Assembly (NCBI GenBank): GCA_003584625.1
Contig: AP017647.1
Coordinates: 1,288,603 to 1,352,602 of the forward strand
DNA: 64,000 nucleotides
Source of the DNA: Methanothermobacter sp. MT-2
GTDB lineage: Archaea > Methanobacteriota > Methanobacteria > Methanobacteriales > DSM-23052
Direction: 5' to 3'
The position numbers and the translations under genes were made by a program. Below, piece by piece: positions 1 through 64,000 of the stretch; the stretch's first letter is position 1, and every line of letters begins with the position of its first letter. The notes below the pieces were generated by a model. The model was not told the DNA's origin and made no database searches. It saw nothing but the letters and a program-made list of their open reading frames with translations.

Positions 1-1
1 G

Positions 2-1006
2 GAAGACTATTCACCAACAGGAAGCCACAAACTCAACACAGCAATAGCACAAGCATACTATGCAAAAAAAGACGGCGCGGAAAGACTAACAACAGAAACA
101 GGAGCAGGACAATGGGGAAGCGCGCTTTCACTCGCATGCTCACTAATGGGCCTAGAATGCAAAGTATACATGGTAAGAGTATCATACAACCAAAAACCTT
201 ATAGAAAAACCATAATGCAAATCTATGGAGCGGAAATCGTACCATCACCAAGTAAAGACACAGAATTCGGACGCAAAATATTAAAAGAAACTCCAGAACA
301 CCCAGGATCTCTCGGTATAGCAATATCAGAGGCCATAGAAGAAGCATTACAAAACGAGAAAGCATATTACTCCCTTGGAAGTGTATTAAACCATGTTCTC
401 TTACACCAGACTGTCATAGGACTAGAACTCAAAAAACAGCTTGAAATCGCAGGAGAAACACCCGACATCATAGTTGGATGTGTAGGTGGAGGGAGCAACT
501 TCGGAGGAACAATATTACCCTTCGTGAAAGATAAAATAGATGGAAAACTCGACTGCGAATTCATTGCAGCAGAACCTGTAGCATGTCCAACACTCACCCA
601 AGGAGAATACCGCTACGATTATGGTGACACAGCAGGATTAACACCACTACTCAAAATGTACACTCTAGGACATGATTTCATACCTCCATCCGTACATGCA
701 GGCGGATTACGATACCATGGAATGGCACCGCAAATCGCGCTACTAGTAAAGGAAAACATAGTAAAAGCACAGGCAGTTGATCAAAAATCAGTGTTCGAAA
801 GTGGTGTGACATTTGCAAAGGCAGAAGGAGTCATACCAGCACCTGAAACATGCCACGCCATAAAAGCAGCAATCGACGAAGCCAAAAATTGTAAAAAGAC
901 CGGTGAAGAAAAAACAATAGTGATCAATTTCTCAGGACATGGCCTACTAGACCTCCAAGGATACGATGATTACATTGCAGGTACTCTGCCCAAAAACAGC
1001 AAATAA
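2..1006 (+). CDS. trpB: Tryptophan synthase beta chain (TrpB2 type), 5'-truncated by the window
   Basis: Reading frame 2 is open from the first bases, so the gene starts outside the window. The visible part begins with the PLP-lysine motif S-P-T-G-S-H-K-L-N, then [12 protein letters not shown], and contains the glycine-rich phosphate-binding loop [11 protein letters not shown]. The enzyme condenses indole with serine to give tryptophan using pyridoxal phosphate in the cytoplasm. The long insertions ([20 protein letters not shown] and the following segment) are characteristic of the TrpB2 subfamily, often encoded away from the trp operon; no trpA lies downstream here. It ends at TAA and is followed by a T-rich stretch, so it seems to be the last gene of its transcript. 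The family call is firm; the TrpB2 subtype is from memory of the family. Confidence 0.93.
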
Positions 1007-1028
1007 TCACACCCCCCCCAAATTATCC

Positions 1029-1035
1029 TTTTTTT
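1029..1035 (+). terminator. T-tract terminator after trpB
   Basis: A run of seven T residues lies 23 bases after the trpB stop codon, preceded by a C-rich stretch. Archaeal RNA polymerase terminates on such U-rich runs without a required hairpin. No strong stem is visible. Confidence 0.45.
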
Positions 1036-1335
1036 AATTTCTCGCTAGGAAAACTTTATCACACAGATTTATGATAACCTCAAATTGTACTACTTTTTAT
1101 ATCTTGAATTATAGAATATTCAAAAAAAAGAGAGAGTCTCAGGGGTATGGAATACCCAGCCCAAAAAACATCCCAGAACAGCTATGATGATAGAATCTCT
1201 ATAAAATTTTTGAAGCCCTCACTAAAAATACTCTTAAGATCCTAGGATAATAAGCCCCTCCATACCCTAAAGTAGAAAATAATATGACAAATAAAAATAT
1301 CATATAAGCAATAATTCACAAATTGGAGGATTTGA
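1036..1335 (+). promoter_or_regulatory. Intergenic leader upstream of fae-hps with a distant inverted repeat
   Basis: About 300 bases without a gene. GGGTATGGA at 1143-1151 is the exact reverse complement of TCCATACCC at 1259-1267, so a transcript spanning both could form a 9-bp long-range stem enclosing roughly 107 bases. An AT-rich block near 1295-1312 could be the TATA element, and GGAGG at 1325-1329 is the ribosome binding site for the next gene. I do not recognise a known RNA family here. Confidence 0.35.
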
Positions 1336-2529
1336 ATGTATAAGATTGGTGAAGCACTAATCGGGAAAGGCAATGAAGTCGCCCATATAGATCTTATAAT
1401 AGGAGATAAAGAAGGTATTGTAGGCTCGGCCTTCGCAACAGGACTTACAAATATTTCACTTGGCCACACACCATTGATTTCAGTTATACGACCAAACTTA
1501 ATGACAAAACCTGCAACGTTAATGATTCCAAAAGTGACCATTGGAAATTTGGAAGATGCTAATAAGGTATTCGGACCGGCTCAAACCGCTGTTGCAAGGG
1601 CGGTTGCAGATGCGGTTGAAGAAGGAGTAATACCCAAAGAGAAAGTTGAAGACCTAGTCATAATTGTAAGTGTTTTCATCCATCCAGAGGCAAAGGATTA
1701 CCAGAAAATATACCATTATAATTATGGTGCGATGAAACTGGCGATAAGGAGGGCTATGGAAGGATATCCATCAATCGAAAAGATTCTTTCTGAAAAAGAT
1801 AGGGGTGTGCATCCAGTCATGGGATTCAAACCTATAAGATTATGGAACCCACCATACCTACAGGTTGCACTGGATCTTGAAAGTATTGAGGAAATGGAAA
1901 GAGTAGTGGATGTTCTCCCACCCCGTGAAAGAATACTACTCGAGGCGGGCACGCCACTCGTTAAAAAGTTTGGTGTAGGTATTGTAAACAAGATAAGGGA
2001 ACTAAGAGAGGACGCATTTATAATTGCAGACCTTAAGACCTTGGATGTTGGTAGGATAGAGGTTAAAATGGCAGCTGATGAAACAGCCGATGCAGTCGCC
2101 ATATCAGGACTTGCAACAAAGGCAACGATTGAGAAAGCCGTCCACGAATCGCAGAAACAGGGCGTATACTCTATCCTAGACATGATGAACGTTGAAAATG
2201 TCACAGAAAAACTTGAGGAGCTCAGATACAAACCAGACATTGTACTCTTACATAAAAATATTGATGTTGGAACCGCTGAAGTGTCAGAGTGGGGTAATAT
2301 CCCTGAGATAAAAGAGATTCTTGGTAAAAGAAGATTGGTAGCTGTGGCAGGTGGTATAACACCATCAAAGACTAGGAAAGCCCTTGAAAGCGGCGCTGAC
2401 ATAATAGTTGTTGGGAGATATATAACAGGATCCAAGGATCCTAGAAGAGCAGCTGAAGATTTCCTAAAAGAACTCCCACCAGACCCTGACACGATGAGAC
2501 TGCCACATGAAGAAGATGAACCAATCTAA
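1336..2529 (+). CDS. fae-hps: Bifunctional formaldehyde-activating enzyme / 3-hexulose-6-phosphate synthase
   Basis: The 397 residues fall into two domains. Residues 1-160 match Fae: the start [20 protein letters not shown] and the ISLGHTPL region are typical; Fae condenses formaldehyde with tetrahydromethanopterin. Residues about 165-397 match the Hps/orotidine-phosphate decarboxylase barrel ([46 protein letters not shown]), which interconverts formaldehyde plus ribulose-5-phosphate and hexulose-6-phosphate. In methanogens lacking the oxidative pentose pathway the fusion supplies ribulose-5-phosphate while capturing the formaldehyde as methylene-H4MPT. GGAGG lies 7 bases before the ATG. It stands alone as a monocistron. 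Confidence 0.96.
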
Positions 2530-2580
2530 AGGAGATTTTTTTGAAAGCTGGCATGTCCTAAAAGCATACAAACAACATAC

Positions 2581-2617
2581 TTATAACCTATAAGTTAAAC
2601 GTTATAACTTATAAGTT
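2581..2617. promoter_or_regulatory. Paired palindromic operator-like sites upstream of the iron-sulfur flavoprotein gene
   Basis: Two similar boxes start 21 bp apart (two helical turns): TTATAACCTATAAGTT at 2581-2596 and TTATAACTTATAAGTT at 2602-2617. The second contains the perfect 12-bp palindrome AACTTATAAGTT. The same 16-mer recurs upstream of parA at 15538-15553. Spacing and symmetry suggest a dimeric DNA-binding protein. The regulator is not identified. Confidence 0.5.
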
Positions 2618-2722
2618 GTTGTTGGTGTTACAAAAAAATATGATAAACCCTAAAAAACACTTAACAATTCCAATAAACTAAAAAATAGATGTTCAGAGCA
2701 GATTTGGAGTAAGGTGAAAATA

Positions 2723-3304
2723 ATGGATGTGATTGGCATATGCGGAAGTCCACGCAAACAAGCCACAGAATACGTGCTGAAGAAGGCGCTTGATATATTA
2801 GAAGACGCTGGATATGAAACAGAATTTTTCACAGTCAGAGGAAAGGATCTGAGTCCCTGCAAACACTGCGATTATTGTCTAAAAAAGAAAGAGTGCATAA
2901 CAAAAGACGATATGTACACACTCTATGATCTCCTCCCAAGGACAAAGGGCATAATAATGGCAACACCAGTCTACAATGGTGGTCTCAGCGCCCAGACAAA
3001 AATTATAATAGACAGATGCCGTGCACTCCACGCAAAAGATTATAATATCTTGCGTGGGAAAATAGGAATGGCCATTGCAGTTGGTGGTGACAGGTCAGGT
3101 GGTCAAGAACTTGCAATACAACAAATACACACATTCTACATACTCAGTGGTGTGATACCAATAAGTGGAGGATCATTCGGAGCAAACCTTGGAGCATGTT
3201 TCTGGTCAAAGGACACATTAGAAGGGGTTAAAGCAGACGAGGAAGGTTTCAGAAGCCTTAGGAAGACATTTAAAATGTTCATGAAATCCTTTGAAAAAGG
3301 CTAA
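2723..3304 (+). CDS. Iron-sulfur flavoprotein (Isf), NADPH-dependent FMN reductase superfamily
   Basis: The protein begins MDVIGICGSPRKQATE, the FMN phosphate-binding loop of flavodoxin-like reductases. A compact cysteine cluster, C-x2-C-x2-C-x5-C (C-KH-C-DY-C-LKKKE-C), follows near residue 50; this spacing is the signature of methanogen Isf, which carries FMN and a 4Fe-4S cluster and moves electrons from ferredoxin, probably to oxidants such as O2 or peroxide. PVYNGGLSAQTKIIIDRC is the second FMN-contact segment. I chose ATG 2723 because AAGGTGA ends 5 bases before it; a GTG at 2714 is the alternative. A paired palindrome about 110 bp upstream suggests specific control. Confidence 0.88.
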   Translation: MDVIGICGSPRKQATEYVLKKALDILEDAGYETEFFTVRGKDLSPCKHCDYCLKKKECITKDDMYTLYDLLPRTKGIIMATPVYNGGLSAQTKIIIDRCRALHAKDYNILRGKIGMAIAVGGDRSGGQELAIQQIHTFYILSGVIPISGGSFGANLGACFWSKDTLEGVKADEEGFRSLRKTFKMFMKSFEKG

Positions 3305-3353
3305 TTATAATAATTTTTATAAAGGTTTCTCTACTATTTTTTTAGGTGATTTA

Positions 3354-4913
3354 ATGAGCTTGACAGGTAACACATCGAAACTAGTGAAGGGCAGTTTTCT
3401 TATAATGGTCAGCAGCCTTATTTTCAGAGTTGGAGGATACATATACAGAGTTTTCATGACTAGATTACTAGGACCTGAAGGTTACGGTCTTCTTGGCTTA
3501 ACATTCCCTTTACAAGGGATATTTCAGATATTATCGGCTGGTGGTTTACCTCCAGCTATTGCAAAGTACATTGCACAACATAAAGCTCTTAATGAAGATC
3601 AGATGGCGACTCAAGTCCTTCATACTTCCTTGAAGCTGATGATAATCCTTGGTCTTAGTTTTTCTATTATAATATTCTTCCTGGCACCTTGGCTTGCAAA
3701 TGATGTTTTTCATAAACCTCTTTCACTTTATCCAATACAAGCTGTTTCACTTATCACTCCCTTTAGTGTTATTGTAGGTGCATTTAGGGGTGCATTCCAG
3801 GGAATTTATAGGATGGAGTATGTGGTTGTAACAAGGGCGATTGAACAGATATTCATGATAATATTCGCCATCTTATTTGTAATGGCTGGTTTTTATGCGG
3901 CTGGTGCTGTTATAGGTACAGGTTTTGGTTTTATAGCATCTGCAATTTCTGCATTTCTGATTTATGAAAAATTACTTAAAGGTTATCTGCCACCAGTTGA
4001 AGCTGAGAACAAACTAAATTTCAGGGAAGAGCTAGGATTAATGAAAGTTCTTTTCAGCTTTTCCATCCCTGTGATTGTAACAGCATTATCTGAAATGGCT
4101 ATCTATGATATAAGTGTTTTCGCTATAGGCATTTTCTTGGCGACTAAGGCTGTTGGTTATTATACTGCTGCGGATCCCATTGCAAGGTTGCCTCTTATCA
4201 TCTCCCTTTCAGTTGCTACTGCTGTTTTACCAGCTGCCTCGGAAGCTTCAGCCCTCAAGGATAAGAGTCTCCTTGAAACTTATGTTGTACAATCTTATAG
4301 GCTAGTGATGTTATTCGTTGTACCTTTATGTGTGGGTATAGCCATATTTTCAAAACCAATCCTTGAACTGCTCTTTGGAAGTGCATTTATTTATGGTGCT
4401 GGTGCACTTTCCATACTTGTAGTGGGCATGACATTCTACACACTCTTCGCAGTATCTGCAAGTATCGCCCAAGGAATAGGTTACCCTAGTCTTCCGATGT
4501 ACATTTTGTTGATAGGCACTTTTATAAACTTGGTGGTTAACATCGTCATGGTGCCAATTTACGGTATTGAGGGAGGTGCTCTTGCAACAACCATCGCCAC
4601 ATTCATCATAATGTTATTGTCATTATGGAAAACATTCCAAGTCACCAATGTTAAATTACCATACACAGCATTTTGGAAGATAGGCCTAGCATCTCTCATA
4701 ACCGCGATTCCACTCCTCATAATACCTAATACGATAACAGGACTTATAATAGCACTTATATTAGCCCCCCCAGTATATATAATCGCCCTTTTAACCGTGA
4801 GAGCTTTCGAAAAGAGGGATATACGGTTAATGAGACGCTTCAGTTCAAGAATGGGGCCACTAAAAGGACCTGTCACAAAATTAATTGACTTAATTGATAA
4901 GTACACGCCCTAG
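3354..4913 (+). CDS. Oligosaccharide flippase / polysaccharide biosynthesis membrane protein (MOP superfamily)
   Basis: This 519-residue polytopic protein has about 12-14 hydrophobic segments and the N-terminal pattern LVKGSFLIMVSSLIFRVGGY seen in the MOP/Wzx-SpoVB group. The likely role is flipping a lipid-linked glycan across the membrane, for surface glycans, pseudomurein precursors or N-glycans. An open frame extends upstream to 3291, but a TATA-like TTTTTATAAAGG at 3314-3325 lies inside that extension and GGTGAT sits just before ATG 3354, so the shorter start is favoured. The gene is 8 bases from the next one and may be co-transcribed. The substrate cannot be told from the sequence. Confidence 0.85.
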   Translation: MSLTGNTSKLVKGSFLIMVSSLIFRVGGYIYRVFMTRLLGPEGYGLLGLTFPLQGIFQILSAGGLPPAIAKYIAQHKALNEDQMATQVLHTSLKLMIILGLSFSIIIFFLAPWLANDVFHKPLSLYPIQAVSLITPFSVIVGAFRGAFQGIYRMEYVVVTRAIEQIFMIIFAILFVMAGFYAAGAVIGTGFGFIASAISAFLIYEKLLKGYLPPVEAENKLNFREELGLMKVLFSFSIPVIVTALSEMAIYDISVFAIGIFLATKAVGYYTAADPIARLPLIISLSVATAVLPAASEASALKDKSLLETYVVQSYRLVMLFVVPLCVGIAIFSKPILELLFGSAFIYGAGALSILVVGMTFYTLFAVSASIAQGIGYPSLPMYILLIGTFINLVVNIVMVPIYGIEGGALATTIATFIIMLLSLWKTFQVTNVKLPYTAFWKIGLASLITAIPLLIIPNTITGLIIALILAPPVYIIALLTVRAFEKRDIRLMRRFSSRMGPLKGPVTKLIDLIDKYTP

Positions 4914-4921
4914 AAGGTAAA

Positions 4922-5602
4922 ATGTCAAATGAAAACTACAAATTAAAAATAAAAGGAAAAAGCATTTGGACCGACAATAAAAAGTTTAGATTAATTAAAT
5001 TGATAGATAAATATAATTCTATAAAAAAAGCCTCAAAGAAATCAAAGATCCCTTACAGAACAGCACTCCTATATATAAAAAAAATGGAGAATACGCTTGG
5101 AGAAAAAATTGTCTCGACAAGAAGAGGAGGGATTGGAGGAGGAGGAACTAGCCACCTCACAAAAGCTGGTAAAAATATAATACGAGAATATCTCAAAATA
5201 CAAGCTTTGCTCAGAAGACAAAACACATTCAACGAACTTAAAGGCACTATAAAGGATATAAGCTTGGAGAATAAAATAATTGAAATCAAAGTTGGAGAAA
5301 ATATAATAAAAACACCATTAAAAGGAAAATTCGAAAAAGGAGAAAAGGTAATTTTATTAATACACCCAGAAGACATATTACTCATGGACAAAAAATATGA
5401 AACAAGCGCAAGAAACATGCTAAAAACCATCATCAAATCCATTAAACCCTTGAAGGATATAGTTATAGTCGAATTGAAAACAGATAATATCGAATTTACA
5501 AGTTATATAACAAGACAAGCACAAAAAGACATGAACTTAAAAATTGGCAGCAAAATCTTCGCAGGATTCAAGGCAACAGCCATAGAAATCATAAAACCAT
5601 AA
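4922..5602 (+). CDS. ModE-type transcriptional regulator (winged helix plus TOBE/MOP-like domain)
   Basis: Residues 1-90 are a LysR/ModE-like winged helix: KFRLIKLIDKYNSIKKASKKSKIPYRTA is the helix-turn-helix and TRRGGIGGGGTSHLTKAGK the wing. Residues about 105-226 form two TOBE-like halves, beginning LKGTIKDISLENKIIEIKVG and ending near FAGFKATAIEII, the molybdate/tungstate-binding region in ModE. The protein would sense molybdate, tungstate or a similar oxyanion. No modABC or wtpABC transporter is in view, so its target is not local. It follows the flippase by 8 bases and precedes a ferredoxin by 14, suggesting one transcript. Confidence 0.8.
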   Translation: MSNENYKLKIKGKSIWTDNKKFRLIKLIDKYNSIKKASKKSKIPYRTALLYIKKMENTLGEKIVSTRRGGIGGGGTSHLTKAGKNIIREYLKIQALLRRQNTFNELKGTIKDISLENKIIEIKVGENIIKTPLKGKFEKGEKVILLIHPEDILLMDKKYETSARNMLKTIIKSIKPLKDIVIVELKTDNIEFTSYITRQAQKDMNLKIGSKIFAGFKATAIEIIKP

Positions 5603-5616
5603 AAAGGAACCCTAAA

Positions 5617-5850
5617 ATGCAAATAATCATAAACACGGAAAAATGCACTGGCTGCGGGAAATGTAAAGAAGCATGCCCTAAAGGCGGTAAAATATGGACA
5701 ATAGATAAAAAAACAAAAAAAGCCAAACCCTCAAATCTTGAATATTGCCATCTTTGCATTATCTGCGCGAGCAAGTGCCCAGAGGAAGCTATAAGGATAA
5801 TAAGGGATGATAATTATGAGAAAAGCCCAAAAATTGAGGAAAACCCATGA
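5617..5850 (+). CDS. 2[4Fe-4S] ferredoxin
   Basis: The 77-residue protein has two cluster motifs: C-TG-C-GK-C-KEA-C-P at residues 9-20 and C-HL-C-II-C-ASK-C-P at about 43-55, separated by a lysine-rich loop. It is a low-potential electron carrier of the kind that serves hydrogenases and oxidoreductases in methanogens. Its 3' end overlaps the start of hisB by about 35 bases, so the two are translationally coupled. A functional link with histidine synthesis is not expected; the overlap may just reflect compact packing. Confidence 0.9.
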   Translation: MQIIINTEKCTGCGKCKEACPKGGKIWTIDKKTKKAKPSNLEYCHLCIICASKCPEEAIRIIRDDNYEKSPKIEENP

Positions 5851-6394
5851 AACTGAAATAAAAGTAGATATGAACCTTGATGGTCAAGGAAATTGTATCA
5901 TCGACACAGGACTCAAATTCTTTGATCATATGCTGGAATCGTTTACAATACACGGATCATTCGACCTTGAAATCAAGGTTAGAGGAGATCTAGAAGTTGA
6001 TGATCATCACACCATCGAGGATGTTGGGATAACACTCGGAAAAGTCTTCAAAAAAGCCCTATCAGAGAAAAAGGGTATAAGGAGAATGGCCCATGCATTA
6101 GTCCCCATGGACGAATCACTTGCACTCGTGGCAGTTGACCTTGGGGGAAGGGCATATTCAGTCCTTGACATGGAATTTGAAAGGGATAAAATTGGTGATA
6201 TTTCAACAGAGAACATTCCACACTTTATTGACTCATTTGCAAAAAATGCCCAGATAAACATCCATGTTAAAGTTCGTGGAGAAAATGATCACCACAAAAT
6301 AGAGGCGCTTTTCAAAGCCCTTGGACTTGCATTAAAGGACGCTGTAAAAATCGAACATGAAAGGATACCAAGTACTAAGGGCACATTAAGTTAA
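5816..6394 (+). CDS. hisB: Imidazoleglycerol-phosphate dehydratase
   Basis: The protein shows the paired His-rich manganese-binding motifs of HisB: FFDHMLESFTIHG, DDHHTIEDVGI and GENDHHKIEALFKALGLAL. It dehydrates imidazole glycerol phosphate in histidine synthesis. The length, 192 residues, fits the monofunctional archaeal form without a phosphatase domain. GGATGAT lies 5 bases before ATG 5816 (MRKAQKLRKTHETEIKV); an ATG at 5807 is also in frame. The gene overlaps the ferredoxin upstream and its last 20 bases overlap the convergent flavoprotein gene. No other his gene is visible, so histidine genes are scattered here. Confidence 0.95.
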   Translation: MRKAQKLRKTHETEIKVDMNLDGQGNCIIDTGLKFFDHMLESFTIHGSFDLEIKVRGDLEVDDHHTIEDVGITLGKVFKKALSEKKGIRRMAHALVPMDESLALVAVDLGGRAYSVLDMEFERDKIGDISTENIPHFIDSFAKNAQINIHVKVRGENDHHKIEALFKALGLALKDAVKIEHERIPSTKGTLS

Positions 6395-7757
6395 TATGTT
6401 CAGCTGCGATTAAGGCCGTAGCTGCAGCGCCTACAATACCCCTTGAGAGCCCTGCACCATCCCCCACAGCATATAATCCCTTGATTGGGGTTCTCATATG
6501 ATTATCTACTTCTATTCTCATTGCATAAAGTTTTATTTCGGGAGCATATAACAGTGTGGAATCTGAGGCCACACCTGGTATGACTTTATCGAGGGCTTCT
6601 AGACCTTCTATTATATCGAGGACTATCCTGTAGGGTAATACGAGTGCGATATCTCCTGGTGTCACATCTTTTAGTGTTGGTTTCACAGGACTCCTTTTTA
6701 TTCTTCTCCACGTGGATCTTCTGCCCTTTCTAAGATCTCCTAGTCTTTGTATTATTGGTTTGCCTCCTCCGAGGGTGTTGGATATTTTCGCGATCGAAAG
6801 GGCATATGCAGACGTGTTTTCAACTGGTTCCGTGAGCTCAACCTTAACTAAAAATGCGAAATTCGTGTTATCGGATGTTTTTGTGCGCATTGAATGTCCG
6901 TTAACTCCTTTGAAATCGTCGTAGGCTTCTTCGACGACGAATCCCTTGTTGCAGACGCAGAATGTCCTTACGAAATCGTCGTAGCTTTTTGTTATAATAT
7001 GGAATTTCGGATCCCAATTTATCCTGGTAATGTCTTCCATCACTATACTTGAAACTTCGACTCTTACTCCAATATCAACTGGATTGTGTTTTACGGGGAT
7101 TGAAAGTTTTTTCATTTGCTCTGCAAGCCACATGGAACCTGATCTTCCAGGTGCCAGTATGAGAAATTTACATTTTATTATATTTTCCTTTCCACTTTTA
7201 TCTTTGATTACAAGCCCTTCTATCCTTTTATTTTTGGAGATAATGTCTAATGCTTCCGTTTCAAGGAAAAATTCCACACCCCTCTTTTTAAGGTTTTCTT
7301 TTATAGATTTTATAACTGCTGGTGTCTTATCAGATCCTATATGTCGCTGGATGATGGGGATGAAATTTATACCAGCCGCGGCTGATTTTTTCAAAATTTT
7401 TTCAATTTTCTCTTTTTCAGGTGAATATAATTCTTCTGGAGCTCCATGTTTAAGGAAGAATTTGTCAACTTCTTCTACAAGTTCCCATGCTTTCTCTCTG
7501 TCTACGAATTCCTCTAGGTTGCCCCCTATATCTGGTCTTAGGTTAAGTTTTCCATCTGACAGGCCACCAGCTCCTCCGAGGCCGCACATTATATTACATG
7601 GGGAGCATCTTCTGCATATACCATCTTTTAGGGCTGGACAGTGTCGTTTATCCATGTCCCTTCCTTTATCAACAACTAAAATTTTTAGGTGGTCTGCTAG
7701 TTTGTCTGCGGCGATTAGACCTGCGGGACCAGCCCCGACTATTATCACATCAAACAC
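6375..7757 (-). CDS. FAD-dependent dehydrogenase of unknown substrate (COG2509-like)
   Basis: The N-terminus MFDVIIVGAGPAGLIAADKL is a Rossmann FAD motif and the C-terminal GLYAVGDGAGLSRGIVGAAATAL closes the FAD site. Between them, near residues 45-62, is a cysteine cluster (C-PALKDGI-C-RR-C-SP-C-NIM-C) followed by GLGGAGGLSDGKLNL, typical of the uncharacterised FAD-dependent dehydrogenases common in methanogens. The substrate is unknown. Translation starts at GTG with GGTG upstream. It follows mtd by 41 bases that include T-rich runs, so it may or may not share the mtd transcript. Its 3' end overlaps hisB convergently by 20 bases. Confidence 0.82.
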   Translation of the reverse strand: MFDVIIVGAGPAGLIAADKLADHLKILVVDKGRDMDKRHCPALKDGICRRCSPCNIMCGLGGAGGLSDGKLNLRPDIGGNLEEFVDREKAWELVEEVDKFFLKHGAPEELYSPEKEKIEKILKKSAAAGINFIPIIQRHIGSDKTPAVIKSIKENLKKRGVEFFLETEALDIISKNKRIEGLVIKDKSGKENIIKCKFLILAPGRSGSMWLAEQMKKLSIPVKHNPVDIGVRVEVSSIVMEDITRINWDPKFHIITKSYDDFVRTFCVCNKGFVVEEAYDDFKGVNGHSMRTKTSDNTNFAFLVKVELTEPVENTSAYALSIAKISNTLGGGKPIIQRLGDLRKGRRSTWRRIKRSPVKPTLKDVTPGDIALVLPYRIVLDIIEGLEALDKVIPGVASDSTLLYAPEIKLYAMRIEVDNHMRTPIKGLYAVGDGAGLSRGIVGAAATALIAAEHINLMCP

Positions 7758-7798
7758 GAAAACACCAAAAAAAGAGGAAAATAAGGGGAAAAATAGGT

Positions 7799-8629
7799 TT
7801 ATGATGGTTTTTCAAGCAATTTTGCCTTGGATAGTGTTTCTCCTTCTTTTCCGTGAGGTGTTCTCTTCACTGTGTCGTTGGATTTTTCTATTTCTCTTGC
7901 TTCTTCTGCTAGTCTTGCGGCTGTTGACATCATTTCGTGTGCGGATGCTACTATTGGTATGTATTTTTCTGGGTCTTGTACCATGAAGCATCCTTCAACG
8001 TCGATGTCAGCGACTTTTGTCGCGATTTCATATGCTGCCATGGCCTTTGCCTTTGCATATGGGTTTTGGAAGCCTGCGGCTTCGACTGCAACGTCTCTTG
8101 TGATTACAACTTGTGGTAGTGTAACTTCTTTTCCAGCTTCTACTTCGGCTATCATGGCGTCTAGTGTGTCATGGACTACTCTGTATGCGCCTGTTAATGC
8201 GAGTACTTTCATTAGGTCTGCGTTGAATGCTGCCATTTCAGTTGGGTCTAGGAATTCTCTTCTTGCACCTATCATGGAGTCTGCTTTGACTATAATGTAG
8301 CCAAGGCCTTGTTCTTCGATTTCGTCTTTCACGCGGAGACCTGGGGAATCTCCCACTATCATTGCGGGTACGTCGGCTTCAGATAGCAGTTCTCTTGCCC
8401 TTGCAGGTCCTGGTGCCCCTGGGTTTGGGCTTATGAATATGACAAAGTCTCTGTCTAGTTCTAGCATTTTGGGGACTACGAATTCGATATCATCAGGATT
8501 CATTTTTGTTCCTGATCCCATGACACGTATCTCGACGTTTGGTCTGTCAGCTCTTTCATCAAGTACTAGGTCAATCACTGGGGATGTCCCAAGGTTTCCA
8601 CATTTTAGTACACCGATCTTTGCAACCAT
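7799..8629 (-). CDS. mtd: F420-dependent methylene-tetrahydromethanopterin dehydrogenase
   Basis: The 276-residue length and the sequence (start MVAKIGVLKCGNLGTSPVIDL, then FVIFISPNPGAPGPARARELL) match Mtd, the F420-dependent enzyme that reduces methenyl-H4MPT to methylene-H4MPT in methanogenesis from H2 and CO2. ATG 8629 is preceded by GGTGAT, and a TATA-like TTAATAAATA lies at about 8656-8665 on the minus strand. High and G-rich codon use compared with neighbours is consistent with strong expression. Confidence 0.97.
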   Translation of the reverse strand: MVAKIGVLKCGNLGTSPVIDLVLDERADRPNVEIRVMGSGTKMNPDDIEFVVPKMLELDRDFVIFISPNPGAPGPARARELLSEADVPAMIVGDSPGLRVKDEIEEQGLGYIIVKADSMIGARREFLDPTEMAAFNADLMKVLALTGAYRVVHDTLDAMIAEVEAGKEVTLPQVVITRDVAVEAAGFQNPYAKAKAMAAYEIATKVADIDVEGCFMVQDPEKYIPIVASAHEMMSTAARLAEEAREIEKSNDTVKRTPHGKEGETLSKAKLLEKPS

Positions 8630-8868
8630 TTATATCACCACATTTTATTATTCTCGTATTTATTAAGTATTTTTTTATCTAAAATTTATAGTTAAATTTT
8701 TATACCAGTAAAATAAAACTGATAATTATTATGAATATTCTTTTTAGTAAACTTATTTTTTTGTTTTTTTGATGCGCTAAAATACTTAATATATGATTTT
8801 TATTATTAAAATCTCTGCCTTGGATTTTTTTCAACACATATTGGGGGAAAAGAGCATGTTAGGATACA
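8630..8868 (-). promoter_or_regulatory. mtd promoter region
   Basis: This very AT-rich 239-base gap carries the minus-strand mtd promoter close to the gene. The rest, to the end of the MurG-like gene, holds poly-T tracts and no open frame. No clear operator is visible. Confidence 0.5.
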
Positions 8869-9927
8869 TCACCTAAATTTTGATCTAGCCTCCCATATCA
8901 TTTTAAAACTCTTAAAACCTCCACATGCGCCTTTAGGTTGAAAGTTTTCCATTAGACTAATTAGTTTTTTAACAGACCCCTCAGCAGTTGAAAGAAGATA
9001 ATCTGAATCTGGAGGGGTTAAATCCTGTATAATTGAGGGTATATCCTCTATTTTGACTATGGGTATGCCTATTTTTTCACAGAGATCAACACTTGCATGT
9101 TGACCATGGAACCCTGCAATTTTGATTGAAGGAACTCCCAGGACACCCGCTTCTATTGTAACACCCATACCCGCAGCATAAATCATGGCCTTTGATGCGT
9201 TCATAAAACTTGGAAGATCAACAAAACCTTCTAAAACATGGATATTCTTTGAATTTATATGTTTTCTTATGAGTCTCTTATCAAAGCGGAATGGTGCCAA
9301 TAGTATATTTTCTCCTAGTTTTTCTAACATTCTAATCAAGGGTGGGATATCCTGGCTTTTCAAATCTCCTCCAAGTACTGTGAGTATGAATTCATCAAGA
9401 TCATACCTCTTCCTAATATTCTTTGGATCTTCAAGTTTTAGATTTTTCACATAAAGGGCATGGGGATAACCTCCAATATTTTCCACACTTTTTAGATGAT
9501 AATTAGTTTCAAGATATTCCTTGTATTCCCTGGAAGGTGCTGTTATAAGGTCAGCGAATGCTATCATCTCAATAGGATTATAAATGTCCTGTTCAATATG
9601 TAGCACTGGTATGCCAAGTAATTTTGCAGCTGTAATACCCTTTCTCACATCTCCAGCATTACCACAAGTTAAAAGAATGTCGGGTTTGCTTTTTCTTAAA
9701 GCCACAACAGCCCTTCTAACATCAGATAATATCCTAGTAGCTATACGGATCCGGTTACCATTGGATCTTCTGCTCTCCCCAATGGAATATATATCCTGAG
9801 AGTATGGCCCTAAAAGTTCTCTAACCCCCTTTCCATGCTCTAAAACTATGAATTTAGCGTTAAACTTTTCTATTAATGGTATGAATGTTTTTGCAGGTGC
9901 TAATTCAGCTGCGATGGCTATTTTCAT
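8869..9927 (-). CDS. MurG-like / GT28-type glycosyltransferase
   Basis: The 352 residues have a GT-B fold pattern: N-terminal Rossmann half (MKIAIAAELAPAKTFIPLIE, DILLTCGNAGDVRKGITAAKLLGIP) and C-terminal half with the conserved FILTVLGGDLKSQ and ASKAMIYAAGMGVTIEAGVLGVPSIKI. The latter resembles the UDP-sugar binding region of MurG and of UDP-GlcNAc 2-epimerase-like enzymes. In Methanobacteriales a MurG homologue is expected in pseudomurein assembly, but this copy may act on another glycan. ATG 9927 overlaps the stop of the upstream membrane protein in an ATGA overlap, which decides the start over a longer open frame to 10011. Confidence 0.7.
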   Translation of the reverse strand: MKIAIAAELAPAKTFIPLIEKFNAKFIVLEHGKGVRELLGPYSQDIYSIGESRRSNGNRIRIATRILSDVRRAVVALRKSKPDILLTCGNAGDVRKGITAAKLLGIPVLHIEQDIYNPIEMIAFADLITAPSREYKEYLETNYHLKSVENIGGYPHALYVKNLKLEDPKNIRKRYDLDEFILTVLGGDLKSQDIPPLIRMLEKLGENILLAPFRFDKRLIRKHINSKNIHVLEGFVDLPSFMNASKAMIYAAGMGVTIEAGVLGVPSIKIAGFHGQHASVDLCEKIGIPIVKIEDIPSIIQDLTPPDSDYLLSTAEGSVKKLISLMENFQPKGACGGFKSFKMIWEARSKFR

Positions 9928-11006
9928 GAAACGGCCTCCTTTATTATCACAGTTACTGCCATCAGATAAAATATCCATACCACAAGATCCGTTGGACCTG
10001 TCTCGATCCATACGAGAGTGTGGGCAAGTATTATCGCATATAAAGCTGTGAAAAAGTCTCTTTTGACCCTTTGGATTATATGGAGCAGGCCAAGGATTAA
10101 ACCTATGATGAACATTTGTATGATCATGGCGAAAAGGCCGAAGTCGAGGATTGCAGGTCCAAAAATTGTTGAAGTGCTTGAATGTTTATATCCTAGGACT
10201 GTTGTCCCCACGATAATCCTAGGGTCAGTAGATGTTAAAAATCCAGTCAATGTAGAATATAATAATTTGCCCTTTGTAACGCCTTCAAATTGGATTAAAC
10301 GGTCAAAAACCGTTAAAGTATATCCTGCACGATAAAATAATAATTCTATTGGATTCAAACTCCAATGTTGCCATTCTATCGATTTAACAGCCACATAGCC
10401 TATGAAAAGGGCTGAAAAGACTATAATGATCCAGAATATGGTAAGTTGACCCGGTGAAATGCGCCTTGTATAATAAAGGTTTATAAGCACACTGAGTAAT
10501 ATGACTACCGTGGTAGTTCTATATCCTGTCAAGGCAAACAAAACTACTCCAATGATGAAAAGCCCATAATATGCGGTTCTTTTGAATCTGGCTAATAGTA
10601 GATTTATGGAAAACAAAAATAAAAGATATGATATGAACCAAACTTTCGTAAGAGCTCTGGCTTTCAAATATCCGCTAAATAATGGGATTCCCCCAATATT
10701 GTAAAGATTCCATGCTGATAGTATTATGGCCACAATTACAAGGATTAGTAAAATTTTTTCGTAACGATGGCTGAATTCCATTTTAACCTTTGAATCTAGG
10801 GAAGATTTGAAAGTTGAAGATGTTAAAACCCCAAGGATATAGAATAGTGAACCTGCACCCACATAGATAATAGAAATTGATGATGGAAAATCTAATCCTC
10901 TAATTTTATAATAGAAGGCTATATATGCCATTAGCAGATATCCTATGATGGCAACAATCATAATGTAAGGTGAAAAAATATCCCTATTCCTGAACATGAA
11001 TATCAT
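9924..11006 (-). CDS. Wzy-like oligosaccharide repeat-unit polymerase (membrane protein)
   Basis: The 360 residues contain about ten hydrophobic segments with a conserved-looking ALTGYRTTTVVILLSVLINL stretch near the middle and a large loop with GVTKGKLLYSTLTGFLTSTDPR, as in O-antigen/oligosaccharide repeat-unit polymerases. It would polymerise a lipid-linked glycan on the outer face of the membrane. It is one base after cfbB and overlaps the downstream glycosyltransferase by four bases, so these two probably make one surface polymer. Exact substrate unknown. Confidence 0.68.
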   Translation of the reverse strand: MIFMFRNRDIFSPYIMIVAIIGYLLMAYIAFYYKIRGLDFPSSISIIYVGAGSLFYILGVLTSSTFKSSLDSKVKMEFSHRYEKILLILVIVAIILSAWNLYNIGGIPLFSGYLKARALTKVWFISYLLFLFSINLLLARFKRTAYYGLFIIGVVLFALTGYRTTTVVILLSVLINLYYTRRISPGQLTIFWIIIVFSALFIGYVAVKSIEWQHWSLNPIELLFYRAGYTLTVFDRLIQFEGVTKGKLLYSTLTGFLTSTDPRIIVGTTVLGYKHSSTSTIFGPAILDFGLFAMIIQMFIIGLILGLLHIIQRVKRDFFTALYAIILAHTLVWIETGPTDLVVWIFYLMAVTVIIKEAVS

Positions 11007-11007
11007 C

Positions 11008-12351
11008 TTATTGTTCTAGTGCATTGGATGTTAGTGTCGCTGCGAATGTGGGACATGAAGCTGCATGTATGTGAATATAACTTGCAAGGGTTTTTTTAGA
11101 GATGAGACCATCCATTCCATCTTTTATACCTTTTCCTCTCTGTATTTTGAAGGCGAATCGTGGATTATCTGTGACATGTATGTTTGAATAATGGAACTCA
11201 TGTCCCTTGAAAATCTCGGCTCTTGGAGAAATTATATTATTTCTTTCTGATTTTGCTATGACATAACTTAAACCTTGGACCTTCCTTGTCATGGAAGCCC
11301 TATAAGGGAATATGTTGCACATTTCATGTCCATCTAGAGATCTTGAAAGGTATAATAGGCCTCCACATTCACCGAATATTGGTTTTTCATCTTCATGGAA
11401 TCTTCTGATGGAATTCTTCATTGAAGCATTTTTTTCGAGTTTTTCTGCGAAGATTTCAGGGTACCCTCCACCGATATAAATTCCGTCGACATCAGGGATC
11501 TCTTCATCGTGTATTGGGCTGAAATAATATAAATTGGCCTTGTTGTCTTCTAGAGCCTCGAGATTTTCTATGTAATAGAAGTTGAATGCTTCATCATATG
11601 CTATCCCTATCTTAACCTTTTTACGGTTTTTTGTTTGCCAGAGGGTTTCTCTTTCACCTTTTATTTTGCCGCTGTCTTTCATTATATTTTTGAGTTCATC
11701 AAGGTCAATATATTCTTCCACTACATTGCCCCATTTTTCTATGGCAAATTTTAAATTTTCACGTTCCACCGTAGGAACCAAACCCAAATGTCTCTGCTCA
11801 ACCTTTAAATCCTCCCTTCTAGGTATTCCCCCGATCACTCTCGTGTATGAGAGTTTTTCAATGGCTTTTTTTGCTTTAAGGTAATGTCTTCTATTTTTCA
11901 CTTGATTTAGGATTACTCCCTCGATTTTGACCTTTGGATCTAATGTTTTGAAACCGAGTACTAGTGCAGCTGCACTCTTTACAAGACTCCTAGAATTAAT
12001 TATCAACACTACTGGAGCGTTTAAAGCCTTTGCTATCGATGCAGTGCTCCCAACATCACCAACTGAGCTTATACCCTCATATAATCCTCTAACCCCCTCT
12101 ATAACACCCATACGAGCATTAGAAATCTCCATGCCCCTTATAAATGCTTCCCTAATCTGCCCCTCCGACATGAAAAAGGAGTCAAGATTACGTGAAGGAT
12201 TACCCGTGGCCATTGTATGATACGACGGGTCTATATAATCTGGGCCTACCTTGAATGGTTGCACACCTTCACTGGATAACGCCTTCATTATGCCAGTAGA
12301 AATGGTGGTTTTACCAACAGCACTGCCACTACCTGCAAGCACAACTCTCAT
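11008..12351 (-). CDS. cfbB: Ni-sirohydrochlorin a,c-diamide synthase (CobB/CbiA family)
   Basis: The N-terminal half is a dethiobiotin-synthetase-like P-loop domain ([33 protein letters not shown]). The C-terminal half is a class I glutamine amidotransferase-like domain with [12 protein letters not shown] and the nucleophile region [14 protein letters not shown], ending with FKGHEFHYS. In a methanogen the preferred role is amidation of nickel-sirohydrochlorin for coenzyme F430; cobyrinate a,c-diamide synthesis is the related alternative. I prefer ATG 12351 because the P-loop domain starts there; an open frame runs to 12408. It heads a three-gene minus-strand run. Confidence 0.88.
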
Positions 12352-12993
12352 AATATAAGATCCCATAAAACTTCTATTTAATTCCTTCGACAGGAACTTC
12401 CCTCCCAAGAGAATAGAAGAATTATGTAATTACACCTGTTATGAACAAAATACAACCTCCGATGAACATAAGACTCCTTTTATCTTTTTTGTTGCTTGTA
12501 AGACCCCCCCACTACAAAAGCGAAGGGGAAGAAGGGGAGTAGGTTTCGCTTGTTAAGGAAACTTGGTGTATCTTCCCCCTATGAGGATGATGTTCAGTTA
12601 ACATAATACCTTAATGAAAAGGGTATGAGTGGGAGCTGTAACCCCTTTAGACTTCTAAAATGAAGTCTTTGACGCAAAGTCAAGATAGGATGGGAGAAGC
12701 CCCCTTGCTTAAGCAAGCAGTTCACTTATAGAACAAAAAAAGTACAATCTTTCTCAAATAAAATTAATTGCCCCAAGAGTTGTCGATTTTCTCGGGGGGA
12801 ATATGGTCGTCCAAAAGTACCGTCTCCAATCCAATATTCTTGATATCACCGAAGAATTATATATAAATGTTTCGATAAAATGTGCATCCCATAAAAATAG
12901 ATACTCAATGTAGAGGATGTGAATTATGAGAACCAAACTATAAAAAATATTTTCACATAATAAAAAAGAAAAATAAAAATATTTTTTGACGGT
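12352..12993. other. Long non-coding gap with an IS200/IS605-type right-end relic
   Basis: No open frame of convincing composition lies here. The central part (about 12500-12731) is described separately as a transposon relic. The remainder (12770-12990) is AT-rich with a few short hairpins. Confidence 0.5.
12500..12731 (+). mobile_element. Orphan IS200/IS605-family right end with omega-RNA-like hairpins
   Basis: The segment ends with GGGAGAAGCCCCC, a CTTGCTTAAGCAAG palindrome at 12705-12718 and then CAGTTCAC, the layout of IS200/IS605 right ends. Just upstream come stacked hairpins: AGACTTC/GAAGTCT (12649-12668) and TTGAC/GTCAA (about 12668-12682), after GGGAGCTGTAACCCC. This is where the omega-RNA of TnpB elements lies. 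No tnpA or tnpB is present, so it is a deletion remnant or a non-autonomous copy. Identified by pattern memory only. Confidence 0.45.
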
Positions 12994-13161
12994 TTATTCT
13001 GACGCCTTTGTGCCGCCCCATAATGCTACAAGACCAACTATTATTTTCAATGCGGCATGCCAAGCGGGATCCTTAAGTGCAGGATATGGATACCCAACAA
13101 AACCTAAAATACCCATCAATATCAACAATATGCCAATTATGTAAAGGAGCCATTTTGTCAT
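12994..13161 (-). CDS. Small membrane protein, 55 residues
   Basis: ATG 13161 follows a strong GGGGG ribosome binding site by 7 bases. The protein starts MTKWLLYIIGILLILMGILG, one hydrophobic helix, then a short loop YPYPALKDPAWH and a second helix (LKIIVGLVALWGG) before the tail TKASE. A TATA-like element (TATATTTG on the minus strand, near 13200) lies upstream. The two-helix hairpin, clean start and good codon use make it a real gene of unknown function. Confidence 0.75.
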   Translation of the reverse strand: MTKWLLYIIGILLILMGILGFVGYPYPALKDPAWHAALKIIVGLVALWGGTKASE

Positions 13162-13252
13162 ATATTAACCCCCTTGTAAATCACATAAAAAGTATATATT
13201 TCAACAAATATAAATTTTACTGATGTAATAAAGATAATAAAAAAATAGATAA

Positions 13253-14374
13253 ATGAGGACTATGGATCGCAAAAGAAGGTTGCGGATTTTAAGTGATTCT
13301 GCTCAATTTGACTTATGTGATTATAATGCAGATGAAAAACAAGGCAATCCCAATCTCCCAGGGATATATTATAGTAGCGCCAAAGGTTGTAAAGTACCTT
13401 TATTCAAGGTTTTGCTTAGTAATAAGTGTGCTAATGATTGTAAATATTGTATAAATTGCAGTAAGAGGCAATTCACACGTATAGAATTAAAACCAATGGA
13501 ATTATCTAAGGTTTTCATGGATTATTATGAAAAAAGGTATGTTGAGGGTCTATTTCTAAGTTCGGCTACAATAGATGATGTTGAAAATACAATGGAAAAA
13601 CTTATCGAAGTAGTGAGGATTTTACGCCATGATAAAGGATACGATGGTTATATACACCTTAAAATTTTGCCAGGAACTCCAAGGGAACTGATTAAAAGGG
13701 CCATGGAATTGTCGAATAGGGTGAGTATCAACATTGAGACCGCAACAGCAGATGGTCTTTCTTCTCTTTCATCGACAAAAGATTATAAGATAGATATCAT
13801 AAGGAGAATGAAATGGATCAGGAAAATTTCTGATAAGAATCCTGGAATAGTCCCTTCAGGTCAAACCACCCAATTCATTGTAGGTGCGGTTGAAGAAACC
13901 GACCAGGAAATATTAAAAAGGGTATCCTGGCTCTATGATAAACTAAATATTAAAAGAACGTATTTCAGTAGTTTCCAGGCATTGGAGGGCACGCCATTAG
14001 AGGATAGACCAGAACCTGATCCTAGACGCTCAATACGTTTATATCAAGCTGATGCGTTGGTAAAATCTTATGATTTCAGTTTGGATGAGTTTGAATTTCA
14101 TGATAATGGGTTTTTAGATTTGGAAATGGATCCTAAATATGTTGCAGCGCTCAAAAATGATATGTTTCCATTGGATATCAACAGTGCCTCATATAATGAA
14201 CTTATACGAGTACCTGGTATTGGACCCATATCAGCAAAGAGGATAATTTCAAGAAGGAGAAGGGATAAGATAAAGAGTCTGGATGAACTTAGAGGTATTG
14301 GTGTGTGGATTAAAAGAGCTGGGAAATTCTTGTACATTGACGGTTATCAAAGCAGCTTAGACGAGTTTCAATGA
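13253..14374 (+). CDS. Radical SAM protein with C-terminal helix-hairpin-helix (putative DNA modification/repair, TIGR03916-like)
   Basis: Near residue 58 is the radical SAM cluster motif C-AND-C-KY-C with a further Cys (C-x3-C-x2-C-x2-C). The middle forms the SAM barrel (LKILPGTPRELI, VSINIETATADGL). Residues about 310-360 carry a helix-hairpin-helix: DINSASYNELIRVPGIGPIS, then a second hairpin LRGIGVWIKRAGKFL. This architecture is that of the putative DNA modification/repair radical SAM proteins that in bacteria pair with a UDG-like partner; no such partner is adjacent. TATAAATTT at about 13208 gives a short leader to ATG 13253. Reaction unknown. Confidence 0.83.
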   Translation: MRTMDRKRRLRILSDSAQFDLCDYNADEKQGNPNLPGIYYSSAKGCKVPLFKVLLSNKCANDCKYCINCSKRQFTRIELKPMELSKVFMDYYEKRYVEGLFLSSATIDDVENTMEKLIEVVRILRHDKGYDGYIHLKILPGTPRELIKRAMELSNRVSINIETATADGLSSLSSTKDYKIDIIRRMKWIRKISDKNPGIVPSGQTTQFIVGAVEETDQEILKRVSWLYDKLNIKRTYFSSFQALEGTPLEDRPEPDPRRSIRLYQADALVKSYDFSLDEFEFHDNGFLDLEMDPKYVAALKNDMFPLDINSASYNELIRVPGIGPISAKRIISRRRRDKIKSLDELRGIGVWIKRAGKFLYIDGYQSSLDEFQ

Positions 14375-14375
14375 C

Positions 14376-14702
14376 TTAATCAAGTTCTGAGAATAGGTCC
14401 CATATATCTGGGTATTTGTTTTTAACAGCCTCCTCAATTAGTAGAGAAGCCTCTTTACTTATACTGAATTCTGGTTTTGTCTTTTTTAAATATCTCAAAA
14501 CTGCAGCTGACCTTAGAGACCATAATGTTATCCTAGGGTTCTTTTTAACTTCCTTTAAAACTTCTTTGATTTTATCCTCATGGTGCATCATAGTTGAGGA
14601 GGTTACAGTATCCTCTGCGAGTTTTTTTCGTGGTGTAGTTGCTGATTTTGCCGTTATTAGAGCGTCAAGACCTCTTCCAAGGCTTTTATTTTGTCTTGTC
14701 AT
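14376..14702 (-). CDS. Mini-ParB: small ParA partner with a ParB-type N-terminal peptide
   Basis: Residues 7-16 read SLGRGLDALI, which is the ParA-stimulating peptide at the N-terminus of bacterial ParB proteins. The remaining ~90 residues (for example ITLWSLRSAAVLRYLKKTKP and YPDIWDLFSELD) form a helical region with no ParB nuclease-like or helix-turn-helix domain visible. The gene overlaps the 3' end of parA by four bases, so the two proteins are made together. I infer it stimulates the ParA ATPase and links it to another cargo or DNA-binding factor. Confidence 0.72.
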   Translation of the reverse strand: MTRQNKSLGRGLDALITAKSATTPRKKLAEDTVTSSTMMHHEDKIKEVLKEVKKNPRITLWSLRSAAVLRYLKKTKPEFSISKEASLLIEEAVKNKYPDIWDLFSELD

Positions 14703-15475
14703 TTTTCGTCCTCCATTTCGATAAGTTCCTTCGCTAATTTGAAGTATGCCTTAGAACCTTTACAAGTTTGGTCATAGATTATACAAGGTTTGCCGTGGCT
14801 TGGAGCTTCTGCAAGTCGAATGTTTCTGGGTATTATTGTTTTGAAGATGTATTCTTGTGGGGAGAAGAAATTTTTAATTTCCTGGTAAACTTCTCTCCCA
14901 AGACGAGTTCTCCCATCATAGAGTGTTAATAGTATGCCTTTTATTGGACATGGACTTTTTAAGCGTTCTTCAACTAATTTCATTGTTTTTAGGAGGTCTG
15001 CCATTCCTTCGAGTGCGTAGTATTCTGCTTGTATTGGTATTATGATACTGTCACCTGCAACAAGGGCATTTAATGTTAATATTCCGAGGGATGGTGGGGC
15101 GTCAATAAATATGTAATTAAAATCTTTTTTGATGGGGTCTATGGCCTCTTTAAGTATGGTGTGGTATCCTATTTGACTGGTAAGTTCTACTTCGGCGCCG
15201 CTGAGTGCAAGGTTGCTTGGGATGATGTAAAGGTTGGGGATCATTGTCTCTAGGATTGCATCTTTTATTGTTGATTCTCCGGTTATTATTGAATATATTG
15301 TTGAATTTAGTTCTGCTTTGTTAACGCCAAAACCTGTTGTTGCGTTTGCTTGGGGATCTATATCAATTATTAGGACTTTTTTACCTAAGGTTGCCAGTGC
15401 ACTTGATAAATTTACTGCTGTGGTTGTTTTACCACAGCCTCCTTTTTGATTTATAATGGATATTATTTCGCCCAT
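14699..15475 (-). CDS. parA: ParA/Soj-family partition ATPase
   Basis: The 258-residue protein begins MGEIISIINQKGGCGKTTTA with the deviant Walker A (KGGCGKTT), then LIIDIDPQANATTGFG (A') and FIDAPPSLGILTLNAL (Walker B region). It has the length and layout of chromosomal Soj rather than of plasmid ParA with an N-terminal HTH. It would form nucleoid-bound ATP dimers that position chromosome or other cargo. GGAGG precedes the ATG. A palindromic TTTATAAA (15523-15530) is the probable TATA, and a pair of 16-bp palindromic boxes lies directly upstream, suggesting autoregulation or a parS-like site. Confidence 0.92.
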   Translation of the reverse strand: MGEIISIINQKGGCGKTTTAVNLSSALATLGKKVLIIDIDPQANATTGFGVNKAELNSTIYSIITGESTIKDAILETMIPNLYIIPSNLALSGAEVELTSQIGYHTILKEAIDPIKKDFNYIFIDAPPSLGILTLNALVAGDSIIIPIQAEYYALEGMADLLKTMKLVEERLKSPCPIKGILLTLYDGRTRLGREVYQEIKNFFSPQEYIFKTIIPRNIRLAEAPSHGKPCIIYDQTCKGSKAYFKLAKELIEMEDEK

Positions 15476-15522
15476 GGAAAACCTCCAACAAGAATATCAT
15501 GATAATAAATTCTAAGTTATCA

Positions 15523-15571
15523 TTTATAAAGTATATCTTATAACTTATAAGTTATGAGTTATAAGTTATAA
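15523..15571 (-). promoter_or_regulatory. parA promoter with tandem palindromic boxes
   Basis: TTTATAAA (15523-15530) is about 50 bp from the parA start, and TTATAACTTATAAGTT (15538-15553) plus GAGTTATAAGTTATAA (15556-15571) follow upstream. The first box is identical over 16 bp to the box at 2602-2617. The location next to the TATA/BRE suggests an operator; a centromere-like role is an alternative. Confidence 0.55.
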
Positions 15572-15616
15572 TTTCGCATTTTCCAAAAAATTGAGGATGA
15601 CTCGAAGGTTAGGAAA

Positions 15617-17443
15617 CTAAAAATTAATTCTTTCAGAAATCCTCAAGGGTAATGTAAGTGGCCTGAATGGCATTCCTTCCACCTCATTTTTTACCATTAA
15701 AATAAAATCTTCTAATTTTAAAGTCTCCTTTTCACCGGTTTTCCTAATGTTCACCGTCAAACTGGAACCTTCAACTTCCTTGTCACCTATAACAATAACA
15801 TAGGGCACCCATTCTTTGGCCGCGTCCCTGATCTTTTTACCGACACTTTCTGTTCTATCATCCACATCCACCCTGATATTACTGTCCTTTATCTTTTCGG
15901 CGATTTTCATTGAATAATCTATATGCCTTTCTGCAACTGGTATTATCCTTACTTGGGTTGGTGAAAGCCATACCGGTAACATTGGAGGCTTTTCCCCCAT
16001 TTCAATAGCTGCTTTTTCAAGTAAACTGCATATTACTCTCTCTATGCTACCAGTAGGACTGCAATGAAGTATTATAGGATTTTTATCCGCACCATCCTCT
16101 TCAAGAAACGTTATATTAAACCTTTCCCCGCTTTCAACGTCTATTTGCACGGTTGGATTTTCTATTGGCCTTCCAAGATAATCTATCGCCGCAAAGTCCA
16201 TTTTAGCTATCCAGTAATGTTTTCTTTCAGGTAAAAGTTCTAATAATGTGGGTTTATCAATCTTTTCCACGATTGTGTGTATCCAATCCTTGTAATTATT
16301 GTAGAAGTCTTCTGTGGCCCTGAATATCACCTCATAATCAACCTCGAAATCCGTGGAGGTTTTAAGGCAAATTTCGACTTGTTTTTCAAACTCTTTAAGT
16401 GCTTGGCCAATGTCCCTGCATACTGTGTGGAGATCTGGCATGGTAAAGCCTCTAAGCCGTTTGAGACCCACCACTTCGCCTTTTTTCTCTAATCTGAAGC
16501 TGTAGGTTGAAAGTTCATATACACGTGCTGGGAGGTTTTTCCATGTTAGAAACGAATCTGATAATATTCTGAAGGCTCCGAAACAGCAAGCATATCTTAG
16601 CATTAGCTCCTTCTTGTTTTTCATCCTGTATTGTCTTTCCCCGAATTTTTCGGCATGAACCCTTATGGCCTCATCTCCAAGGTCATACATTATTGGGGTT
16701 TCCACTGGCATGGCACCTTCTGATGTTACAAGTATATACACATAATCTGCTAAAAGATCGCGTATAAGGCGCCCTTTTGGGTACCATCTGAGGTGTCCCA
16801 CATCAGCTGAAGGTTCATAATCAGCTAACTTTTTTTCTTTCATGAGTTTAACATGGGGTGGTTCCCCACCTTTACTTTCAAGGACGCCTAACTCGTAGTC
16901 TACAAGGGATTTAAAGTTCTTGTTTTTGAATTCATAATCCTTGGGATCTATGAGTTTCCTTTTATCGATAATGAACCATTTTGATTCAAGTTCTTTTTCT
17001 GCTATTTTTTTTGTTTTGGGTTCTGCTTTTATTGTTCTTGAGAGTTCTGAGAGTGGATGGCCTTTACATGAGATTTCAAATGCTTTGTACCATCCGAATG
17101 GTGCTCTTGAAACATTGAATCCTTCATTTTTTAATGAGGCTTCCATGTCTTTTAAGATTTTTTTCGCTATTTCGGGGGAACTTAGAGATGAACTGAGGTG
17201 AGCATAAGGGTATATGACGATTTTTTCCGCGTTGACCTTGTTAAAAACTTTTTTTATTTCTTCTATGGCGTTTTTGATCACAGCTTCTGGGTTGGTTTCA
17301 TCCTCTTTTTCAATGGCTGTGAAAACTACCAGGGACTCTTTGAATGATCCCTTCATCATCTCCTCTGGTATATCCTCTGCTATCCTTGTTTTATCCCGTG
17401 CCTTGTATTTTAGATAGTTTGCGTGGATTAAAAGTATTCTCAT
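15617..17443 (-). CDS. thrS: Threonyl-tRNA synthetase, archaeal type
   Basis: The N-terminal ~140 residues ([20 protein letters not shown]) are the archaea-specific D-aminoacyl-tRNA deacylase-like editing domain instead of the bacterial N1-N2. The class II core follows, with [20 protein letters not shown], the zinc-site region RYACCFGAF, and motif 3 [12 protein letters not shown]. Residues about 500-608 are the anticodon-binding domain ([22 protein letters not shown]). At 608 residues it has the expected length. It charges tRNA-Thr in the cytoplasm. Its promoter lies in the short gap before the TrmB gene. Confidence 0.97.
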
Positions 17444-17521
17444 CTAGATCACCTTAAATCAGCCTACTTTTAACTATAAATTTTAAGTTAGCTTTAAGTA
17501 TTTAGTTAAATTTTCTAGAGA

Positions 17522-18307
17522 TTATAAATTTTGAGGGTTGCTCTTTGAATCCGCAAGATGCTTGTCTTGGAAATTTTCTAGGGAGTTCCAGATGCTATCA
17601 AATATTTCAGCGTAATTTTTTGCGATTTCTTGGTATTGGTTCCAGACGCCAATAGCACTCTTTGGTATGATAGAACTATCTTCTCTGAATCTTGCGAATA
17701 CCCACATCATTTCTTGAGAGTCTCTAACGATCATTTTGATGGGTGGAACGCGTGTAAATTTGATTTTATCATCAAAAATATTTTTCTTTATGAGATTGGA
17801 ATTTGTCATTATCTTCACATCAACGCTTCTTCTTTCAAGCTTTTTGAGGGTTTCTATTAATTTTTCGGTTTCGCCTTTAAATAGAAAGCCGGCTCTTATC
17901 TTGATGTCTTTTTTTGCACGGGAAAGTATTTCAAGTTCCTTTTTGATTATTTTATTTTGGCCGTGGATAAGCCATATTGGGGCTGGGATCTTGGATATCC
18001 TGTCTTCGTAGATTTCTGTGAGTTCTTTTTCAGCTGTTTTGAGTATTTCGTTTATTCTTTTTCTTGAATTTGCTATTATTTCTCTTGGTGCTATAACATG
18101 GTATCTTAGGGGTTTGCCTTTCTCGATTTCAATAAAACCTTTCTTTTTGAGAGATTTGAGGATATCATAGACTCTAGATCTTGGAATATTAGCTGTTTGG
18201 CTTATTTCAGTGGCTGTGGCTGATATGAGTGAAATCAATGCTGTGTAAGCTGCTGATTCGTATTGTGTGAGTCCAATTGTTTCAAGAGCTTCCTCCACAA
18301 CACCCAT
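17522..18307 (-). CDS. TrmB-family transcriptional regulator
   Basis: Residues 1-75 are a winged helix-turn-helix (LGLTQYESAAYTALISL-like start; SQTANIPRSRVYDILKSLKKKGFIE), followed by a coiled linker and a TrmB-type effector domain with a PLD-like segment (LIHGQNKIIKKELEILSRAKKDIKIRAG is spread over residues ~125-155). Such proteins bind a ligand and control metabolic genes. The start was set at ATG 18307 because GGTGAT lies three bases upstream; a longer TTG start at 18346 is less likely. It is divergent from the rubredoxin-Hcp gene across about 85 bp, so that gene is its most likely target. Confidence 0.85.
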   Translation of the reverse strand: MGVVEEALETIGLTQYESAAYTALISLISATATEISQTANIPRSRVYDILKSLKKKGFIEIEKGKPLRYHVIAPREIIANSRKRINEILKTAEKELTEIYEDRISKIPAPIWLIHGQNKIIKKELEILSRAKKDIKIRAGFLFKGETEKLIETLKKLERRSVDVKIMTNSNLIKKNIFDDKIKFTRVPPIKMIVRDSQEMMWVFARFREDSSIIPKSAIGVWNQYQEIAKNYAEIFDSIWNSLENFQDKHLADSKSNPQNL

Positions 18308-18348
18308 AACATCACCTTGTCCCATTTCATACTTGTTTAGTGACAAAA

Positions 18349-18361
18349 ATTATTTATAGTT
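18349..18361. promoter_or_regulatory. Shared divergent TATA element for the TrmB and rubredoxin-Hcp genes
   Basis: The single AT-rich core ATTATTTATAGTT reads as a TATA box in both directions. It sits about 35-40 bp before the Hcp ATG and about 45 bp before the TrmB ATG, giving short leaders of roughly 12 and 20 bases. No second TATA is visible in the gap. This is an inference from spacing. Confidence 0.5.
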
Positions 18362-18392
18362 TACAAGCCATTAATAATATCGGTGAAAAATT

Positions 18393-19874
18393 ATGAAATA
18401 TCGTTGCAAGGTGTGTGACTACATCTATGACCCAGAAAAGGGCGATCCCACCCAGGGTATACAACCGAGAACACCCTTTGAGGATTTGCCCGAAGATTGG
18501 GTTTGTCCCATCTGTAGAGTGGGAAAAGACCAATTCGAACCACTAAAAGAAGAAAGGCCTCGGATAAGAGCCGAGGACATTCAAATGTTCTGCTATCAAT
18601 GCTCACAGACTGTAAGGGGAAAAGCTTGCACAATAAAAGGCGTTTGTGGAAAAGAGCCAACAGTGGCAAGATTACAAGACAACCTCTTATTCGCTATAAA
18701 AGGAATCTCCGCCTATCTTTATCATGCCCGAGAACTAGGCTATACAGACAATGAAATAGATGCATTCCTTGAAAAGGGATTCTATTCCACTCTAACAAAT
18801 GTCAATTTCGACCCAGAAGAATTCATAAAACTTGCACTCCAAGCAGGAGAAATGAACATAAAAACAATGAAACTCCTAAAAAGAGCGCACATAGACAATT
18901 ACGGGGAACCAGAACCCACAAAAGTAGAAGTCGGAGCATCATCTGGGCCAGGGATCATAGCAACGGGACACAGCCTAAAAGCGCTCGAAGAATTATTAAA
19001 ACAGACAGAAGATACGAAAATAAACATTTACACTCATTCTGAGCTTTTACCAGCCCACGGTTACCCTCTCCTGAAAAAATATGAACATCTCAAGGGACAA
19101 CTCGGCGGCCCATGGTTTGATCAGAAAGAAACATTTTCAAAGTATCAGGTGGCAATACTTGGAACATCAAACTGTGTCTTGCTCCCAAGGGACGAATACA
19201 AGGATAGAATGTTCACATGTGGAGTTGCAAAACTCCCAGGAGTAGAATATATCGAAGATTATGATTTCACACCATTGATTGAAAAGGCACTTGAATTACC
19301 ACCACTTGAAGAAGAGGAAAAAACAACCTTTACAACAGGTTTCGGCGCCTCAACTATACTATCATTGGCTGATAAGATAAAAGAACTTGTAGAAGATGGT
19401 AAGATCGGGAAAATTTTCTTGGTGGGTGGATGCGACTCACCACTCCCCAAAGCAAAATATTACAGGGAATTTGTAAGCAAACTTCCAAATGATACTATTG
19501 TACTCACACTCGCATGTGGAAAATATCGTTTCAATGACATGAACCTCGGAGACATCGAGGGCATACCACGCCTTATAGACCTTGGACAATGTAACGATGC
19601 AATAGTAGCAATAGAAATCGTAGAGGCTCTCAGCAAATTATTCAACATGAAAATAGATGAACTACCACTCAGCATAGTCCTAAGTTGGATGGAACAGAAG
19701 GCAACAGCCATACTCTGGAGTCTACTATCATTAAACATGAAGGGAATGTATATCGGCCCAATATTACCAGGATGGGCAAATGATGACATCATAGGATTCC
19801 TAATTAAAAACTATGATCTAAAACTTATAGGTAATCCCGCGGATGATATGAAAGAAATGTTAAAGGAAGACTGA
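18393..19874 (+). CDS. hcp: Rubredoxin-hybrid cluster protein (hydroxylamine reductase) fusion
   Basis: Residues 1-52 are a complete rubredoxin: C-KV-C near the start and C-PI-C-RVG near residue 38-43, with the usual YDPEKGDP loop. From residue 66, [21 protein letters not shown] supplies the N-terminal cluster cysteines of Hcp. Hybrid-cluster ligands are visible in the C-terminal half ([37 protein letters not shown]). Hcp acts as an NO or hydroxylamine reductase. The helical-bundle part is short, as in class III Hcp. The fused rubredoxin is a built-in electron donor. It is followed at 1 base by a cupin gene. TrmB lies divergent. Confidence 0.93.
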
Positions 19875-19875
19875 T

Positions 19876-20199
19876 ATGATGGAAGAGTTAAAAGGGAAGG
19901 TTTTAAATTTGAAGGAACTTGTAGACTATCAAGAGGGTGCTGTGGTAAGCCGCGAAATCATAAGACACAATACAGGTACAGTTACAATATTTGCATTTGA
20001 TAAGGGACAAGGTTTAAGTGAACATACAGCACCCTTTGATGCCATGGTCCAGATAATCGACGGAAAAGCCGAGATAACGATAAGCGGACAAAAACATGTG
20101 CTAGAAGCTGGTGAAATGATCATAATGCCGGCCAACGAACCACATGCGCTATATGCTAGAGAACCATACAAGATGATCCTTACCATGATAAAATCATAG
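19876..20199 (+). CDS. Small cupin-domain protein
   Basis: The 107 residues form one cupin barrel, with motif 1 around GLSEHTAPFDAMVQIIDGKAEI and motif 2 around GEMIIMPANEPHAL. Only some of the usual metal-binding His residues are present (H in LSEHTAPF and in EPHALYA). It starts one base after the hcp stop, so it is co-transcribed with the NO/hydroxylamine reductase and may serve in the same stress response. The function is not known. Six terminal bases overlap the convergent transporter-like gene. Confidence 0.85.
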   Translation: MMEELKGKVLNLKELVDYQEGAVVSREIIRHNTGTVTIFAFDKGQGLSEHTAPFDAMVQIIDGKAEITISGQKHVLEAGEMIIMPANEPHALYAREPYKMILTMIKS

Positions 20200-21444
20200 A
20201 TACTGAAAACCCGTTAAAATGATTATTATTAGCCCTGCAAGTATCACAGCACCGAATACAACCCCAATCTTTTTCCCGAAATTTTTCGTGCCAAATAAAA
20301 ATGCTATCCCAAGTTTCACAAGGGTATTTGAGATGCTTGCAAGGGTTATGGTAGTTATCGCAGTATATTGTGATATCACATTATTCTTCGAGAGAAGGGC
20401 CATACTTACTGTGATTGCATCCACATCAGCCACTCCAGATACTATGCCAGCCACATAGACTCCCATATTCCCTATATAAACATTCGCAGCTTTTGAAAGG
20501 AAGAGTATTACCATGAAGAGGGCTCCGAATAGAAATGCTGGTTTTAGGGAAAATGGGTTCTTCAATTTCACATCTGATTTCACGTTTTCATCTGGACTTC
20601 TAAGTAAACCCAAACCCAATGATATTCCAAGTATCCCCATAGTAAAAAGCGGTAATGAAAGGAACGTTAACAGACTAGGATTTATAACCATGACTTCAAA
20701 TAATATTCTGAAGAACATCATGGAACTTGCAACAACAGATGCAAACACAGCAGCCTTCAAAACGCTCTCGGATTCTTTCACCCGCCCGGCCATTGCTGTT
20801 ACAACAGCAGTGCTTGATACAAGGCCTCCAATGATCCCTGTAACACTAAGACCCCTCTCTGGGCCTATTATTTTCATGGCAATATACCCAGCATAACTTA
20901 TACCTGAAATGAAAACAACCATTAACCATATCTGATATGGGTTAAAAACTTGAAATGGACCCATATAAGTGTTAGGGAGTAATGGTAATATAACAAATGC
21001 AATTACTAAAAATTTTAAGGTGTCTATCATTTCCTTTTCACTTATACGGCGAGCGAAAAGGTGTAAATACCCTTTAAGGGCAAGTAATGCCGTTACAATA
21101 ATCGCTATTATCGGTGCAAGTTTGTAACCCTCACCATATGCGCAGATAGCGCCAAGTACAAATGTTAAAAGCGCTGCAACTTCACTTGTAAGTCCAATAT
21201 CGCCATCATCCTTAGTACTCATAACATAACTTGCAACTATGAGCGTGACAAGTCCTATGAACGCCACGAGCAAAAAGTATGGGAAATTTTCCGAGACATA
21301 AACTGATAATGTCCCAAGAAGGGCCATTAACATGAAGGTTCTTATACCCGCAAATTCTGAATGTTCTCTACGCCTTTCCCTTTCAATACCAATAAGCGCC
21401 CCAATCCCAAGGGATATGAGGATTCTTAAAATCAAGGACTCCAT
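20194..21444 (-). CDS. MgtC/SapB-DUF4010 membrane protein
   Basis: The 416 residues carry an N-terminal MgtC-like segment (MESLILRILISLGIGALIGIERERR) with the conserved ERERR and GIRTFMLMALLGTL features, then a DUF4010 region to the end. About twelve membrane segments are predicted by hydrophobicity. MgtC proteins are tied to Mg2+ homeostasis and inhibition of ATP synthase in bacteria; the MgtC-DUF4010 form is uncharacterised. It is convergent with the cupin gene and its start faces ilvD across 87 bp that hold both promoters. Confidence 0.85.
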   Translation of the reverse strand: MESLILRILISLGIGALIGIERERRREHSEFAGIRTFMLMALLGTLSVYVSENFPYFLLVAFIGLVTLIVASYVMSTKDDGDIGLTSEVAALLTFVLGAICAYGEGYKLAPIIAIIVTALLALKGYLHLFARRISEKEMIDTLKFLVIAFVILPLLPNTYMGPFQVFNPYQIWLMVVFISGISYAGYIAMKIIGPERGLSVTGIIGGLVSSTAVVTAMAGRVKESESVLKAAVFASVVASSMMFFRILFEVMVINPSLLTFLSLPLFTMGILGISLGLGLLRSPDENVKSDVKLKNPFSLKPAFLFGALFMVILFLSKAANVYIGNMGVYVAGIVSGVADVDAITVSMALLSKNNVISQYTAITTITLASISNTLVKLGIAFLFGTKNFGKKIGVVFGAVILAGLIIIILTGFQYL

Positions 21445-21531
21445 ATTATTTAATTATAATCACCAGGTTATATATCTATAAAGCCAATAATTTATTATCT
21501 TCCAATTGTTATAATAGGGTGGGTTTTCTAT

Positions 21532-23184
21532 ATGAGAAGTGATGAAATTAAAAAAGGATTTGAAAGAGCCCCTCACCGCTCCCTCTTGAGAGCTTGCGGC
21601 TTAACAGACGAAGATTTCAAAAAACCATTCATTGGAATAGCGAACAGTTACACTAACATAGTACCAGGACACTTACACCTTAAAAAGTTATCAGAAGCCA
21701 TAAAAGCCGGTGTAAACCAGGCAGGTGGAATACCATTCGAATTCCATACCATGGCCATATGTGATGGTATAGCAATGAACCATGATGGAATGCGCTACTC
21801 CCTTGCCTCAAGAGAAATAATAGCAGACACAGTTGAAAGCATGATCCAAGCACACCGCCTAGATGGTCTAGTACTCCTCTCATCCTGTGACAAGATCGTC
21901 CCTGGAATGCTCATGGCCGCGGCCAGGCTTAACATTCCAAGTATAGCGGTTACAGGAGGGCCCATGCTTCCTGGAGAATACCGGGGAAAAAAAGTCGACC
22001 TTATAAATGTATATGAGGGCGTGGGCGCTTTCGCTGAAGGTAAGATGAGCCGCGAATCTCTTGAAGAATTAGAAAGGTGTGCATGTCCAGGGCCTGGTTC
22101 ATGCGCAGGTCTTTTCACAGCTAATAGTATGGCTTGTCTTACAGAGGCTCTTGGCATGAGCCTTCCCGGATGCGCCACAGCCCATGCGATAGACTCTAAA
22201 AAATTGCATATTGCATATCTTTCAGGTGAAAGGATTGTTGAAATGGTTAAAGAAGACCTTCAGCCATCTCAGATAATGACTCAAGAGGCGTTTGAAAATG
22301 CGATTGCAGTAGATGTTGCTCTTGGAGGTTCGACGAACACCACACTTCATTTGCCTGCAATTGCAGCAGAACTCGATAATGTTAATGTGAACTTGGATTT
22401 ATTTGATGATTTAAGTAGAAAGATTCCACATATAGCATCTATATCTCCAGCGAGTGAAAATCACATGATAGACTTAGAAAGGGCTGGTGGCATACCCGCT
22501 GTTCTCAAGGCCCTCAAGGACAGTATAAACCTAGATGTGATCACATGCACTGGCAAAACACTAAAAGAAAATATAAAAGATGTGAAGATTAAAGATTCGA
22601 AGATTATAAGGCCAGTGGATGATCCAATACATGAAGAGGGTGGTATCGCCATTTTAAAGGGTAATCTGGCGCCCAGAGGGTCTGTGGTTAAACAGTCTGC
22701 CGTTAAAGAAGACATGTTAACTTATAGTGGAACTACAAAGGTATTCAATAGTGAGGAAGAATGTGTTAAAGCGATCTTTAATAGTGAAATAGAAGAAGGA
22801 GATATTGTAATTATAAGGTATGAGGGGCCGAAGGGCGGTCCTGGTATGAGGGAGATGCTCAATCCAACCTCTGCCATTGCAGGGATGGGTCTTGAAAAGG
22901 TAGCCCTTATAACAGATGGAAGATTCTCAGGGGGTACAAGGGGGCCTTGTATAGGACATGTATCCCCAGAAGCGGCTGAGGGCGGTCCAATCGCGGCTTT
23001 AAAAGATGGGGATATAATAGAGATAAACATCCCGAAAAGAAGATTAGATGTTAAACTTTCAGTTGATGAGATAAAGGAAAGGCTTGCCAAAGCTGAAAAA
23101 CCAACCCGTGAAGTTAAAGGATGGCTTAAAAGATACCAGAAACTTGCAACCTCTGCTGATAAAGGGGCTATATTAAGATTATGA
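21532..23184 (+). CDS. ilvD: Dihydroxy-acid dehydratase
   Basis: The protein of 550 residues has the Fe-S cysteines in [15 protein letters not shown] and [18 protein letters not shown] and the [20 protein letters not shown] motif near the C-terminus. It performs the third step of isoleucine/valine synthesis and needs an Fe-S cluster. The sequence [20 protein letters not shown] at the start is conserved. A signal peptidase gene begins within a few bases of the stop, and argS follows, indicating one operon. The other ilv genes lie at 27.7-30.9 kb. Confidence 0.97.
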
Positions 23185-23194
23185 GGTGTGGGAA

Positions 23195-23617
23195 TTGGAT
23201 GATCGTCTAGAGCTTGTAACATACATTGTAATCTTATTAGTGGCTGTGATACTTTCACAGCATATGAATGTGGTTGTCTCAGGTAGTATGGAACCTGTGT
23301 TTTATCGTGGGGACATTGTTATGGTCCAAAAAAGTGACTTCTTTGGAATTCACGAATTCAACCCCTTGGATGTTAAAAAGGGCGATATTATAATATATAA
23401 TGCTAATTGGTTCCCTGAACCGGTTATACACAGGGTTATAGACATTCAAAAAGACGAAAACGGGGTATATTATATAACTAAGGGTGATAATAATCCAATC
23501 CCTGACCCTGAGAAGGTTAGACCATCACAGGTAATGGCTCGAGTGATCAAAGTAGATAATCATCTCCTTGTAATACCCAAGATCGGATACATAACTCTAT
23601 GGATAAAAGGATTATAG
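23195..23617 (+). CDS. Signal peptidase I (archaeal S26B type)
   Basis: One N-terminal membrane helix ([21 protein letters not shown]) precedes [18 protein letters not shown], which holds the catalytic Ser of the S26 family. A downstream [22 protein letters not shown] replaces the bacterial Lys general base with His, as in ER-type/archaeal peptidases, and the Asp of GDNN is also present. It cleaves signal peptides outside the membrane. I chose TTG 23195 since GAGGTG lies 6 bases upstream; GTG 23186 lies inside that site. It links ilvD and argS. Confidence 0.85.
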
Positions 23618-23635
23618 AATCCAAAAGGTGAACCA

Positions 23636-25318
23636 ATGATAAAAACACTGGAGGAATTGGCAAGAGAATCGCTAAAAGAGGCCCTTCACATCCTTGGTTA
23701 TCCCATGGTTGATATAAAATTTGAAGAGCCACCCACGCGCGAGTTGGGCGATCTTGCAACAACAATATCCTTCGAACTTGCAAGCAAACTAAAAAAGAAC
23801 CCGGTTGAAATCAGCGCAAAGATAATAGAGACGATCAAGTTACCTTCACTCTTTGAGAAAGTGGAAACAAAGGGTCCTTATATAAACTTTTTTATAGACT
23901 ATGAAAGTTTTTCAAGGGAATTGTTAAAGTCCATAGATGATGATTATGGCAGATCACCCCTTAAGGATGAAAGCATTATCCTAGAACATACTTCCGCGAA
24001 TCCAAACGGGCCACTACATATTGGACATGTAAGGAATGCTATTATAGGGGATTCTCTTGCAAGAATACTTAAATTTGCAGGTTATAATGTTGAAACTCAT
24101 TATTATGTGAATGATATGGGCAGACAAATAGCCATGGTGGTATGGGGACTGCTCAACCTCCAAAAAAACCTGGAAGATTATCCCGGGGATAAAAAAGATC
24201 ATAAGATCGGGAGACTCTACTTTGAAGTTAATCAATACCTTGAAAAAAATCCAAAATTAAAGGATGAAATTGACGAACTCATAAGATCCTATGAGAATGG
24301 CAAACTAGAAGGCCTATTCCAGGACGTTGTTGAAAAGTGCTTGGATGGTATAAAAGAAACACTTAAAAACCTTCACATTAAACATGATAAGTTCATCTGG
24401 GAAAGCCAATTTATAAAAGACGGATCAGTAAACCATGTTATCGAAAAATTAAAAAAGACTAATTATATCCAGGAAAATGATGTTCTTTACCTAGATTTAG
24501 AAGATTTTGGCATTGACAAAGAGCTTATATTAACCCGTTCAGATGGCACGTCACTTTATTCTACAAGGGACCTCGCATATCATCTGCACAAGTCCAATAA
24601 CTGTGACATGATCATTGACGTTCTTGGATCTGATCATAAACTAGCTGTTAAGCAAATGGAAGTGGCATTGAGATTACTCGGCGGTAAAAAACCAGAGGTT
24701 ATATTCTATGAATTCATAACACTCCCAGAAGGTTCAATGTCCACCAGAAAGGGGGTTTTCGTATCAGTAGATGATCTGCTGGATGAAGCCAAAACAAGGG
24801 CAACCAAAGAGATAAAAAAGAGAAGAAAAGACCTTAAAAAAGTGGAAATTGAGGATATCGCGGATAAAATAGGGGTTGGAGCCATAAGATATTATATTGC
24901 GAGATTATCCCCAGAAAAACACCTTGTCTTTAAGTGGGATGAAGCGTTAAATTTTGAAATGGGCTGCGCATCAATCCAATACGCCCATGCAAGAGCCTCT
25001 AAATTACTTAAAAAAGCCCTGTTTGATGATGATGTTGAAATAGAGGGTGGATGGTCACCTAACGAAGCTGAAAGGGATGTTATAAGATTACTAGCGAAAT
25101 TCCCAAAGATTGTGGAGGAATCCGCAGAAACTAGAAGAGTTCATTTAACAGCCCAATATTTGCAAGAGCTTGCAAATGCATTTAACAAATTCTACAAGTT
25201 CACACCAGTAATCGGATCAGAATTTGAAGGAGCACGCCTCCTAATAGTTGACAGAACCAAGAAAATCATAAAAAAGGGGCTTAAGCTCCTTGGAATTGAA
25301 GCACCCACCATGATGTGA
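23636..25318 (+). CDS. argS: Arginyl-tRNA synthetase
   Basis: Class I motifs are clear: the HIGH motif as [16 protein letters not shown] after SANPNGPL, and a KMSKS-like [14 protein letters not shown]. The N-terminal Arg-tRNA recognition domain and the C-terminal DALR anticodon-binding domain ([13 protein letters not shown]...[17 protein letters not shown]) frame the core. The length, 560 residues, is normal. AGGTGA stands 5 bases before the ATG. It is the last gene of the ilvD operon and convergent with argF, leaving only 17 bases. Confidence 0.97.
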
Positions 25319-25335
25319 CAATAGTGGAAAATCAA

Positions 25336-26235
25336 CTATTTTATTAGCCAGTACATGATAGCCTTCTGTGCATGGAGTCTATTTTCCGCCTGATCCCACA
25401 CCACTGAATGTGGGCCGTCAATCACTTCAGATGTTGTCTCCTGGCCCCTTTTCGCGGGTAAACAGTGCATGAATATGGCATCTTTTTTGGCATGGTCCAT
25501 TAAATTCTTGTTCACCTGGTATGGTTTGAAGGCTTTTAATCTTTTTTCTGTTTCATTTTCATTTCCCATGCTAACCCATACATCAGTATAGACTATGTCG
25601 GCTCCATCAACGGCTTTGTATGGGTCCTGGGTTATTTTTATCAGGGATTTGTCCCGAGCTATTTTCTTGGCTTTTTTGATTATTTTTGTATTTGGTTCAT
25701 AGCCTCTGGGGGATGCGACGGAAATTTTCATTCCAACCATGGCTGATATTAGGATTAGGGAGTTGCAAACGTTGTTACCATCACCTACAAATGCCAATTT
25801 GCAGTTGAAGCCTCCTTTATATTCTTTTATGGTTTGCATGTCTGCAAGGGCTTGGCATGGATGTTCAAGGTCTGTTAATCCGTTAATTACTGGTATTGTT
25901 GCGTTTTCTGCTAATTCAACAACGTCCTGGTGTCTGAATGCTCTTATCATTATGGCGTCCACGTATCTGCTTAGGGTTCGTGCCGTGTCTGCGATGGGCT
26001 CGCCTCTTCCTAGTTGGAGGTCCTGCGCTGACAAATAGAGGGGTGTTCCTCCGAGTTGGCTCATTCCCACTTCGAATGATATTCTTGTTCTTGTTGAGGC
26101 TTTTTCGAACACCATTGCCATGTATTTGTCTTTTAGTGGCTTTTCTTTTATCTGGCCCTTTTTGAATTTATCTGCCAGGTCTAGGAGGTATTCTATTTTG
26201 TCTTCCATGTCACATACTGATAATAGGTGTCTCAT
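25336..26235 (-). CDS. argF: Ornithine carbamoyltransferase
   Basis: The carbamoyl-phosphate site [17 protein letters not shown], the HPCQALADM motif and the ornithine site HCLPAKRG are all present in 299 residues. It converts ornithine and carbamoyl phosphate to citrulline in arginine synthesis. It starts two bases after the stop of purD on the same strand, so the pair is co-transcribed. Arginine and purine synthesis share no step; the pairing is likely for economy. Confidence 0.97.
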
Positions 26236-26237
26236 TT

Positions 26238-27566
26238 TTACTCTCCAATGGGTTTAGCTTTTATTTGTTTGATGTGCTCTATCCTTTTTTGGATGAGTTC
26301 TTTTGTTCCGATGTCTCTTCGATGGTATACGTCGCCTTTAACGAATTTCGTGGCGTTTTCACATGTTTGTTCTGCTGTGTAGATGTCTTCTGCTAGTGCA
26401 ACTAGTGCCACGGCCCTTGATGCTGTTGTGTAGATTTTGCCGTTTTTTTCATTCACTGATGCATAGTATATGTCGGCGCCTTCATCTTTTATCATTTTTT
26501 CGTCTATTTCTAGTGGTTTTCCGGCTTCGCCTTTGTTTGGGTATCCTTTGGGTACTATATATTTGCATACTGTTGCCAGTTTTTTGAATTTGGCCTCTTT
26601 TAGTCTGTTGTTGATTATGTCTTTGCATATTGTGACCATGTTAGTTTCGAGTAATGGTAGGACGTTCATGGCTTCGGGGTCTCCGAACCTGGCGTTGTAT
26701 TCTATAATGCGCGGTCCTTGGCTGGTTAACATGAACTGTCCATATAGTATGCCCTTGTAGGGACCTACTTCCTTGTTTATTGCTTCTATTGTTTTTTGCA
26801 TTATTTTAACTGCTTTTTTGTATTCTTTTTGGTTTAGGAATGGTAGTAGTCCGTTTTTGTCTGAGTAGGATCCCATGCCCCCTGTTATGGGTCCTTGGTC
26901 GCCTTCGAATGCGTGTGGATGGTCTTGGACTGCTGGCATTGGCACTAGTTTTTTACCATCAGAGAATGCTTGTAAGGTGAATTCTTCTCCTGTGACTCTT
27001 TCTTCAATAACTACCCTTGGGTGGCCGCCGATTTTTTCTTCTATAACTTTCTTGGCGTATTTTTTCGCTTCTTCGTTGTCTTTTAGGTGTTCTCCCACTA
27101 TTTTAACGCCTTTTCCGCCGGTGAGTCCGACTGGTTTTACAACTGCTTCGCTTTCAAATTCGTCTAGGAATTGGCTAAGTTCTTGGTAATCTTCGAATAC
27201 TCTGTAATAGAGTGAGCCTGGGATTTTGTATTTTTCAAAGAGTGTTCTCATGAAGGCTTTGTCGGTTTCTATCCTGGCGGCTTCTGCTGTGGGGCCTACT
27301 GTCTCAATATCTGCGGATATTAGCTCATCTACTATTCCTTTTTCTAGTGGGGCTTCTGGTCCTATGAATGTTATGTCAATGTTTTTTTCTAGTGCGAAAT
27401 TTTTAACCTTTTCAAGGTCTGTTTCATCTCCTATTCTGAAATCTTTCACTATACGTGTTATTCCTGGATTTTTGTTGCTCATGAAAGAATAAACTTCGGC
27501 TTCGCCTTCTAAGGATTTGCATATGGCATGTTCTCGCGCTCCGGTACCCACTACCAAGATCTTCAT
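26238..27566 (-). CDS. purD: Phosphoribosylamine-glycine ligase
   Basis: The 442-residue ATP-grasp enzyme has the N-terminal [20 protein letters not shown], the ATP-grasp loop [14 protein letters not shown] and the catalytic [20 protein letters not shown]. It makes glycinamide ribonucleotide in purine synthesis. GGGAGG lies 7 bases from the ATG. Its promoter is divergent from that of ilvB across 130 bp, with one palindromic TATA (27614-27623) placed suitably for both genes. Confidence 0.97.
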
Positions 27567-27613
27567 GGGTTGATCCTCCCTTTAACAAATAAGATTAATT
27601 TATTTTTTAGTTA

Positions 27614-27623
27614 TTTATATAAA
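27614..27623. promoter_or_regulatory. Palindromic TATA box between purD and ilvB
   Basis: TTTATATAAA is its own reverse complement and is the best TATA in the divergent gap. It lies 48 bp from the purD start and 74 bp from the ilvB start. One TATA could orient the initiation complex either way, with upstream BRE bases giving direction. Confidence 0.55.
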
Positions 27624-27696
27624 GTTGCAAGATTAAATAAGCATATATCATTAATAATAATGATAAAAATGGTGTACTCAAAGAAAGGTGTTCCTA

Positions 27697-29424
27697 ATGA
27701 ATGGAGGACAAGCAATAGCCCAGGCACTTCTAGATGAAGGAGTTGAAACAGTATTCGGATACCCAGGCGGGGCAGTGCTCCCACTATACGATGTATTATA
27801 CGACTCAAACCTCAAACACATCTTGGTAAGACACGAACAATGCGCAGCCCATGCAGCTGACGGATACGCAAGGGCCTCAGGAAAAGTAGGAGTATGTATT
27901 GCAACATCAGGTCCCGGAGCAACAAACCTCGTAACCGGAATCGCAACAGCCTACATGGACTCATCCCCAATAGTAGCAATCGCAGGACAAGTTGCAACCC
28001 AACTAATCGGCAACGACGCATTCCAGGAAGTTGACATGCTCGGGATAACAATGCCAATTACAAAACACAGCTTCAGACCAAACAACCCAAACGAGATACC
28101 CAGGATAATAAAATCAAGCTTCAAGATAGCGAAAACAGGAAGACCAGGACCAGTTGTCATAGACCTTCCAAAGGACATCCAAGAAGCAGAACTAGATGAA
28201 TACGTGAACAAACCATTCAAATTACCAGGCTATAAACCCACACTAAAAGGCCATCCATTACAGATAAAAAAAGCCGCGGATACTATCATAAAAGCTGAAA
28301 AACCGGTAATATTAGCCGGTGGTGGTGTCATAATATCAGGCGCTTCAAAGGAACTCAGAGAATTGTCAAAGACCATAAAAGCCCCGGTAACAACAACACT
28401 ACTAGGGAAGGGATCCTTCCCAGAAGACCATCCATACTCACTTGGCATGCTAGGTATGCATGGTCGAAAAGTTGCAAATTTAACAGTGAATGAATGTGAT
28501 TGTCTAATAGCAATAGGATGCAGGTTCTCAGATCGAACAACAGGTAACGTGGCAGAATTCGCCCCAAACGCCAAGATAATACACATAGACATAGACCCCG
28601 CAGAAATAGGTAAAAACGTGGAAGTCGACATACCCATTGTCGGAGACGCTAAAAAAGTCCTCCAAGACCTCCTAAAAATATTAAAAAATGATATAAACTC
28701 CAACAAAAGGAAATGGATCCAAAAAACCATAGAATTCCGCAATAAATGCATACCAAGAATGTCATTTGAAAAAGAAACCCCACTGAAACCCCAACAAGTC
28801 ATAAAAGAGATAATGGAAACTATCGGGAACGAAACAATCATAACCACAGATGTTGGACAAAACCAAATGTGGATGGCCCATTTCTACACCTCCAAAAAAC
28901 CTCGCAAGTTCATATCATCAGGCGGCCTCGGGACAATGGGCTTCGGATTCCCAGCTGCAATGGGTGCGAAGATGGCACTACCAGAAGATGATGTGATCGC
29001 AGTATGCGGAGACGGCGGATTCCTAATGGTATCCCAGGATCTCGCCACACTCAGAGAATATGACATCCCAATCACAATTTGCATCATGGACAACAGATAC
29101 CTTGGAATGGTAGCACAATGGCAAAGGCTATTCTATGATGAAAGAATATCACACACACACCTCGGCGAAGTACCAGACTTCATCAAATTGGCAGAAGCCT
29201 ACAAAATAGACGCCGAAAGAATAGAAAAACCAGGAGAAGTTAAAGAGGCCTTAAATAGGGCTATAAGATCTGGAGAGCCCACCATCCTTGATATTGTGAT
29301 AGATCCAATGGAAATACTCCCAATGGTGCCCCCAGGTTGTGGACTTACAGAGATAGTGGGCGAATACAAAGTAGAACCCATGAAAAAGATGGAGGGGACC
29401 ATGAAAAAGGTGGAGGGGAAATAA
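27697..29424 (+). CDS. ilvB: Acetolactate synthase large subunit
   Basis: The 575 residues have the ThDP-enzyme domains in order: PYR domain with the catalytic Glu ([30 protein letters not shown]), the central domain ([12 protein letters not shown]) and the PP domain with [12 protein letters not shown] and DNRYLG. It makes acetolactate and acetohydroxybutyrate. ATG 27697 was chosen because AGGTG lies 7 bases upstream; a GTG at 27688 overlaps that site. The extreme C-terminus carries a short in-frame tandem duplication just before the ilvN start. First gene of ilvBNC-mmp12. Confidence 0.97.
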
Positions 29425-29921
29425 TGGAACTCAAAACCCATATAATCAGCACAATCGTCGAACACAAACCAGGCGTATTACAGAGAGTATCAGGATTGTT
29501 CACAAGAAGAGGATTTAACATTGAAAACATAACAGTAGGAGAATCTGAGACACCAGGACTTGCCCGCATGACAATAATAGCCAAAGGCGATGACAAACTA
29601 CTCGAACAGCTAACAAAACAATTAAACAAGTTAATCGATGTTATTAAAGTAAGAGACCTTGAACCTACAAATATAGTTCAGAGGGAACTCTGCCTAATAA
29701 AAGTCCACGCACCAGAGGAAAGAGCAAGATCAGAGATAATACAATATGCAAACATATTCCGTGGAAGAATAGTTGATGTGAGCACAGAAACCCTAACAGT
29801 AGAAATCACAGGTGACACCAACAAAATAGATGCCTTCATAGAACTCATGACAGGCTTCGGCATAAAAGAGTTAGCGAGAACAGGCCCCACAGCCATGTCC
29901 CGCGGCTCCAAGACAATATAA
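29424..29921 (+). CDS. ilvN: Acetolactate synthase small (regulatory) subunit
   Basis: The 165 residues hold an N-terminal ACT domain ([34 protein letters not shown]) and the C-terminal regulatory domain ([20 protein letters not shown]). It confers valine feedback on IlvB. The ATG overlaps the ilvB TAA by one base, and GGTGGAGGGG inside the ilvB tail is its ribosome site. An open frame extends further upstream but inside ilvB, so it is ignored. Confidence 0.96.
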
Positions 29922-29963
29922 ATATAAAAAAATGGATAAAATTAAACCATGGAGAGGGTTAAT

Positions 29964-30947
29964 ATGAAAATCTATTATGAAGATGACATAGAAATGGATG
30001 TAATAGCTGATAAAAAGATAGCAGTCATAGGATATGGTAGTCAAGGAAGAGCACAAGCAAGAAACATGGCAGACAGCGGATTAAATGTAATAGTAGGTGT
30101 CAGAAGTGGTGGAAGCTCATGGAAGCTGGCGAAAGAGGATGGCTTAGAAGTTATGACAATAGAAAATGCTTCAAGGGAAGCCGACATCATACATATCCTC
30201 ATACCCGATGAAATACAAGCAACAGTCTATGAACAATCCATAGAACCATACCTTACAGAAGGAAACACAATATCATTTTCACACGGCTACAACATACACT
30301 ACGGCTACATAAAAGCTCCAGAGGGGGTTAACGTTACAATGATAGCCCCAAAGGGACCTGGAGCCATGGTAAGAAGAACTTACCTTGAAGGATTCGGCAT
30401 ACCAGGACTAGTAGCCGTAGAAGTTGACGCAACCGGAGAAGCGCTTGAAATAGCCCTTGCAATGGGTAAAGCTTGTGGATTCGCCAAGGCAGGCATACTA
30501 GAGACAACATTCAAAGAAGAAACAGAAACAGACCTTTTCGGCGAACAGACAGTGCTTTGTGGAGGCGTCACAGAACTTATAAAAACAGCATTCGAAACTC
30601 TAGTAGAAGCAGGCTACCAACCAGAAATAGCATACTTCGAAACATGCCACGAACTAAAACTAATAGTAGACCTTATCTATGAAAAAGGCTTCACAGGAAT
30701 GTGGAAAAACGTCAGCAACACCGCAGAATTCGGTGGGCTGACAAGACGCTCAAGGATAATCACCAAAGATACAAAGAAAGAAATGGAAAAAATATTAGAA
30801 GAAATCCAAAAAGGTGAATTCGCAAGGGAATGGACACTAGAAAATAAGGCCGGCAGACCAGTATTAAAGAGAATGCGAAACCTTGAAGCAGAATTACAAA
30901 TCGAAAAGGTAGGATCCAAACTGCGAAAACTCTGCGGACTAGAATAA
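29964..30947 (+). CDS. ilvC: Ketol-acid reductoisomerase
   Basis: The 327 residues start with [20 protein letters not shown] followed by the Rossmann motif [17 protein letters not shown] and contain the Mg-binding [14 protein letters not shown] and the helical knot C-terminal domain ([19 protein letters not shown]). It catalyses the second step of branched-chain amino acid synthesis. ATG 29964 follows GGAGAGG; a longer frame to 29949 would overlap the site. Confidence 0.97.
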
Positions 30948-30959
30948 GGGTGAAAAGCA

Positions 30960-31958
30960 TTGGTATTCGTCGGAATGGACCATGGAACGACTGGAGTATC
31001 ATTCACCATACTATCAAAGGAAATTGAACACTTCAAGCTTGGACGCGAAGAACTATCAAAAGGCAAGGTCTCTGCAATAGAAGAACTCTCAAAGAGAATA
31101 GACCTTGATGAAATCAAACTCATGGCAATAACCTATGCCATGGGGGATGCTATAAGAGCCATAAAACCAATAAACAAAGTTAAAGATAGGGGTATCATTT
31201 CTATTGGGGGTGCTGGTAAAGTCACAGGTGGTGGAACAAGAGTATACTCCGAGATAGAAAAATCAAAGATACCAACAGTATTAATCCCTGGTTTACACCG
31301 AAACCTACCATGCCTTGATGAACGCTTCAGAGCTGCATACTCACATCATGGAAGCGCGGAAAAGGTCAGCATATCCTATAATGCCCATCTTGAGACTGGC
31401 TGGGAAAACATGATAGTCTCTGATATAAGCTCCAATACAGTGACGATCCTAATCCAAAACGGGGAGATAAAAGGGGCTATGGATGCGTGTATAGGTGCAA
31501 TGGGTGTTATACATGGCCCATTGGACCTTGAAATGATCAGGGCAATAGATGATGGTTACAAGACTGCTAATGAATGTTTCTCACATGCCGGGGCTGTGAA
31601 GATTGCTGGTATAGATACAAAGGTTTCGAGGGCAAAGGACGAACTCATAAAAAGGTACCTTAAAGGTGACTATAAAGCCAGGTTAGCCATTGATACAATG
31701 GCAATGACAATAAAAATGGAGATCTGGGGACTTATAAGCATAGCAGAGAAAATAGATGGTGTAATCCTCACAGGATCCCTTGGAGCCATGGAAAAACCTA
31801 TAAACTTTTATAGTATCCTAGAAAGACAATTAGATTGTCCTATGGAGGTCCGTAGATTACCAGCCACTTCAGGGTCTCTGGGCAGCGCCCAGATAGCACG
31901 GGACATATACCATGGAAAAAGCGAAATTCTCGGGATAGAAGTGGAAGATTTACCCTGA
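30960..31958 (+). CDS. Methanogenesis marker protein 12 (ASKHA-fold, TIGR03281-like)
   Basis: The protein opens LVFVGMDHGTTGVSFTI, a phosphate-1 motif of the actin/sugar-kinase fold, and has GIISIGGAGKVTGGGTRVYS and GVILTGSLGAMEKP as further nucleotide-site loops. The whole matches the methanogenesis marker 12 family, present in methanogens but without established chemistry. It begins with TTG 12 bases after ilvC, with AGGGTGA as ribosome site, so it is expressed with the branched-chain amino acid genes. Its last 9 bases overlap the convergent LSm gene. Confidence 0.85.
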   Translation: MVFVGMDHGTTGVSFTILSKEIEHFKLGREELSKGKVSAIEELSKRIDLDEIKLMAITYAMGDAIRAIKPINKVKDRGIISIGGAGKVTGGGTRVYSEIEKSKIPTVLIPGLHRNLPCLDERFRAAYSHHGSAEKVSISYNAHLETGWENMIVSDISSNTVTILIQNGEIKGAMDACIGAMGVIHGPLDLEMIRAIDDGYKTANECFSHAGAVKIAGIDTKVSRAKDELIKRYLKGDYKARLAIDTMAMTIKMEIWGLISIAEKIDGVILTGSLGAMEKPINFYSILERQLDCPMEVRRLPATSGSLGSAQIARDIYHGKSEILGIEVEDLP

Positions 31959-32141
31959 TAGTGATATGAAAGCTATCTTCGTACCTCTTATGAATCTGAT
32001 CCCATCTTCTGTTTCAAGGATTGTGTTAAGATAATTATCAATGGATATAAGTTTACCTTCTTGTTCATTGTTATTTTTTAGGGTGACAATCACCTTCTTG
32101 TTTTTGAACTTCAAATATTGCTTGTTAATTTTATCAACCAT
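31950..32141 (-). CDS. LSm (Sm-like) RNA-binding protein
   Basis: The 63 residues show the Sm1 (KNKKVIVTLKNNNEQEGKLISIDNYLNTIL) and Sm2 (RFIRGTKIAFISL) regions with the bent five-strand barrel pattern; the run listed is broken here into motif segments for reference only. Sm-like archaeal proteins form heptameric rings that bind U-rich RNA. ATG 32141 follows GAGG by about 8 bases. It lies 23 bases downstream of surE. It is shorter than the usual 70-80 residue SmAP. Confidence 0.75.
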   Translation of the reverse strand: MVDKINKQYLKFKNKKVIVTLKNNNEQEGKLISIDNYLNTILETEDGIRFIRGTKIAFISLSG

Positions 32142-32164
32142 ATAATTAACCTCAAATAGAATGT

Positions 32165-32938
32165 TTAAAGCCATCCTTCCATTGATTTAAGGTCAGATGT
32201 GCAGTCAAGGGATAGGGGGGTGAGAGTTGCTACATTTTCTTCTTTAAGCGTATAAACATCTGTGCCTGGGAGATCATGACCTGCAGGTTCTCCATCAATC
32301 CAATAATATGGTCTGCCACGAGGATCAAGCCTCTTTTGCACATGTACATTATACATTCTATCACCTAATCTTGTGAGCCTTATTTCCTCCTTTTTCATGT
32401 GTAATGGTATATTAAGGTTGAGGAAATCAACACCTTCAGGCAAGCCTTTTTCTAGGATGTTCTTGGCTATATTATGGGTTATATTCTCTGCAATGGAAAA
32501 ATCAATGTCAACATGTCCATCATGAAACTTGATATCACCCCTTTTAACTTGCAAAGAAACAGCAAGGGCCGGCACTCCATGCACTGCAGCTTCCATGGCG
32601 GCTCCAATTGTCCCTGATGTTGTTAACTCTGACTTTCCAAGGTTTTCACCCATGTTTATCCCTGATATCACAAGATCGGGTTTTTCATCCGCTAATTCAA
32701 AAATGCCAAGGATCACGGCATCAGTTGGCGTCCCTGAAACAGAATAGGCCATGGTACCATCCCTTAATGTAACATCATTAACTCTTATAGGTTCAAATAG
32801 GGTTAAAGCGTGTCCTATCCCACTCTGCTGCGTGGCAGGGGCCACTATTATACATTCTCCAAGGTCTTTTACAGCATCCTTTGCAGCTATTATACCTGAA
32901 GAATTCACTCCATCATCATTTGTTATCAAAATTTTCAT
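32165..32938 (-). CDS. surE: 5'/3'-nucleotidase SurE
   Basis: The N-terminus MKILITNDDGVNSSGI carries the metal-binding Asp pair and GINMGENLG gives the other metal ligand, with SGTIGAAMEAAVHGVPALAVS after it. It hydrolyses nucleoside monophosphates. The 257-residue length is standard. ATG 32938 follows GAGGAT by 6 bases; a TTG at 32944 is an alternative. Co-directional with the LSm gene. Confidence 0.96.
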   Translation of the reverse strand: MKILITNDDGVNSSGIIAAKDAVKDLGECIIVAPATQQSGIGHALTLFEPIRVNDVTLRDGTMAYSVSGTPTDAVILGIFELADEKPDLVISGINMGENLGKSELTTSGTIGAAMEAAVHGVPALAVSLQVKRGDIKFHDGHVDIDFSIAENITHNIAKNILEKGLPEGVDFLNLNIPLHMKKEEIRLTRLGDRMYNVHVQKRLDPRGRPYYWIDGEPAGHDLPGTDVYTLKEENVATLTPLSLDCTSDLKSMEGWL

Positions 32939-33059
32939 CTTCAAATCCTCAATAGTATACTATTGCTAATGATCAAACAAAGATATTTAGTTATAGCAAC
33001 ATTTTTAATTATATAATTTATATAAATTGACAATGGAAGCAACCTTCTAGGTGGGAGAT

Positions 33060-33794
33060 TTGAAAAAAGAGAAGCTAGTAAATTTCATGGCAAGGATCAT
33101 GGAGGAATCTGGTTTCAAGGTTTATAAGGATTTCAGAACCTCAAAATATCTTGTGGACATCTATGGTACGCTCCCAACCGCTATCGGAGATATAAGCGTG
33201 GTTGTAGCATGCAAAAATTATGATGAAAAATGGAAGGTAGGATTAGACGTCCTCAAAGAAATGGAAATGGTTGCAAAAAACCTTAAAGCTTCCAAAATTG
33301 TTATTGTAACCACATCAGATTACACAAAACAAGCCATAAATTATGCTGCGAGAAAAAATATCAAACTCATAGACAGACAAGGGATAATATCATTAGCAGA
33401 AAACTTTTCAAAGAGACTACAAGCACCAGAAGAAGAATTCAACGAAGAAATAGAATCTTACACGCCTAAAGAATCCACATTTAGCAATTCAAGGAAACTA
33501 TTATCCCGGAGGGAACCCGAAACGCCAATCTTCAACAAATTCAGAGGATTATTCCAAAACCTCCTCTTCCTAGTCCTATTAGTAGTCGGCCTTTCAGTTG
33601 GACTCACAAAACTTATAGAGACCTTCATCAGATTAGACGAGAGAATCCTCGGAATATTGAAAATATTCTTCTCATTTATCTTATCCTATGGTATAACACC
33701 CCTCGGAGAAAAGGAGAGAATGTTCATATTACTAAGGGGCACCGTAGTCTTCTTCATATCCCTACTAATACTCATAATCATAATAATTATATAA
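33060..33794 (+). CDS. Mrr-like restriction-endonuclease-fold protein with membrane segments
   Basis: The first ~120 residues have the PD-(D/E)XK Mrr-like layout: LVNFMARIMEESGFKVYKD, a strand with YLVDIYG, then VVVACKNY (the Q/x-K strand) and IVIVTTSDYTKQAINYAARK. Residues about 165-245 hold three hydrophobic helices, ending in an all-Ile tail. A nuclease domain attached to the membrane is unusual for defence but is seen in archaeal proteins that may sense or degrade DNA at the membrane. TTG 33060 follows the GGTGGGAGAT site. It stands alone. Confidence 0.65.
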   Translation: MKKEKLVNFMARIMEESGFKVYKDFRTSKYLVDIYGTLPTAIGDISVVVACKNYDEKWKVGLDVLKEMEMVAKNLKASKIVIVTTSDYTKQAINYAARKNIKLIDRQGIISLAENFSKRLQAPEEEFNEEIESYTPKESTFSNSRKLLSRREPETPIFNKFRGLFQNLLFLVLLVVGLSVGLTKLIETFIRLDERILGILKIFFSFILSYGITPLGEKERMFILLRGTVVFFISLLILIIIIII

Positions 33795-33810
33795 AAAAAG
33801 AAGAATGGGT

Positions 33811-34452
33811 TTATTTTATTTTTGGTATTATTAGGCCGCCGAGTGTCATGAGTACTGAGAGTGTTGCGAGTGCTAATGGTGCTCCTGTAGGTTGCATTGG
33901 AACTTTCTCGGCGCTTGGTGTGACTGGTCCTATAATGTCGATGACGTATTCGTCTTCATTGTTTGTTGGGTCTGGGTCGGGTTGGTCGCCGTCTATCCAT
34001 GCGCCAAGGATGCCGTATCCTACTGTTTTTGCCGTTAAACCGATTTTGAGTGCGTAAATGTCATAGACTGGCATGTTACCAATATACCATATACCATCTA
34101 CTGGGTCAAAGGAAGGATCATAGTCAATCCAGTTGATACCATCCCATGAAACTGACCACCAGTTTACAATGTTTTCCACAGCAGGGTTTCCGAAGCCTTC
34201 TTCCCAAAGTTCAACACCCACTCCTGTTGCATCATCAGGACCAAGATTTGCTGCTTCAACCACGCCAACGACTTCATCACCAACCGTGGCATTATCAATA
34301 GGGTTGCCCTCAGAATCTGTTAATGTGACATTTACTTCAAGATCAGATTCACCCGTTTGATCAACGTCATCTTCTTGTGCCGTAACTGCCCCAGCGCCAA
34401 TCATGGAAACCAAAACAATCAGTGCAAGTAATGGTGCGATTTTCCTCATCAT
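33811..34452 (-). CDS. Secreted, membrane-anchored surface protein with DUF11/CARDB-like domain
   Basis: A signal peptide (MMRKIAPLLALIVLVSMIGA, cleavage after VTAQ or nearby) is followed by an acidic, Asn-rich domain with NVTLTDSEGNPIDNATVGDEVVG-like beta strands, repeated Trp and the sequence NNEDEYVIDIIGPV. A C-terminal hydrophobic anchor (LATLSVLMTLGGLIIPKIK) closes the protein. It belongs to the surface adhesin-like proteins common in Methanobacteriales. GGGGGGTG precedes the ATG, and a TATA (TGTATATAAT) lies about 20 bp further up. Confidence 0.8.
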   Translation of the reverse strand: MMRKIAPLLALIVLVSMIGAGAVTAQEDDVDQTGESDLEVNVTLTDSEGNPIDNATVGDEVVGVVEAANLGPDDATGVGVELWEEGFGNPAVENIVNWWSVSWDGINWIDYDPSFDPVDGIWYIGNMPVYDIYALKIGLTAKTVGYGILGAWIDGDQPDPDPTNNEDEYVIDIIGPVTPSAEKVPMQPTGAPLALATLSVLMTLGGLIIPKIK

Positions 34453-35185
34453 TTTTCACCCCCCTATCCAATTATATACAATAGACATTTTTCTGAAAAT
34501 TGTAATATTAAACTTTTACTATTAGATCTTGAATAGTAAAGTTTATATGATGCCATCCTATCTTGAGTCTTCTTTTCTTTGTCTTAATGTTCTAATATCC
34601 AGTTTTGTCTGTGGTGAGACAATGCCCCTCCAGTGCCCCCATCTTTTAAGTAATGTTTCGGATCGATGCAAGGAATAGACCAGCCAAAATTCAAGGTATT
34701 TTTACTTGAACTCTTGGGTGAAAATATACTGTTATCCTCTAAAATCTCAGACAGGTCATTGCCTAAACTGTTTACAACACCCTTTGCACTTATAGCTTTG
34801 AATCTTTGCATTCACAAACCCCCATAATGATAGAAAATAAGCTTCCCCCGTCTTATAACTGTCTTTAACCGTATTTATTTGAACATTCCTTACAGAATGG
34901 CTTAACCATCCTAATACGCAGCATGCCCCCCCTTTAAATCAAGTTTAACGGGTGATCCTGCCCGATTCTCAACAGAAATGGGAAAGTTTATAAGTCCGAC
35001 CCAACAGACTAACAAATTGGAGCAAATTTTATATTGTCATGTTAAACATTCTGCTCCATCCTCATATAAAAGCTTTAAGCTTCTATTATCCTAGAAATCC
35101 ATTATAGATGCTGGAACAAATCAAGATGGTGAATTTTTTTTGATAGCATCCTCTTGGAATCTTTTGGGATTTTGTAATTGGACTG
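34453..35185. other. Non-coding or relic region of about 730 bases
   Basis: Apart from the surface-protein promoter next to 34464-34475, the region has only a 75-codon frame on the minus strand (34584-34811) with atypical composition. At 35019-35057 GGAGCA and TGCTCC can pair around a 27-base AT-rich loop. I see no functional gene. Confidence 0.45.
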
Positions 35186-35452
35186 GTGAAAATGTATAAA
35201 CTGCAACTAAACACAAATACAAACCAAGAAAAAGAAGAGAATAACAGATCAGCTGATGAAAACGATACTTTAGCGTTCCCATTAGGATTTTTAGTCCATG
35301 TAGGCGAATCACATCCAACATGTCCCTTCTGCGGCTCTACTAACACGTACCAAACCAGTGTAAGACCTCTGGGAAATAACTGGTATTATTATTATCATTG
35401 TAATTCTTGTGGCAGGGACTTTGCAGAATACACAGAAAACGTATTCACATAA
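35186..35452 (+). CDS. Short zinc-ribbon protein related to the 63.4-kb surface protein
   Basis: Residues about 30-88 (PLGFLVHVGESHPTCPFCGS, then YYYYHCNSCGRDFAEYTENVFT) hold a C-x2-C...C-x2-C zinc ribbon. They match closely the C-terminal domain of the gene at 63433-63807, but the N-terminal membrane anchor of that paralogue is missing here. The first 25 residues are a polar linker. It may be a truncated or exported-independent form. The DNA of its last ~70 bases and what follows is almost identical to 63735-63812 (duplicated block). Confidence 0.65.
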   Translation: MKMYKLQLNTNTNQEKEENNRSADENDTLAFPLGFLVHVGESHPTCPFCGSTNTYQTSVRPLGNNWYYYYHCNSCGRDFAEYTENVFT

Positions 35453-35662
35453 CATGTCTAAAGAACATCATTACTTGTAAAAACGGGCTTTTATGGCATC
35501 TATTATGAAAAATGCTGTTAAAGCTTCGGCCCAAATTATGCCTGCTAAAAGCCAGCCCATGGCAGGTAGTAATATTCCATAAACTGTGATCAAAGTTGCA
35601 ATAAGTTGAGTAGCTACAATGGCGATGAAAAGTTGTGGTGCTGGTCTGATCTCCCAGAAATG
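35380..35662. repeat. Segmental duplication copy A (zinc-ribbon 3' end plus H+-ATPase 3' end)
   Basis: This block matches 63735-64000 with few differences. The match begins in the zinc-ribbon gene, crosses the convergent junction and continues into the ATPase C-terminal codons. Copy A keeps an intact ATPase reading frame; the second copy has two deletions and one inserted G. Confidence 0.9.
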
Positions 35663-37864
35663 GCCTCTTGTCCTTGCCATGAACACTGTTAAATGGCCGG
35701 CGACAGAGAGTTTGAGATATATGAAGGATTGGAGGACTGGGAGGGATAACTGTAATATTCTAATCCCTAAATAAAGCACGAAAAAGGATTCTATAACGCC
35801 TAAAATTCCAAGGAATGTGGCTATGCTTAATATGGTTTTCAGATTCCATTTTTCTGGTTTATTTGAATATTTTACATTATCGTAGGCGATTGTCATGATG
35901 GGCGCGTCGTTTAATAGTGCTAGTAGAATTATCATCAGGGCGTTTACTGGATAAAATTGGAATATGAGAATGGATGATGTAATAAAAAATAAAACCCTGA
36001 TGGTTTCGGTTATTCGGTAAATGGAGTAATTATTCATTCTTTGGAAGATCTTACGGCTTTGTTTTATAGAATCTATTATTACTGAGATTCCTGGTTGTGT
36101 AAGAACAATTGAAGCGGCTGACTTGGCTGCATCTGTAGCTCCTGCAACTGCAATCCCAACGTTAGCTTTTTTAAGGGCTGGAACATCATTTACACCATCT
36201 CCAGTCATGCAAACTGCATGTTCTTTTTCTTGAAGCAATTCTACTATCTCGTACTTATGTTCTGGGAAGACTTCTGCGAATCCATCTGCTTTTTCAACAA
36301 TCCTCCTTGCTTTTCTATCGGGCATGTCAATAAAATCTTCGGGAATAATGATATTGGTGCCGAGATTAACTAGTTTAGCGATCTCTTTTGCAATTGCAAT
36401 ATGGTCTCCAGTTACCATTTTTACATTTACTCCCATCGATTTAGCTGTTTTAACAGTTTCTGCTGAATCTTCACGTGGAGGGTCATAAAATCCTAAAAGA
36501 CCAACATATTGCCATTTTCCCGATTCATCGGTCTTGGCAACTCCAAGCGCACGGTATCCTCTCTCAGCAAAACTATCTACGCATTTATTCAATTTGTTGG
36601 CGATTTTATTGCTGGTGAGTGATAATATAACCTGGGGCGCGCCCTTTGAAACTTTGAATTCCTCGCCATCAGGATTCTCTATGGAAGCTTCTGTGCGCTT
36701 TGAAACTGGGTCAAATGGTCTAAATTCGATTATTCTATATCCTGTTATCTTAATGGACTTTTCTCGGGCCTTGGATAATATTGCAGTATCTATCGGATCT
36801 TTACTGTCCTTTTGAGACGCTAATCTAGCATATAAAAGCACATCCTCCTCTTTAAAATTGTTAAATGGTCTTATTCCCCCTAAGGTCAGTTCATTTTTAG
36901 TAATTGTACCTGTTTTATCAGCACATAGAATATCTACACCTGCCATTTCTTCAATGGCCACTAGTTTACTTACTATCGCTTCTTTCTTCGCTAAAGCCAC
37001 TGCACCAATTGCCATTGTAACAGAGAGAACAGCAGGTAAAGCTACGGGTATGGAAGCGATCACGAGGACAAGCACAAAATGAAGAGTCTCAAAGAAACTT
37101 TGATGGTGGAACAATGAGGCGATAAAAATGATTGTTACCATTATCATAGCTAGTATAATTAAATAATCACCAATTTTTATGACCGTTTTTTGGAGAAAGC
37201 TTTGAGTTTCAGCTTTTTCCACTAGTTGAGCAGTTTTGCCAAAATAAGTATTCAATCCAGTTGCAACAACTAAGGCATTCGTTTCTCCCTGATTAACTAT
37301 CGAACCAGAATAAGCAATATCTGAAGATTTCTTTTCTACAGGAAGCGATTCTCCAGTTAGTGCTGATTCATCAACTGAAATATCATCCATTATTTTAACA
37401 TCTGCTGGAACAATATCCCCCGAACCTATATGAATTATATCCCCTGGAACCAATTCTTTTGCTGATATTTCCTGCCATCTGCCATCTCGTAATACTCTTG
37501 CATTTAATGCAAGTTTTTCTTTAAGTAATTCAATAGCATTATCTGCTTTATGCTCCTGCCAAAAACCTACAACCGCATTCAAAACAAGTAAAGTAGATAT
37601 TATCCCCAAATCCGCCCAATGCCGAACTATAACCGATAAAATGACCGCTGCTTCTATAAGCCACGGCATTGGCCCCCAGAAGTATTTAAAGAACTTAATA
37701 ATAGGGTTTTCTTTTTTTTCAGTAATTTCATTAGGACCGCATTCTTGAAGTCTCCTTTGAGCCTCGGAAGAGGATATCCCCTTCTCATCTGAGGATAATT
37801 TTTCAAATAATTCTTCAAACGAACTTTTTTTGGCTTCATCAGCACTAATAATTAATTTATCCAT
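35471..37864 (-). CDS. Plasma-membrane-type proton-translocating P-type ATPase (P3A)
   Basis: The 797 residues follow the P3A plan: N-terminal cytoplasmic helix region, TM1-2, actuator domain with DESALTGESLPVEKK, TM3-4 with the PVALPAVLSVTMAIGA turn, the phosphorylation motif DKTGTITKNELTLGG, the hinge motif TGDGVNDVPALKKANVGIAV and six C-terminal membrane helices. It matches the archaeal/fungal plasma-membrane H+-ATPases (as MJ1226 of Methanocaldococcus). It uses ATP to export protons. The gene is intact; part of its 3' end is duplicated at the end of the window as a pseudogene. Confidence 0.93.
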   Translation of the reverse strand: MDKLIISADEAKKSSFEELFEKLSSDEKGISSSEAQRRLQECGPNEITEKKENPIIKFFKYFWGPMPWLIEAAVILSVIVRHWADLGIISTLLVLNAVVGFWQEHKADNAIELLKEKLALNARVLRDGRWQEISAKELVPGDIIHIGSGDIVPADVKIMDDISVDESALTGESLPVEKKSSDIAYSGSIVNQGETNALVVATGLNTYFGKTAQLVEKAETQSFLQKTVIKIGDYLIILAMIMVTIIFIASLFHHQSFFETLHFVLVLVIASIPVALPAVLSVTMAIGAVALAKKEAIVSKLVAIEEMAGVDILCADKTGTITKNELTLGGIRPFNNFKEEDVLLYARLASQKDSKDPIDTAILSKAREKSIKITGYRIIEFRPFDPVSKRTEASIENPDGEEFKVSKGAPQVILSLTSNKIANKLNKCVDSFAERGYRALGVAKTDESGKWQYVGLLGFYDPPREDSAETVKTAKSMGVNVKMVTGDHIAIAKEIAKLVNLGTNIIIPEDFIDMPDRKARRIVEKADGFAEVFPEHKYEIVELLQEKEHAVCMTGDGVNDVPALKKANVGIAVAGATDAAKSAASIVLTQPGISVIIDSIKQSRKIFQRMNNYSIYRITETIRVLFFITSSILIFQFYPVNALMIILLALLNDAPIMTIAYDNVKYSNKPEKWNLKTILSIATFLGILGVIESFFVLYLGIRILQLSLPVLQSFIYLKLSVAGHLTVFMARTRGHFWEIRPAPQLFIAIVATQLIATLITVYGILLPAMGWLLAGIIWAEALTAFFIIDAIKARFYK

Positions 37865-38276
37865 CTAAAACCCCAAATTAGTATGGATTTCGCTCCCCTA
37901 TTCAATGATTGAAATTTTACATCTAAAATTATCTTTTCTTCTGTATTGGATAAACATTTCTAAGTTGCAAGCACTACCAAGATAAGAGATAATACAATCT
38001 ATAAACCGTTTTATAGAAACATGCCGTCTAAAAACTTGCAGTTTATCATTGGGGGGGTTAACAATACTGGATATAATTTAGATGGAGGAGAAGAAATTCC
38101 TTGATAATATGGGGGGACTAAAAGTGCAGGGAGACTCTTTAAGAGAAAGGAGACCCAAAAGAAATTTTCTATATCATGGGAGGCTATTCTACATTCTATC
38201 ATTTACTTTACCTAGTCGCTATAATGGGTTCTCTTACGAAAAGCTTTCAGGACAAAAAACTCCCTGATTCTGTAAT
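37865..38276. other. Gap upstream of the H+-ATPase, no supported gene
   Basis: The ATPase promoter must lie at 37870-37950 on the minus strand; AT-rich candidates exist but no canonical TATA stands out. On the plus strand a 61-codon frame at 38082-38267 begins MEEKKFLDNMGGLKVQ behind G-rich DNA, but its composition is not protein-like. Nothing else is visible. Confidence 0.4.
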
Positions 38277-38435
38277 TTAGTCAGATTTAGAGGCAAGTTC
38301 TTCTAGAACTTCCTTTGGAAGCTTTTTGGCTATGCTTAACTTTGTAGGACATCTTCCAAGTTTTATATTCCTTTCTTTCGCCGCTTCCTTAAGATCAACA
38401 AGTTTAACTTTTTTAACAAGCTCCTCTACTTTCAT
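38277..38435 (-). CDS. Small SAP-like helical protein, 52 residues
   Basis: ATG 38435 follows GGGGGTGA by a few bases. The protein MKVEELVKKVKLVDLKEAAK continues ERNIKLGRCPTKLSIAKKLP and KEVLEELASKSD. The pattern of two short amphipathic helices around the RCPTKLSIAKKL turn resembles a SAP/HeH DNA-binding fold, where the second helix begins with a T-K-x-x-L motif. It is too small for confident family assignment. It is a plausible real gene because of its ribosome site and balanced codon use. Confidence 0.65.
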   Translation of the reverse strand: MKVEELVKKVKLVDLKEAAKERNIKLGRCPTKLSIAKKLPKEVLEELASKSD

Positions 38436-39129
38436 AAGTATTTCACCCCCAAGATTCTATTATAAACTTATTTGATATTTAACTTTTTTTCATCTCCCCT
38501 TTGTTGGTTGGTAATCCGATAATTGCCCATCGAGTCAACTACACCTCCTAGTGGATGGGGGGCTTGCAAGTGAATTATCCTTTGCATTGATTCCTTGTGT
38601 GAGGGCTGGGTTTTGGAGGTTAAGAGAGGTTGGATACGGGTAGTTGCAGTTAACACATCTGAAAAGAGATTGGCTTCTACTTTTTTTCCTGTTAGTTTTT
38701 ATAGGATTTTAGCAATTCTATCCCTCGCTTTTACAGCAAGCTTTGCAATTAAATGTTCTCTGGTATAATAGGTGAAATGATGCAAAGTAACAAGGATGGA
38801 AGCATCTTCTATGCCATTCTACTGATATAATTTACATGCTTCTCCTAGCTTTGATAGTGTCTATGGAATTTCTCTAGATTTCTCACTTGTCTTAAATTTT
38901 TACAAATTATTATCTTAACAATCCTTCATACATGTAAATGGGGGGGTGAGAAGCCCCACTTTCCCCCCGATTGGATGGGGGTATTGCAGAAAAAGAGAAT
39001 ATAATCAAGGAAAAAAATTCGCAGAGAAGATTTCTCATTTTAACAAATTTCATGGGGACAGGAAAAATCCAAAAAAAAGTTTTTCTTGAAAATTTTTTCA
39101 AAAAATTTAAATAGAGCTTTTCACAGAAA
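38436..39129. other. Degenerate region, possible insertion-element relic
   Basis: On the minus strand the stretch ~38529-38690 reads RCVNCNYPYPTSLNL and onwards to a stop, followed by GCAAGCCCCCCATCC and TAGTTGAC. The Cys pair plus the CCCCC/TAGTTGAC end are similar to the C-terminus and right end of TnpB-type insertion elements, but the reading frame upstream is broken. I cannot prove the identity. The rest (38690-39100) holds no open frame with good composition. A TATA-like TTTAAATAG at 39105-39113 belongs to the next gene. Confidence 0.35.
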
Positions 39130-39159
39130 ATGAAATATAGCTTTTGGGGGGGTTATATA

Positions 39160-39453
39160 ATTTTTTGTCCGGAATGCGGAACTGAAAACGAAGAAGGCGC
39201 GCAATTTTGCAAAAACTGCGGCACAAAGATTGATAGCGCGGCTAGAAGCGCCCCTACCCAACGAAGTAGTAAAGAACTTGTAGATGAGAAAAAACCTGGA
39301 AAAAACAGGACAAAAGGACTTATTATAAGTCTTATAGGAATGCTAATCCTCATTTTCGGAATAATTTCCCATGGCGGTTTTATAATCGTTCTCATTGGAG
39401 GAGTTATAGTAATCATTGGCTTATCACTCATGAAAAAATGGAAGGAGGTATAA
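39160..39453 (+). CDS. Zinc-ribbon membrane protein, probably initiating at ATT
   Basis: The protein has the N-terminal zinc ribbon FCPECGTENEEGAQFCKNCG, a Ser/Arg linker and two hydrophobic helices (GLIISLIGMLILIFGII, FIIVLIGGVIVIIGLSL). The G7 ribosome site at 39146-39152 is 7 bases before ATT 39160, where related proteins start M-F-C-P-x-C-G. The only upstream ATG (39130) lies within ~20 bases of the TATA-like element and probably upstream of transcription start. Translation from an ATT, or a recently lost ATG, is inferred. It may be coupled to the next gene. Confidence 0.75.
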   Translation: MFCPECGTENEEGAQFCKNCGTKIDSAARSAPTQRSSKELVDEKKPGKNRTKGLIISLIGMLILIFGIISHGGFIIVLIGGVIVIIGLSLMKKWKEV

Positions 39454-39457
39454 TAAT

Positions 39458-39646
39458 TTGGATGACAAAATTAAAGCAATAATAGGCTTCATACTAATCA
39501 TATTAGCTATAGTATCCTACCTAGCCTCCAGCTTATACCAGACATTAGAAACCATCGGCACAGCCCTCCTATTAATCTTCATGGCCATGGTACTGGGAGT
39601 GGCTGGTTTATTAATGTTATGGAGATACTTGCCAAGGATATTATAA
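39458..39646 (+). CDS. Two-helix membrane protein, 62 residues
   Basis: TTG 39458 follows GGAGG by ten bases and lies just after the stop of the zinc-ribbon gene. The protein is two hydrophobic helices (IIGFILIILAIVSYLASSLY and IGTALLLIFMAMVLGVAGLL) with a short basic tail WRYLPRIL. It is likely co-translated with the zinc-ribbon protein and may form one membrane unit with it. Function unknown. Confidence 0.7.
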   Translation: MDDKIKAIIGFILIILAIVSYLASSLYQTLETIGTALLLIFMAMVLGVAGLLMLWRYLPRIL

Positions 39647-40094
39647 ATGCAAGCCAAATGTGCATTCAAATAATTAAAGTGTTTATTAAAGGCTTATTGG
39701 AATATTTGAAGATCTAAATTTATATTTAAGGTTTATAAGCCGTTTTTAGTTTTGATCAGGAGGGATTGTAGGGGGAATATAAAAATCTTTTTCGCAGCAG
39801 ATCACATTTTAGAGGACGATGATTCTCCTACAAGTTTTTTTTCTTGTGATATCATATGTGGCGTTTTTACTGAATTATCTGTCATTTTACTCCAGGTTCT
39901 ATTCCAAAAATTTATAAACCTAGATTTCTTTCTAAGAGACCATTTTAAAATTTCCAACCCACAAAAAGAAGGTGTATCTAGATAATGAGCCGTCAAATTT
40001 TAAAGTTGATTTTATCTTTCCCTAATTTAATTGTTAATAATATATATGCATGGAATTATTATATATACATAGAACTTTTTGGAGTGATTTTATA
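39647..40094. other. Gap before gerW, no supported gene
   Basis: Several short frames overlap on both strands (39752-39985 plus, 39802-39996 minus), but none has a ribosome site and good composition. A TATA-like TATATATGC lies at about 40041-40050 upstream of gerW. AGGAGGG at ~39760 is not followed by a start in a long frame. Confidence 0.4.
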
Positions 40095-40490
40095 ATGGAA
40101 ATTGAAGATCCGATAAAAGCCACTGTCGAGGAACTTTTAAAAGTTCTGGCTATTGAAAATGTGATAGGTGAAATAATCGAAGCAGAGGATAAAATGCTTA
40201 TACCTGTTACAAGGATGGGTATGGGATTTGGAGCAGGAATGGGTGAAGGCAAATCCCCTACAGGTCAAGGAGAAGGGAAAGGTGGCGGCGCCGGTGGCGG
40301 TGCAGGCATAGAACCCATAGCCATGATAGTCGTGTTTAAAGGAGTGTCAGGCCCAGAAGGTGTTAAAGTATTGCCCTTAACTTCACCAGGCCCCATTGCC
40401 CGGACCATAGGCGAGATAGGATCAGTTGTGACTGAGATTGTCAAAGAAAAAAAGAAGAAAAAAGAAAAGAAAAAAGAGGAAAAGGAGTAG
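40095..40490 (+). CDS. GerW/YtfJ-family protein
   Basis: The 131 residues show the GerW layout: N-terminal helices (IKATVEELLKVLAIENVIGE), a strand with MLIPVTRMGMGFGAGMGEG, a Gly-rich hairpin, and a strand pair VFKGVSGPEGVKVLPL, ending in a run of Lys/Glu. In Bacillus the homologue is a sporulation protein; here no sporulation exists, so the role must be a general membrane or envelope one. GGAGTGAT precedes the ATG. It is followed by a DUF2953 gene as in Bacillus ytfJ-ytfI. Confidence 0.85.
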   Translation: MEIEDPIKATVEELLKVLAIENVIGEIIEAEDKMLIPVTRMGMGFGAGMGEGKSPTGQGEGKGGGAGGGAGIEPIAMIVVFKGVSGPEGVKVLPLTSPGPIARTIGEIGSVVTEIVKEKKKKKEKKKEEKE

Positions 40491-40519
40491 GGTAGGTTCT
40501 CTAAATAGGGGGATACTAT

Positions 40520-41092
40520 TTGATCTATATTTTAGTGACCACCATCCTCCTTATTTTTTTTCTGATCATAATAGGTCTTCTGATGGTTCCTTTTCAAATA
40601 TCTCTTTATTTTTCTAAGAAGGGTTCTTTAATCCGGGGAGACTTTAAAATATATCTGATGAAAATAAGAATATTCCATGAAAGAATACCCCTCAAGGAGA
40701 AGAAAGAAAAAAAGAAGAAGAAACCGTTTGATAGGGAGCGGATCTTGAAAATAATCTCTCTTTTATGGGAATCCTACCCATATCTTACCCGTATATGGAA
40801 TGCTTTATTAAAATCTATTTCAATAGAGAATCTTTACTTCAATTTCATCATCGGATTAAATAGCCCGGTAGATACTGCAATTGTAAGCGGCTATTTATGG
40901 TCTTTAGCATCTGTTGCGAACATCACACCTAACATGCGCCTGTCTATAAAACCAGATTTCAAAGAAGAACGATTAGACGGCTCCATGAAAATCAAATTAA
41001 AAATTAGACTTTTCTGGATCGCCACATCCTTCATAAAAGCTTTCACGAAAAAACCAGTAAGATCATTATTCAAGGAAATAAGAGGTGGATAA
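40520..41092 (+). CDS. DUF2953 membrane protein (YtfI-like)
   Basis: One N-terminal membrane helix (YILVTTILLIFFLIIIGLLM) is followed by a strand-rich domain, a Lys-rich linker and a helical pair ending FWIATSFIKAFTKKPVRSLF. It begins with TTG preceded by GGGGG. The pairing with GerW is conserved between Firmicutes and archaea, which suggests the two proteins form a membrane complex. The chemistry is unknown. Confidence 0.8.
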   Translation: MIYILVTTILLIFFLIIIGLLMVPFQISLYFSKKGSLIRGDFKIYLMKIRIFHERIPLKEKKEKKKKKPFDRERILKIISLLWESYPYLTRIWNALLKSISIENLYFNFIIGLNSPVDTAIVSGYLWSLASVANITPNMRLSIKPDFKEERLDGSMKIKLKIRLFWIATSFIKAFTKKPVRSLFKEIRGG

Positions 41093-41318
41093 AATACTAA
41101 AAACAGACAAAATAATCGGAAAACCCATTAAAATTGATGATAGGACACTCTATCCCATAATCCAAATTTCAACCATAAAAAATAAAAACTTCATCACAGC
41201 ATGGATCCACCCAATAGCAATAGTGATAACAGAACCAACAAAAAAATATATCATCCAACTAACAGACGAAGATATCAAAACCGAAGAAATCCTAGAAATG
41301 ATCCTAAACAATGAATAG
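41085..41318 (+). CDS. Small GerW-associated protein, 77 residues
   Basis: GTG 41085 lies within the last codons of the DUF2953 gene (8-base overlap), so the protein is translationally coupled. The sequence VGKPI-like start (IGKPIKIDDRTLYPIIQIST) resembles the strand-loop-strand of GerW domains, followed by AIVITEPTKKYIIQLTDEDI. It could be a half-GerW partner. Weak family assignment. Confidence 0.65.
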   Translation: MDKILKTDKIIGKPIKIDDRTLYPIIQISTIKNKNFITAWIHPIAIVITEPTKKYIIQLTDEDIKTEEILEMILNNE

Positions 41319-41400
41319 AAAACTTATATACTCTGTCCTACTACTGTTTAGAATTTTTCTAAAAAAGTGAATTAGTGAAATTGGCTGATTTTAACTCTCC

Positions 41401-41856
41401 TCAGATCTTTGGAAGTGAAGAGTCAAATATGTGCGAGGCACCTGTACAGTTGATTGTTGCCTTTAGAGAATTGCTAGTAATTTTTTCTATGATAATTGTT
41501 ATGGTGCTTGGTTCTTTACCCGGGGCTTCTGCTCTGATTTCAATTTCCATTGGAGCCTCAACAGGTACCTCATAATTGAAACTGCCATCTGGATTGAAAT
41601 TTACAACTTCTCCGTTTATTGTAACAGTTGCATTCGGATCTGAAACAACCTCTATTTTTATTATGCTAGTCTTTATGACATCTGAAGTATTCCAATAGGC
41701 TTCTAGTCTAGTCGCATCTGGGTTAAATTCAGATTCTGTCACATTTATATCCTTATCCATACCATTTGTCATATCCCCATTTGTCCCTGTGTCTATACAA
41801 CCAGAAAATGACATTACCAAAAACAAAACACAAATCGCAGCTACTCTATATCTCAA
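41401..41856 (-). CDS. Secreted lipoprotein with an extracellular beta domain
   Basis: Starting at TTG 41856 (behind GGGGGG), the protein reads LRYRVAAICVLFLVMSFSGC, a lipoprotein signal with the Cys as first mature residue. The remaining ~130 residues include three Asn-X-Thr/Ser sites and beta strands IIKIEVVSDPNATVTINGEV and PMEIEIRAEAPGKEPSTITI, which look like an Ig/Big fold domain for surface anchoring. It is convergent with the small GerW-associated gene. Confidence 0.72.
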   Translation of the reverse strand: MRYRVAAICVLFLVMSFSGCIDTGTNGDMTNGMDKDINVTESEFNPDATRLEAYWNTSDVIKTSIIKIEVVSDPNATVTINGEVVNFNPDGSFNYEVPVEAPMEIEIRAEAPGKEPSTITIIIEKITSNSLKATINCTGASHIFDSSLPKI

Positions 41857-42083
41857 ATGAACCCCCCAGATAATAATAAGATTTAGTTGACCTCCCCCCA
41901 TGTTAAAATGTTAGGATTCCTTCATAAGGAATATTTAATTTTTTTGGGGGGGATGGTCAAGATTCTATTCCCTTTTAAGATCAAAGCTTGGGATTGCGTG
42001 TCTTTTAAATATTTAAAAAAAAGAGTATTTATATTTTACCATGTGTACTGTGCGTATCCTTATTTAGGGGGTTTTTAAGTATC

Positions 42084-43862
42084 CTATTGAGGATCTTCTT
42101 TGTGGATTCTTATTGTTTTTGTTATGATGGTTTTGATGAATTTTTTGAGTTTTTCTTCATCTTTTCTGTTGTTTGGATTTAGTGGGAATGCTCCGATGGA
42201 TGGTATCTCATTTATGTCTTCCTTGAAAACTATTTTTTGGTTGCCGGGGTAGAGTATGTAGGCGCCGATGCTGTGTAATATGGCGTCCTTGTAGGTGTGC
42301 ATTTTGTAAATGTCACCGGCTTCGTATTTTCTTTTATATTCTTCTTCCAAGTCTCTTTCTTTAACTTCGGAGTCGTTATAAAAGTTTCTTGTTATTTTTG
42401 ATCGGTATTTGGCGTCAAAGTGTATGAAATAGGTGCATTCATCAATGTCGACGAGAATAGAATAATCTGGTATGAAAGGTAGGGAATAGGATCTGCATCT
42501 TGTTTCACCCGCAAACTTCCGATTATAAGATAACTTAATAATAATAGTGTCTGTTGGCATTTTTAATGCGAATTTGAGCATGGATTCATAACCACGTCTA
42601 ATTTTAACCCTCCATTTACCAATTTTAAAAACATCAAGTGGATTTACACGCTCTCCTGTGATATCTTCCAATATCCTCATAAGTTTGAAATAGCACCAGT
42701 ATTCGTATAATTCACTGAGCCTTTTCTCAAAACCCCTAAAACTTTCTTCGAACTCCTTCCATGCGAAACGCAACGAAAGCTCCAGGATAAAAAAGTATCT
42801 TAAGATGTCTCGGTAACCATCACGTTTCTGTAAAACCTGCGAATTAAGAGGAAGATACTCAACAGCACCCACATCCTTTAACCAATCAAATGAAAGCTGA
42901 TAATCCACCTCATCCAAAAAAAATTTCAAAGAATCTCTTATATAACCCTCTGACGAGTCTTCAAGGAGATTTAAAATGAGATCTTCAAGTGATTCAAGAA
43001 AATATTTATAAAAGCGATTCTCAGAGGTGTCAGGAGTCTCCTCCAAACAAACCTGGGGCAAATTCCTAATTTCACCCTCTGCACTGATACCTGTAGGCTC
43101 TGATACTGTTCTTGGAAGTCCCCCAATATCTATATTTGATGCCAGCGCCACAGGCACAAAATCAACCTCACGTTTAAGCCTAGTATAAAAATTCCTATTA
43201 ATATACTCAGCGGCCGAAGGAAGATTCTCGGGCCTGAAAATATACTCTAAGATGATGAAATCTTCATAGAACGTTTTTGCTTTGGAGCTGTCAACTACAA
43301 ACCTTTGGAATGTGGGTGAATCTGCTTCAAGTATGAGTGATGATATCTCATCTGATAAGTCAGCTAGCATCCTAGGATAGTCATCATAGTAACTGATTTT
43401 CCTTGACCTCACCTCAACTGGTATAGATTCTCTACCCAGACTTGTCTTGATATCAAGAAACGTTTTACCCACATAACTTTTGAAATCTAGGAATCCTGCA
43501 ACAATATTATCTCCAAGTTCAAAATTTAATTTTTCGAATGTAGACCTCCCAGAAGACACTATAAATGGGAGAAGTTCAAATTTGTCTTCTTCACTTTCAA
43601 ATAAAACGTGGTATTTTATATTTTCTAGTAGCATGATCTCGTTAAGATTTTCAAAATAGGGACAATATTCTATGGGTTCAAGGCCGGGTCTTTCAACCTC
43701 TGGCACATTAATCAACCTAACCTCATAACCATTTACCTTAACTATCTTATCAGACTGGTTATGTGTCTGAAATTTTTTCGGCGAATCTTTTATGTAATCT
43801 TTTTCGCCCGCTTTTATTCTTAGGGTTCCTCCATGAAACTTTATTCGGAGCTCTTGGTCCAT
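42084..43862 (-). CDS. McrC-like nuclease (DUF2357 plus PD-(D/E)XK)
   Basis: The 592 residues have an N-terminal and central DUF2357 region (for example FENLNEIMLLENIKYHVLF) with many charged helices, then a restriction-nuclease domain in which PDYSILVDIDE gives the Asp and YFIHFDAKYRSKI gives the D-x-K pair; KMHTYKDAI is the following Q/H-x3-Y motif. It is the nuclease partner of the McrB-like ATPase encoded just upstream. Together they form a type IV-like modification-dependent system. The gene is intact. Confidence 0.82.
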   Translation of the reverse strand: MDQELRIKFHGGTLRIKAGEKDYIKDSPKKFQTHNQSDKIVKVNGYEVRLINVPEVERPGLEPIEYCPYFENLNEIMLLENIKYHVLFESEEDKFELLPFIVSSGRSTFEKLNFELGDNIVAGFLDFKSYVGKTFLDIKTSLGRESIPVEVRSRKISYYDDYPRMLADLSDEISSLILEADSPTFQRFVVDSSKAKTFYEDFIILEYIFRPENLPSAAEYINRNFYTRLKREVDFVPVALASNIDIGGLPRTVSEPTGISAEGEIRNLPQVCLEETPDTSENRFYKYFLESLEDLILNLLEDSSEGYIRDSLKFFLDEVDYQLSFDWLKDVGAVEYLPLNSQVLQKRDGYRDILRYFFILELSLRFAWKEFEESFRGFEKRLSELYEYWCYFKLMRILEDITGERVNPLDVFKIGKWRVKIRRGYESMLKFALKMPTDTIIIKLSYNRKFAGETRCRSYSLPFIPDYSILVDIDECTYFIHFDAKYRSKITRNFYNDSEVKERDLEEEYKRKYEAGDIYKMHTYKDAILHSIGAYILYPGNQKIVFKEDINEIPSIGAFPLNPNNRKDEEKLKKFIKTIITKTIRIHKEDPQ

Positions 43863-43881
43863 TTTATGGTCCTCTGCAGGG

Positions 43882-45036
43882 TTATCTTATGAATGATACG
43901 TATCTTTGGACTTTTAGGGTTTCTTCCATTTCCTCTAATTTTTTCTCAGAATTTGGGAACTTTCCCCTGCAGTGTTCTCTGAGTTTTTGTAGTGTGTCTC
44001 TTAGTAGTCTTTCTGGGCCATGTATTTTTGGCAGGATCTTCTGTTTGATCTGGGCGTCGAAGTAGCGTTTCCAGTTATTCCACTCTTGTGGTTTTCCCTG
44101 GTAGATCCATGCTGCATGCATGAATGATAATATTTCGTTGACTACGCGGAATCCGAAATCGAAACCTGATCCTTTAAGTTCTTTGTAGAAGAATTCGAGT
44201 TCATCTGTAATCTGATCCAGGATTGGGTTGAGGTCCTCTTTTATCTTAGCAGTTTCTATGTTGTGGTTTAATGGATTTTCTAGAAATCTTAGGTTGCCCT
44301 TGAGTTCTTGTTTTGGTTGATCGGTGAGGTACTTTTTGGGGTTTGTTGTTTCGAATTCTATGGTGTTTGCACGGTCAAGGACCTTAGGCGAGAACATGTA
44401 GGTTGTTTCATCAACGTTCACTGTCCCTACAACAATAAGATTTTCTGGTATTTCTATTTCTTGTTCGAAGCCACATTCTCGATTATCATGTAATGGTATT
44501 GGTTCGCTACTTTCAATGGCTGATAGGAAATCAGAGAAGTAACGTTCCACATGCGACAAATTCATCTCATCCAAAATCAAAAGATAAGGATTATCAGGAT
44601 CTTCTCTTGTTTTCCTTATAAAATCAAGTGCAGGGGTGCTCTGATACTTCCCGGTCATTATATTCAAGTAACCGAAAATATGCCTCTTTTCGGTCCAATT
44701 AGCGCCCACTGGAACCATAAGGTATCTTTTCTCCCCATCGGATATGTATTCACCATACAATTGAGCAAGTTTAGTCTTACCAGTACCACTATTACCAGTC
44801 AAAATAACAAAAGGTTTAACTTTAATTGAAAGAAGGAAATCCTCAACAATCTCGGGCTCAAAATAAAAACCCTTAGATTCGATGAAATCATAAAAGGAAC
44901 CAATAGGTGGAGATTTAAGCTCTTTATAAATTTTCGAAAACTTTTTAAGGTCGGAAACAAGTCTATCATTTTCAGGAAGATCATCCCTTGGATAATATGT
45001 AGCATAGATGATCGCATCTTCATATGGATGCTCTGA
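43882..45036 (-). CDS. McrB-like AAA+ ATPase/GTPase, 5'-defective
   Basis: From TTG 44802 the frame reads TGNSGTGKTKLAQLYGEY (Walker A), LLILDEMNLSHVERYFSDFL (Walker B and signature), and NLIVVGTVNVDETTYMFSPK (sensor), all as in McrB. Coding similarity clearly continues upstream of 44802 (ESKGFYFEPEIVEDFLLSIK and before it YPRDDLPENDRLVSDLKKFS) to an in-frame TGA at 45037, but no ATG, GTG or TTG exists in that stretch. A peptide with similar character (CENCLKEISPLDD) lies in another frame just beyond. I conclude the 5' end is lost or frameshifted. Confidence 0.7.
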   Translation of the reverse strand, partial: SEHPYEDAIIYATYYPRDDLPENDRLVSDLKKFSKIYKELKSPPIGSFYDFIESKGFYFEPEIVEDFLLSIKVKPFVILTGNSGTGKTKLAQLYGEYISDGEKRYLMVPVGANWTEKRHIFGYLNIMTGKYQSTPALDFIRKTREDPDNPYLLILDEMNLSHVERYFSDFLSAIESSEPIPLHDNRECGFEQEIEIPENLIVVGTVNVDETTYMFSPKVLDRANTIEFETTNPKKYLTDQPKQELKGNLRFLENPLNHNIETAKIKEDLNPILDQITDELEFFYKELKGSGFDFGFRVVNEILSFMHAAWIYQGKPQEWNNWKRYFDAQIKQKILPKIHGPERLLRDTLQKLREHCRGKFPNSEKKLEEMEETLKVQRYVSFIR

Positions 45037-45137
45037 TCATCCAAGGGTGATATTTCCTTTAGGCAATTTTCACACTCTGTTTAGTGGTTCTAGTCGTTTT
45101 TTAGTATTTTAATTGCTTATGTATTACACCATTAAAC

Positions 45138-45169
45138 TTTATAAAGTCTTCAGTTAAGACATAGTAGTG
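45138..45169 (+). promoter_or_regulatory. Promoter of the dpdA-like operon, probably leaderless
   Basis: TTTATAAA at 45138-45145 is the only clear TATA before the operon. Initiation 22-27 bp downstream would fall on or next to GTG 45167. No Shine-Dalgarno site precedes that codon. A leaderless mRNA is inferred. Confidence 0.55.
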
Positions 45170-46297
45170 GTGATTAGTATAAAATTTGATATTAGTTATG
45201 AAGATGATGAACTTTCTTGTAGAAGTGGTATTTTTAAATTAAATGGGAGTGCCATTGAAACGCCTTTAATATGGTTAGGATATCCCATAGGAAGTTCTCC
45301 AAGGCTTTGGGAAGTTCTTCCTATGAAAAATTTGATGGTTAATGCCTATGAAGTTCTTAAACGTCTGAAAGTATGTGAGGAAGTTTCGAAGAAGGGTATA
45401 CATGAATATCTCGGTTTTGATGATCTGGTTTTCATGGATTCTGGTGGTTTTTTATTCCAGAAAAAGGATAAAATGGATTTAGATCCGGAGATAATCTTAA
45501 AGTTATATGAAACCTCAAAGCCTGATATAGCCGCAGTTTTAGACCATCCTTTTGATCCTTCACGGCCAAGCAGGATAAATAGCAGAAGATGGCTTAAAAC
45601 ACTCAAGAATACAAAATATATGTTAGAAAATAATGGAAATATCCTTTTAATGCCCATACTCCACGGTTATGCTTTGAAGGATTTGAAAATGGCTTGTAGG
45701 GAGATAAAAAAGATTGATGAAAACCCAAAATTCATTGGATTGGGGAGCCTAGTCCCCTTAATATTCAATACTAAAGGAAGCAAGAGAATCAAGGATGGTC
45801 TAAAATTTATAGTAGATGCAGTTGGATTAATTAGAGAAGAATTCCCAGATTCATTGCTGCATACATTTGGAGTGGGCAGTAGCCAATCAATGCATTTCAT
45901 GTTTGCTCTGGGAGTGGATTCCCTTGACTCTATGGGATGGAGATTAAAAGCTGCTTATGGAGTAATACAATTGCCAGGTGTGGGGGACAGACACCTAACA
46001 CCACGTAATACTAAAAAAAGACCTTTTATAAAAGGTCGTGAGAAGGAGTTATTGGCAGCTTGTGAATGTCCTGCTTGTAAAAGTAAATCCCTTGAAGAGA
46101 GGATTCAAGATCTAAACGATAATTTTTATTTCAGATCTGTGCATAACGCGTGGGTGTTCCTTAATGAGCAGAAAAAGTTTCATCAAGCTTTGAAAGAAGG
46201 GTATATAAAATCCTTCATAGAAAGTAGGCTAAAAAAGGGGATGTTCTCTAAAGCAGTTAAATATGTAATTAATGATCAGACCGCCTTACAATTTTAG
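45167..46297 (+). CDS. dpdA: DpdA-like DNA 7-deazaguanine transglycosylase (TGT superfamily)
   Basis: The 376-residue TGT barrel shows: MDSGGF at 90-95 with the substrate-binding Asp91, MPILHGY at 162-168 in place of the IVQGG loop, GLGSLVPL at 191-198, and GVDSLDSMGWR at 249-259 with the nucleophile Asp region. The segment following it, AYGVIQLPGVGDRHL at 263-277, is what DpdA proteins have (they replace the base in DNA) and differs from tRNA-modifying TGTs. A complete zinc site C299-x-C301-x2-C304...H326 is present. It would insert preQ0 or a relative into DNA guanine sites. First gene of a four-gene operon with nuclease and ATPases. Substrate DNA is inferred. Confidence 0.8.
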   Translation: MVISIKFDISYEDDELSCRSGIFKLNGSAIETPLIWLGYPIGSSPRLWEVLPMKNLMVNAYEVLKRLKVCEEVSKKGIHEYLGFDDLVFMDSGGFLFQKKDKMDLDPEIILKLYETSKPDIAAVLDHPFDPSRPSRINSRRWLKTLKNTKYMLENNGNILLMPILHGYALKDLKMACREIKKIDENPKFIGLGSLVPLIFNTKGSKRIKDGLKFIVDAVGLIREEFPDSLLHTFGVGSSQSMHFMFALGVDSLDSMGWRLKAAYGVIQLPGVGDRHLTPRNTKKRPFIKGREKELLAACECPACKSKSLEERIQDLNDNFYFRSVHNAWVFLNEQKKFHQALKEGYIKSFIESRLKKGMFSKAVKYVINDQTALQF

Positions 46298-46312
46298 TGG
46301 TGGGGGAGTTCT

Positions 46313-47404
46313 TTGGATTATGAAGAACTTGTTGAATTGAAGAAACGCTTTGAATTCAATAAAACAGAGTCACGAATATTATTGGAATTAGTACGTAAAG
46401 CGAATCGTATAGGAGAAAGATTCCAAAAAGAAAATGTGAGACTTAAAAAAAGGGCTCGAGGAATTTTTGATGAAATTTCCAAAATCGAAGAATTTTTGTT
46501 TACAGAAGACAATTTACCAGATAATAATTTTACAGATTGTTGCACGGTTGGAATCGATGGCAGTTTTTATCTTATTGGTGGAACCGGAGGAAAATGGTAT
46601 GCACCATATTCTATAGTCAGAATCCTCTTTGAAAATGGAATCGAAAGCCCCCCCCAAGTTGACATATATGCTGCTGGTATAGAAGAAATAAGTGAACAAA
46701 AAGATTTCAATGTAGAAATGGCAGCAGCCTTAAGAATGCTTGTAGGTGAGACCAAGGCTATAGAAAATTGGAGTAATAAGAAAAAAAGTTCTTTAATTTT
46801 TATAGATGGACCTATAGCTGATCCACCATTTTATAAAGATAAACATTACATAGAAGATCGTTCGAATGCGATCAAAAAATGTCTACGAAATTCTCGAGTG
46901 ATTGGATGTGTTAAAAAGTCCAGAGAACGCTTCTTTATTAAAGAATTTGAAAGCATCAGCAAAAAATCTTTTGATGATTTTCCTAGTGACCAATATTTAT
47001 TCACCTATTTATTTTCAGCGTTTAGACATAAAAACAAATACAATGGTGCTTTATACTCGAAATTCTTAGACATTTCAGATTATGAAACAACTTACCAGTT
47101 ATATAAAGAACAGGGAATTCATGTATGTTCCGGATTTTTCCAAAAGAGTATTGACTCTAAAATATTACGTTTAGATATTCCATTATTGAAAGGAAAATTA
47201 AAGCAAAATAAAATTTATTGCGATGCTGTAAAAGCAACTCTTGATTGGCAATATCCTAAACAATACATACCATTGCCTATAGAATTGGCTCATCAAAAAT
47301 GCAAAATTCGGGAAGGAGCTGCTGAGGTTTTATATGAGGAAATAATAAGCAAATCCAGATCTGGTGATTTAGAAGATCAAATTAATTTATTTCAATTGAG
47401 GTGA
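46313..47404 (+). CDS. NurA-domain nuclease
   Basis: The 363 residues contain the NurA motifs: an N-terminal helical region, VGIDGSFYLIGG with catalytic Asp82, LIFIDGPIADPPFY with Asp165, and a C-terminal WQYPKQYIPLPIELAHQKCKI motif. NurA is a single- and double-strand nuclease that works with the HerA translocase. It starts at TTG, 15 bases after the transglycosylase, with GGGGGAG upstream, and overlaps herA by 4 bases (GTGA). This copy is likely a defence paralogue because the context is not the Mre11-Rad50-HerA-NurA repair cluster. Confidence 0.85.
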   Translation: MDYEELVELKKRFEFNKTESRILLELVRKANRIGERFQKENVRLKKRARGIFDEISKIEEFLFTEDNLPDNNFTDCCTVGIDGSFYLIGGTGGKWYAPYSIVRILFENGIESPPQVDIYAAGIEEISEQKDFNVEMAAALRMLVGETKAIENWSNKKKSSLIFIDGPIADPPFYKDKHYIEDRSNAIKKCLRNSRVIGCVKKSRERFFIKEFESISKKSFDDFPSDQYLFTYLFSAFRHKNKYNGALYSKFLDISDYETTYQLYKEQGIHVCSGFFQKSIDSKILRLDIPLLKGKLKQNKIYCDAVKATLDWQYPKQYIPLPIELAHQKCKIREGAAEVLYEEIISKSRSGDLEDQINLFQLR

Positions 47405-49071
47405 TCCAAATCCAAAATGAAGATGAATTAGGAATCATATTAAGTGGGGCTACGACCAGAGAAGCTACATGTCAATTACTAGAAAGTGCTGAAGGTGGAT
47501 TAGAGGAAGGAATGTTAGTTCTAGTTTTAAGTCAAGGAAGACAAATATTGGCTAGAATTTCTCAGATATTCCCTTATAACGCATTTTATACTGAGGGCGA
47601 TGCTTGGAGTGAGGCAAGAAGAAAAGACTTGAAAATTCCAGGAGAAATTGCTAGACAATATGAAATTTGTAAGCTTGATTTATTAATTGAATTGCCTCAA
47701 GGAGAAATAAAATACCCCCCAATGCCAGGAGATTATATTACAAAAATAGACCCTAAAAAACATGAAAAGAAAATTTATGGTATTGATCGTGAAGAACCAG
47801 GATATTGTTGGTATGGAACTTTATCAGGTTACAAAGAAGCCCCAGTACCATTAGATGTTGAAAAAATCCCTATGCACATGGCCGTGTTTGGTACTACAGG
47901 GAGTGGTAAATCATTTGACACTGGAAATTTAATAGAGAAACTTATGAGAATACGTGTAGATAATATGAGTTCAGTATCATTTCCTATGATTATCATAGAC
48001 GCTAATGGTGATTATTTGGATTATTATGAACATTTTAAAAAAAATGAAGAATTTTTGAATGTTGGATGGATAAAAAGGTTTGTATTTCCACATGTGGAAA
48101 TGGAAAACCCAAAATTACACGGTGAGGATGTAATTGGTATTGATTTAGATGCTTTATCGATAAGAGAAGTGGCAGAGACTATCATGATGTATTATAGGGG
48201 CACGCTAGAAGGTGCAGAATTGCAATTAAGTGGCATAGTGAATCTACTTGAATATATGAGAGATGAAAAAGCTTATGATTCCATGCACGATCTTTTCTGC
48301 GACGACGAAAATTATACAGAATTAAAGGAGGAACTTGGAAAAATTGATACTAAAATAATACATAGACAAACAAAGGATGCGATAATAAGATCATTTGAGA
48401 AATTTAGAGAAATAGAGAGAAATTATGGGGTATTATCTGCAAAATCACATTCTGAATTAACAAATGAGAACTTCATAGATGAAATTACAAGAGGAGGCGG
48501 GGTTGCGATCATTGATTTTTCTGAAGAAGGTGCCACTGGGGTAGAAATACAAGTTAAACAGCTTGTTATGACTTATCTTGCAACGCGTTTATTTAATGAA
48601 TTTACAGAATACAAAATCAGGGAGAATGGCAGATATTTAATATTTTTAATTGAAGAAGCCCAAAATTTCGTGCCTGATAAATCATATCCCGTAGGCTCAA
48701 CTCTTGCAAAAAACAAATTGTCTTTAATAGCTACTCAGGGTAGAAAATTTGGACTTTCACTATGTTTAATCACTCAACGTCCATCATTCCTTGATAGAAT
48801 CGTTCTATCAATGTGTAATACATTCCTTATACATAGGATTTCACCAGAAGACGTGAGTTATGTTAAAAATGTAACTGGAGGCCTTCCAGCTTCTCTGGCA
48901 AATAGACTTACAAGATTAACTCAAGGTGAATTAATTTTAACAGGGCAAATGAATAAATTACCATTCCCTCTCTTAATAAAAGTCCCAGAAGAAGATAGAA
49001 TTGTTGAACATACTGCTGGGACTACAAATGTTATTGACAGATTATCTAAACTTAGGGGGGTTAAATCTTGA
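47401..49071 (+). CDS. HerA-family DNA translocase (DUF87 ATPase)
   Basis: The N-terminal ~150 residues form a HAS-barrel. The RecA-like core follows: Walker A FGTTGSGKSFDTGNL (163-177), PMIIIDANGDYLDYY, Walker B RYLIFLIEEAQNFVPD, and the QGRKFGLSLCLITQRPSFLD motif with the arginine finger. HerA hexamers pump DNA into the NurA nuclease. GTG 47401 overlaps the NurA stop by four bases and the GAGGTGAT site coincides with the start. It overlaps the next gene by four bases too. Intact. Confidence 0.9.
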   Translation: MIQIQNEDELGIILSGATTREATCQLLESAEGGLEEGMLVLVLSQGRQILARISQIFPYNAFYTEGDAWSEARRKDLKIPGEIARQYEICKLDLLIELPQGEIKYPPMPGDYITKIDPKKHEKKIYGIDREEPGYCWYGTLSGYKEAPVPLDVEKIPMHMAVFGTTGSGKSFDTGNLIEKLMRIRVDNMSSVSFPMIIIDANGDYLDYYEHFKKNEEFLNVGWIKRFVFPHVEMENPKLHGEDVIGIDLDALSIREVAETIMMYYRGTLEGAELQLSGIVNLLEYMRDEKAYDSMHDLFCDDENYTELKEELGKIDTKIIHRQTKDAIIRSFEKFREIERNYGVLSAKSHSELTNENFIDEITRGGGVAIIDFSEEGATGVEIQVKQLVMTYLATRLFNEFTEYKIRENGRYLIFLIEEAQNFVPDKSYPVGSTLAKNKLSLIATQGRKFGLSLCLITQRPSFLDRIVLSMCNTFLIHRISPEDVSYVKNVTGGLPASLANRLTRLTQGELILTGQMNKLPFPLLIKVPEEDRIVEHTAGTTNVIDRLSKLRGVKS

Positions 49072-52000
49072 AAACAACCAGTTTGTATGATAGACTTCCT
49101 TCAATTGCGGGTGTACATTTTGGAGGTTTTGAGAATATAAAGATTGAAAGTAGAGAAAACGTTACAAGAAAATTAGAGGATTTTATTAAATATTGTCGGA
49201 GCTCTGCTAAGGGAACTGCAGTTTGTATGATACTAGGCGAATGGGGTCAAGGAAAAACTGAAACCTTTAAAAGATCTATTGAACCATTATCAAAAAAAGG
49301 AGGTGATTATGCTTTCTTTGTGTCTGCATCAACTTTATCGAACTCTTATCAAAACAAAGAAGTTTCAAAGATATGTGATAAAACACCATTAACATCTCTA
49401 AAATTTTTAGTCAACTTATTTAACAGTATAAAAGCAGAATCCAATGATGAAAGTATAGGAATACCCTCATTGGAGGATTATCTAGATCCTGAAGATTATA
49501 TGGAAAATGTGTTAGATAATTTATTGTCAAAAAATAAGAGCAAAAGGATATTTATTTTTATAGATGAGTTCGAAGAACTCCTTTTAAATATGGATCATCT
49601 AAAAAGTATCGTTTCAGGAATAAAAGAAACCATAAATGGGGTTTATAAACCAATCCATGAGGGCGGGAAGTATAGTGGATCATTGCACATATTTATATCA
49701 ATTACTCCAGACGCTTATAATAAGCTCCAAGTGCATGAGGAAACCAGCCTAATTTTTGGAGGATTGGGTAGAAGAATTGAAATCATCGAGCTGCAAGAAC
49801 TAAGAAAAAAGGAAGGACTAGCTTTTCTTAAAGCACTTTTGGAATACTCCTATAATTATAATTTACCACGCCCATATCCCATAGAAAATCTTGGTTTATT
49901 TAATACACTATTAAGAATCAGTCAAAACAACATAGGGAATATCGTAACATTATATACAAAACTTTTCAATAACCTAAAGAAAGATGATAAATTAGAAATT
50001 TTAAATTACAAAAACTTGCTTAGATTTTTAAAAAGGGAAAAAATATTTGTTTTCGGTGCAGAAGCTCCTTGCATAGAAAAAGACAAATATTACAAGATAA
50101 TGGAATGTTTAAGTGATCAAAGGACCAAGGAGCTAGGAGAATTAACCAAAGAATTATTTAAATTATTTATAGGTGAATTTAAGCCCTTTAAATTAGATGA
50201 ATTAGTTGAAAGAACAGGAGAAGATGAAGATACGATTTTAAGGTCTATTAATTTGCTCAATGAAGACTTAAAGCGTGAAGAGAAAATTGAAAAATCTATA
50301 ATAAAAGTAGCTCCTTTAAAAGATGATGTAAGTATTGAAGATGTCTTTGATCCTTTAAAATACTACATTATAACTGACGAGATAACTAATAAAGACATGA
50401 TCTCGATAGATAGTTATAGTGAAAGTATAACTGATTTTGAAGATAGAATTACCTTCTTTGAATTTGGTGAAAATGGTGAACTAATTCCCCAAGCAGTTCT
50501 GCCAGTTGACGAAATTGATATCAAATTGTTTTTCAAAAACGAAATAAGTGAGGATAAAGCTGTAGAAATTCGCAATTCCTTAAAAAGGTTCATAAAAGAT
50601 GAAATAATGTACTTAGCAAGCGATTTATTGCTCAATGAAATTTTCCCAACACCAATTCCAAGGGCATTAGAGTTTATTAAAAATAAGGAAATAAGATTGA
50701 AACTTTGGAGAGAAATATCCAGAAATCTAACAGATGAATATTCCAAAAATATGCCACAAGCATTCATAACAGTTCTTGACAAATCTAAATACTACAATTT
50801 AGATTTTGTTGATAGTCGTGAAAATTATTCTATTTTTGAATTAGAGAATCCTAAAGATGAAACCCAGATAAAAACAATGTTTTATGTAGTAAATGGAGAT
50901 GTGAAAGGAGTTGATATAGATTATATATCGGAAATTTTGAACAATGAGATGAGTATAAATTTAACAATTCTTTTATACAATGGAGATTTCACATATAAAG
51001 CCGAAGAAAAAATCCAAAACAAAGAATTAGATGAAAAAAATAAATATTTGATTTTAAAGACATTCCTCCATCCAACACTAACAAAGAAGATAATATGTTG
51101 TTACAAATCTTTAAATGAATACGCTGAGTTCATAGATGAAGAAAGACTCGAACTCGAATGTAAAGATATAATAAGTAGAGAACTAAATTTAGATTCTAAG
51201 ATTGACGAATGGTTGAATAAACAAGTGAAAAAAGGCTTAGTAATTGATCAAATAGAAACAACGGCCAGAAGCCTCTCCGAATTCGCAGACGGTTTAAAAT
51301 TATACATAAATTACATGGAAAAAGCATACAAACCTGAAGAAATTTTCGATAAAAACATAGAGGGTATATTAAAATTCAGAAAATACGGGACTAAAACTGG
51401 GTTTATATCATCTGATTTTGAAGATTCCCCAAAAAAAGTCGAAGAGATATCTCTAGATTTGCAAAAAAACGGTTTTTTAGATAAGAACCCAGATGGTAGT
51501 TACAAAGTAAAACAACACCCAGTAGAAATGAGAATTCTTGAAATCATGAAGAAAGAAAAGAAGGTAAGCCCAAGTGAATTTAGGGATTATTTCATCATAA
51601 AGCAAAAAACAGGCAAGATCTTCGAAGACGTGTTTTTAAATATCTTAGAGTATAAAGGCAAAATTAGAAGAAAAGGCAAATCATATACTTTAGTAGACAA
51701 AGAAGAAGCCTATAATTCTCTAAAAGTAAAGCTCAAAAAGTATAATGAAACAATCAAAGAAGAAACGCTTAAAACTTTTGATCATTTCTATGTAACTAAG
51801 AAAAGGGAAGATAAATTAATAATGTTAGATGAAGTCAATGAATTCATAGAAACTCTTTGGGAGAAAATCGAGGCATTAAAAGCCTCATTAGAAGAGGACC
51901 TTTTATTACAAAAAATAAGTCTTTGTAACAAACTTCTAGAACAAATTGAAAAAGAAATATTACCCGCAATAAAGAAAGCTTCAAAAAGAGGAAGAAGCAT

Positions 52001-53291
52001 TATAGAAGAAATCGAAAGAAAAAGAAATGACTTAGAAAGAGATTTCGATTATATAGTTAATAACAGCCAAAAGTGGCTGAATATAAGATTCAAAAAAGAG
52101 AATATTTTAGAATATAAAAATTTAATGAGAAACCATGAAAAAATAGTTGAAATTTACAAAAAAATTTGTTCAAAAGAAGAATTGAATAAAATCAGGGATA
52201 ATGAAAACTTTGATAAAGACCAATTTTATTTTAATAAAAAAATTGACCACGCGCATTACTTTAATATAAAGCTTTTTGAATTGAAAAAACTAAAAGAACA
52301 ATTCAATGATAATGTAAATATCATAAAAAAACTTATTGATAGAAACAGGAGAGCATTCGAAAATATAAACGAGCGGTGGAGGGAATATAAGAGACATATA
52401 ACAACTCTCGATATTCCTCCCAATTATAAAATTTCATATTGTATATCTGAAAAGATGAAGCTGGATGAAATAGATAATAATGAAACAGCACACACAATAA
52501 ATAGGGATGTAAAACTCTCTTGGATAGAAAAACAATTAAAAGAAAAAGAAAAGGCCATAAATGATAAATTAACCACACTTTTAGAACAAATAAATGATTT
52601 AAAAAGTTTAGCAAAAAAAGAAGAAAACCTTCTTTTATGTTTAGAAAAAAGCAAAGATTTTGTTAAAAAGATAGATTACATATTTGATATAAAAAACTTG
52701 AAAATTATAGTTACTTCATTTAAAGAAAAAGTATTAAGACTTGAAAAAGAATATGAGGAACTCGATCCTATAGAAATAGCGGAAAATAAAACTGAAAATC
52801 CAAAAGATTTCATAGAGAGATGGATCGAGACTTTAAAATTTGATAAAGATAATATTGATCAAGAATGGAAGCATTTTGTACAAAGCACTTTTTTAGAATT
52901 TATAAATAGAAGTAAAAAAATTTGTAAGTTACTTAAACAAAAGGGCATAAATACAGCGGCAGTTGAAAAAAGGGTTGAAGAATTGTCAAATAGCGTTAAA
53001 ACGCCTTTAAATAAATTAGAATATAGTGCAAGTTCATTAAAAGGTGAAAAGGACATAATTAGAGAAGAATTAAAAAAGCTTAGTGATCCTTTTTTAACCA
53101 CTAATGAATTTAGAGTTCTTGAAATATTAGAATCTGTAAAAGGCAAGTCTAAATGGGTAGATTACGACAAAATAAAGCAAAAAGCTTTAAAAGAAATGAA
53201 TGAAGATGCCCTTCAAGAAGCCCTTGGGGGTTTATTATCAAAAGGATATTTAAAAAAAGGATTCTCGTTGATATTATCATTCATCCAATAA
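49068..53291 (+). CDS. Giant AAA/STAND-like ATPase with winged helices and a long coiled coil
   Basis: The 1407-residue protein has an N-terminal P-loop domain: Walker A LGEWGQGKTE at 56-65 and Walker B FIFIDEFEEL at 162-171, with ISITPDAYNKL as sensor. It has a C-terminal lid like Orc/STAND ATPases. A set of winged-helix domains occupies about 330-430 and 850-930; a Lys/Glu-rich coiled coil covers about 930-1330; another winged helix ends the protein (FRVLEILESVKGKSKWVDYD). It starts with TTG behind GGGGGG, overlapping herA by 4 bases. No family name is certain; size and layout recall BrxC/PglY-like defence ATPases. It is rich in A. Confidence 0.75.
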   Translation: MKTTSLYDRLPSIAGVHFGGFENIKIESRENVTRKLEDFIKYCRSSAKGTAVCMILGEWGQGKTETFKRSIEPLSKKGGDYAFFVSASTLSNSYQNKEVSKICDKTPLTSLKFLVNLFNSIKAESNDESIGIPSLEDYLDPEDYMENVLDNLLSKNKSKRIFIFIDEFEELLLNMDHLKSIVSGIKETINGVYKPIHEGGKYSGSLHIFISITPDAYNKLQVHEETSLIFGGLGRRIEIIELQELRKKEGLAFLKALLEYSYNYNLPRPYPIENLGLFNTLLRISQNNIGNIVTLYTKLFNNLKKDDKLEILNYKNLLRFLKREKIFVFGAEAPCIEKDKYYKIMECLSDQRTKELGELTKELFKLFIGEFKPFKLDELVERTGEDEDTILRSINLLNEDLKREEKIEKSIIKVAPLKDDVSIEDVFDPLKYYIITDEITNKDMISIDSYSESITDFEDRITFFEFGENGELIPQAVLPVDEIDIKLFFKNEISEDKAVEIRNSLKRFIKDEIMYLASDLLLNEIFPTPIPRALEFIKNKEIRLKLWREISRNLTDEYSKNMPQAFITVLDKSKYYNLDFVDSRENYSIFELENPKDETQIKTMFYVVNGDVKGVDIDYISEILNNEMSINLTILLYNGDFTYKAEEKIQNKELDEKNKYLILKTFLHPTLTKKIICCYKSLNEYAEFIDEERLELECKDIISRELNLDSKIDEWLNKQVKKGLVIDQIETTARSLSEFADGLKLYINYMEKAYKPEEIFDKNIEGILKFRKYGTKTGFISSDFEDSPKKVEEISLDLQKNGFLDKNPDGSYKVKQHPVEMRILEIMKKEKKVSPSEFRDYFIIKQKTGKIFEDVFLNILEYKGKIRRKGKSYTLVDKEEAYNSLKVKLKKYNETIKEETLKTFDHFYVTKKREDKLIMLDEVNEFIETLWEKIEALKASLEEDLLLQKISLCNKLLEQIEKEILPAIKKASKRGRSIIEEIERKRNDLERDFDYIVNNSQKWLNIRFKKENILEYKNLMRNHEKIVEIYKKICSKEELNKIRDNENFDKDQFYFNKKIDHAHYFNIKLFELKKLKEQFNDNVNIIKKLIDRNRRAFENINERWREYKRHITTLDIPPNYKISYCISEKMKLDEIDNNETAHTINRDVKLSWIEKQLKEKEKAINDKLTTLLEQINDLKSLAKKEENLLLCLEKSKDFVKKIDYIFDIKNLKIIVTSFKEKVLRLEKEYEELDPIEIAENKTENPKDFIERWIETLKFDKDNIDQEWKHFVQSTFLEFINRSKKICKLLKQKGINTAAVEKRVEELSNSVKTPLNKLEYSASSLKGEKDIIREELKKLSDPFLTTNEFRVLEILESVKGKSKWVDYDKIKQKALKEMNEDALQEALGGLLSKGYLKKGFSLILSFIQ

Positions 53292-53759
53292 TTTTATATT
53301 TGTGATATAATAGACAGGAACTCTTGAAAACCAGAGAATATGAAAATAAGGTTTTGAAAGCAAAGGGCTTGGATAATAAAAAACTATCTTTTTAAAGCCA
53401 TATTTCCTTGATTTTTGGCGAATCATCTTACCTAACTTCTGCTTGTCCTCCATATGCAATTCACCAGGATGAATATCATAATAATCTAGGCACTCATCAT
53501 ACATATGTATACCATACTTATCAGAGAGCACTCCATACTTTAAACTATACATGTTCATGTACCTATAAAAAAGCTGGTTATATCTGCCCTGGTACAAGTC
53601 TTTTGGGAGCCCCCGGAGTAATTTTTTCGTTTTAGAGCATGATATACTCCATAGAGCATTGTCGGGGATATCACTAGCCTCTTCTATAATCCTGAAATTA
53701 TACTTTTCTTCTAAGGCCTCTTTCCACTTTTTTGAATTAGGTATTTTAGGGACTATCAT
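53277..53759 (-). CDS. DUF6884-like protein
   Basis: The 160 residues show a Rossmann-like pattern: WSISCSKTKKLLRGLPKDLY, then RYNQLFYRYMNMYSLKYGVL, SDKYGIHMYDECLDYYD and a final KIVFYYPSPLLSKPYFHILW. The S-C-S-x-x-K start, the YxxxxF helix and the L-S-x-x-Y-G/YD motifs agree with DUF6884. That domain resembles in motif order the DUF5591 part of archaeosine synthase. It converges on the giant ATPase gene with a 15-base overlap. I infer a link with base modification of the DpdA product; this is not shown by sequence alone. Confidence 0.68.
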   Translation of the reverse strand: MIVPKIPNSKKWKEALEEKYNFRIIEEASDIPDNALWSISCSKTKKLLRGLPKDLYQGRYNQLFYRYMNMYSLKYGVLSDKYGIHMYDECLDYYDIHPGELHMEDKQKLGKMIRQKSRKYGFKKIVFYYPSPLLSKPYFHILWFSRVPVYYITNIKLLDE

Positions 53760-53792
53760 GTTCTTGTTAATGTAAGCTTATAATAGGAAAAT

Positions 53793-53945
53793 CTAACACT
53801 CATATCGTTTTCTGTGGTTCCACAGTATACACTCCCACTTATACCTACAAGTTAGGTCATAGTTGGGATCATAGAGGTCAGTCTTGATTATCCCCCACTC
53901 TAGTAGCGGGCTGGACATGGATCCTCTGAATACCAAGATTCCCAT
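53793..53945 (-). CDS. Short Cys/Trp-rich ORF upstream of the DUF6884 gene
   Basis: A 50-residue frame begins MGILVFRGSMSSPLLEWGII and continues KTDLYDPNYDLTCRYKWECI to a Cys-ended tail. The amino acid make-up (Trp, Cys, aromatic rich) looks protein-like, but there is no good ribosome site. It could be a small protein in the same transcript as the DUF6884 gene, 33 bases downstream, or the last part of a broken gene. Confidence 0.4.
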   Translation of the reverse strand: MGILVFRGSMSSPLLEWGIIKTDLYDPNYDLTCRYKWECILWNHRKRYEC

Positions 53946-54247
53946 TCTACGATTGTTGAACCTATTTATGGGGGGATTATCAAACTCTGAGGGGCTGTCG
54001 GTGGTTTGATTTGCTTGTTTTGTATCGCTGTTGCCGCTTGGCCATTGTGATGATTATCGCCAAACCTAGTAGGAAAAGGACACCTATTATTTTCCCCCTT
54101 AATTTATCAATTCCTTATCATTTTTTGATGCTTCTGGGTGGTTTTTTCCCAATCTCTTGAATTTGACATTATTTGGCAGTTTTTTCTATGGTCACCCAAA
54201 AGCTCCTTTTTTTTGTAATTATTACACATCTTTTTGTTGCAAAAATG
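53946..54247. other. Gap with a relic of a membrane-protein tail
   Basis: On the minus strand ~54000-54120 reads GIDKLRGKIIGVLFLLGLAI then a basic tail AKRQQRYKTSKSN, i.e. one hydrophobic helix plus positively charged end, without a start codon and with a stop just upstream. It looks like the C-terminal remnant of a membrane-anchored protein. Nothing else is visible. Confidence 0.4.
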
Positions 54248-54670
54248 TTATTTGAGTCCTACATAACTCAATATTAAATCTGTTTTATCTCCCAATATTT
54301 CCTTTGATCTGTTATAACATATATCTACACCATCTTTTAAATCACCTTCACCTTCCCATAGATCTTCTAAAGATTCGTAACCAATTTTTTCTGCAATCTC
54401 TTTTATGACGTGCATACAAATGAAAATATCATCAATATAACCATTTGGCCCAGCTGTTGCTTCTGGAATTATGTCAAAAGGCGCCACGAAATATCCTAAT
54501 GCTGCACCTATCTTCAATCGCATTTCAGCTCCAATAATCTTTTCATTCAAAATATCTGCCAACAACTTAAAAATATCAGGACTATAATCCACAATTTTTT
54601 CATATTCCCCTTCATATGAATTTATATATTCCCTTAAAACATCATAAAAGCTTTTATATTCTCTTGTCAT
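54248..54670 (-). CDS. DUF1232 (YkvA-type) membrane-associated protein
   Basis: The 140 residues contain the DUF1232 core: EMRLKIGAALGYFVAPFDII followed by PEATAGPNGYIDDIFICMHV, a re-entrant hydrophobic pair around a Pro-x-Asp-x-x-Pro motif. The N-terminal part is helical and charged. Function of the family is unknown; it often accompanies stress or toxin-type genes. ATG 54670 lies after the weak site AGGTCAT. It stands alone. Confidence 0.8.
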   Translation of the reverse strand: MTREYKSFYDVLREYINSYEGEYEKIVDYSPDIFKLLADILNEKIIGAEMRLKIGAALGYFVAPFDIIPEATAGPNGYIDDIFICMHVIKEIAEKIGYESLEDLWEGEGDLKDGVDICYNRSKEILGDKTDLILSYVGLK

Positions 54671-55035
54671 GTTATGACCTCAGATCTAAATAAATAAAAT
54701 CTTTTGATACTATATCATTTTCTATATTATAGACACTTTAAAGTGATATATTCTATCTAAATAAAATTTTCTATAGGAACTCGTGATTAAAAAGCTAAAA
54801 GTATGTAAGTGCTCGGATCCAATTTGTATTATTTGAGAAGATCCCACAAGATTCACTATTTAGGACTCTATACATGGAACGCCTTCAATAGATGACAAAA
54901 TCCCCTTGGAAATTCATTTCAACTAACTTAAACGAAATAAAGATGGACTATTTAACTGGATTCGTCGCCTCAAGGATGTTGAAAAAAACGTGCCTATGCA
55001 AGGAAACCATAAATTTCTAGCATTTGAATGGAGGT
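54671..55035. other. Gap, no gene seen
   Basis: The 365 bases are AT-rich with many stops on both strands. The YkvA promoter is in 54680-54740. I see no further feature. Confidence 0.5.
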
Positions 55036-55554
55036 TTAATTCCAGTAGAATAGGTTTTTTCCTTTTTCCATTCCTTTGTTAGTTATGCGGATAACGTCTT
55101 CATAGATGTTATCCATTCTTAGGATCTTAACAAGTTCTGAGTGGTCGTATTGTCTTTGAAATTCTCTCTTCATGCTCATTTCGCTAAGTTTATGCTTCTT
55201 TAAGATTTTATTTAAAACATTTTGTATTCTTTTGTTTGAAAATAGACTTTCATATGCCTCTATAAATCTTTACACAATCTCCTGGATGATTTTAGGTATT
55301 CATGGTAAGACTGGAAAATTCCTTTTACCCTCAAAAGATAAATGATCTTATCATTTTTCCTTTTTTTAGAAACTCCAAAAAACATCCACCCTAAACTTTT
55401 CAATTGAAAGCTCACTTCCAACATATTCGGGAAAACAAGCCTCATCTCCAACCAAAAACTTCTCAACCAGGTGATGTAAGCTTTTTTCCAAACTATCACC
55501 AAGCTCACTCAATTTCAAGGTAATAATTTTTCTGACTCTTCTTTTTGGGCCCAT
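55036..55554 (-). pseudogene. Broken nuclease-like gene with at least two frameshifts
   Basis: Three consecutive minus-strand frames make one plausible protein. Frame A from ATG 55554 gives MGPKRRVRKIITLKLSELGD and on to LVGDEACFPEYVGSELSIEK and FRVDVFW; frame B continues GVSKKRKNDKIIYLLRVKGI; frame C continues RFIEAYESLFSNKRIQNVLN to a stop at 55036. The order E...VDVFW...IIYLLRVKG resembles a PD-(D/E)XK nuclease strand pair, but that is only suggestive. The frame changes near 55370 and 55270 show it is not functional, unless sequencing errors are present. Confidence 0.55.
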
Positions 55555-55565
55555 CTTGGATCTTT

Positions 55566-56167
55566 TTAATCTCCCTTTAATATTTTCTCTTGGGCGAATG
55601 GATCTGTGGGTATGATTTCTAAAACTTTTTCGAAACATTTGATAGCTTCTTCGGATGCTCCAGTATCTGCCAATACAACCCCTTTATAATATAATGCAGA
55701 GGCTACATCTTCATCGTGATTTGATAATTCTATGGTCTTGTCGCAGCATTTAATAGCTTCTTAGTAGTTTCCAAGTTTTGTAATAAACGGTTGCTTTAGA
55801 TAACCATATATTACTATTTTCTGGATCTAACTTATGGCTTTATTGATACATTCCCAGGCTTCTTCGAAGTTTCCGTTAAATGCGAGTACCTCGCCGTTAT
55901 CTGGGTCAATTTTTAAAGCTTTGTCAATACATTTAAGTGCTTCTTCATTTTTTCCGATGGAAGAGAGTATGCTTCCTTTGGTTGACCATGCATCAGCATT
56001 CTCGGGGTCTAGATATATCGCTTTGTTTCAGTATTTGATAGCCGGTTCAAAATCCGTGACTTCCATTTCAGCTCCATAACCTTGCTTTCGAGATCCATTA
56101 TTTGTATATCATCATGTTTTCTAGAGCTGATACTATCCCTTACACTAAAAACTGCCAATAACCGCAT
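55566..56167 (-). pseudogene. Degenerate TPR-repeat protein
   Basis: From ATG 56167 (behind GGAGGA) the frame reads MRLLAVFSVRDSISSRKHDD then shifts. Further along, TPR units are clear: AIYLDPENADAWSTKGSILS, then EALKCIDKALKIDPDNGEVL, and EAWECINKAI; the last segment reads ASEEAIKCFEKVLEIIPTDP in the final frame, ending at 55566. Stops and frameshifts (near 56080, 55985, 55850, 55760) interrupt it. TPR proteins are scaffolds for protein contacts. The gene has decayed. Confidence 0.65.
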
Positions 56168-56202
56168 TCCTCCTATTCAGTCATATCACCTTCAAATCCC
56201 TT

Positions 56203-58245
56203 TTAAATAAATTTAAAAACTTTCCCTTCAGGATCCATCCTCCGAAGGGCCCAAGCTGCTGCCGCGCGGACAAGCCCTTCTTCATCCTTCAGTGCTGCTT
56301 CGATAAGTGGTCCAACTGCTCGGGGATCCTCTGACACTCCAAGGGCTAAGGCTGCTTCAAAGCGGACATCCAAGTCTCCATCTCTCAGTGCTTCGATAAC
56401 TGGTTCAACCGCTCGGGGATCCTCTGACACTCCAAGGGCTAAGGCTGCTTCAAAGCGGACACGCAAGTCCTTATCCTTCAGTGCTTCAATAAGAAGCTCA
56501 ACCGCTCGAGGATCCCCTAACTCCCCAAGGGCTGCGGCTGCTGCAAAGCGGACACTCAAGTTTTTATCCTTCAGTGCTTCAGTAAGAGGTTCAACTGCTC
56601 GAGGATCCTTTAACAGCCCAAGGGCTGCGGCTGCTGACCCGCGGACAAGCCCTTCTTCATCCTTCAGTGTTTCGATAAGTGGTCCAACTGCTCGAGGATC
56701 CTTTAACAGCCCAAGGGCTAAAGCTGCTGCCCCGCGGACACCGGGGTATGCATCCTTCAGTGTTTCGATGAGGGGTTCAACTGCTCGAGGATCCTTTAAC
56801 ATTCTAAGGGCCTGGGCTGCTGCCAAGCGGACAAGCCCTTCTTCATCCTTCAGTGCTTCAATGTTCTTGGTAACTGCCCTTTTTGCCTCCTCTGTATCTC
56901 TCCATTCCGGATTTATCTTCTCAAGGTTCTCAAGGGCTGCGAATGCTGCCTTGCGGACCTTCTCGTTTTTATCCTTCAGTGCTTCGATAAGTGGTTCAAA
57001 TGCTCGGGGATCATTTAACTCTCCAAGGGCCCAGGCTGCTCTAAAGCGGACACGCCAGTCTTTATCTTTTAGGGAGTTAGTGAGTGTTTTAAGTGCTTGG
57101 CGGGTTTTTAAATTGGTATTTTCGTTACTTACTTTGATTTCTTTTCTGTTTATTATTTCAAGTTTCTTGCCACAATTTTGGCAGAATTTGGCATTCTGTG
57201 TGTTGGGTGTTCCGCATTCTGGGCATGTTCTTTGTGATTCTAACTTAGCCCCACAACTTCGGCAGAAGATAGCATCTTCCAAGTTTTTATATCCGCATTC
57301 TGGGCAAATTTTCAACCTTTCGGAGGCTATGGATTCTTTTATAGTGTGTGTTGTGGGATAGTTCCAAGTATATTTTATAGTGTGTGTTGTGGGATAGTTC
57401 CAAGTGTACCAGTCGATGTTTTTTATTAATTTGTCGTTGATTTTGATTTTCTGTGCTATGAAGTATCCTATTAGTGGTAGTATGGAAAGCCAGAAGATTG
57501 GGGAGCCCAGGGCGATAATGCATCCGAAGATGCCTAGGAAAAGATTTGTAATGGCGCTTCTCTCTTTTATCTTAATATACCTTTTGACGGGATCGTTTTC
57601 AGCTAAAATGTCAATTTGTAAGATGAATGTTAATAAAAAGAGTGGGTGTAGGTAAGTTAAAAGCCAATATAATGTACTGTTTTCCTTGATTGATTTCTTT
57701 GATTCGATATAATAATCATAATATTCTTGTGGTGGATAAATGTCACTTATTATTGATTTCACGGCGGTAAGAGATTCCTGAAAAGCTCCCTTCATAGCCT
57801 CGGACTCTGAAGGTTCCCTCCCATCCAAGCAAGGGTAATTGTATGGTATGGTATCAAGGATGCTGGCGTCCATTATACCCACATGAGCCCATTTCGAGTC
57901 AATTTTAACATCTTCTAGCCGTTTTTCAAATTCTTGATGGAGATATCCCCTATCAGAGGGATAACACCACTTGTCCGCTATAAAATGGGTTAAGACGCCT
58001 AAATAAAAAGGATCAATTCTTCCTTTTATTCTGTCCTTTCTCAACTGCAATATTAGATTTCTCAATCTTTCTACGGTATCTTTATGGTGTGGATAACCAA
58101 GATCTATCCTATAAGGATTGTTAGAACGATACAAACTTGTGGCCACCTTATCAGGGTATATACTACCCCTCTCCATCTCCTGGGTATCAAGACCGCAGAT
58201 ATGCCCTATATATGCGGCAATTCTTTTATGGGCACCTGATCTCAT
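56203..58245 (-). CDS. Phospholipase C-like / membrane / zinc-ribbon / HEAT-repeat fusion
   Basis: In order, the 680 residues have: 1-170, a zinc-dependent phospholipase C-like helical domain (GAHKRIAAYIGHI, YLGVLTHFIADKW, HQEFEKRLED); 185-270, membrane segments around YLHPLFLLTFILQIDILA and FLGIFGCIIALGSPIFWLSI; about 310-375, two zinc ribbons (CPECGYKNLEDAIFCRSCG, CPECGTPNTQNAKFCQNCG); 385-680, HEAT repeats of 31 residues. A 12-residue stretch YTWNYPTTHTIK is duplicated in tandem before the ribbons. HEAT units are 93 bp and nearly identical. Probable membrane scaffold; enzymatic activity uncertain. Confidence 0.78.
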   Translation of the reverse strand: MRSGAHKRIAAYIGHICGLDTQEMERGSIYPDKVATSLYRSNNPYRIDLGYPHHKDTVERLRNLILQLRKDRIKGRIDPFYLGVLTHFIADKWCYPSDRGYLHQEFEKRLEDVKIDSKWAHVGIMDASILDTIPYNYPCLDGREPSESEAMKGAFQESLTAVKSIISDIYPPQEYYDYYIESKKSIKENSTLYWLLTYLHPLFLLTFILQIDILAENDPVKRYIKIKERSAITNLFLGIFGCIIALGSPIFWLSILPLIGYFIAQKIKINDKLIKNIDWYTWNYPTTHTIKYTWNYPTTHTIKESIASERLKICPECGYKNLEDAIFCRSCGAKLESQRTCPECGTPNTQNAKFCQNCGKKLEIINRKEIKVSNENTNLKTRQALKTLTNSLKDKDWRVRFRAAWALGELNDPRAFEPLIEALKDKNEKVRKAAFAALENLEKINPEWRDTEEAKRAVTKNIEALKDEEGLVRLAAAQALRMLKDPRAVEPLIETLKDAYPGVRGAAALALGLLKDPRAVGPLIETLKDEEGLVRGSAAAALGLLKDPRAVEPLTEALKDKNLSVRFAAAAALGELGDPRAVELLIEALKDKDLRVRFEAALALGVSEDPRAVEPVIEALRDGDLDVRFEAALALGVSEDPRAVGPLIEAALKDEEGLVRAAAAWALRRMDPEGKVFKFI
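56324..56602 (-). repeat. 93-bp tandem HEAT repeats
   Basis: GGATCC recurs at 56324, 56417 and 56510, exactly 93 bp apart, each in the same HEAT-unit codons. Adjacent units differ by only a few bases. The similarity shows recent unit duplication or gene conversion. Confidence 0.8.
57337..57408 (-). repeat. 36-bp perfect tandem duplication inside the HEAT-fusion gene
   Basis: A 36-bp unit beginning TTTTATAGTGTGTGTTGTGG is present twice, encoding YTWNYPTTHTIK twice. The copies differ by at most one or two bases, so the event is recent. Confidence 0.8.
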
Positions 58246-58684
58246 ACAGACCCCAAATCATAGATAAGCAATCACAATAATATAAAAACTACGCGCTTAA
58301 TATCCAATTTAAAATTTTTATTAAACTTTATTCCAAAAAAGAAAAATTTTAATACACTAATTTATATAAATAATTTTCAAAAATATCCCAACTACAAAAC
58401 AAGTTCACATACCATGGCCTAGAATTCAGTTTACAGACGCACACACTAACAGAAATCAAACCACCACTTTCATGAAAAACAGTATGTATTAAAATGTGGG
58501 GTACATTCCCATTACAAATCGAAATTTGGTGTCTGAGGTCAACATTTTGACAAGGCCCTCTCTGAAAAAATCTTATGTAACACAATTTTCATGGCAAAAT
58601 ACAAATGTTAAGATTGGCATGACAAAAAAGATATTTTGAAGTCATTCAAAAATAAAAAGATGTAATTGTGTGTGGGGTTCTTTT
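58246..58684. other. Gap upstream of the zinc-ribbon/PH gene with a dispersed repeat
   Basis: The region holds TTACAAATCGAAATTT (58512-58527), also seen at 63178 and 63255, and ATCTTATGTAAC (near 58570), also seen near 59689. A minus-strand frame 58349-58585 is not convincing. The two repeats lie within 180 bp of the next start, so they may be promoter or regulatory elements. Confidence 0.5.
58512..58527. repeat. Dispersed repeat TTACAAATCGAAATTT, copy 1
   Basis: An exact 16-mer shared with 63178-63193 and 63255-63270. Similarity extends to the left (GGGG-TACATTCC) and to the right (GTGTCT, then ACATT and AAGG), giving an element of ~45 bp. Confidence 0.7.
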
Positions 58685-59494
58685 ATGTTTGGGAAAACCT
58701 GCCCTAAATGTGAGTTCGAGAATTCAGAAGATGCTAATTTTTGTATGAAGTGTGGCAAAGATTTAAAAGAGACTATTGCATACTTTGAAGGGGATAGTGG
58801 CGGGCATGATATTGAAGTAACTCCAAATACTCTGATAGTGTATAAGAGAAGTTTGTGGTCTGGTAAAAGAACTGGGAAAGTGAAAGTGTACGAGCGGGGA
58901 AAGATGGAAAACATTGAAGTTGGAAGGACATCCTCACACTTGAGTTTTAAGTATAATGGTAAAATAAAGGGATATCGCATTAGTTCGAGGTATTTGGATG
59001 AAGTTGAAGAGATACTTGAATTGGGCGAAATAAGAGAGCCTCCAATTTATGTTTTAAATGGTTTGAATGGTAAACTTAAATTATATGAAAATAGGGTCGA
59101 GATTAAACGCCTAGGTTTTGGAGCAAAATTATTTTATGGAACTTTTACTGCAGGAGATAAAACGATATACTTACAAGATATTACCGGTGTTGAAGTGAAA
59201 AAACCAGGAATTACAGTTGGATACATCCAACTAACCTTACCAGGAGGTATAGAAAAAACTAGTGGAGCGTTCAAAGCAAGAATAGATGAAAACACAGTGA
59301 CTTTCGCCCAAAAAAATGACTACAAAATCGCATTAAAAATAAAAGAAAAAATAGAAGAATTAAAAACTAAAATTTCCACTGGGACGGCCACTGTAAGTGT
59401 AGTCGATGAAATCAAAAAAGCCAAGGAATTATTGGATATCGGCGCGATAACAAAGGAAGAGTTCGAAAAAATAAAAAGAGAACTGTTAAAATGA
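58685..59494 (+). CDS. Zinc-ribbon / PH-like / SHOCT protein
   Basis: The 269-residue protein begins with a zinc ribbon (MFGKTCPKCEFENSEDANFC then MKCG). Two beta-rich halves follow (IEVTPNTLIVYKRSLW; LKLYENRVEIKRLGFGAKL, TFTAGDKTIYLQDITGVEVK), like the PH-fold DUF4429 domains. The C-terminal 35 residues (EIKKAKELLDIGAITKEEFE) are a SHOCT motif. ATG 58685 was chosen because GGGG is 6 bases upstream. No membrane helix. Possibly a membrane-surface adapter. Function not known. Confidence 0.8.
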   Translation: MFGKTCPKCEFENSEDANFCMKCGKDLKETIAYFEGDSGGHDIEVTPNTLIVYKRSLWSGKRTGKVKVYERGKMENIEVGRTSSHLSFKYNGKIKGYRISSRYLDEVEEILELGEIREPPIYVLNGLNGKLKLYENRVEIKRLGFGAKLFYGTFTAGDKTIYLQDITGVEVKKPGITVGYIQLTLPGGIEKTSGAFKARIDENTVTFAQKNDYKIALKIKEKIEELKTKISTGTATVSVVDEIKKAKELLDIGAITKEEFEKIKRELLK

Positions 59495-59815
59495 ACCTAG
59501 ACTTCTTGAAAGACATCCAAATCGGACAACAAGAACCCTCCAGCCAAAACACTTTCTAAAGTTTCGAGTTGAACACCTTCTAAGACAAACAAATAACAAG
59601 AAAAAATCAAATAAAAACTAAAAGTCTCATTTCATGTCAAAAATGTAAATAAGACATCATTTTTTTGATTTAGAGTTTTGTAGAGGATATCTTATGTAAC
59701 TATTATATATTAGAAAGATGATAATTCAAAATGCTAATTATATTTTTCCTCCATGAATTGGTTTCCACAAAGCCGCTTAAAATTCATCTCTTGACAAAAA
59801 AATAAAGGTGAATTT
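59495..59815. other. Gap before the PepSY-like gene
   Basis: AT-rich DNA without a gene. ATCTTATGTAAC near 59689 is repeated from 58570. The last ~35 bases (AAAATTCATCTCTTGAC and onward) are nearly identical to those before the paralogue at 63433. Confidence 0.5.
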
Positions 59816-60217
59816 ATGGACAAAACAACAAAAGCCCTTTTCATAGTCTGCCTTGTTTTAGTCGGAGCCCTAGGATTCACCACAGGACTCCTACTCCAAG
59901 AAAAACCAATCCTCCCATCCAAAACCACAAAAAATACAACAATCACGAGTAATCCTAACAAAACTACAAGTAATGTAAATAATGCTAACAAAACCAACCC
60001 GACCAAAAGTTCTGGTGGTTCTAGTGGTATGATCTCACCAGAAGAGGCTATTGACATTGTTTCAGCCTATGGTACTGAGAACTGCTACTATGACGTATAC
60101 TATGATGGAAGGTATTATCAAGTGACAGTATATGATTCAAAGCATCCAGAATATGGTGCTATCGGAGGAGCTACTGTAGATCCTTATACTGGCGAAATCG
60201 TCAGAGCCCTTGGATGA
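59816..60217 (+). CDS. Membrane-anchored protein with a PepSY-like domain
   Basis: The first 60 residues (MDKTTKALFIVCLVLVGALG, then FTTGLLLQEKPILPSK and a Thr/Asn linker) are an uncleaved anchor shared almost exactly with the gene at 63433. Residues ~70-133 (MISPEEAIDIVSAYGTENCY, YDGRYYQVTVYDSKHPEYGA, TVDPYTGEIVRALG) form a PepSY/DUF-type domain often found outside the cell as a protease inhibitor. GGTGAATTT precedes ATG. The 3' end is overlapped by a convergent small gene. Anchors may be exchanged between paralogues. Confidence 0.82.
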   Translation: MDKTTKALFIVCLVLVGALGFTTGLLLQEKPILPSKTTKNTTITSNPNKTTSNVNNANKTNPTKSSGGSSGMISPEEAIDIVSAYGTENCYYDVYYDGRYYQVTVYDSKHPEYGAIGGATVDPYTGEIVRALG

Positions 60218-60358
60218 TCCTCTTATCTTCCTTTTTTTGTTTCTTTTGGGGAGTTCTTTGCCGACATAGAAACTTACAAGTTTGCCGCCCACCCTTTTGT
60301 ATCCATACCAGTATAGACCATGTGGACATTTTTCACAGTTGGGTTTTCCACACCCCAC
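60137..60358 (-). CDS. DUF6788-like small zinc-binding protein, probably truncated
   Basis: The N-terminal half, GCGKPNCEKCPHGLYWYGYK and then RVGGKLVSFYVGKEL, agrees with DUF6788 (C-G-K-x-x-C-x-x-C...HGPYWY...Y-x-G-K-E-L). The usual N-terminal helical region is absent because a stop codon lies 15 codons upstream. The C-terminal half is read antisense to the end of the PepSY gene and is not conserved. It is a fragment or a decaying gene. An orphan CRISPR repeat lies directly upstream. Confidence 0.5.
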   Translation of the reverse strand: MGCGKPNCEKCPHGLYWYGYKRVGGKLVSFYVGKELPKRNKKRKIRGSSKGSDDFASIRIYSSSSDSTIFWML

Positions 60359-60394
60359 CTTTTCGAGTTGGTAGGTAATTTATACCAGCCCTTT

Positions 60395-60424
60395 ATTTCA
60401 ATCCCATTTTGGCCTGATTTTAAC
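60395..60424. CRISPR. Single orphan CRISPR repeat of the Methanothermobacter type
   Basis: The 30 bases start ATTTCAATCCCATTTTGG and end CTGATTTTAAC. They match, with one substitution as far as I remember, the 30-bp repeat known from Methanothermobacter CRISPR arrays. No second repeat is found on either side, and no cas gene is in view. It is a lone repeat, perhaps left from a lost array or from off-target integration. Confidence 0.75.
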
Positions 60425-60886
60425 CCATTAGACAGTATAAAGACTAATTGGTGGGGGTGATGAGAAAACCTTTACATCCTCTTTCTTCCCGTTCAAAGAA
60501 AGTCACTTATATTCTCCTAAAATTTCAGGAACGTTATTGGTCAAATTATCCAAGAAATACTAGCCTATTTATTCGGTATAAGATCCGGAGATGATATTCT
60601 ACCACCAATTAGAATTTATGATCGAATAGAAACCAAATATTACAATAGAAAAATAAATGATAAAAAAAAAATAAACAAACAAATAATGAATTAATTTGGA
60701 GGGATGAGTAGATGAAGGAATGACCGGGAGATTGATAGGATCATTAGATACTATTAGCTGTGTTATTAAATATCCATCTTCAGAGAACCAGTGACAGAAG
60801 ATGATCTCGTAAAAGAAACATTACCATTGGCACTTGAATATAATAACCCTCAGAAATTCAACATTTAATACCTTTGGTGGTTTAAT
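60425..60886. other. Gap with decayed coding fragments
   Basis: On the plus strand about 60525-60695 reads NVIGQIIQEILAYLFGIRSG and DDILPPIRIYDRIETKYYNR to a stop, with no start codon. After 60730 a second fragment (MTGRLIGSLDTISCVIKYPS, then PVTEDDLVKETLPLALEYNN in a shifted frame) ends before 60870. These are remnants of one or two genes. Confidence 0.45.
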
Positions 60887-61432
60887 ATGAAGTGTCCAAG
60901 TTGCGGATGTGAAAATGAAGAAGATGCAGAATTCTGCAAAGAGTGTGGTAGAAGATTTAGGGGATTCTTCGAGGCATTAGATGATAAGATAAACATTGCA
61001 AGCTTATTCACCGGTTTAATAGTTTCTGTTCTTGTCCTGATATTGTCCTCTCTATTCTTACTTGCCGCCGGCATCACAGTAACAGAATTTACCTGGATTC
61101 CTTTAGTAATTCTCATTTTTATAATTGTCGGATTTGCCGGCGGACTAGTCGCGGGATTAGGACGTTCAGATACCATGGATGGCTTTATCAACGGTCTATT
61201 CCTTGGCCTGAGCATATTAATTATCTTAGGATTCCTCTTTGGATTGGCACTATTATCCCTAACATTACTTGTAAACGCGATTAAAACAACAGGGGGGCTA
61301 TCAGCGGCTACAGAGGCTGGAAACCCTGAATTTCCAGGTTTAATTGTTAATGGGATAATATTCGTGTTAGGCACCCTATCCAGCGGGGCTGTTGGAGGAT
61401 CCCTCGGATCTTGCATAAAGAGACTCCTATGA
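60887..61432 (+). CDS. Zinc-ribbon membrane protein with DUF5518-like region
   Basis: An N-terminal zinc ribbon (MKCPSCGCENEEDAEFCKEC) is followed by about four membrane helices (LFTGLIVSVLVLILSSLFLL, WIPLVILIFIIVGFAGGLVA, LSILIILGFLFGLALLSLTL, FPGLIVNGIIFVLGTLSSGA). The Gly-rich helix pattern resembles the DUF5518 group of archaeal membrane proteins. It begins with ATG behind GGTGG. The next zinc-ribbon gene starts 10 bases downstream, so they form a pair. Confidence 0.8.
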   Translation: MKCPSCGCENEEDAEFCKECGRRFRGFFEALDDKINIASLFTGLIVSVLVLILSSLFLLAAGITVTEFTWIPLVILIFIIVGFAGGLVAGLGRSDTMDGFINGLFLGLSILIILGFLFGLALLSLTLLVNAIKTTGGLSAATEAGNPEFPGLIVNGIIFVLGTLSSGAVGGSLGSCIKRLL

Positions 61433-61442
61433 GAGGGGTTTA

Positions 61443-62066
61443 GTGTTGAAATGTGACAAATGCGGATACGAGAACGACCCTGACGCAAAGTATTGCGTAA
61501 AATGTGGTAATAGATTCCAAGAGGGCGCGGACAAGAATATTATCATATTAGTCGTCGCCTTGATACTCGTAGGCATAATAGGAGTGGCCGCTGGGATCAT
61601 ATCAAAATCACAGATCAGAGAGGATATTCCAGTAAATATCGAGGAAGGATTCCCACTATCAGAGGTCCCAAGTCTTGCTGCTGAAATAGAAAGATCAGGA
61701 TACAACTTCGATTCAGTCACATATAAAGGCGTCACACTCGATAAATGGCAATGTCTCTATATATTCTCAAGAGCCATTGTAATGATACATAATGGTGAAA
61801 CTGGCAACATCCCTATAAGAGAATTCACCCCCCCAAACAACCCCTATGGATATGTCGAATCTGGAATGCTTACAAAAGCCGAATATCTTGACATGGCCCA
61901 GAGAACCTATAATTGGATGGACGACTATGCAAGTGCACCTAACTTTATCGGCATCACAACACCTGGAGTCCCTGATTTATCCCCTGAAACGGCTTTGAGG
62001 ATCTATACGAAAATCTTAACATATTACAATGCCACGGGAGAACTACCAGAGACAATAAATTTTTAA
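61443..62066 (+). CDS. Zinc-ribbon membrane protein with probable pseudomurein-binding repeats
   Basis: The zinc ribbon MLKCDKCGYENDPDAKYCVKC is followed by one membrane helix (IIILVVALILVGIIGVAAGI) and an external domain. The outside part (TLDKWQCLYIFSRAIVMIHN, GNIPIREFTPPNNPYGYV, LSPETALRIYTKILTYYNAT) has the Y-x-x-x-x-x-A-x-x-x-x-N-x-x-x-x-x-P-I pattern typical of pseudomurein-binding repeats, so it may attach to the methanobacterial cell wall. GTG start with GAGGGG. The zinc ribbon would be inside the cell. Confidence 0.75.
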   Translation: MLKCDKCGYENDPDAKYCVKCGNRFQEGADKNIIILVVALILVGIIGVAAGIISKSQIREDIPVNIEEGFPLSEVPSLAAEIERSGYNFDSVTYKGVTLDKWQCLYIFSRAIVMIHNGETGNIPIREFTPPNNPYGYVESGMLTKAEYLDMAQRTYNWMDDYASAPNFIGITTPGVPDLSPETALRIYTKILTYYNATGELPETINF

Positions 62067-62671
62067 AATGGGGTTGTAGTAATGTCATAGAAGGATGATA
62101 ACCTTCTAACTACTGGTATAGAGGATTTTAAAAATCCATTGGGGTATATTATCCTTTTCTAGCCGATGATGGTTGTCATCGCGCGTGTCCGGGATCCGAG
62201 GAAAAGGAAGATACTATCAGGATGGATGAAATCGACCCTACAGGGCCTGAAATATCACAGACTCCTCGAACCAACTAAAGAAGGAGAAGAAGTAGAGATC
62301 CAAAGAAGAAATACTATGATGAAATGACTGAGGATAGAAGCAGAGATAGAACTCATTAAAGGAGATTATGACCAAGAAAAAAATTAGAATAGGCGGGGGA
62401 AGAATAATGGTGCTTCTATTGCTTTTCTCTTGGTCAGTTCCAGGATGATCTGTAATATGTCCCTGTTTTTTTGTAGTTTTTCAACTTCACATAGCTTCAT
62501 GCAAATACCAAGTGGCCTAGCTTGTTATGGGAACGCTTAGGGGAGAACTTCATCAAAAGGTAGGAATAGGGACGAAAACATTGCCCCCATCTGCCTAAAC
62601 TTCTAAAAAAGTTCACTTCTTTATTTTTAACGATTTTATAATTATCATCTGCAACCCCATCGGAAAGGAGA
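62067..62671. other. 600-base gap with decayed fragments
   Basis: The plus strand near 62165-62275 carries a short frame EEKEDTIRMDEIDPTGPEIS with protein-like composition but no start. A minus-strand frame 62497-62733 has poor composition. I find no functional gene here. Confidence 0.4.
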
Positions 62672-63067
62672 TTACACGTGACTAAAAAGACCCTGCCACC
62701 CTTCACAAAGACATAGATATAAAGGGGGTTCATCTAAATAATATTGAGTATACTCCACATCACCAAGGTTCCCCTTATCTGCTACACCAAGAGTCCAAGA
62801 AGAAACATTATATTCAACATCCTCTAATGGAACATTCTTAAAAAAACTTACCATGTGTTCTCCTTCCTTATCCTTAAGCACAACAGATTCACAAGAACTT
62901 TCAGCAAGATCAACATCGTGGATCGTGACATTCAAGTCTTTTTGGTATTCGAAGGAAATATAGTCTCCTGAAAATGTGGTTGTACCAGGATTCGAAATAG
63001 TATACAATCCATATGCGATAATGGCAAGTAAAACCAATCCTGCAATTACTTTACCTGCACCTAACAC
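62672..63067 (-). CDS. Membrane-anchored extracellular protein, unknown
   Basis: From GTG 63067 the protein starts with a hydrophobic helix (VLGAGKVIAGLVLLAIIAYG) and then an acidic beta-rich domain (TFSGDYISFEYQKDLNVTIH, VVLKDKEGEHMVSFFKNVPL, WTLGVADKGNLGDVEYTQYY). The C-terminal end LYLCLCEGWQGLFSHV is less regular, so the tail may be altered by a frameshift. GGAGGGGG stands 3 bases before the GTG. No family recognised; such PsbP-like domains are common in methanobacterial surface proteins. Confidence 0.65.
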   Translation of the reverse strand: MLGAGKVIAGLVLLAIIAYGLYTISNPGTTTFSGDYISFEYQKDLNVTIHDVDLAESSCESVVLKDKEGEHMVSFFKNVPLEDVEYNVSSWTLGVADKGNLGDVEYTQYYLDEPPLYLCLCEGWQGLFSHV

Positions 63068-63094
63068 AAACCCCCTCCAAAAGAGCATCATCAA

Positions 63095-63432
63095 ATTAGA
63101 GAAGCTTAGATGGTACCATATGTAAACCTAATATATAACTTTTAGTCTCCCAAGCTAAACCTGGGGATACATTCCTGTTACAAATCGAAATTTACTCTCA
63201 CACCCCGAAAAATCAACCCACTAAATATTAAATCCTGGAAAGGTATATCATTCATTACAAATCGAAATTTAGTGTCTAAACATTCTGGTAAGGCAAGATT
63301 TAACTTTGATCGAAATCTTACAAATAATGTAAATAATAAGTGTGGACTGTTACAGGAAAATATTGTTTTATAAGGTTTGGGGATGCGCCGCCTAAAATTC
63401 ATCTCTTGACAAAAAAAATAAAAGGTGAATTT
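63095..63432. other. Gap upstream of the zinc-ribbon anchor gene with two dispersed repeats
   Basis: It holds TTACAAATCGAAATTT at 63178-63193 and at 63255-63270, 77 bp apart. A sequence AATCTTACAAATAATGTAA near 63316 recalls the ATCTTATGTAAC motif of other gaps. The last ~40 bases are nearly the same as those before 59816. Confidence 0.55.
63178..63270. repeat. Dispersed repeat TTACAAATCGAAATTT, copies 2 and 3
   Basis: Two exact 16-mers 77 bp apart with partially conserved flanks (TACATTCC or TATCATTC to the left). A third copy lies at 58512. The unit is longer than the 16-mer but shorter than a gene. It is not spaced like a CRISPR array. Confidence 0.7.
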
Positions 63433-63807
63433 ATGGACAAAACAACAAAAGCCCTTTTCATAGTCTGTCTTGTTTTAGTAGGAGCCCTAGGATTCACCAC
63501 AGGACTACTCCTCCAAGAAAAACCAATCCACCCATCCAAAACCACAAAAAATACAACAATCACGAATAACCCTAACAAAACTACAAGTAATCTAAACAAT
63601 ACTAACCAGGATAAAGAGGATCTTGTGACATTCCCATCAGGGTATCTAATTCATGTAGGTGAAGCACACCCAATATGTCCCTTCTGCGGCTCCACTGACA
63701 CCTATCAGACCGGGACAGGACCAGTAGGAGACTACTGGTATTATTATTACCATTGTAATTCTTGTGGCAGGGACTTTGCAGAATACACAGAAAACGTATT
63801 CACATAA
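63433..63807 (+). CDS. Membrane-anchored protein with C-terminal zinc ribbon
   Basis: The N-terminal ~60 residues (MDKTTKALFIVCLVLVGALG and a Thr/Asn linker) are nearly identical to those of the gene at 59816. The C-terminal half (SGYLIHVGEAHPICPFCGST, WYYYYHCNSCGRDFAEYTEN) is the zinc ribbon also found at 35186. Thus the protein is a natural hybrid: same anchor with a different domain. ATG 63433 follows GGTGAATTT. The zinc ribbon would face outside if the anchor orients as a signal anchor. Confidence 0.82.
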   Translation: MDKTTKALFIVCLVLVGALGFTTGLLLQEKPIHPSKTTKNTTITNNPNKTTSNLNNTNQDKEDLVTFPSGYLIHVGEAHPICPFCGSTDTYQTGTGPVGDYWYYYYHCNSCGRDFAEYTENVFT

Positions 63808-64000
63808 CATGTCTAAAGAACATCATTACGGGCTTTTATGGCATCTATTATGAAAAATGCTGTTAAAGCTTCGGCCCAAATTATGCCTGCTAAAAGCCAG
63901 CCCATGGCAGGTGGCATAAACTGTGATCAAGGTTGCAATAAGTTGAGTAGCTACAATGGGCGATGAAAAGTTGTGGTGCTGGTCTGATCTCCCAGAAATG
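63735..64000. repeat. Segmental duplication copy B
   Basis: It corresponds to 35380-35662. Deletions (10 bases at the ATPase stop region; another of several bases after GGCAGGT) and an inserted G (AATGGGCG) distinguish it from copy A. The match runs beyond the window end. Confidence 0.88.
63812..64000 (-). pseudogene. H+-ATPase C-terminal pseudogene, cut by the window end
   Basis: The minus strand encodes the same C-terminal membrane segments as the ATPase at 35471 but has lost the terminal codons and stop and has frameshifts (inserted G near 63958, deletion near 63913). It is a partial copy carried by the duplication; how far it extends upstream is not visible. Confidence 0.8.

What the first reader, a model, noticed from the sequence alone, without database searches (positions are those of the whole stretch)
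45167..53759. Candidate archaeal DNA 7-deazaguanine modification/restriction system: DpdA-like, NurA, HerA, giant ATPase, DUF6884
Four genes overlap or nearly touch on one strand and are closed by a convergent DUF6884-like gene. The first encodes a TGT-fold enzyme with DpdA-type rather than tRNA-type motifs. The others provide a nuclease, a DNA pump and a large AAA/coiled-coil ATPase. The bacterial dpd cluster uses different partners (DpdB, DpdC, SNF2/RecQ-type helicases and others). No DpdB or DpdC-like gene is seen here. I infer that this is a distinct archaeal solution that marks DNA with preQ0 or a derivative and attacks unmarked DNA.
Basis: partly seen in the sequence, partly recalled or inferred. 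Interest (0 to 1): 0.93.

Follow-up and report, generated by a model that had tools for sequence, protein, structure and literature searches.

The report
DNA-marking enzymes paired with NurA-HerA nuclease
A five-gene cassette in a methanogen, with relatives in Asgard archaea and several bacterial phyla, looks like an immune system that swaps guanines in the cell's own DNA for a modified base and cuts DNA lacking the mark, using a different cutting machine from the known bacterial version.

Summary
A TGT-fold enzyme, a NurA nuclease, a HerA translocase and a 1407-aa ATPase form one tight operon, closed by a convergent DUF6884 gene. The five genes recur in the same order in two genomes of another family, and all five component types recur in an Asgard archaeon. 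DUF6884-NurA-HerA-TGT operons occur in cyanobacteria and Acidobacteriota, so the system is not archaeal only. The window TGT is an extra paralogue: the host has a canonical tRNA TgtA, and a tree separates the window TGT from tRNA TGTs (AU p=9e-9) and from bacterial DpdA, in a third clade.

DUF6884 is the DpdC domain: literature, profile hits of genuine DpdC, DUF6884-DpdA fusions and a predicted YaaA/AF0587 fold agree. Sister species lack the module at this site, and its arrival truncated an mcrB-like gene.

Best reading: a restriction-modification system marking DNA with a 7-deazaguanine (DpdA-like plus DpdC-like), with NurA-HerA and the ATPase as restriction arm. Marking and restriction are inferred, not shown. 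The published BRC system (2026) already links HerA with TGT, but without a DpdC-like gene or NurA among its listed components. New variant of a known kind.

The parts
45167..46297 (+). TGT-fold transglycosylase of a third clade (neither tRNA TGT nor bacterial DpdA); proposed to insert preQ0 or a derivative into DNA. D91 (DSGGF), D254 and Zn ligands C299/C301/C304/H326 kept.
46313..47404 (+). NurA-family nuclease, a paralogue of the host's other NurA
47401..49071 (+). HerA/FtsK-type hexameric DNA translocase; its PDB sequence relatives are HerA-family ATPases
49068..53291 (+). 1407-aa protein with N-terminal AAA/STAND-like ATPase (GEWGQGKT, FIFIDE) and a long C-terminal region; proposed sensor/loader
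   Evidence: no PDB match
53277..53759 (-). DUF6884 = DpdC/YaaA/ArcS-core superfamily protein (SCSKTK, YxG, LSxxxG, YYD); proposed to convert DNA-borne preQ0 to the final base
45130..45166 (+). likely promoter: archaeal TATA-like TTTATAAA just before the TGT start (read by eye)
   Evidence: inference
45077..45080 (.). approximate left edge of the inserted module: similarity to the sister species ends here; the right edge lies between 53760 and about 54831

Best explanation
A mobile restriction-modification module. The TGT-fold enzyme exchanges guanines in host DNA for preQ0, which the host makes for its tRNA archaeosine (QueC is present). The convergent DUF6884 protein, a member of the DpdC/YaaA/ArcS-core superfamily, converts the DNA-borne base to its final form, most likely the amide as DpdC does, possibly the amidine as ArcS does. 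HerA and NurA form a translocase-nuclease that degrades DNA lacking the mark, and the 1407-aa ATPase senses or licenses that attack. Shown here: gene content, recurrence as a unit, separation from tRNA TGTs, kinship of DUF6884 with DpdC, presence of a preQ0 pathway gene, gain or loss of the module as a block. Inferred: substrate (DNA), product, self-marking, restriction of unmarked DNA, role of the ATPase.
For: The host has a canonical TgtA (300 bits), an ArcS-like fragment and QueC (210 bits), so the window TGT is spare. Tree: the window TGT lies in a 27-row clade (97/99) apart from TgtA (99/98), bacterial Tgt (100/100) and bacterial DpdA with its haloarchaeal relatives (100/100); holding it with tRNA TGTs is rejected, p-AU 9e-9. 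Ten of 12 Asgard genomes that encode members of the clade have a TgtA above the curated cut-off, and all 8 bacterial hosts tested have a strong Tgt match. DUF6884 is the DpdC domain: stated in PMC11888242; genuine Enterobacter DpdC (PADLOC 6e-142) hits DUF6884 at 6e-5; Asgard partners hit DpdC models at 3e-12 and 6e-10; DUF6884 is fused to NCBI-named DpdA in Nostoc and Paenibacillus; the model of a cyanobacterial partner (pLDDT 85.6) finds AF0587 and YaaA at prob 0.99. Melioribacter, a bacterium, has this TGT two genes from an ArcS-core DUF5591 protein. Haladaptatus has TGT+DUF6884 beside DpdJ- and DpdK-like genes. NurA+HerA recur with the TGT in the window's order, Asgard, cyanobacterial, proteobacterial and acidobacterial genomes. 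Sister species lack the module.
Against: No measurement of DNA bases, cleavage or phage resistance. By profile score the TGT is nearer TgtA (106 bits) than DpdA (28 bits). The window's own DUF6884 barely passes its cut-off, lacks the C-terminal part of DpdC, and gives a poor model with no fold match. The 3-row window-type profile alone does not match DpdC; only the pooled profile does. The window giant and the Asgard giant share only weak AAA/STAND matches. Some Asgard members of the TGT clade have no evident defence genes beside them.
Confidence: 0.62

Rival explanations
1. Modification-dependent (type IV-like) defence: the DUF6884 and TGT proteins recognise or strip 7-deazaguanine from viral DNA carrying it, and HerA-NurA degrades that DNA. 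The mark is foreign, not self.
For: Archaeal viruses carry 7-deazaguanine pathway genes (PMC6884629). Weaker fold matches of the DUF6884 partner include DNA glycosylases SMUG1 and TDG. A DUF6884 member has been reported among interactors of DNA lesions (PMC11701544).
Against: In characterised dpd islands the same kind of enzyme pair marks self DNA (PMC11888242). The host can supply preQ0. Melioribacter carries an ArcS-core synthase near the TGT, which suits synthesis better than removal.
Confidence: 0.15
2. Archaeal subtype of the published BREX-related capture (BRC) system.
For: BRC also joins HerA/FtsK with TGT and large AAA/STAND ATPases and occurs in some archaea (PMC12839542). Asgard L106 has TGT+DUF6884 near BrxL and a weak PglZ match.
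Against: PglZ is absent from the whole host genome. No DUF6079, DUF4007 or GNAT match among the eight proteins scanned at the locus. NurA and DUF6884 are not BRC components, and the BRC authors report no DpdC homologue.
Confidence: 0.1
3. An RNA-modifying TGT paralogue and an unrelated NurA-HerA repair or defence cassette that happen to sit together.
For: TGT fold and Zn site are tRNA-enzyme-like. Some Asgard members of the clade stand alone.
Against: The same partners recur in distant phyla in different orders. DUF6884 is fused to DpdA in other genomes. The five genes are absent together in sister species.
Confidence: 0.08
4. NurA-HerA-ATPase defends by a general mechanism, and the TGT/DUF6884 pair is an added anti-restriction shield protecting the mobile module from other host nucleases such as the neighbouring McrBC-like system.
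For: The module landed in an mcrB-like gene and is low in GC (0.29-0.36 against 0.375 for the window).
Against: The pairing of the TGT with HerA recurs at many unrelated sites, which suggests functional coupling rather than a local shield.
Confidence: 0.05

Closest known systems
Bacterial Dpd (dpdA-K) 7-deazaguanine DNA restriction-modification islands
   Same: TGT-fold enzyme plus a DUF6884/DpdC-domain protein; host-supplied preQ0; ATPases and a nuclease-like arm
   Different: No DpdB (absent genome-wide), no DpdD-K match in the family scans of the locus; the arm is NurA-HerA plus a giant ATPase; the TGT is outside the DpdA clade
BREX-related capture (BRC) systems (PMC12839542)
   Same: HerA/FtsK translocase with TGT and large AAA/STAND ATPases
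   Different: BRC has PglZ, DUF6079, DUF4007 and sometimes GNAT; this has NurA and a DpdC-like gene and no PglZ in the genome
NurA-HerA (with Mre11-Rad50) archaeal end-resection machinery
   Same: NurA and HerA as adjacent genes
   Different: The host has another NurA elsewhere; here the pair sits with TGT and DUF6884. Some cyanobacterial TGT loci use HerA with Mre11-like and Rad50-like genes instead
HerA-family ATPases in the PDB (e.g. 9c1m, 8xau, 8ziq, 8wiv)
   Same: HerA domain matches at about 1e-16 to 1e-21
   Different: Several of those are defence complexes with other effectors (own knowledge); here HerA goes with NurA and DNA-modifying enzymes
Phage/archaeal-virus DpdA pathways (9g, STSV1)
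   Same: Viral transglycosylase; the STSV1 TGT falls in the wider clade
   Different: Viral 7-deazaguanines are reported to shield viral DNA (PMC6884629); no relative was found in viral contigs in two scans

Membership tests
Bacterial Dpd system | DpdA orthologue (NF041059 cut-off 200 bits) | tested here: not met
   27.7 bits; separate clade in the tree; PF23859 DpdA gave no match, but its control rang nowhere
Bacterial Dpd system | DpdB (DGQHR/DndB, PF14072) | tested here: not met
   no match in the whole genome
Bacterial Dpd system | DpdC-domain protein | tested here: met
   DUF6884 32.8 bits, cut-off 30; DUF6884 = dpdC domain. Superfamily level, not orthology
Bacterial Dpd system | DpdD-DpdK restriction genes | tested here: not met
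   PADLOC scan of the eight proteins at the locus: none named
Bacterial Dpd system | 7-deazaguanine in DNA | not testable with these tools
   needs LC-MS
BRC (BREX-related capture) | PglZ | tested here: not met
   no match in the whole genome
BRC (BREX-related capture) | HerA/FtsK translocase | tested here: met
BRC (BREX-related capture) | DUF6079 and DUF4007 | tested here: not met
   no match for the eight proteins scanned
BRC (BREX-related capture) | TGT of the BRC kind | tested here: inconclusive
   a TGT is present; its kinship to BRC TGTs was not tested
Archaeal tRNA TGT (TgtA) | TIGR00432 above cut-off 350 bits | tested here: not met
   106 bits; the host's true TgtA is elsewhere
Archaeal tRNA TGT (TgtA) | groups with tRNA TGTs in a tree | tested here: not met
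   AU p=9e-9
TGT superfamily | catalytic Asp pair and Zn site | tested here: met
   D91, D254, C299/C301/C304/H326
NurA-HerA pair | NurA and HerA domains encoded side by side | tested here: met

The most novel reading that the evidence does not exclude
A cross-domain class of 7-deazaguanine restriction-modification systems in which a third clade of DNA transglycosylase and a DpdC-like protein mark self DNA and HerA with interchangeable nucleases (NurA, an unidentified 550-aa protein, or Mre11-Rad50-like) enforces it; possibly with dG+ as the mark where an ArcS-core partner is present.
Probability: 0.5. Interest if true: 0.82.

Novelty: new variant of a known kind. Interest (0 to 1): 0.74.

Why it matters
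It would extend DNA marking with 7-deazaguanine from the bacterial Dpd islands to cellular archaea, methanogens and Asgards included, and to a different restriction machine. It would tie the NurA-HerA pair, usually read as repair proteins, to a modification-based immune system. It gives a likely function for DUF6884 proteins next to TGTs, and a direct mass-spectrometry test in methanogens and cyanobacteria.

Tried and rejected
Tested whether the TGT is the host's tRNA enzyme: no, a canonical TgtA is elsewhere. Tested DpdA by NCBIfam and PADLOC: weak only; a Pfam DpdA search found nothing but its control was empty. Viral-contig scans with the protein and with alignment A3 found no relative. The window DUF6884 structure was low confidence (53.6) and its fold search meaningless, so a cyanobacterial partner was modelled instead. 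The giant ATPase profile and the NurA profile matched nothing in the PDB. The 587-aa BrxP/BrxC-like gene beside the module in L007/L008 was considered as a component and dropped: absent from the window genome and present in genomes without the giant gene. The McrB-like/DUF2357 pair was dropped as a component: it is present in sister species without the module. No Rfam family and no clear boundary repeats. The first tree had a wrong row (L043) and long branches and was rebuilt. No paper in the library joins guanine transglycosylase, NurA and defence; the main DpdC biochemistry paper was not held.
Full report
The locus. The window lies in a complete 1.52-Mb archaeal genome. QueC and two NurA genes are in it, and heterodisulfide-reductase-like genes (read by eye) suggest a methanogen, probably Methanobacteriales (inference). 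Four plus-strand genes overlap or nearly touch and meet a convergent gene. Pfam identifies a TGT, a NurA, a HerA (DUF87), an AAA/nSTAND-like ATPase and a DUF6884 protein.

Recurrence. A protein search with the giant ATPase found it in 3 of 152 genomes of the phylum: the window and two genomes of another family. Both carry TGT, NurA, HerA, giant and convergent DUF6884 in the same order. A scan of 84,980 species genomes with the TGT alignment gave 17 loci, including a Kariarchaeota and a Melioribacter MAG at about 40% identity, and cyanobacteria, a proteobacterial and an acidobacterial MAG at 25-30%. In cyanobacteria and the Acidobacteriota MAG the TGT closes an operon DUF6884 - NurA - HerA - TGT (L021, L024, L030, L031); NurA is confirmed by Pfam in L021 and L031 and by strong similarity in the others. 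The proteobacterial locus keeps NurA, HerA and TGT at a contig edge. Others have DUF6884 - HerA - 550-aa protein - TGT, or HerA - Mre11-like - Rad50/SMC-like - TGT. In the Asgard genome G247 (L110) all five component types occur: DUF6884, TGT, a 339-aa gene, a 1388-aa nSTAND/AAA protein, NurA, HerA. The order differs and the giants share only weak domain matches, so this is either an old common system much rearranged or a repeated assembly.

The transglycosylase. It matches TgtA (106 bits, cut-off 350) better than DpdA (27.7, cut-off 200) but is neither. The host has a separate TgtA at 300 bits. The tree places it with its relatives in a supported clade away from TgtA, bacterial Tgt and bacterial DpdA, and the AU test rejects holding it with tRNA TGTs. 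The tree has long branches and the deep order is unsure. The clade also holds Asgard paralogues without evident defence genes and the virus STSV1 protein. Catalytic aspartates and Zn ligands are kept, but the QG motif of most tRNA enzymes reads HG.

DUF6884 is DpdC-like. The GATOR-GC paper names DUF6884 as the Pfam domain of dpdC (PMC11888242). Here a plasmid-borne Enterobacter DpdC (PADLOC 6e-142) hits DUF6884 at 6e-5 and a Sinorhizobium DpdC at 1e-6. Proteins that NCBI names DpdA in Nostoc and Paenibacillus carry an N-terminal DUF6884, and a Deinococcus DUF6884-TGT fusion lies near DpdE and DpdF. A haloarchaeal plasmid puts DUF6884 and TGT beside DpdJ- and DpdK-like genes. The model of the Coleofasciculus DUF6884 partner (L030) finds AF0587 and E. 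coli YaaA (DUF328) as top matches, probability 0.99 but TM-scores only about 0.33. DpdC has been assigned to DUF328 (PMC12839542), and AF0587 is the best, though weak, PDB match of the Melioribacter ArcS-core protein.

Mobility. In sister species G004 the flanks are present and the module is not: similarity ends at about 45,077 and resumes at about 55,231 with 1.5 kb between. G003 has a similar arrangement. There the mcrB-like gene is open over 714 codons, whereas in the window only 306 aa remain, so the module probably replaced the 5' end of that gene. The operon is poorer in GC than its surroundings.

Mechanism. Marking of self DNA by TGT plus the DpdC-like protein and attack on unmarked DNA by HerA-NurA under control of the ATPase is the simplest joint reading (0.62). 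The main rival is attack on viral DNA that carries 7-deazaguanine (0.15). No step has been shown biochemically.

Known or new. Membership of Dpd is not met (no DpdA orthology, no DpdB genome-wide, no DpdD-K at the locus). Membership of BRC is not met (no PglZ genome-wide, no DUF6079 or DUF4007 at the locus), although BRC already describes HerA with TGT in archaea and bacteria. No paper in the library joins guanine transglycosylase, NurA and defence. I file it as a new variant of a known kind: a 7-deazaguanine modification system with a NurA-HerA arm. It works like Dpd; membership of Dpd is not claimed.

Noticed in passing
window 42084-45077: McrB-like gene truncated to 306 aa beside an intact DUF2357/PDDEXK_7 partner; sister species have an open 714-codon frame. 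The neighbouring McrBC-like system is probably broken here.
   Followed up: partly
L011 1695-10032; L026 2546-10996: Cyanobacterial operon with HerA, Mre11-like, Rad50/SMC-like and TGT genes plus a conserved 352-aa protein without Pfam match: a second nuclease arm for the same TGT clade.
   Followed up: partly
L022 8312-9964 and L025, L027, L032, L033: Conserved 540-550 aa protein (the L022 copy has no Pfam or PADLOC match) between HerA and TGT, where other operons have NurA; candidate unknown nuclease.
   Followed up: no
L019 9971-13517: Melioribacter: TGT of this clade, a 505-aa protein and an ArcS-core DUF5591 protein near an integrase; suggests dG+ in bacterial DNA.
   Followed up: partly
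L012-L014, L016: Haloarchaeal plasmids carry a 344-aa TGT, a 299-aa gene and a 'BREX ATP-binding' protein together with a second TGT (DUF6884-fused in L013) and, in L013, queC/folE/queE/queD-like genes: another deazaguanine cluster worth a look.
   Followed up: no
L007 4641-6404: 587-aa protein with BrxP- and BrxC/PglY-like parts next to the module in two genomes but found without it in others.
   Followed up: partly
L106 8874-18372: Asgard DUF6884-TGT pair beside BrxL and a weak PglZ match: a possible BREX with a 7-deazaguanine mark.
   Followed up: no
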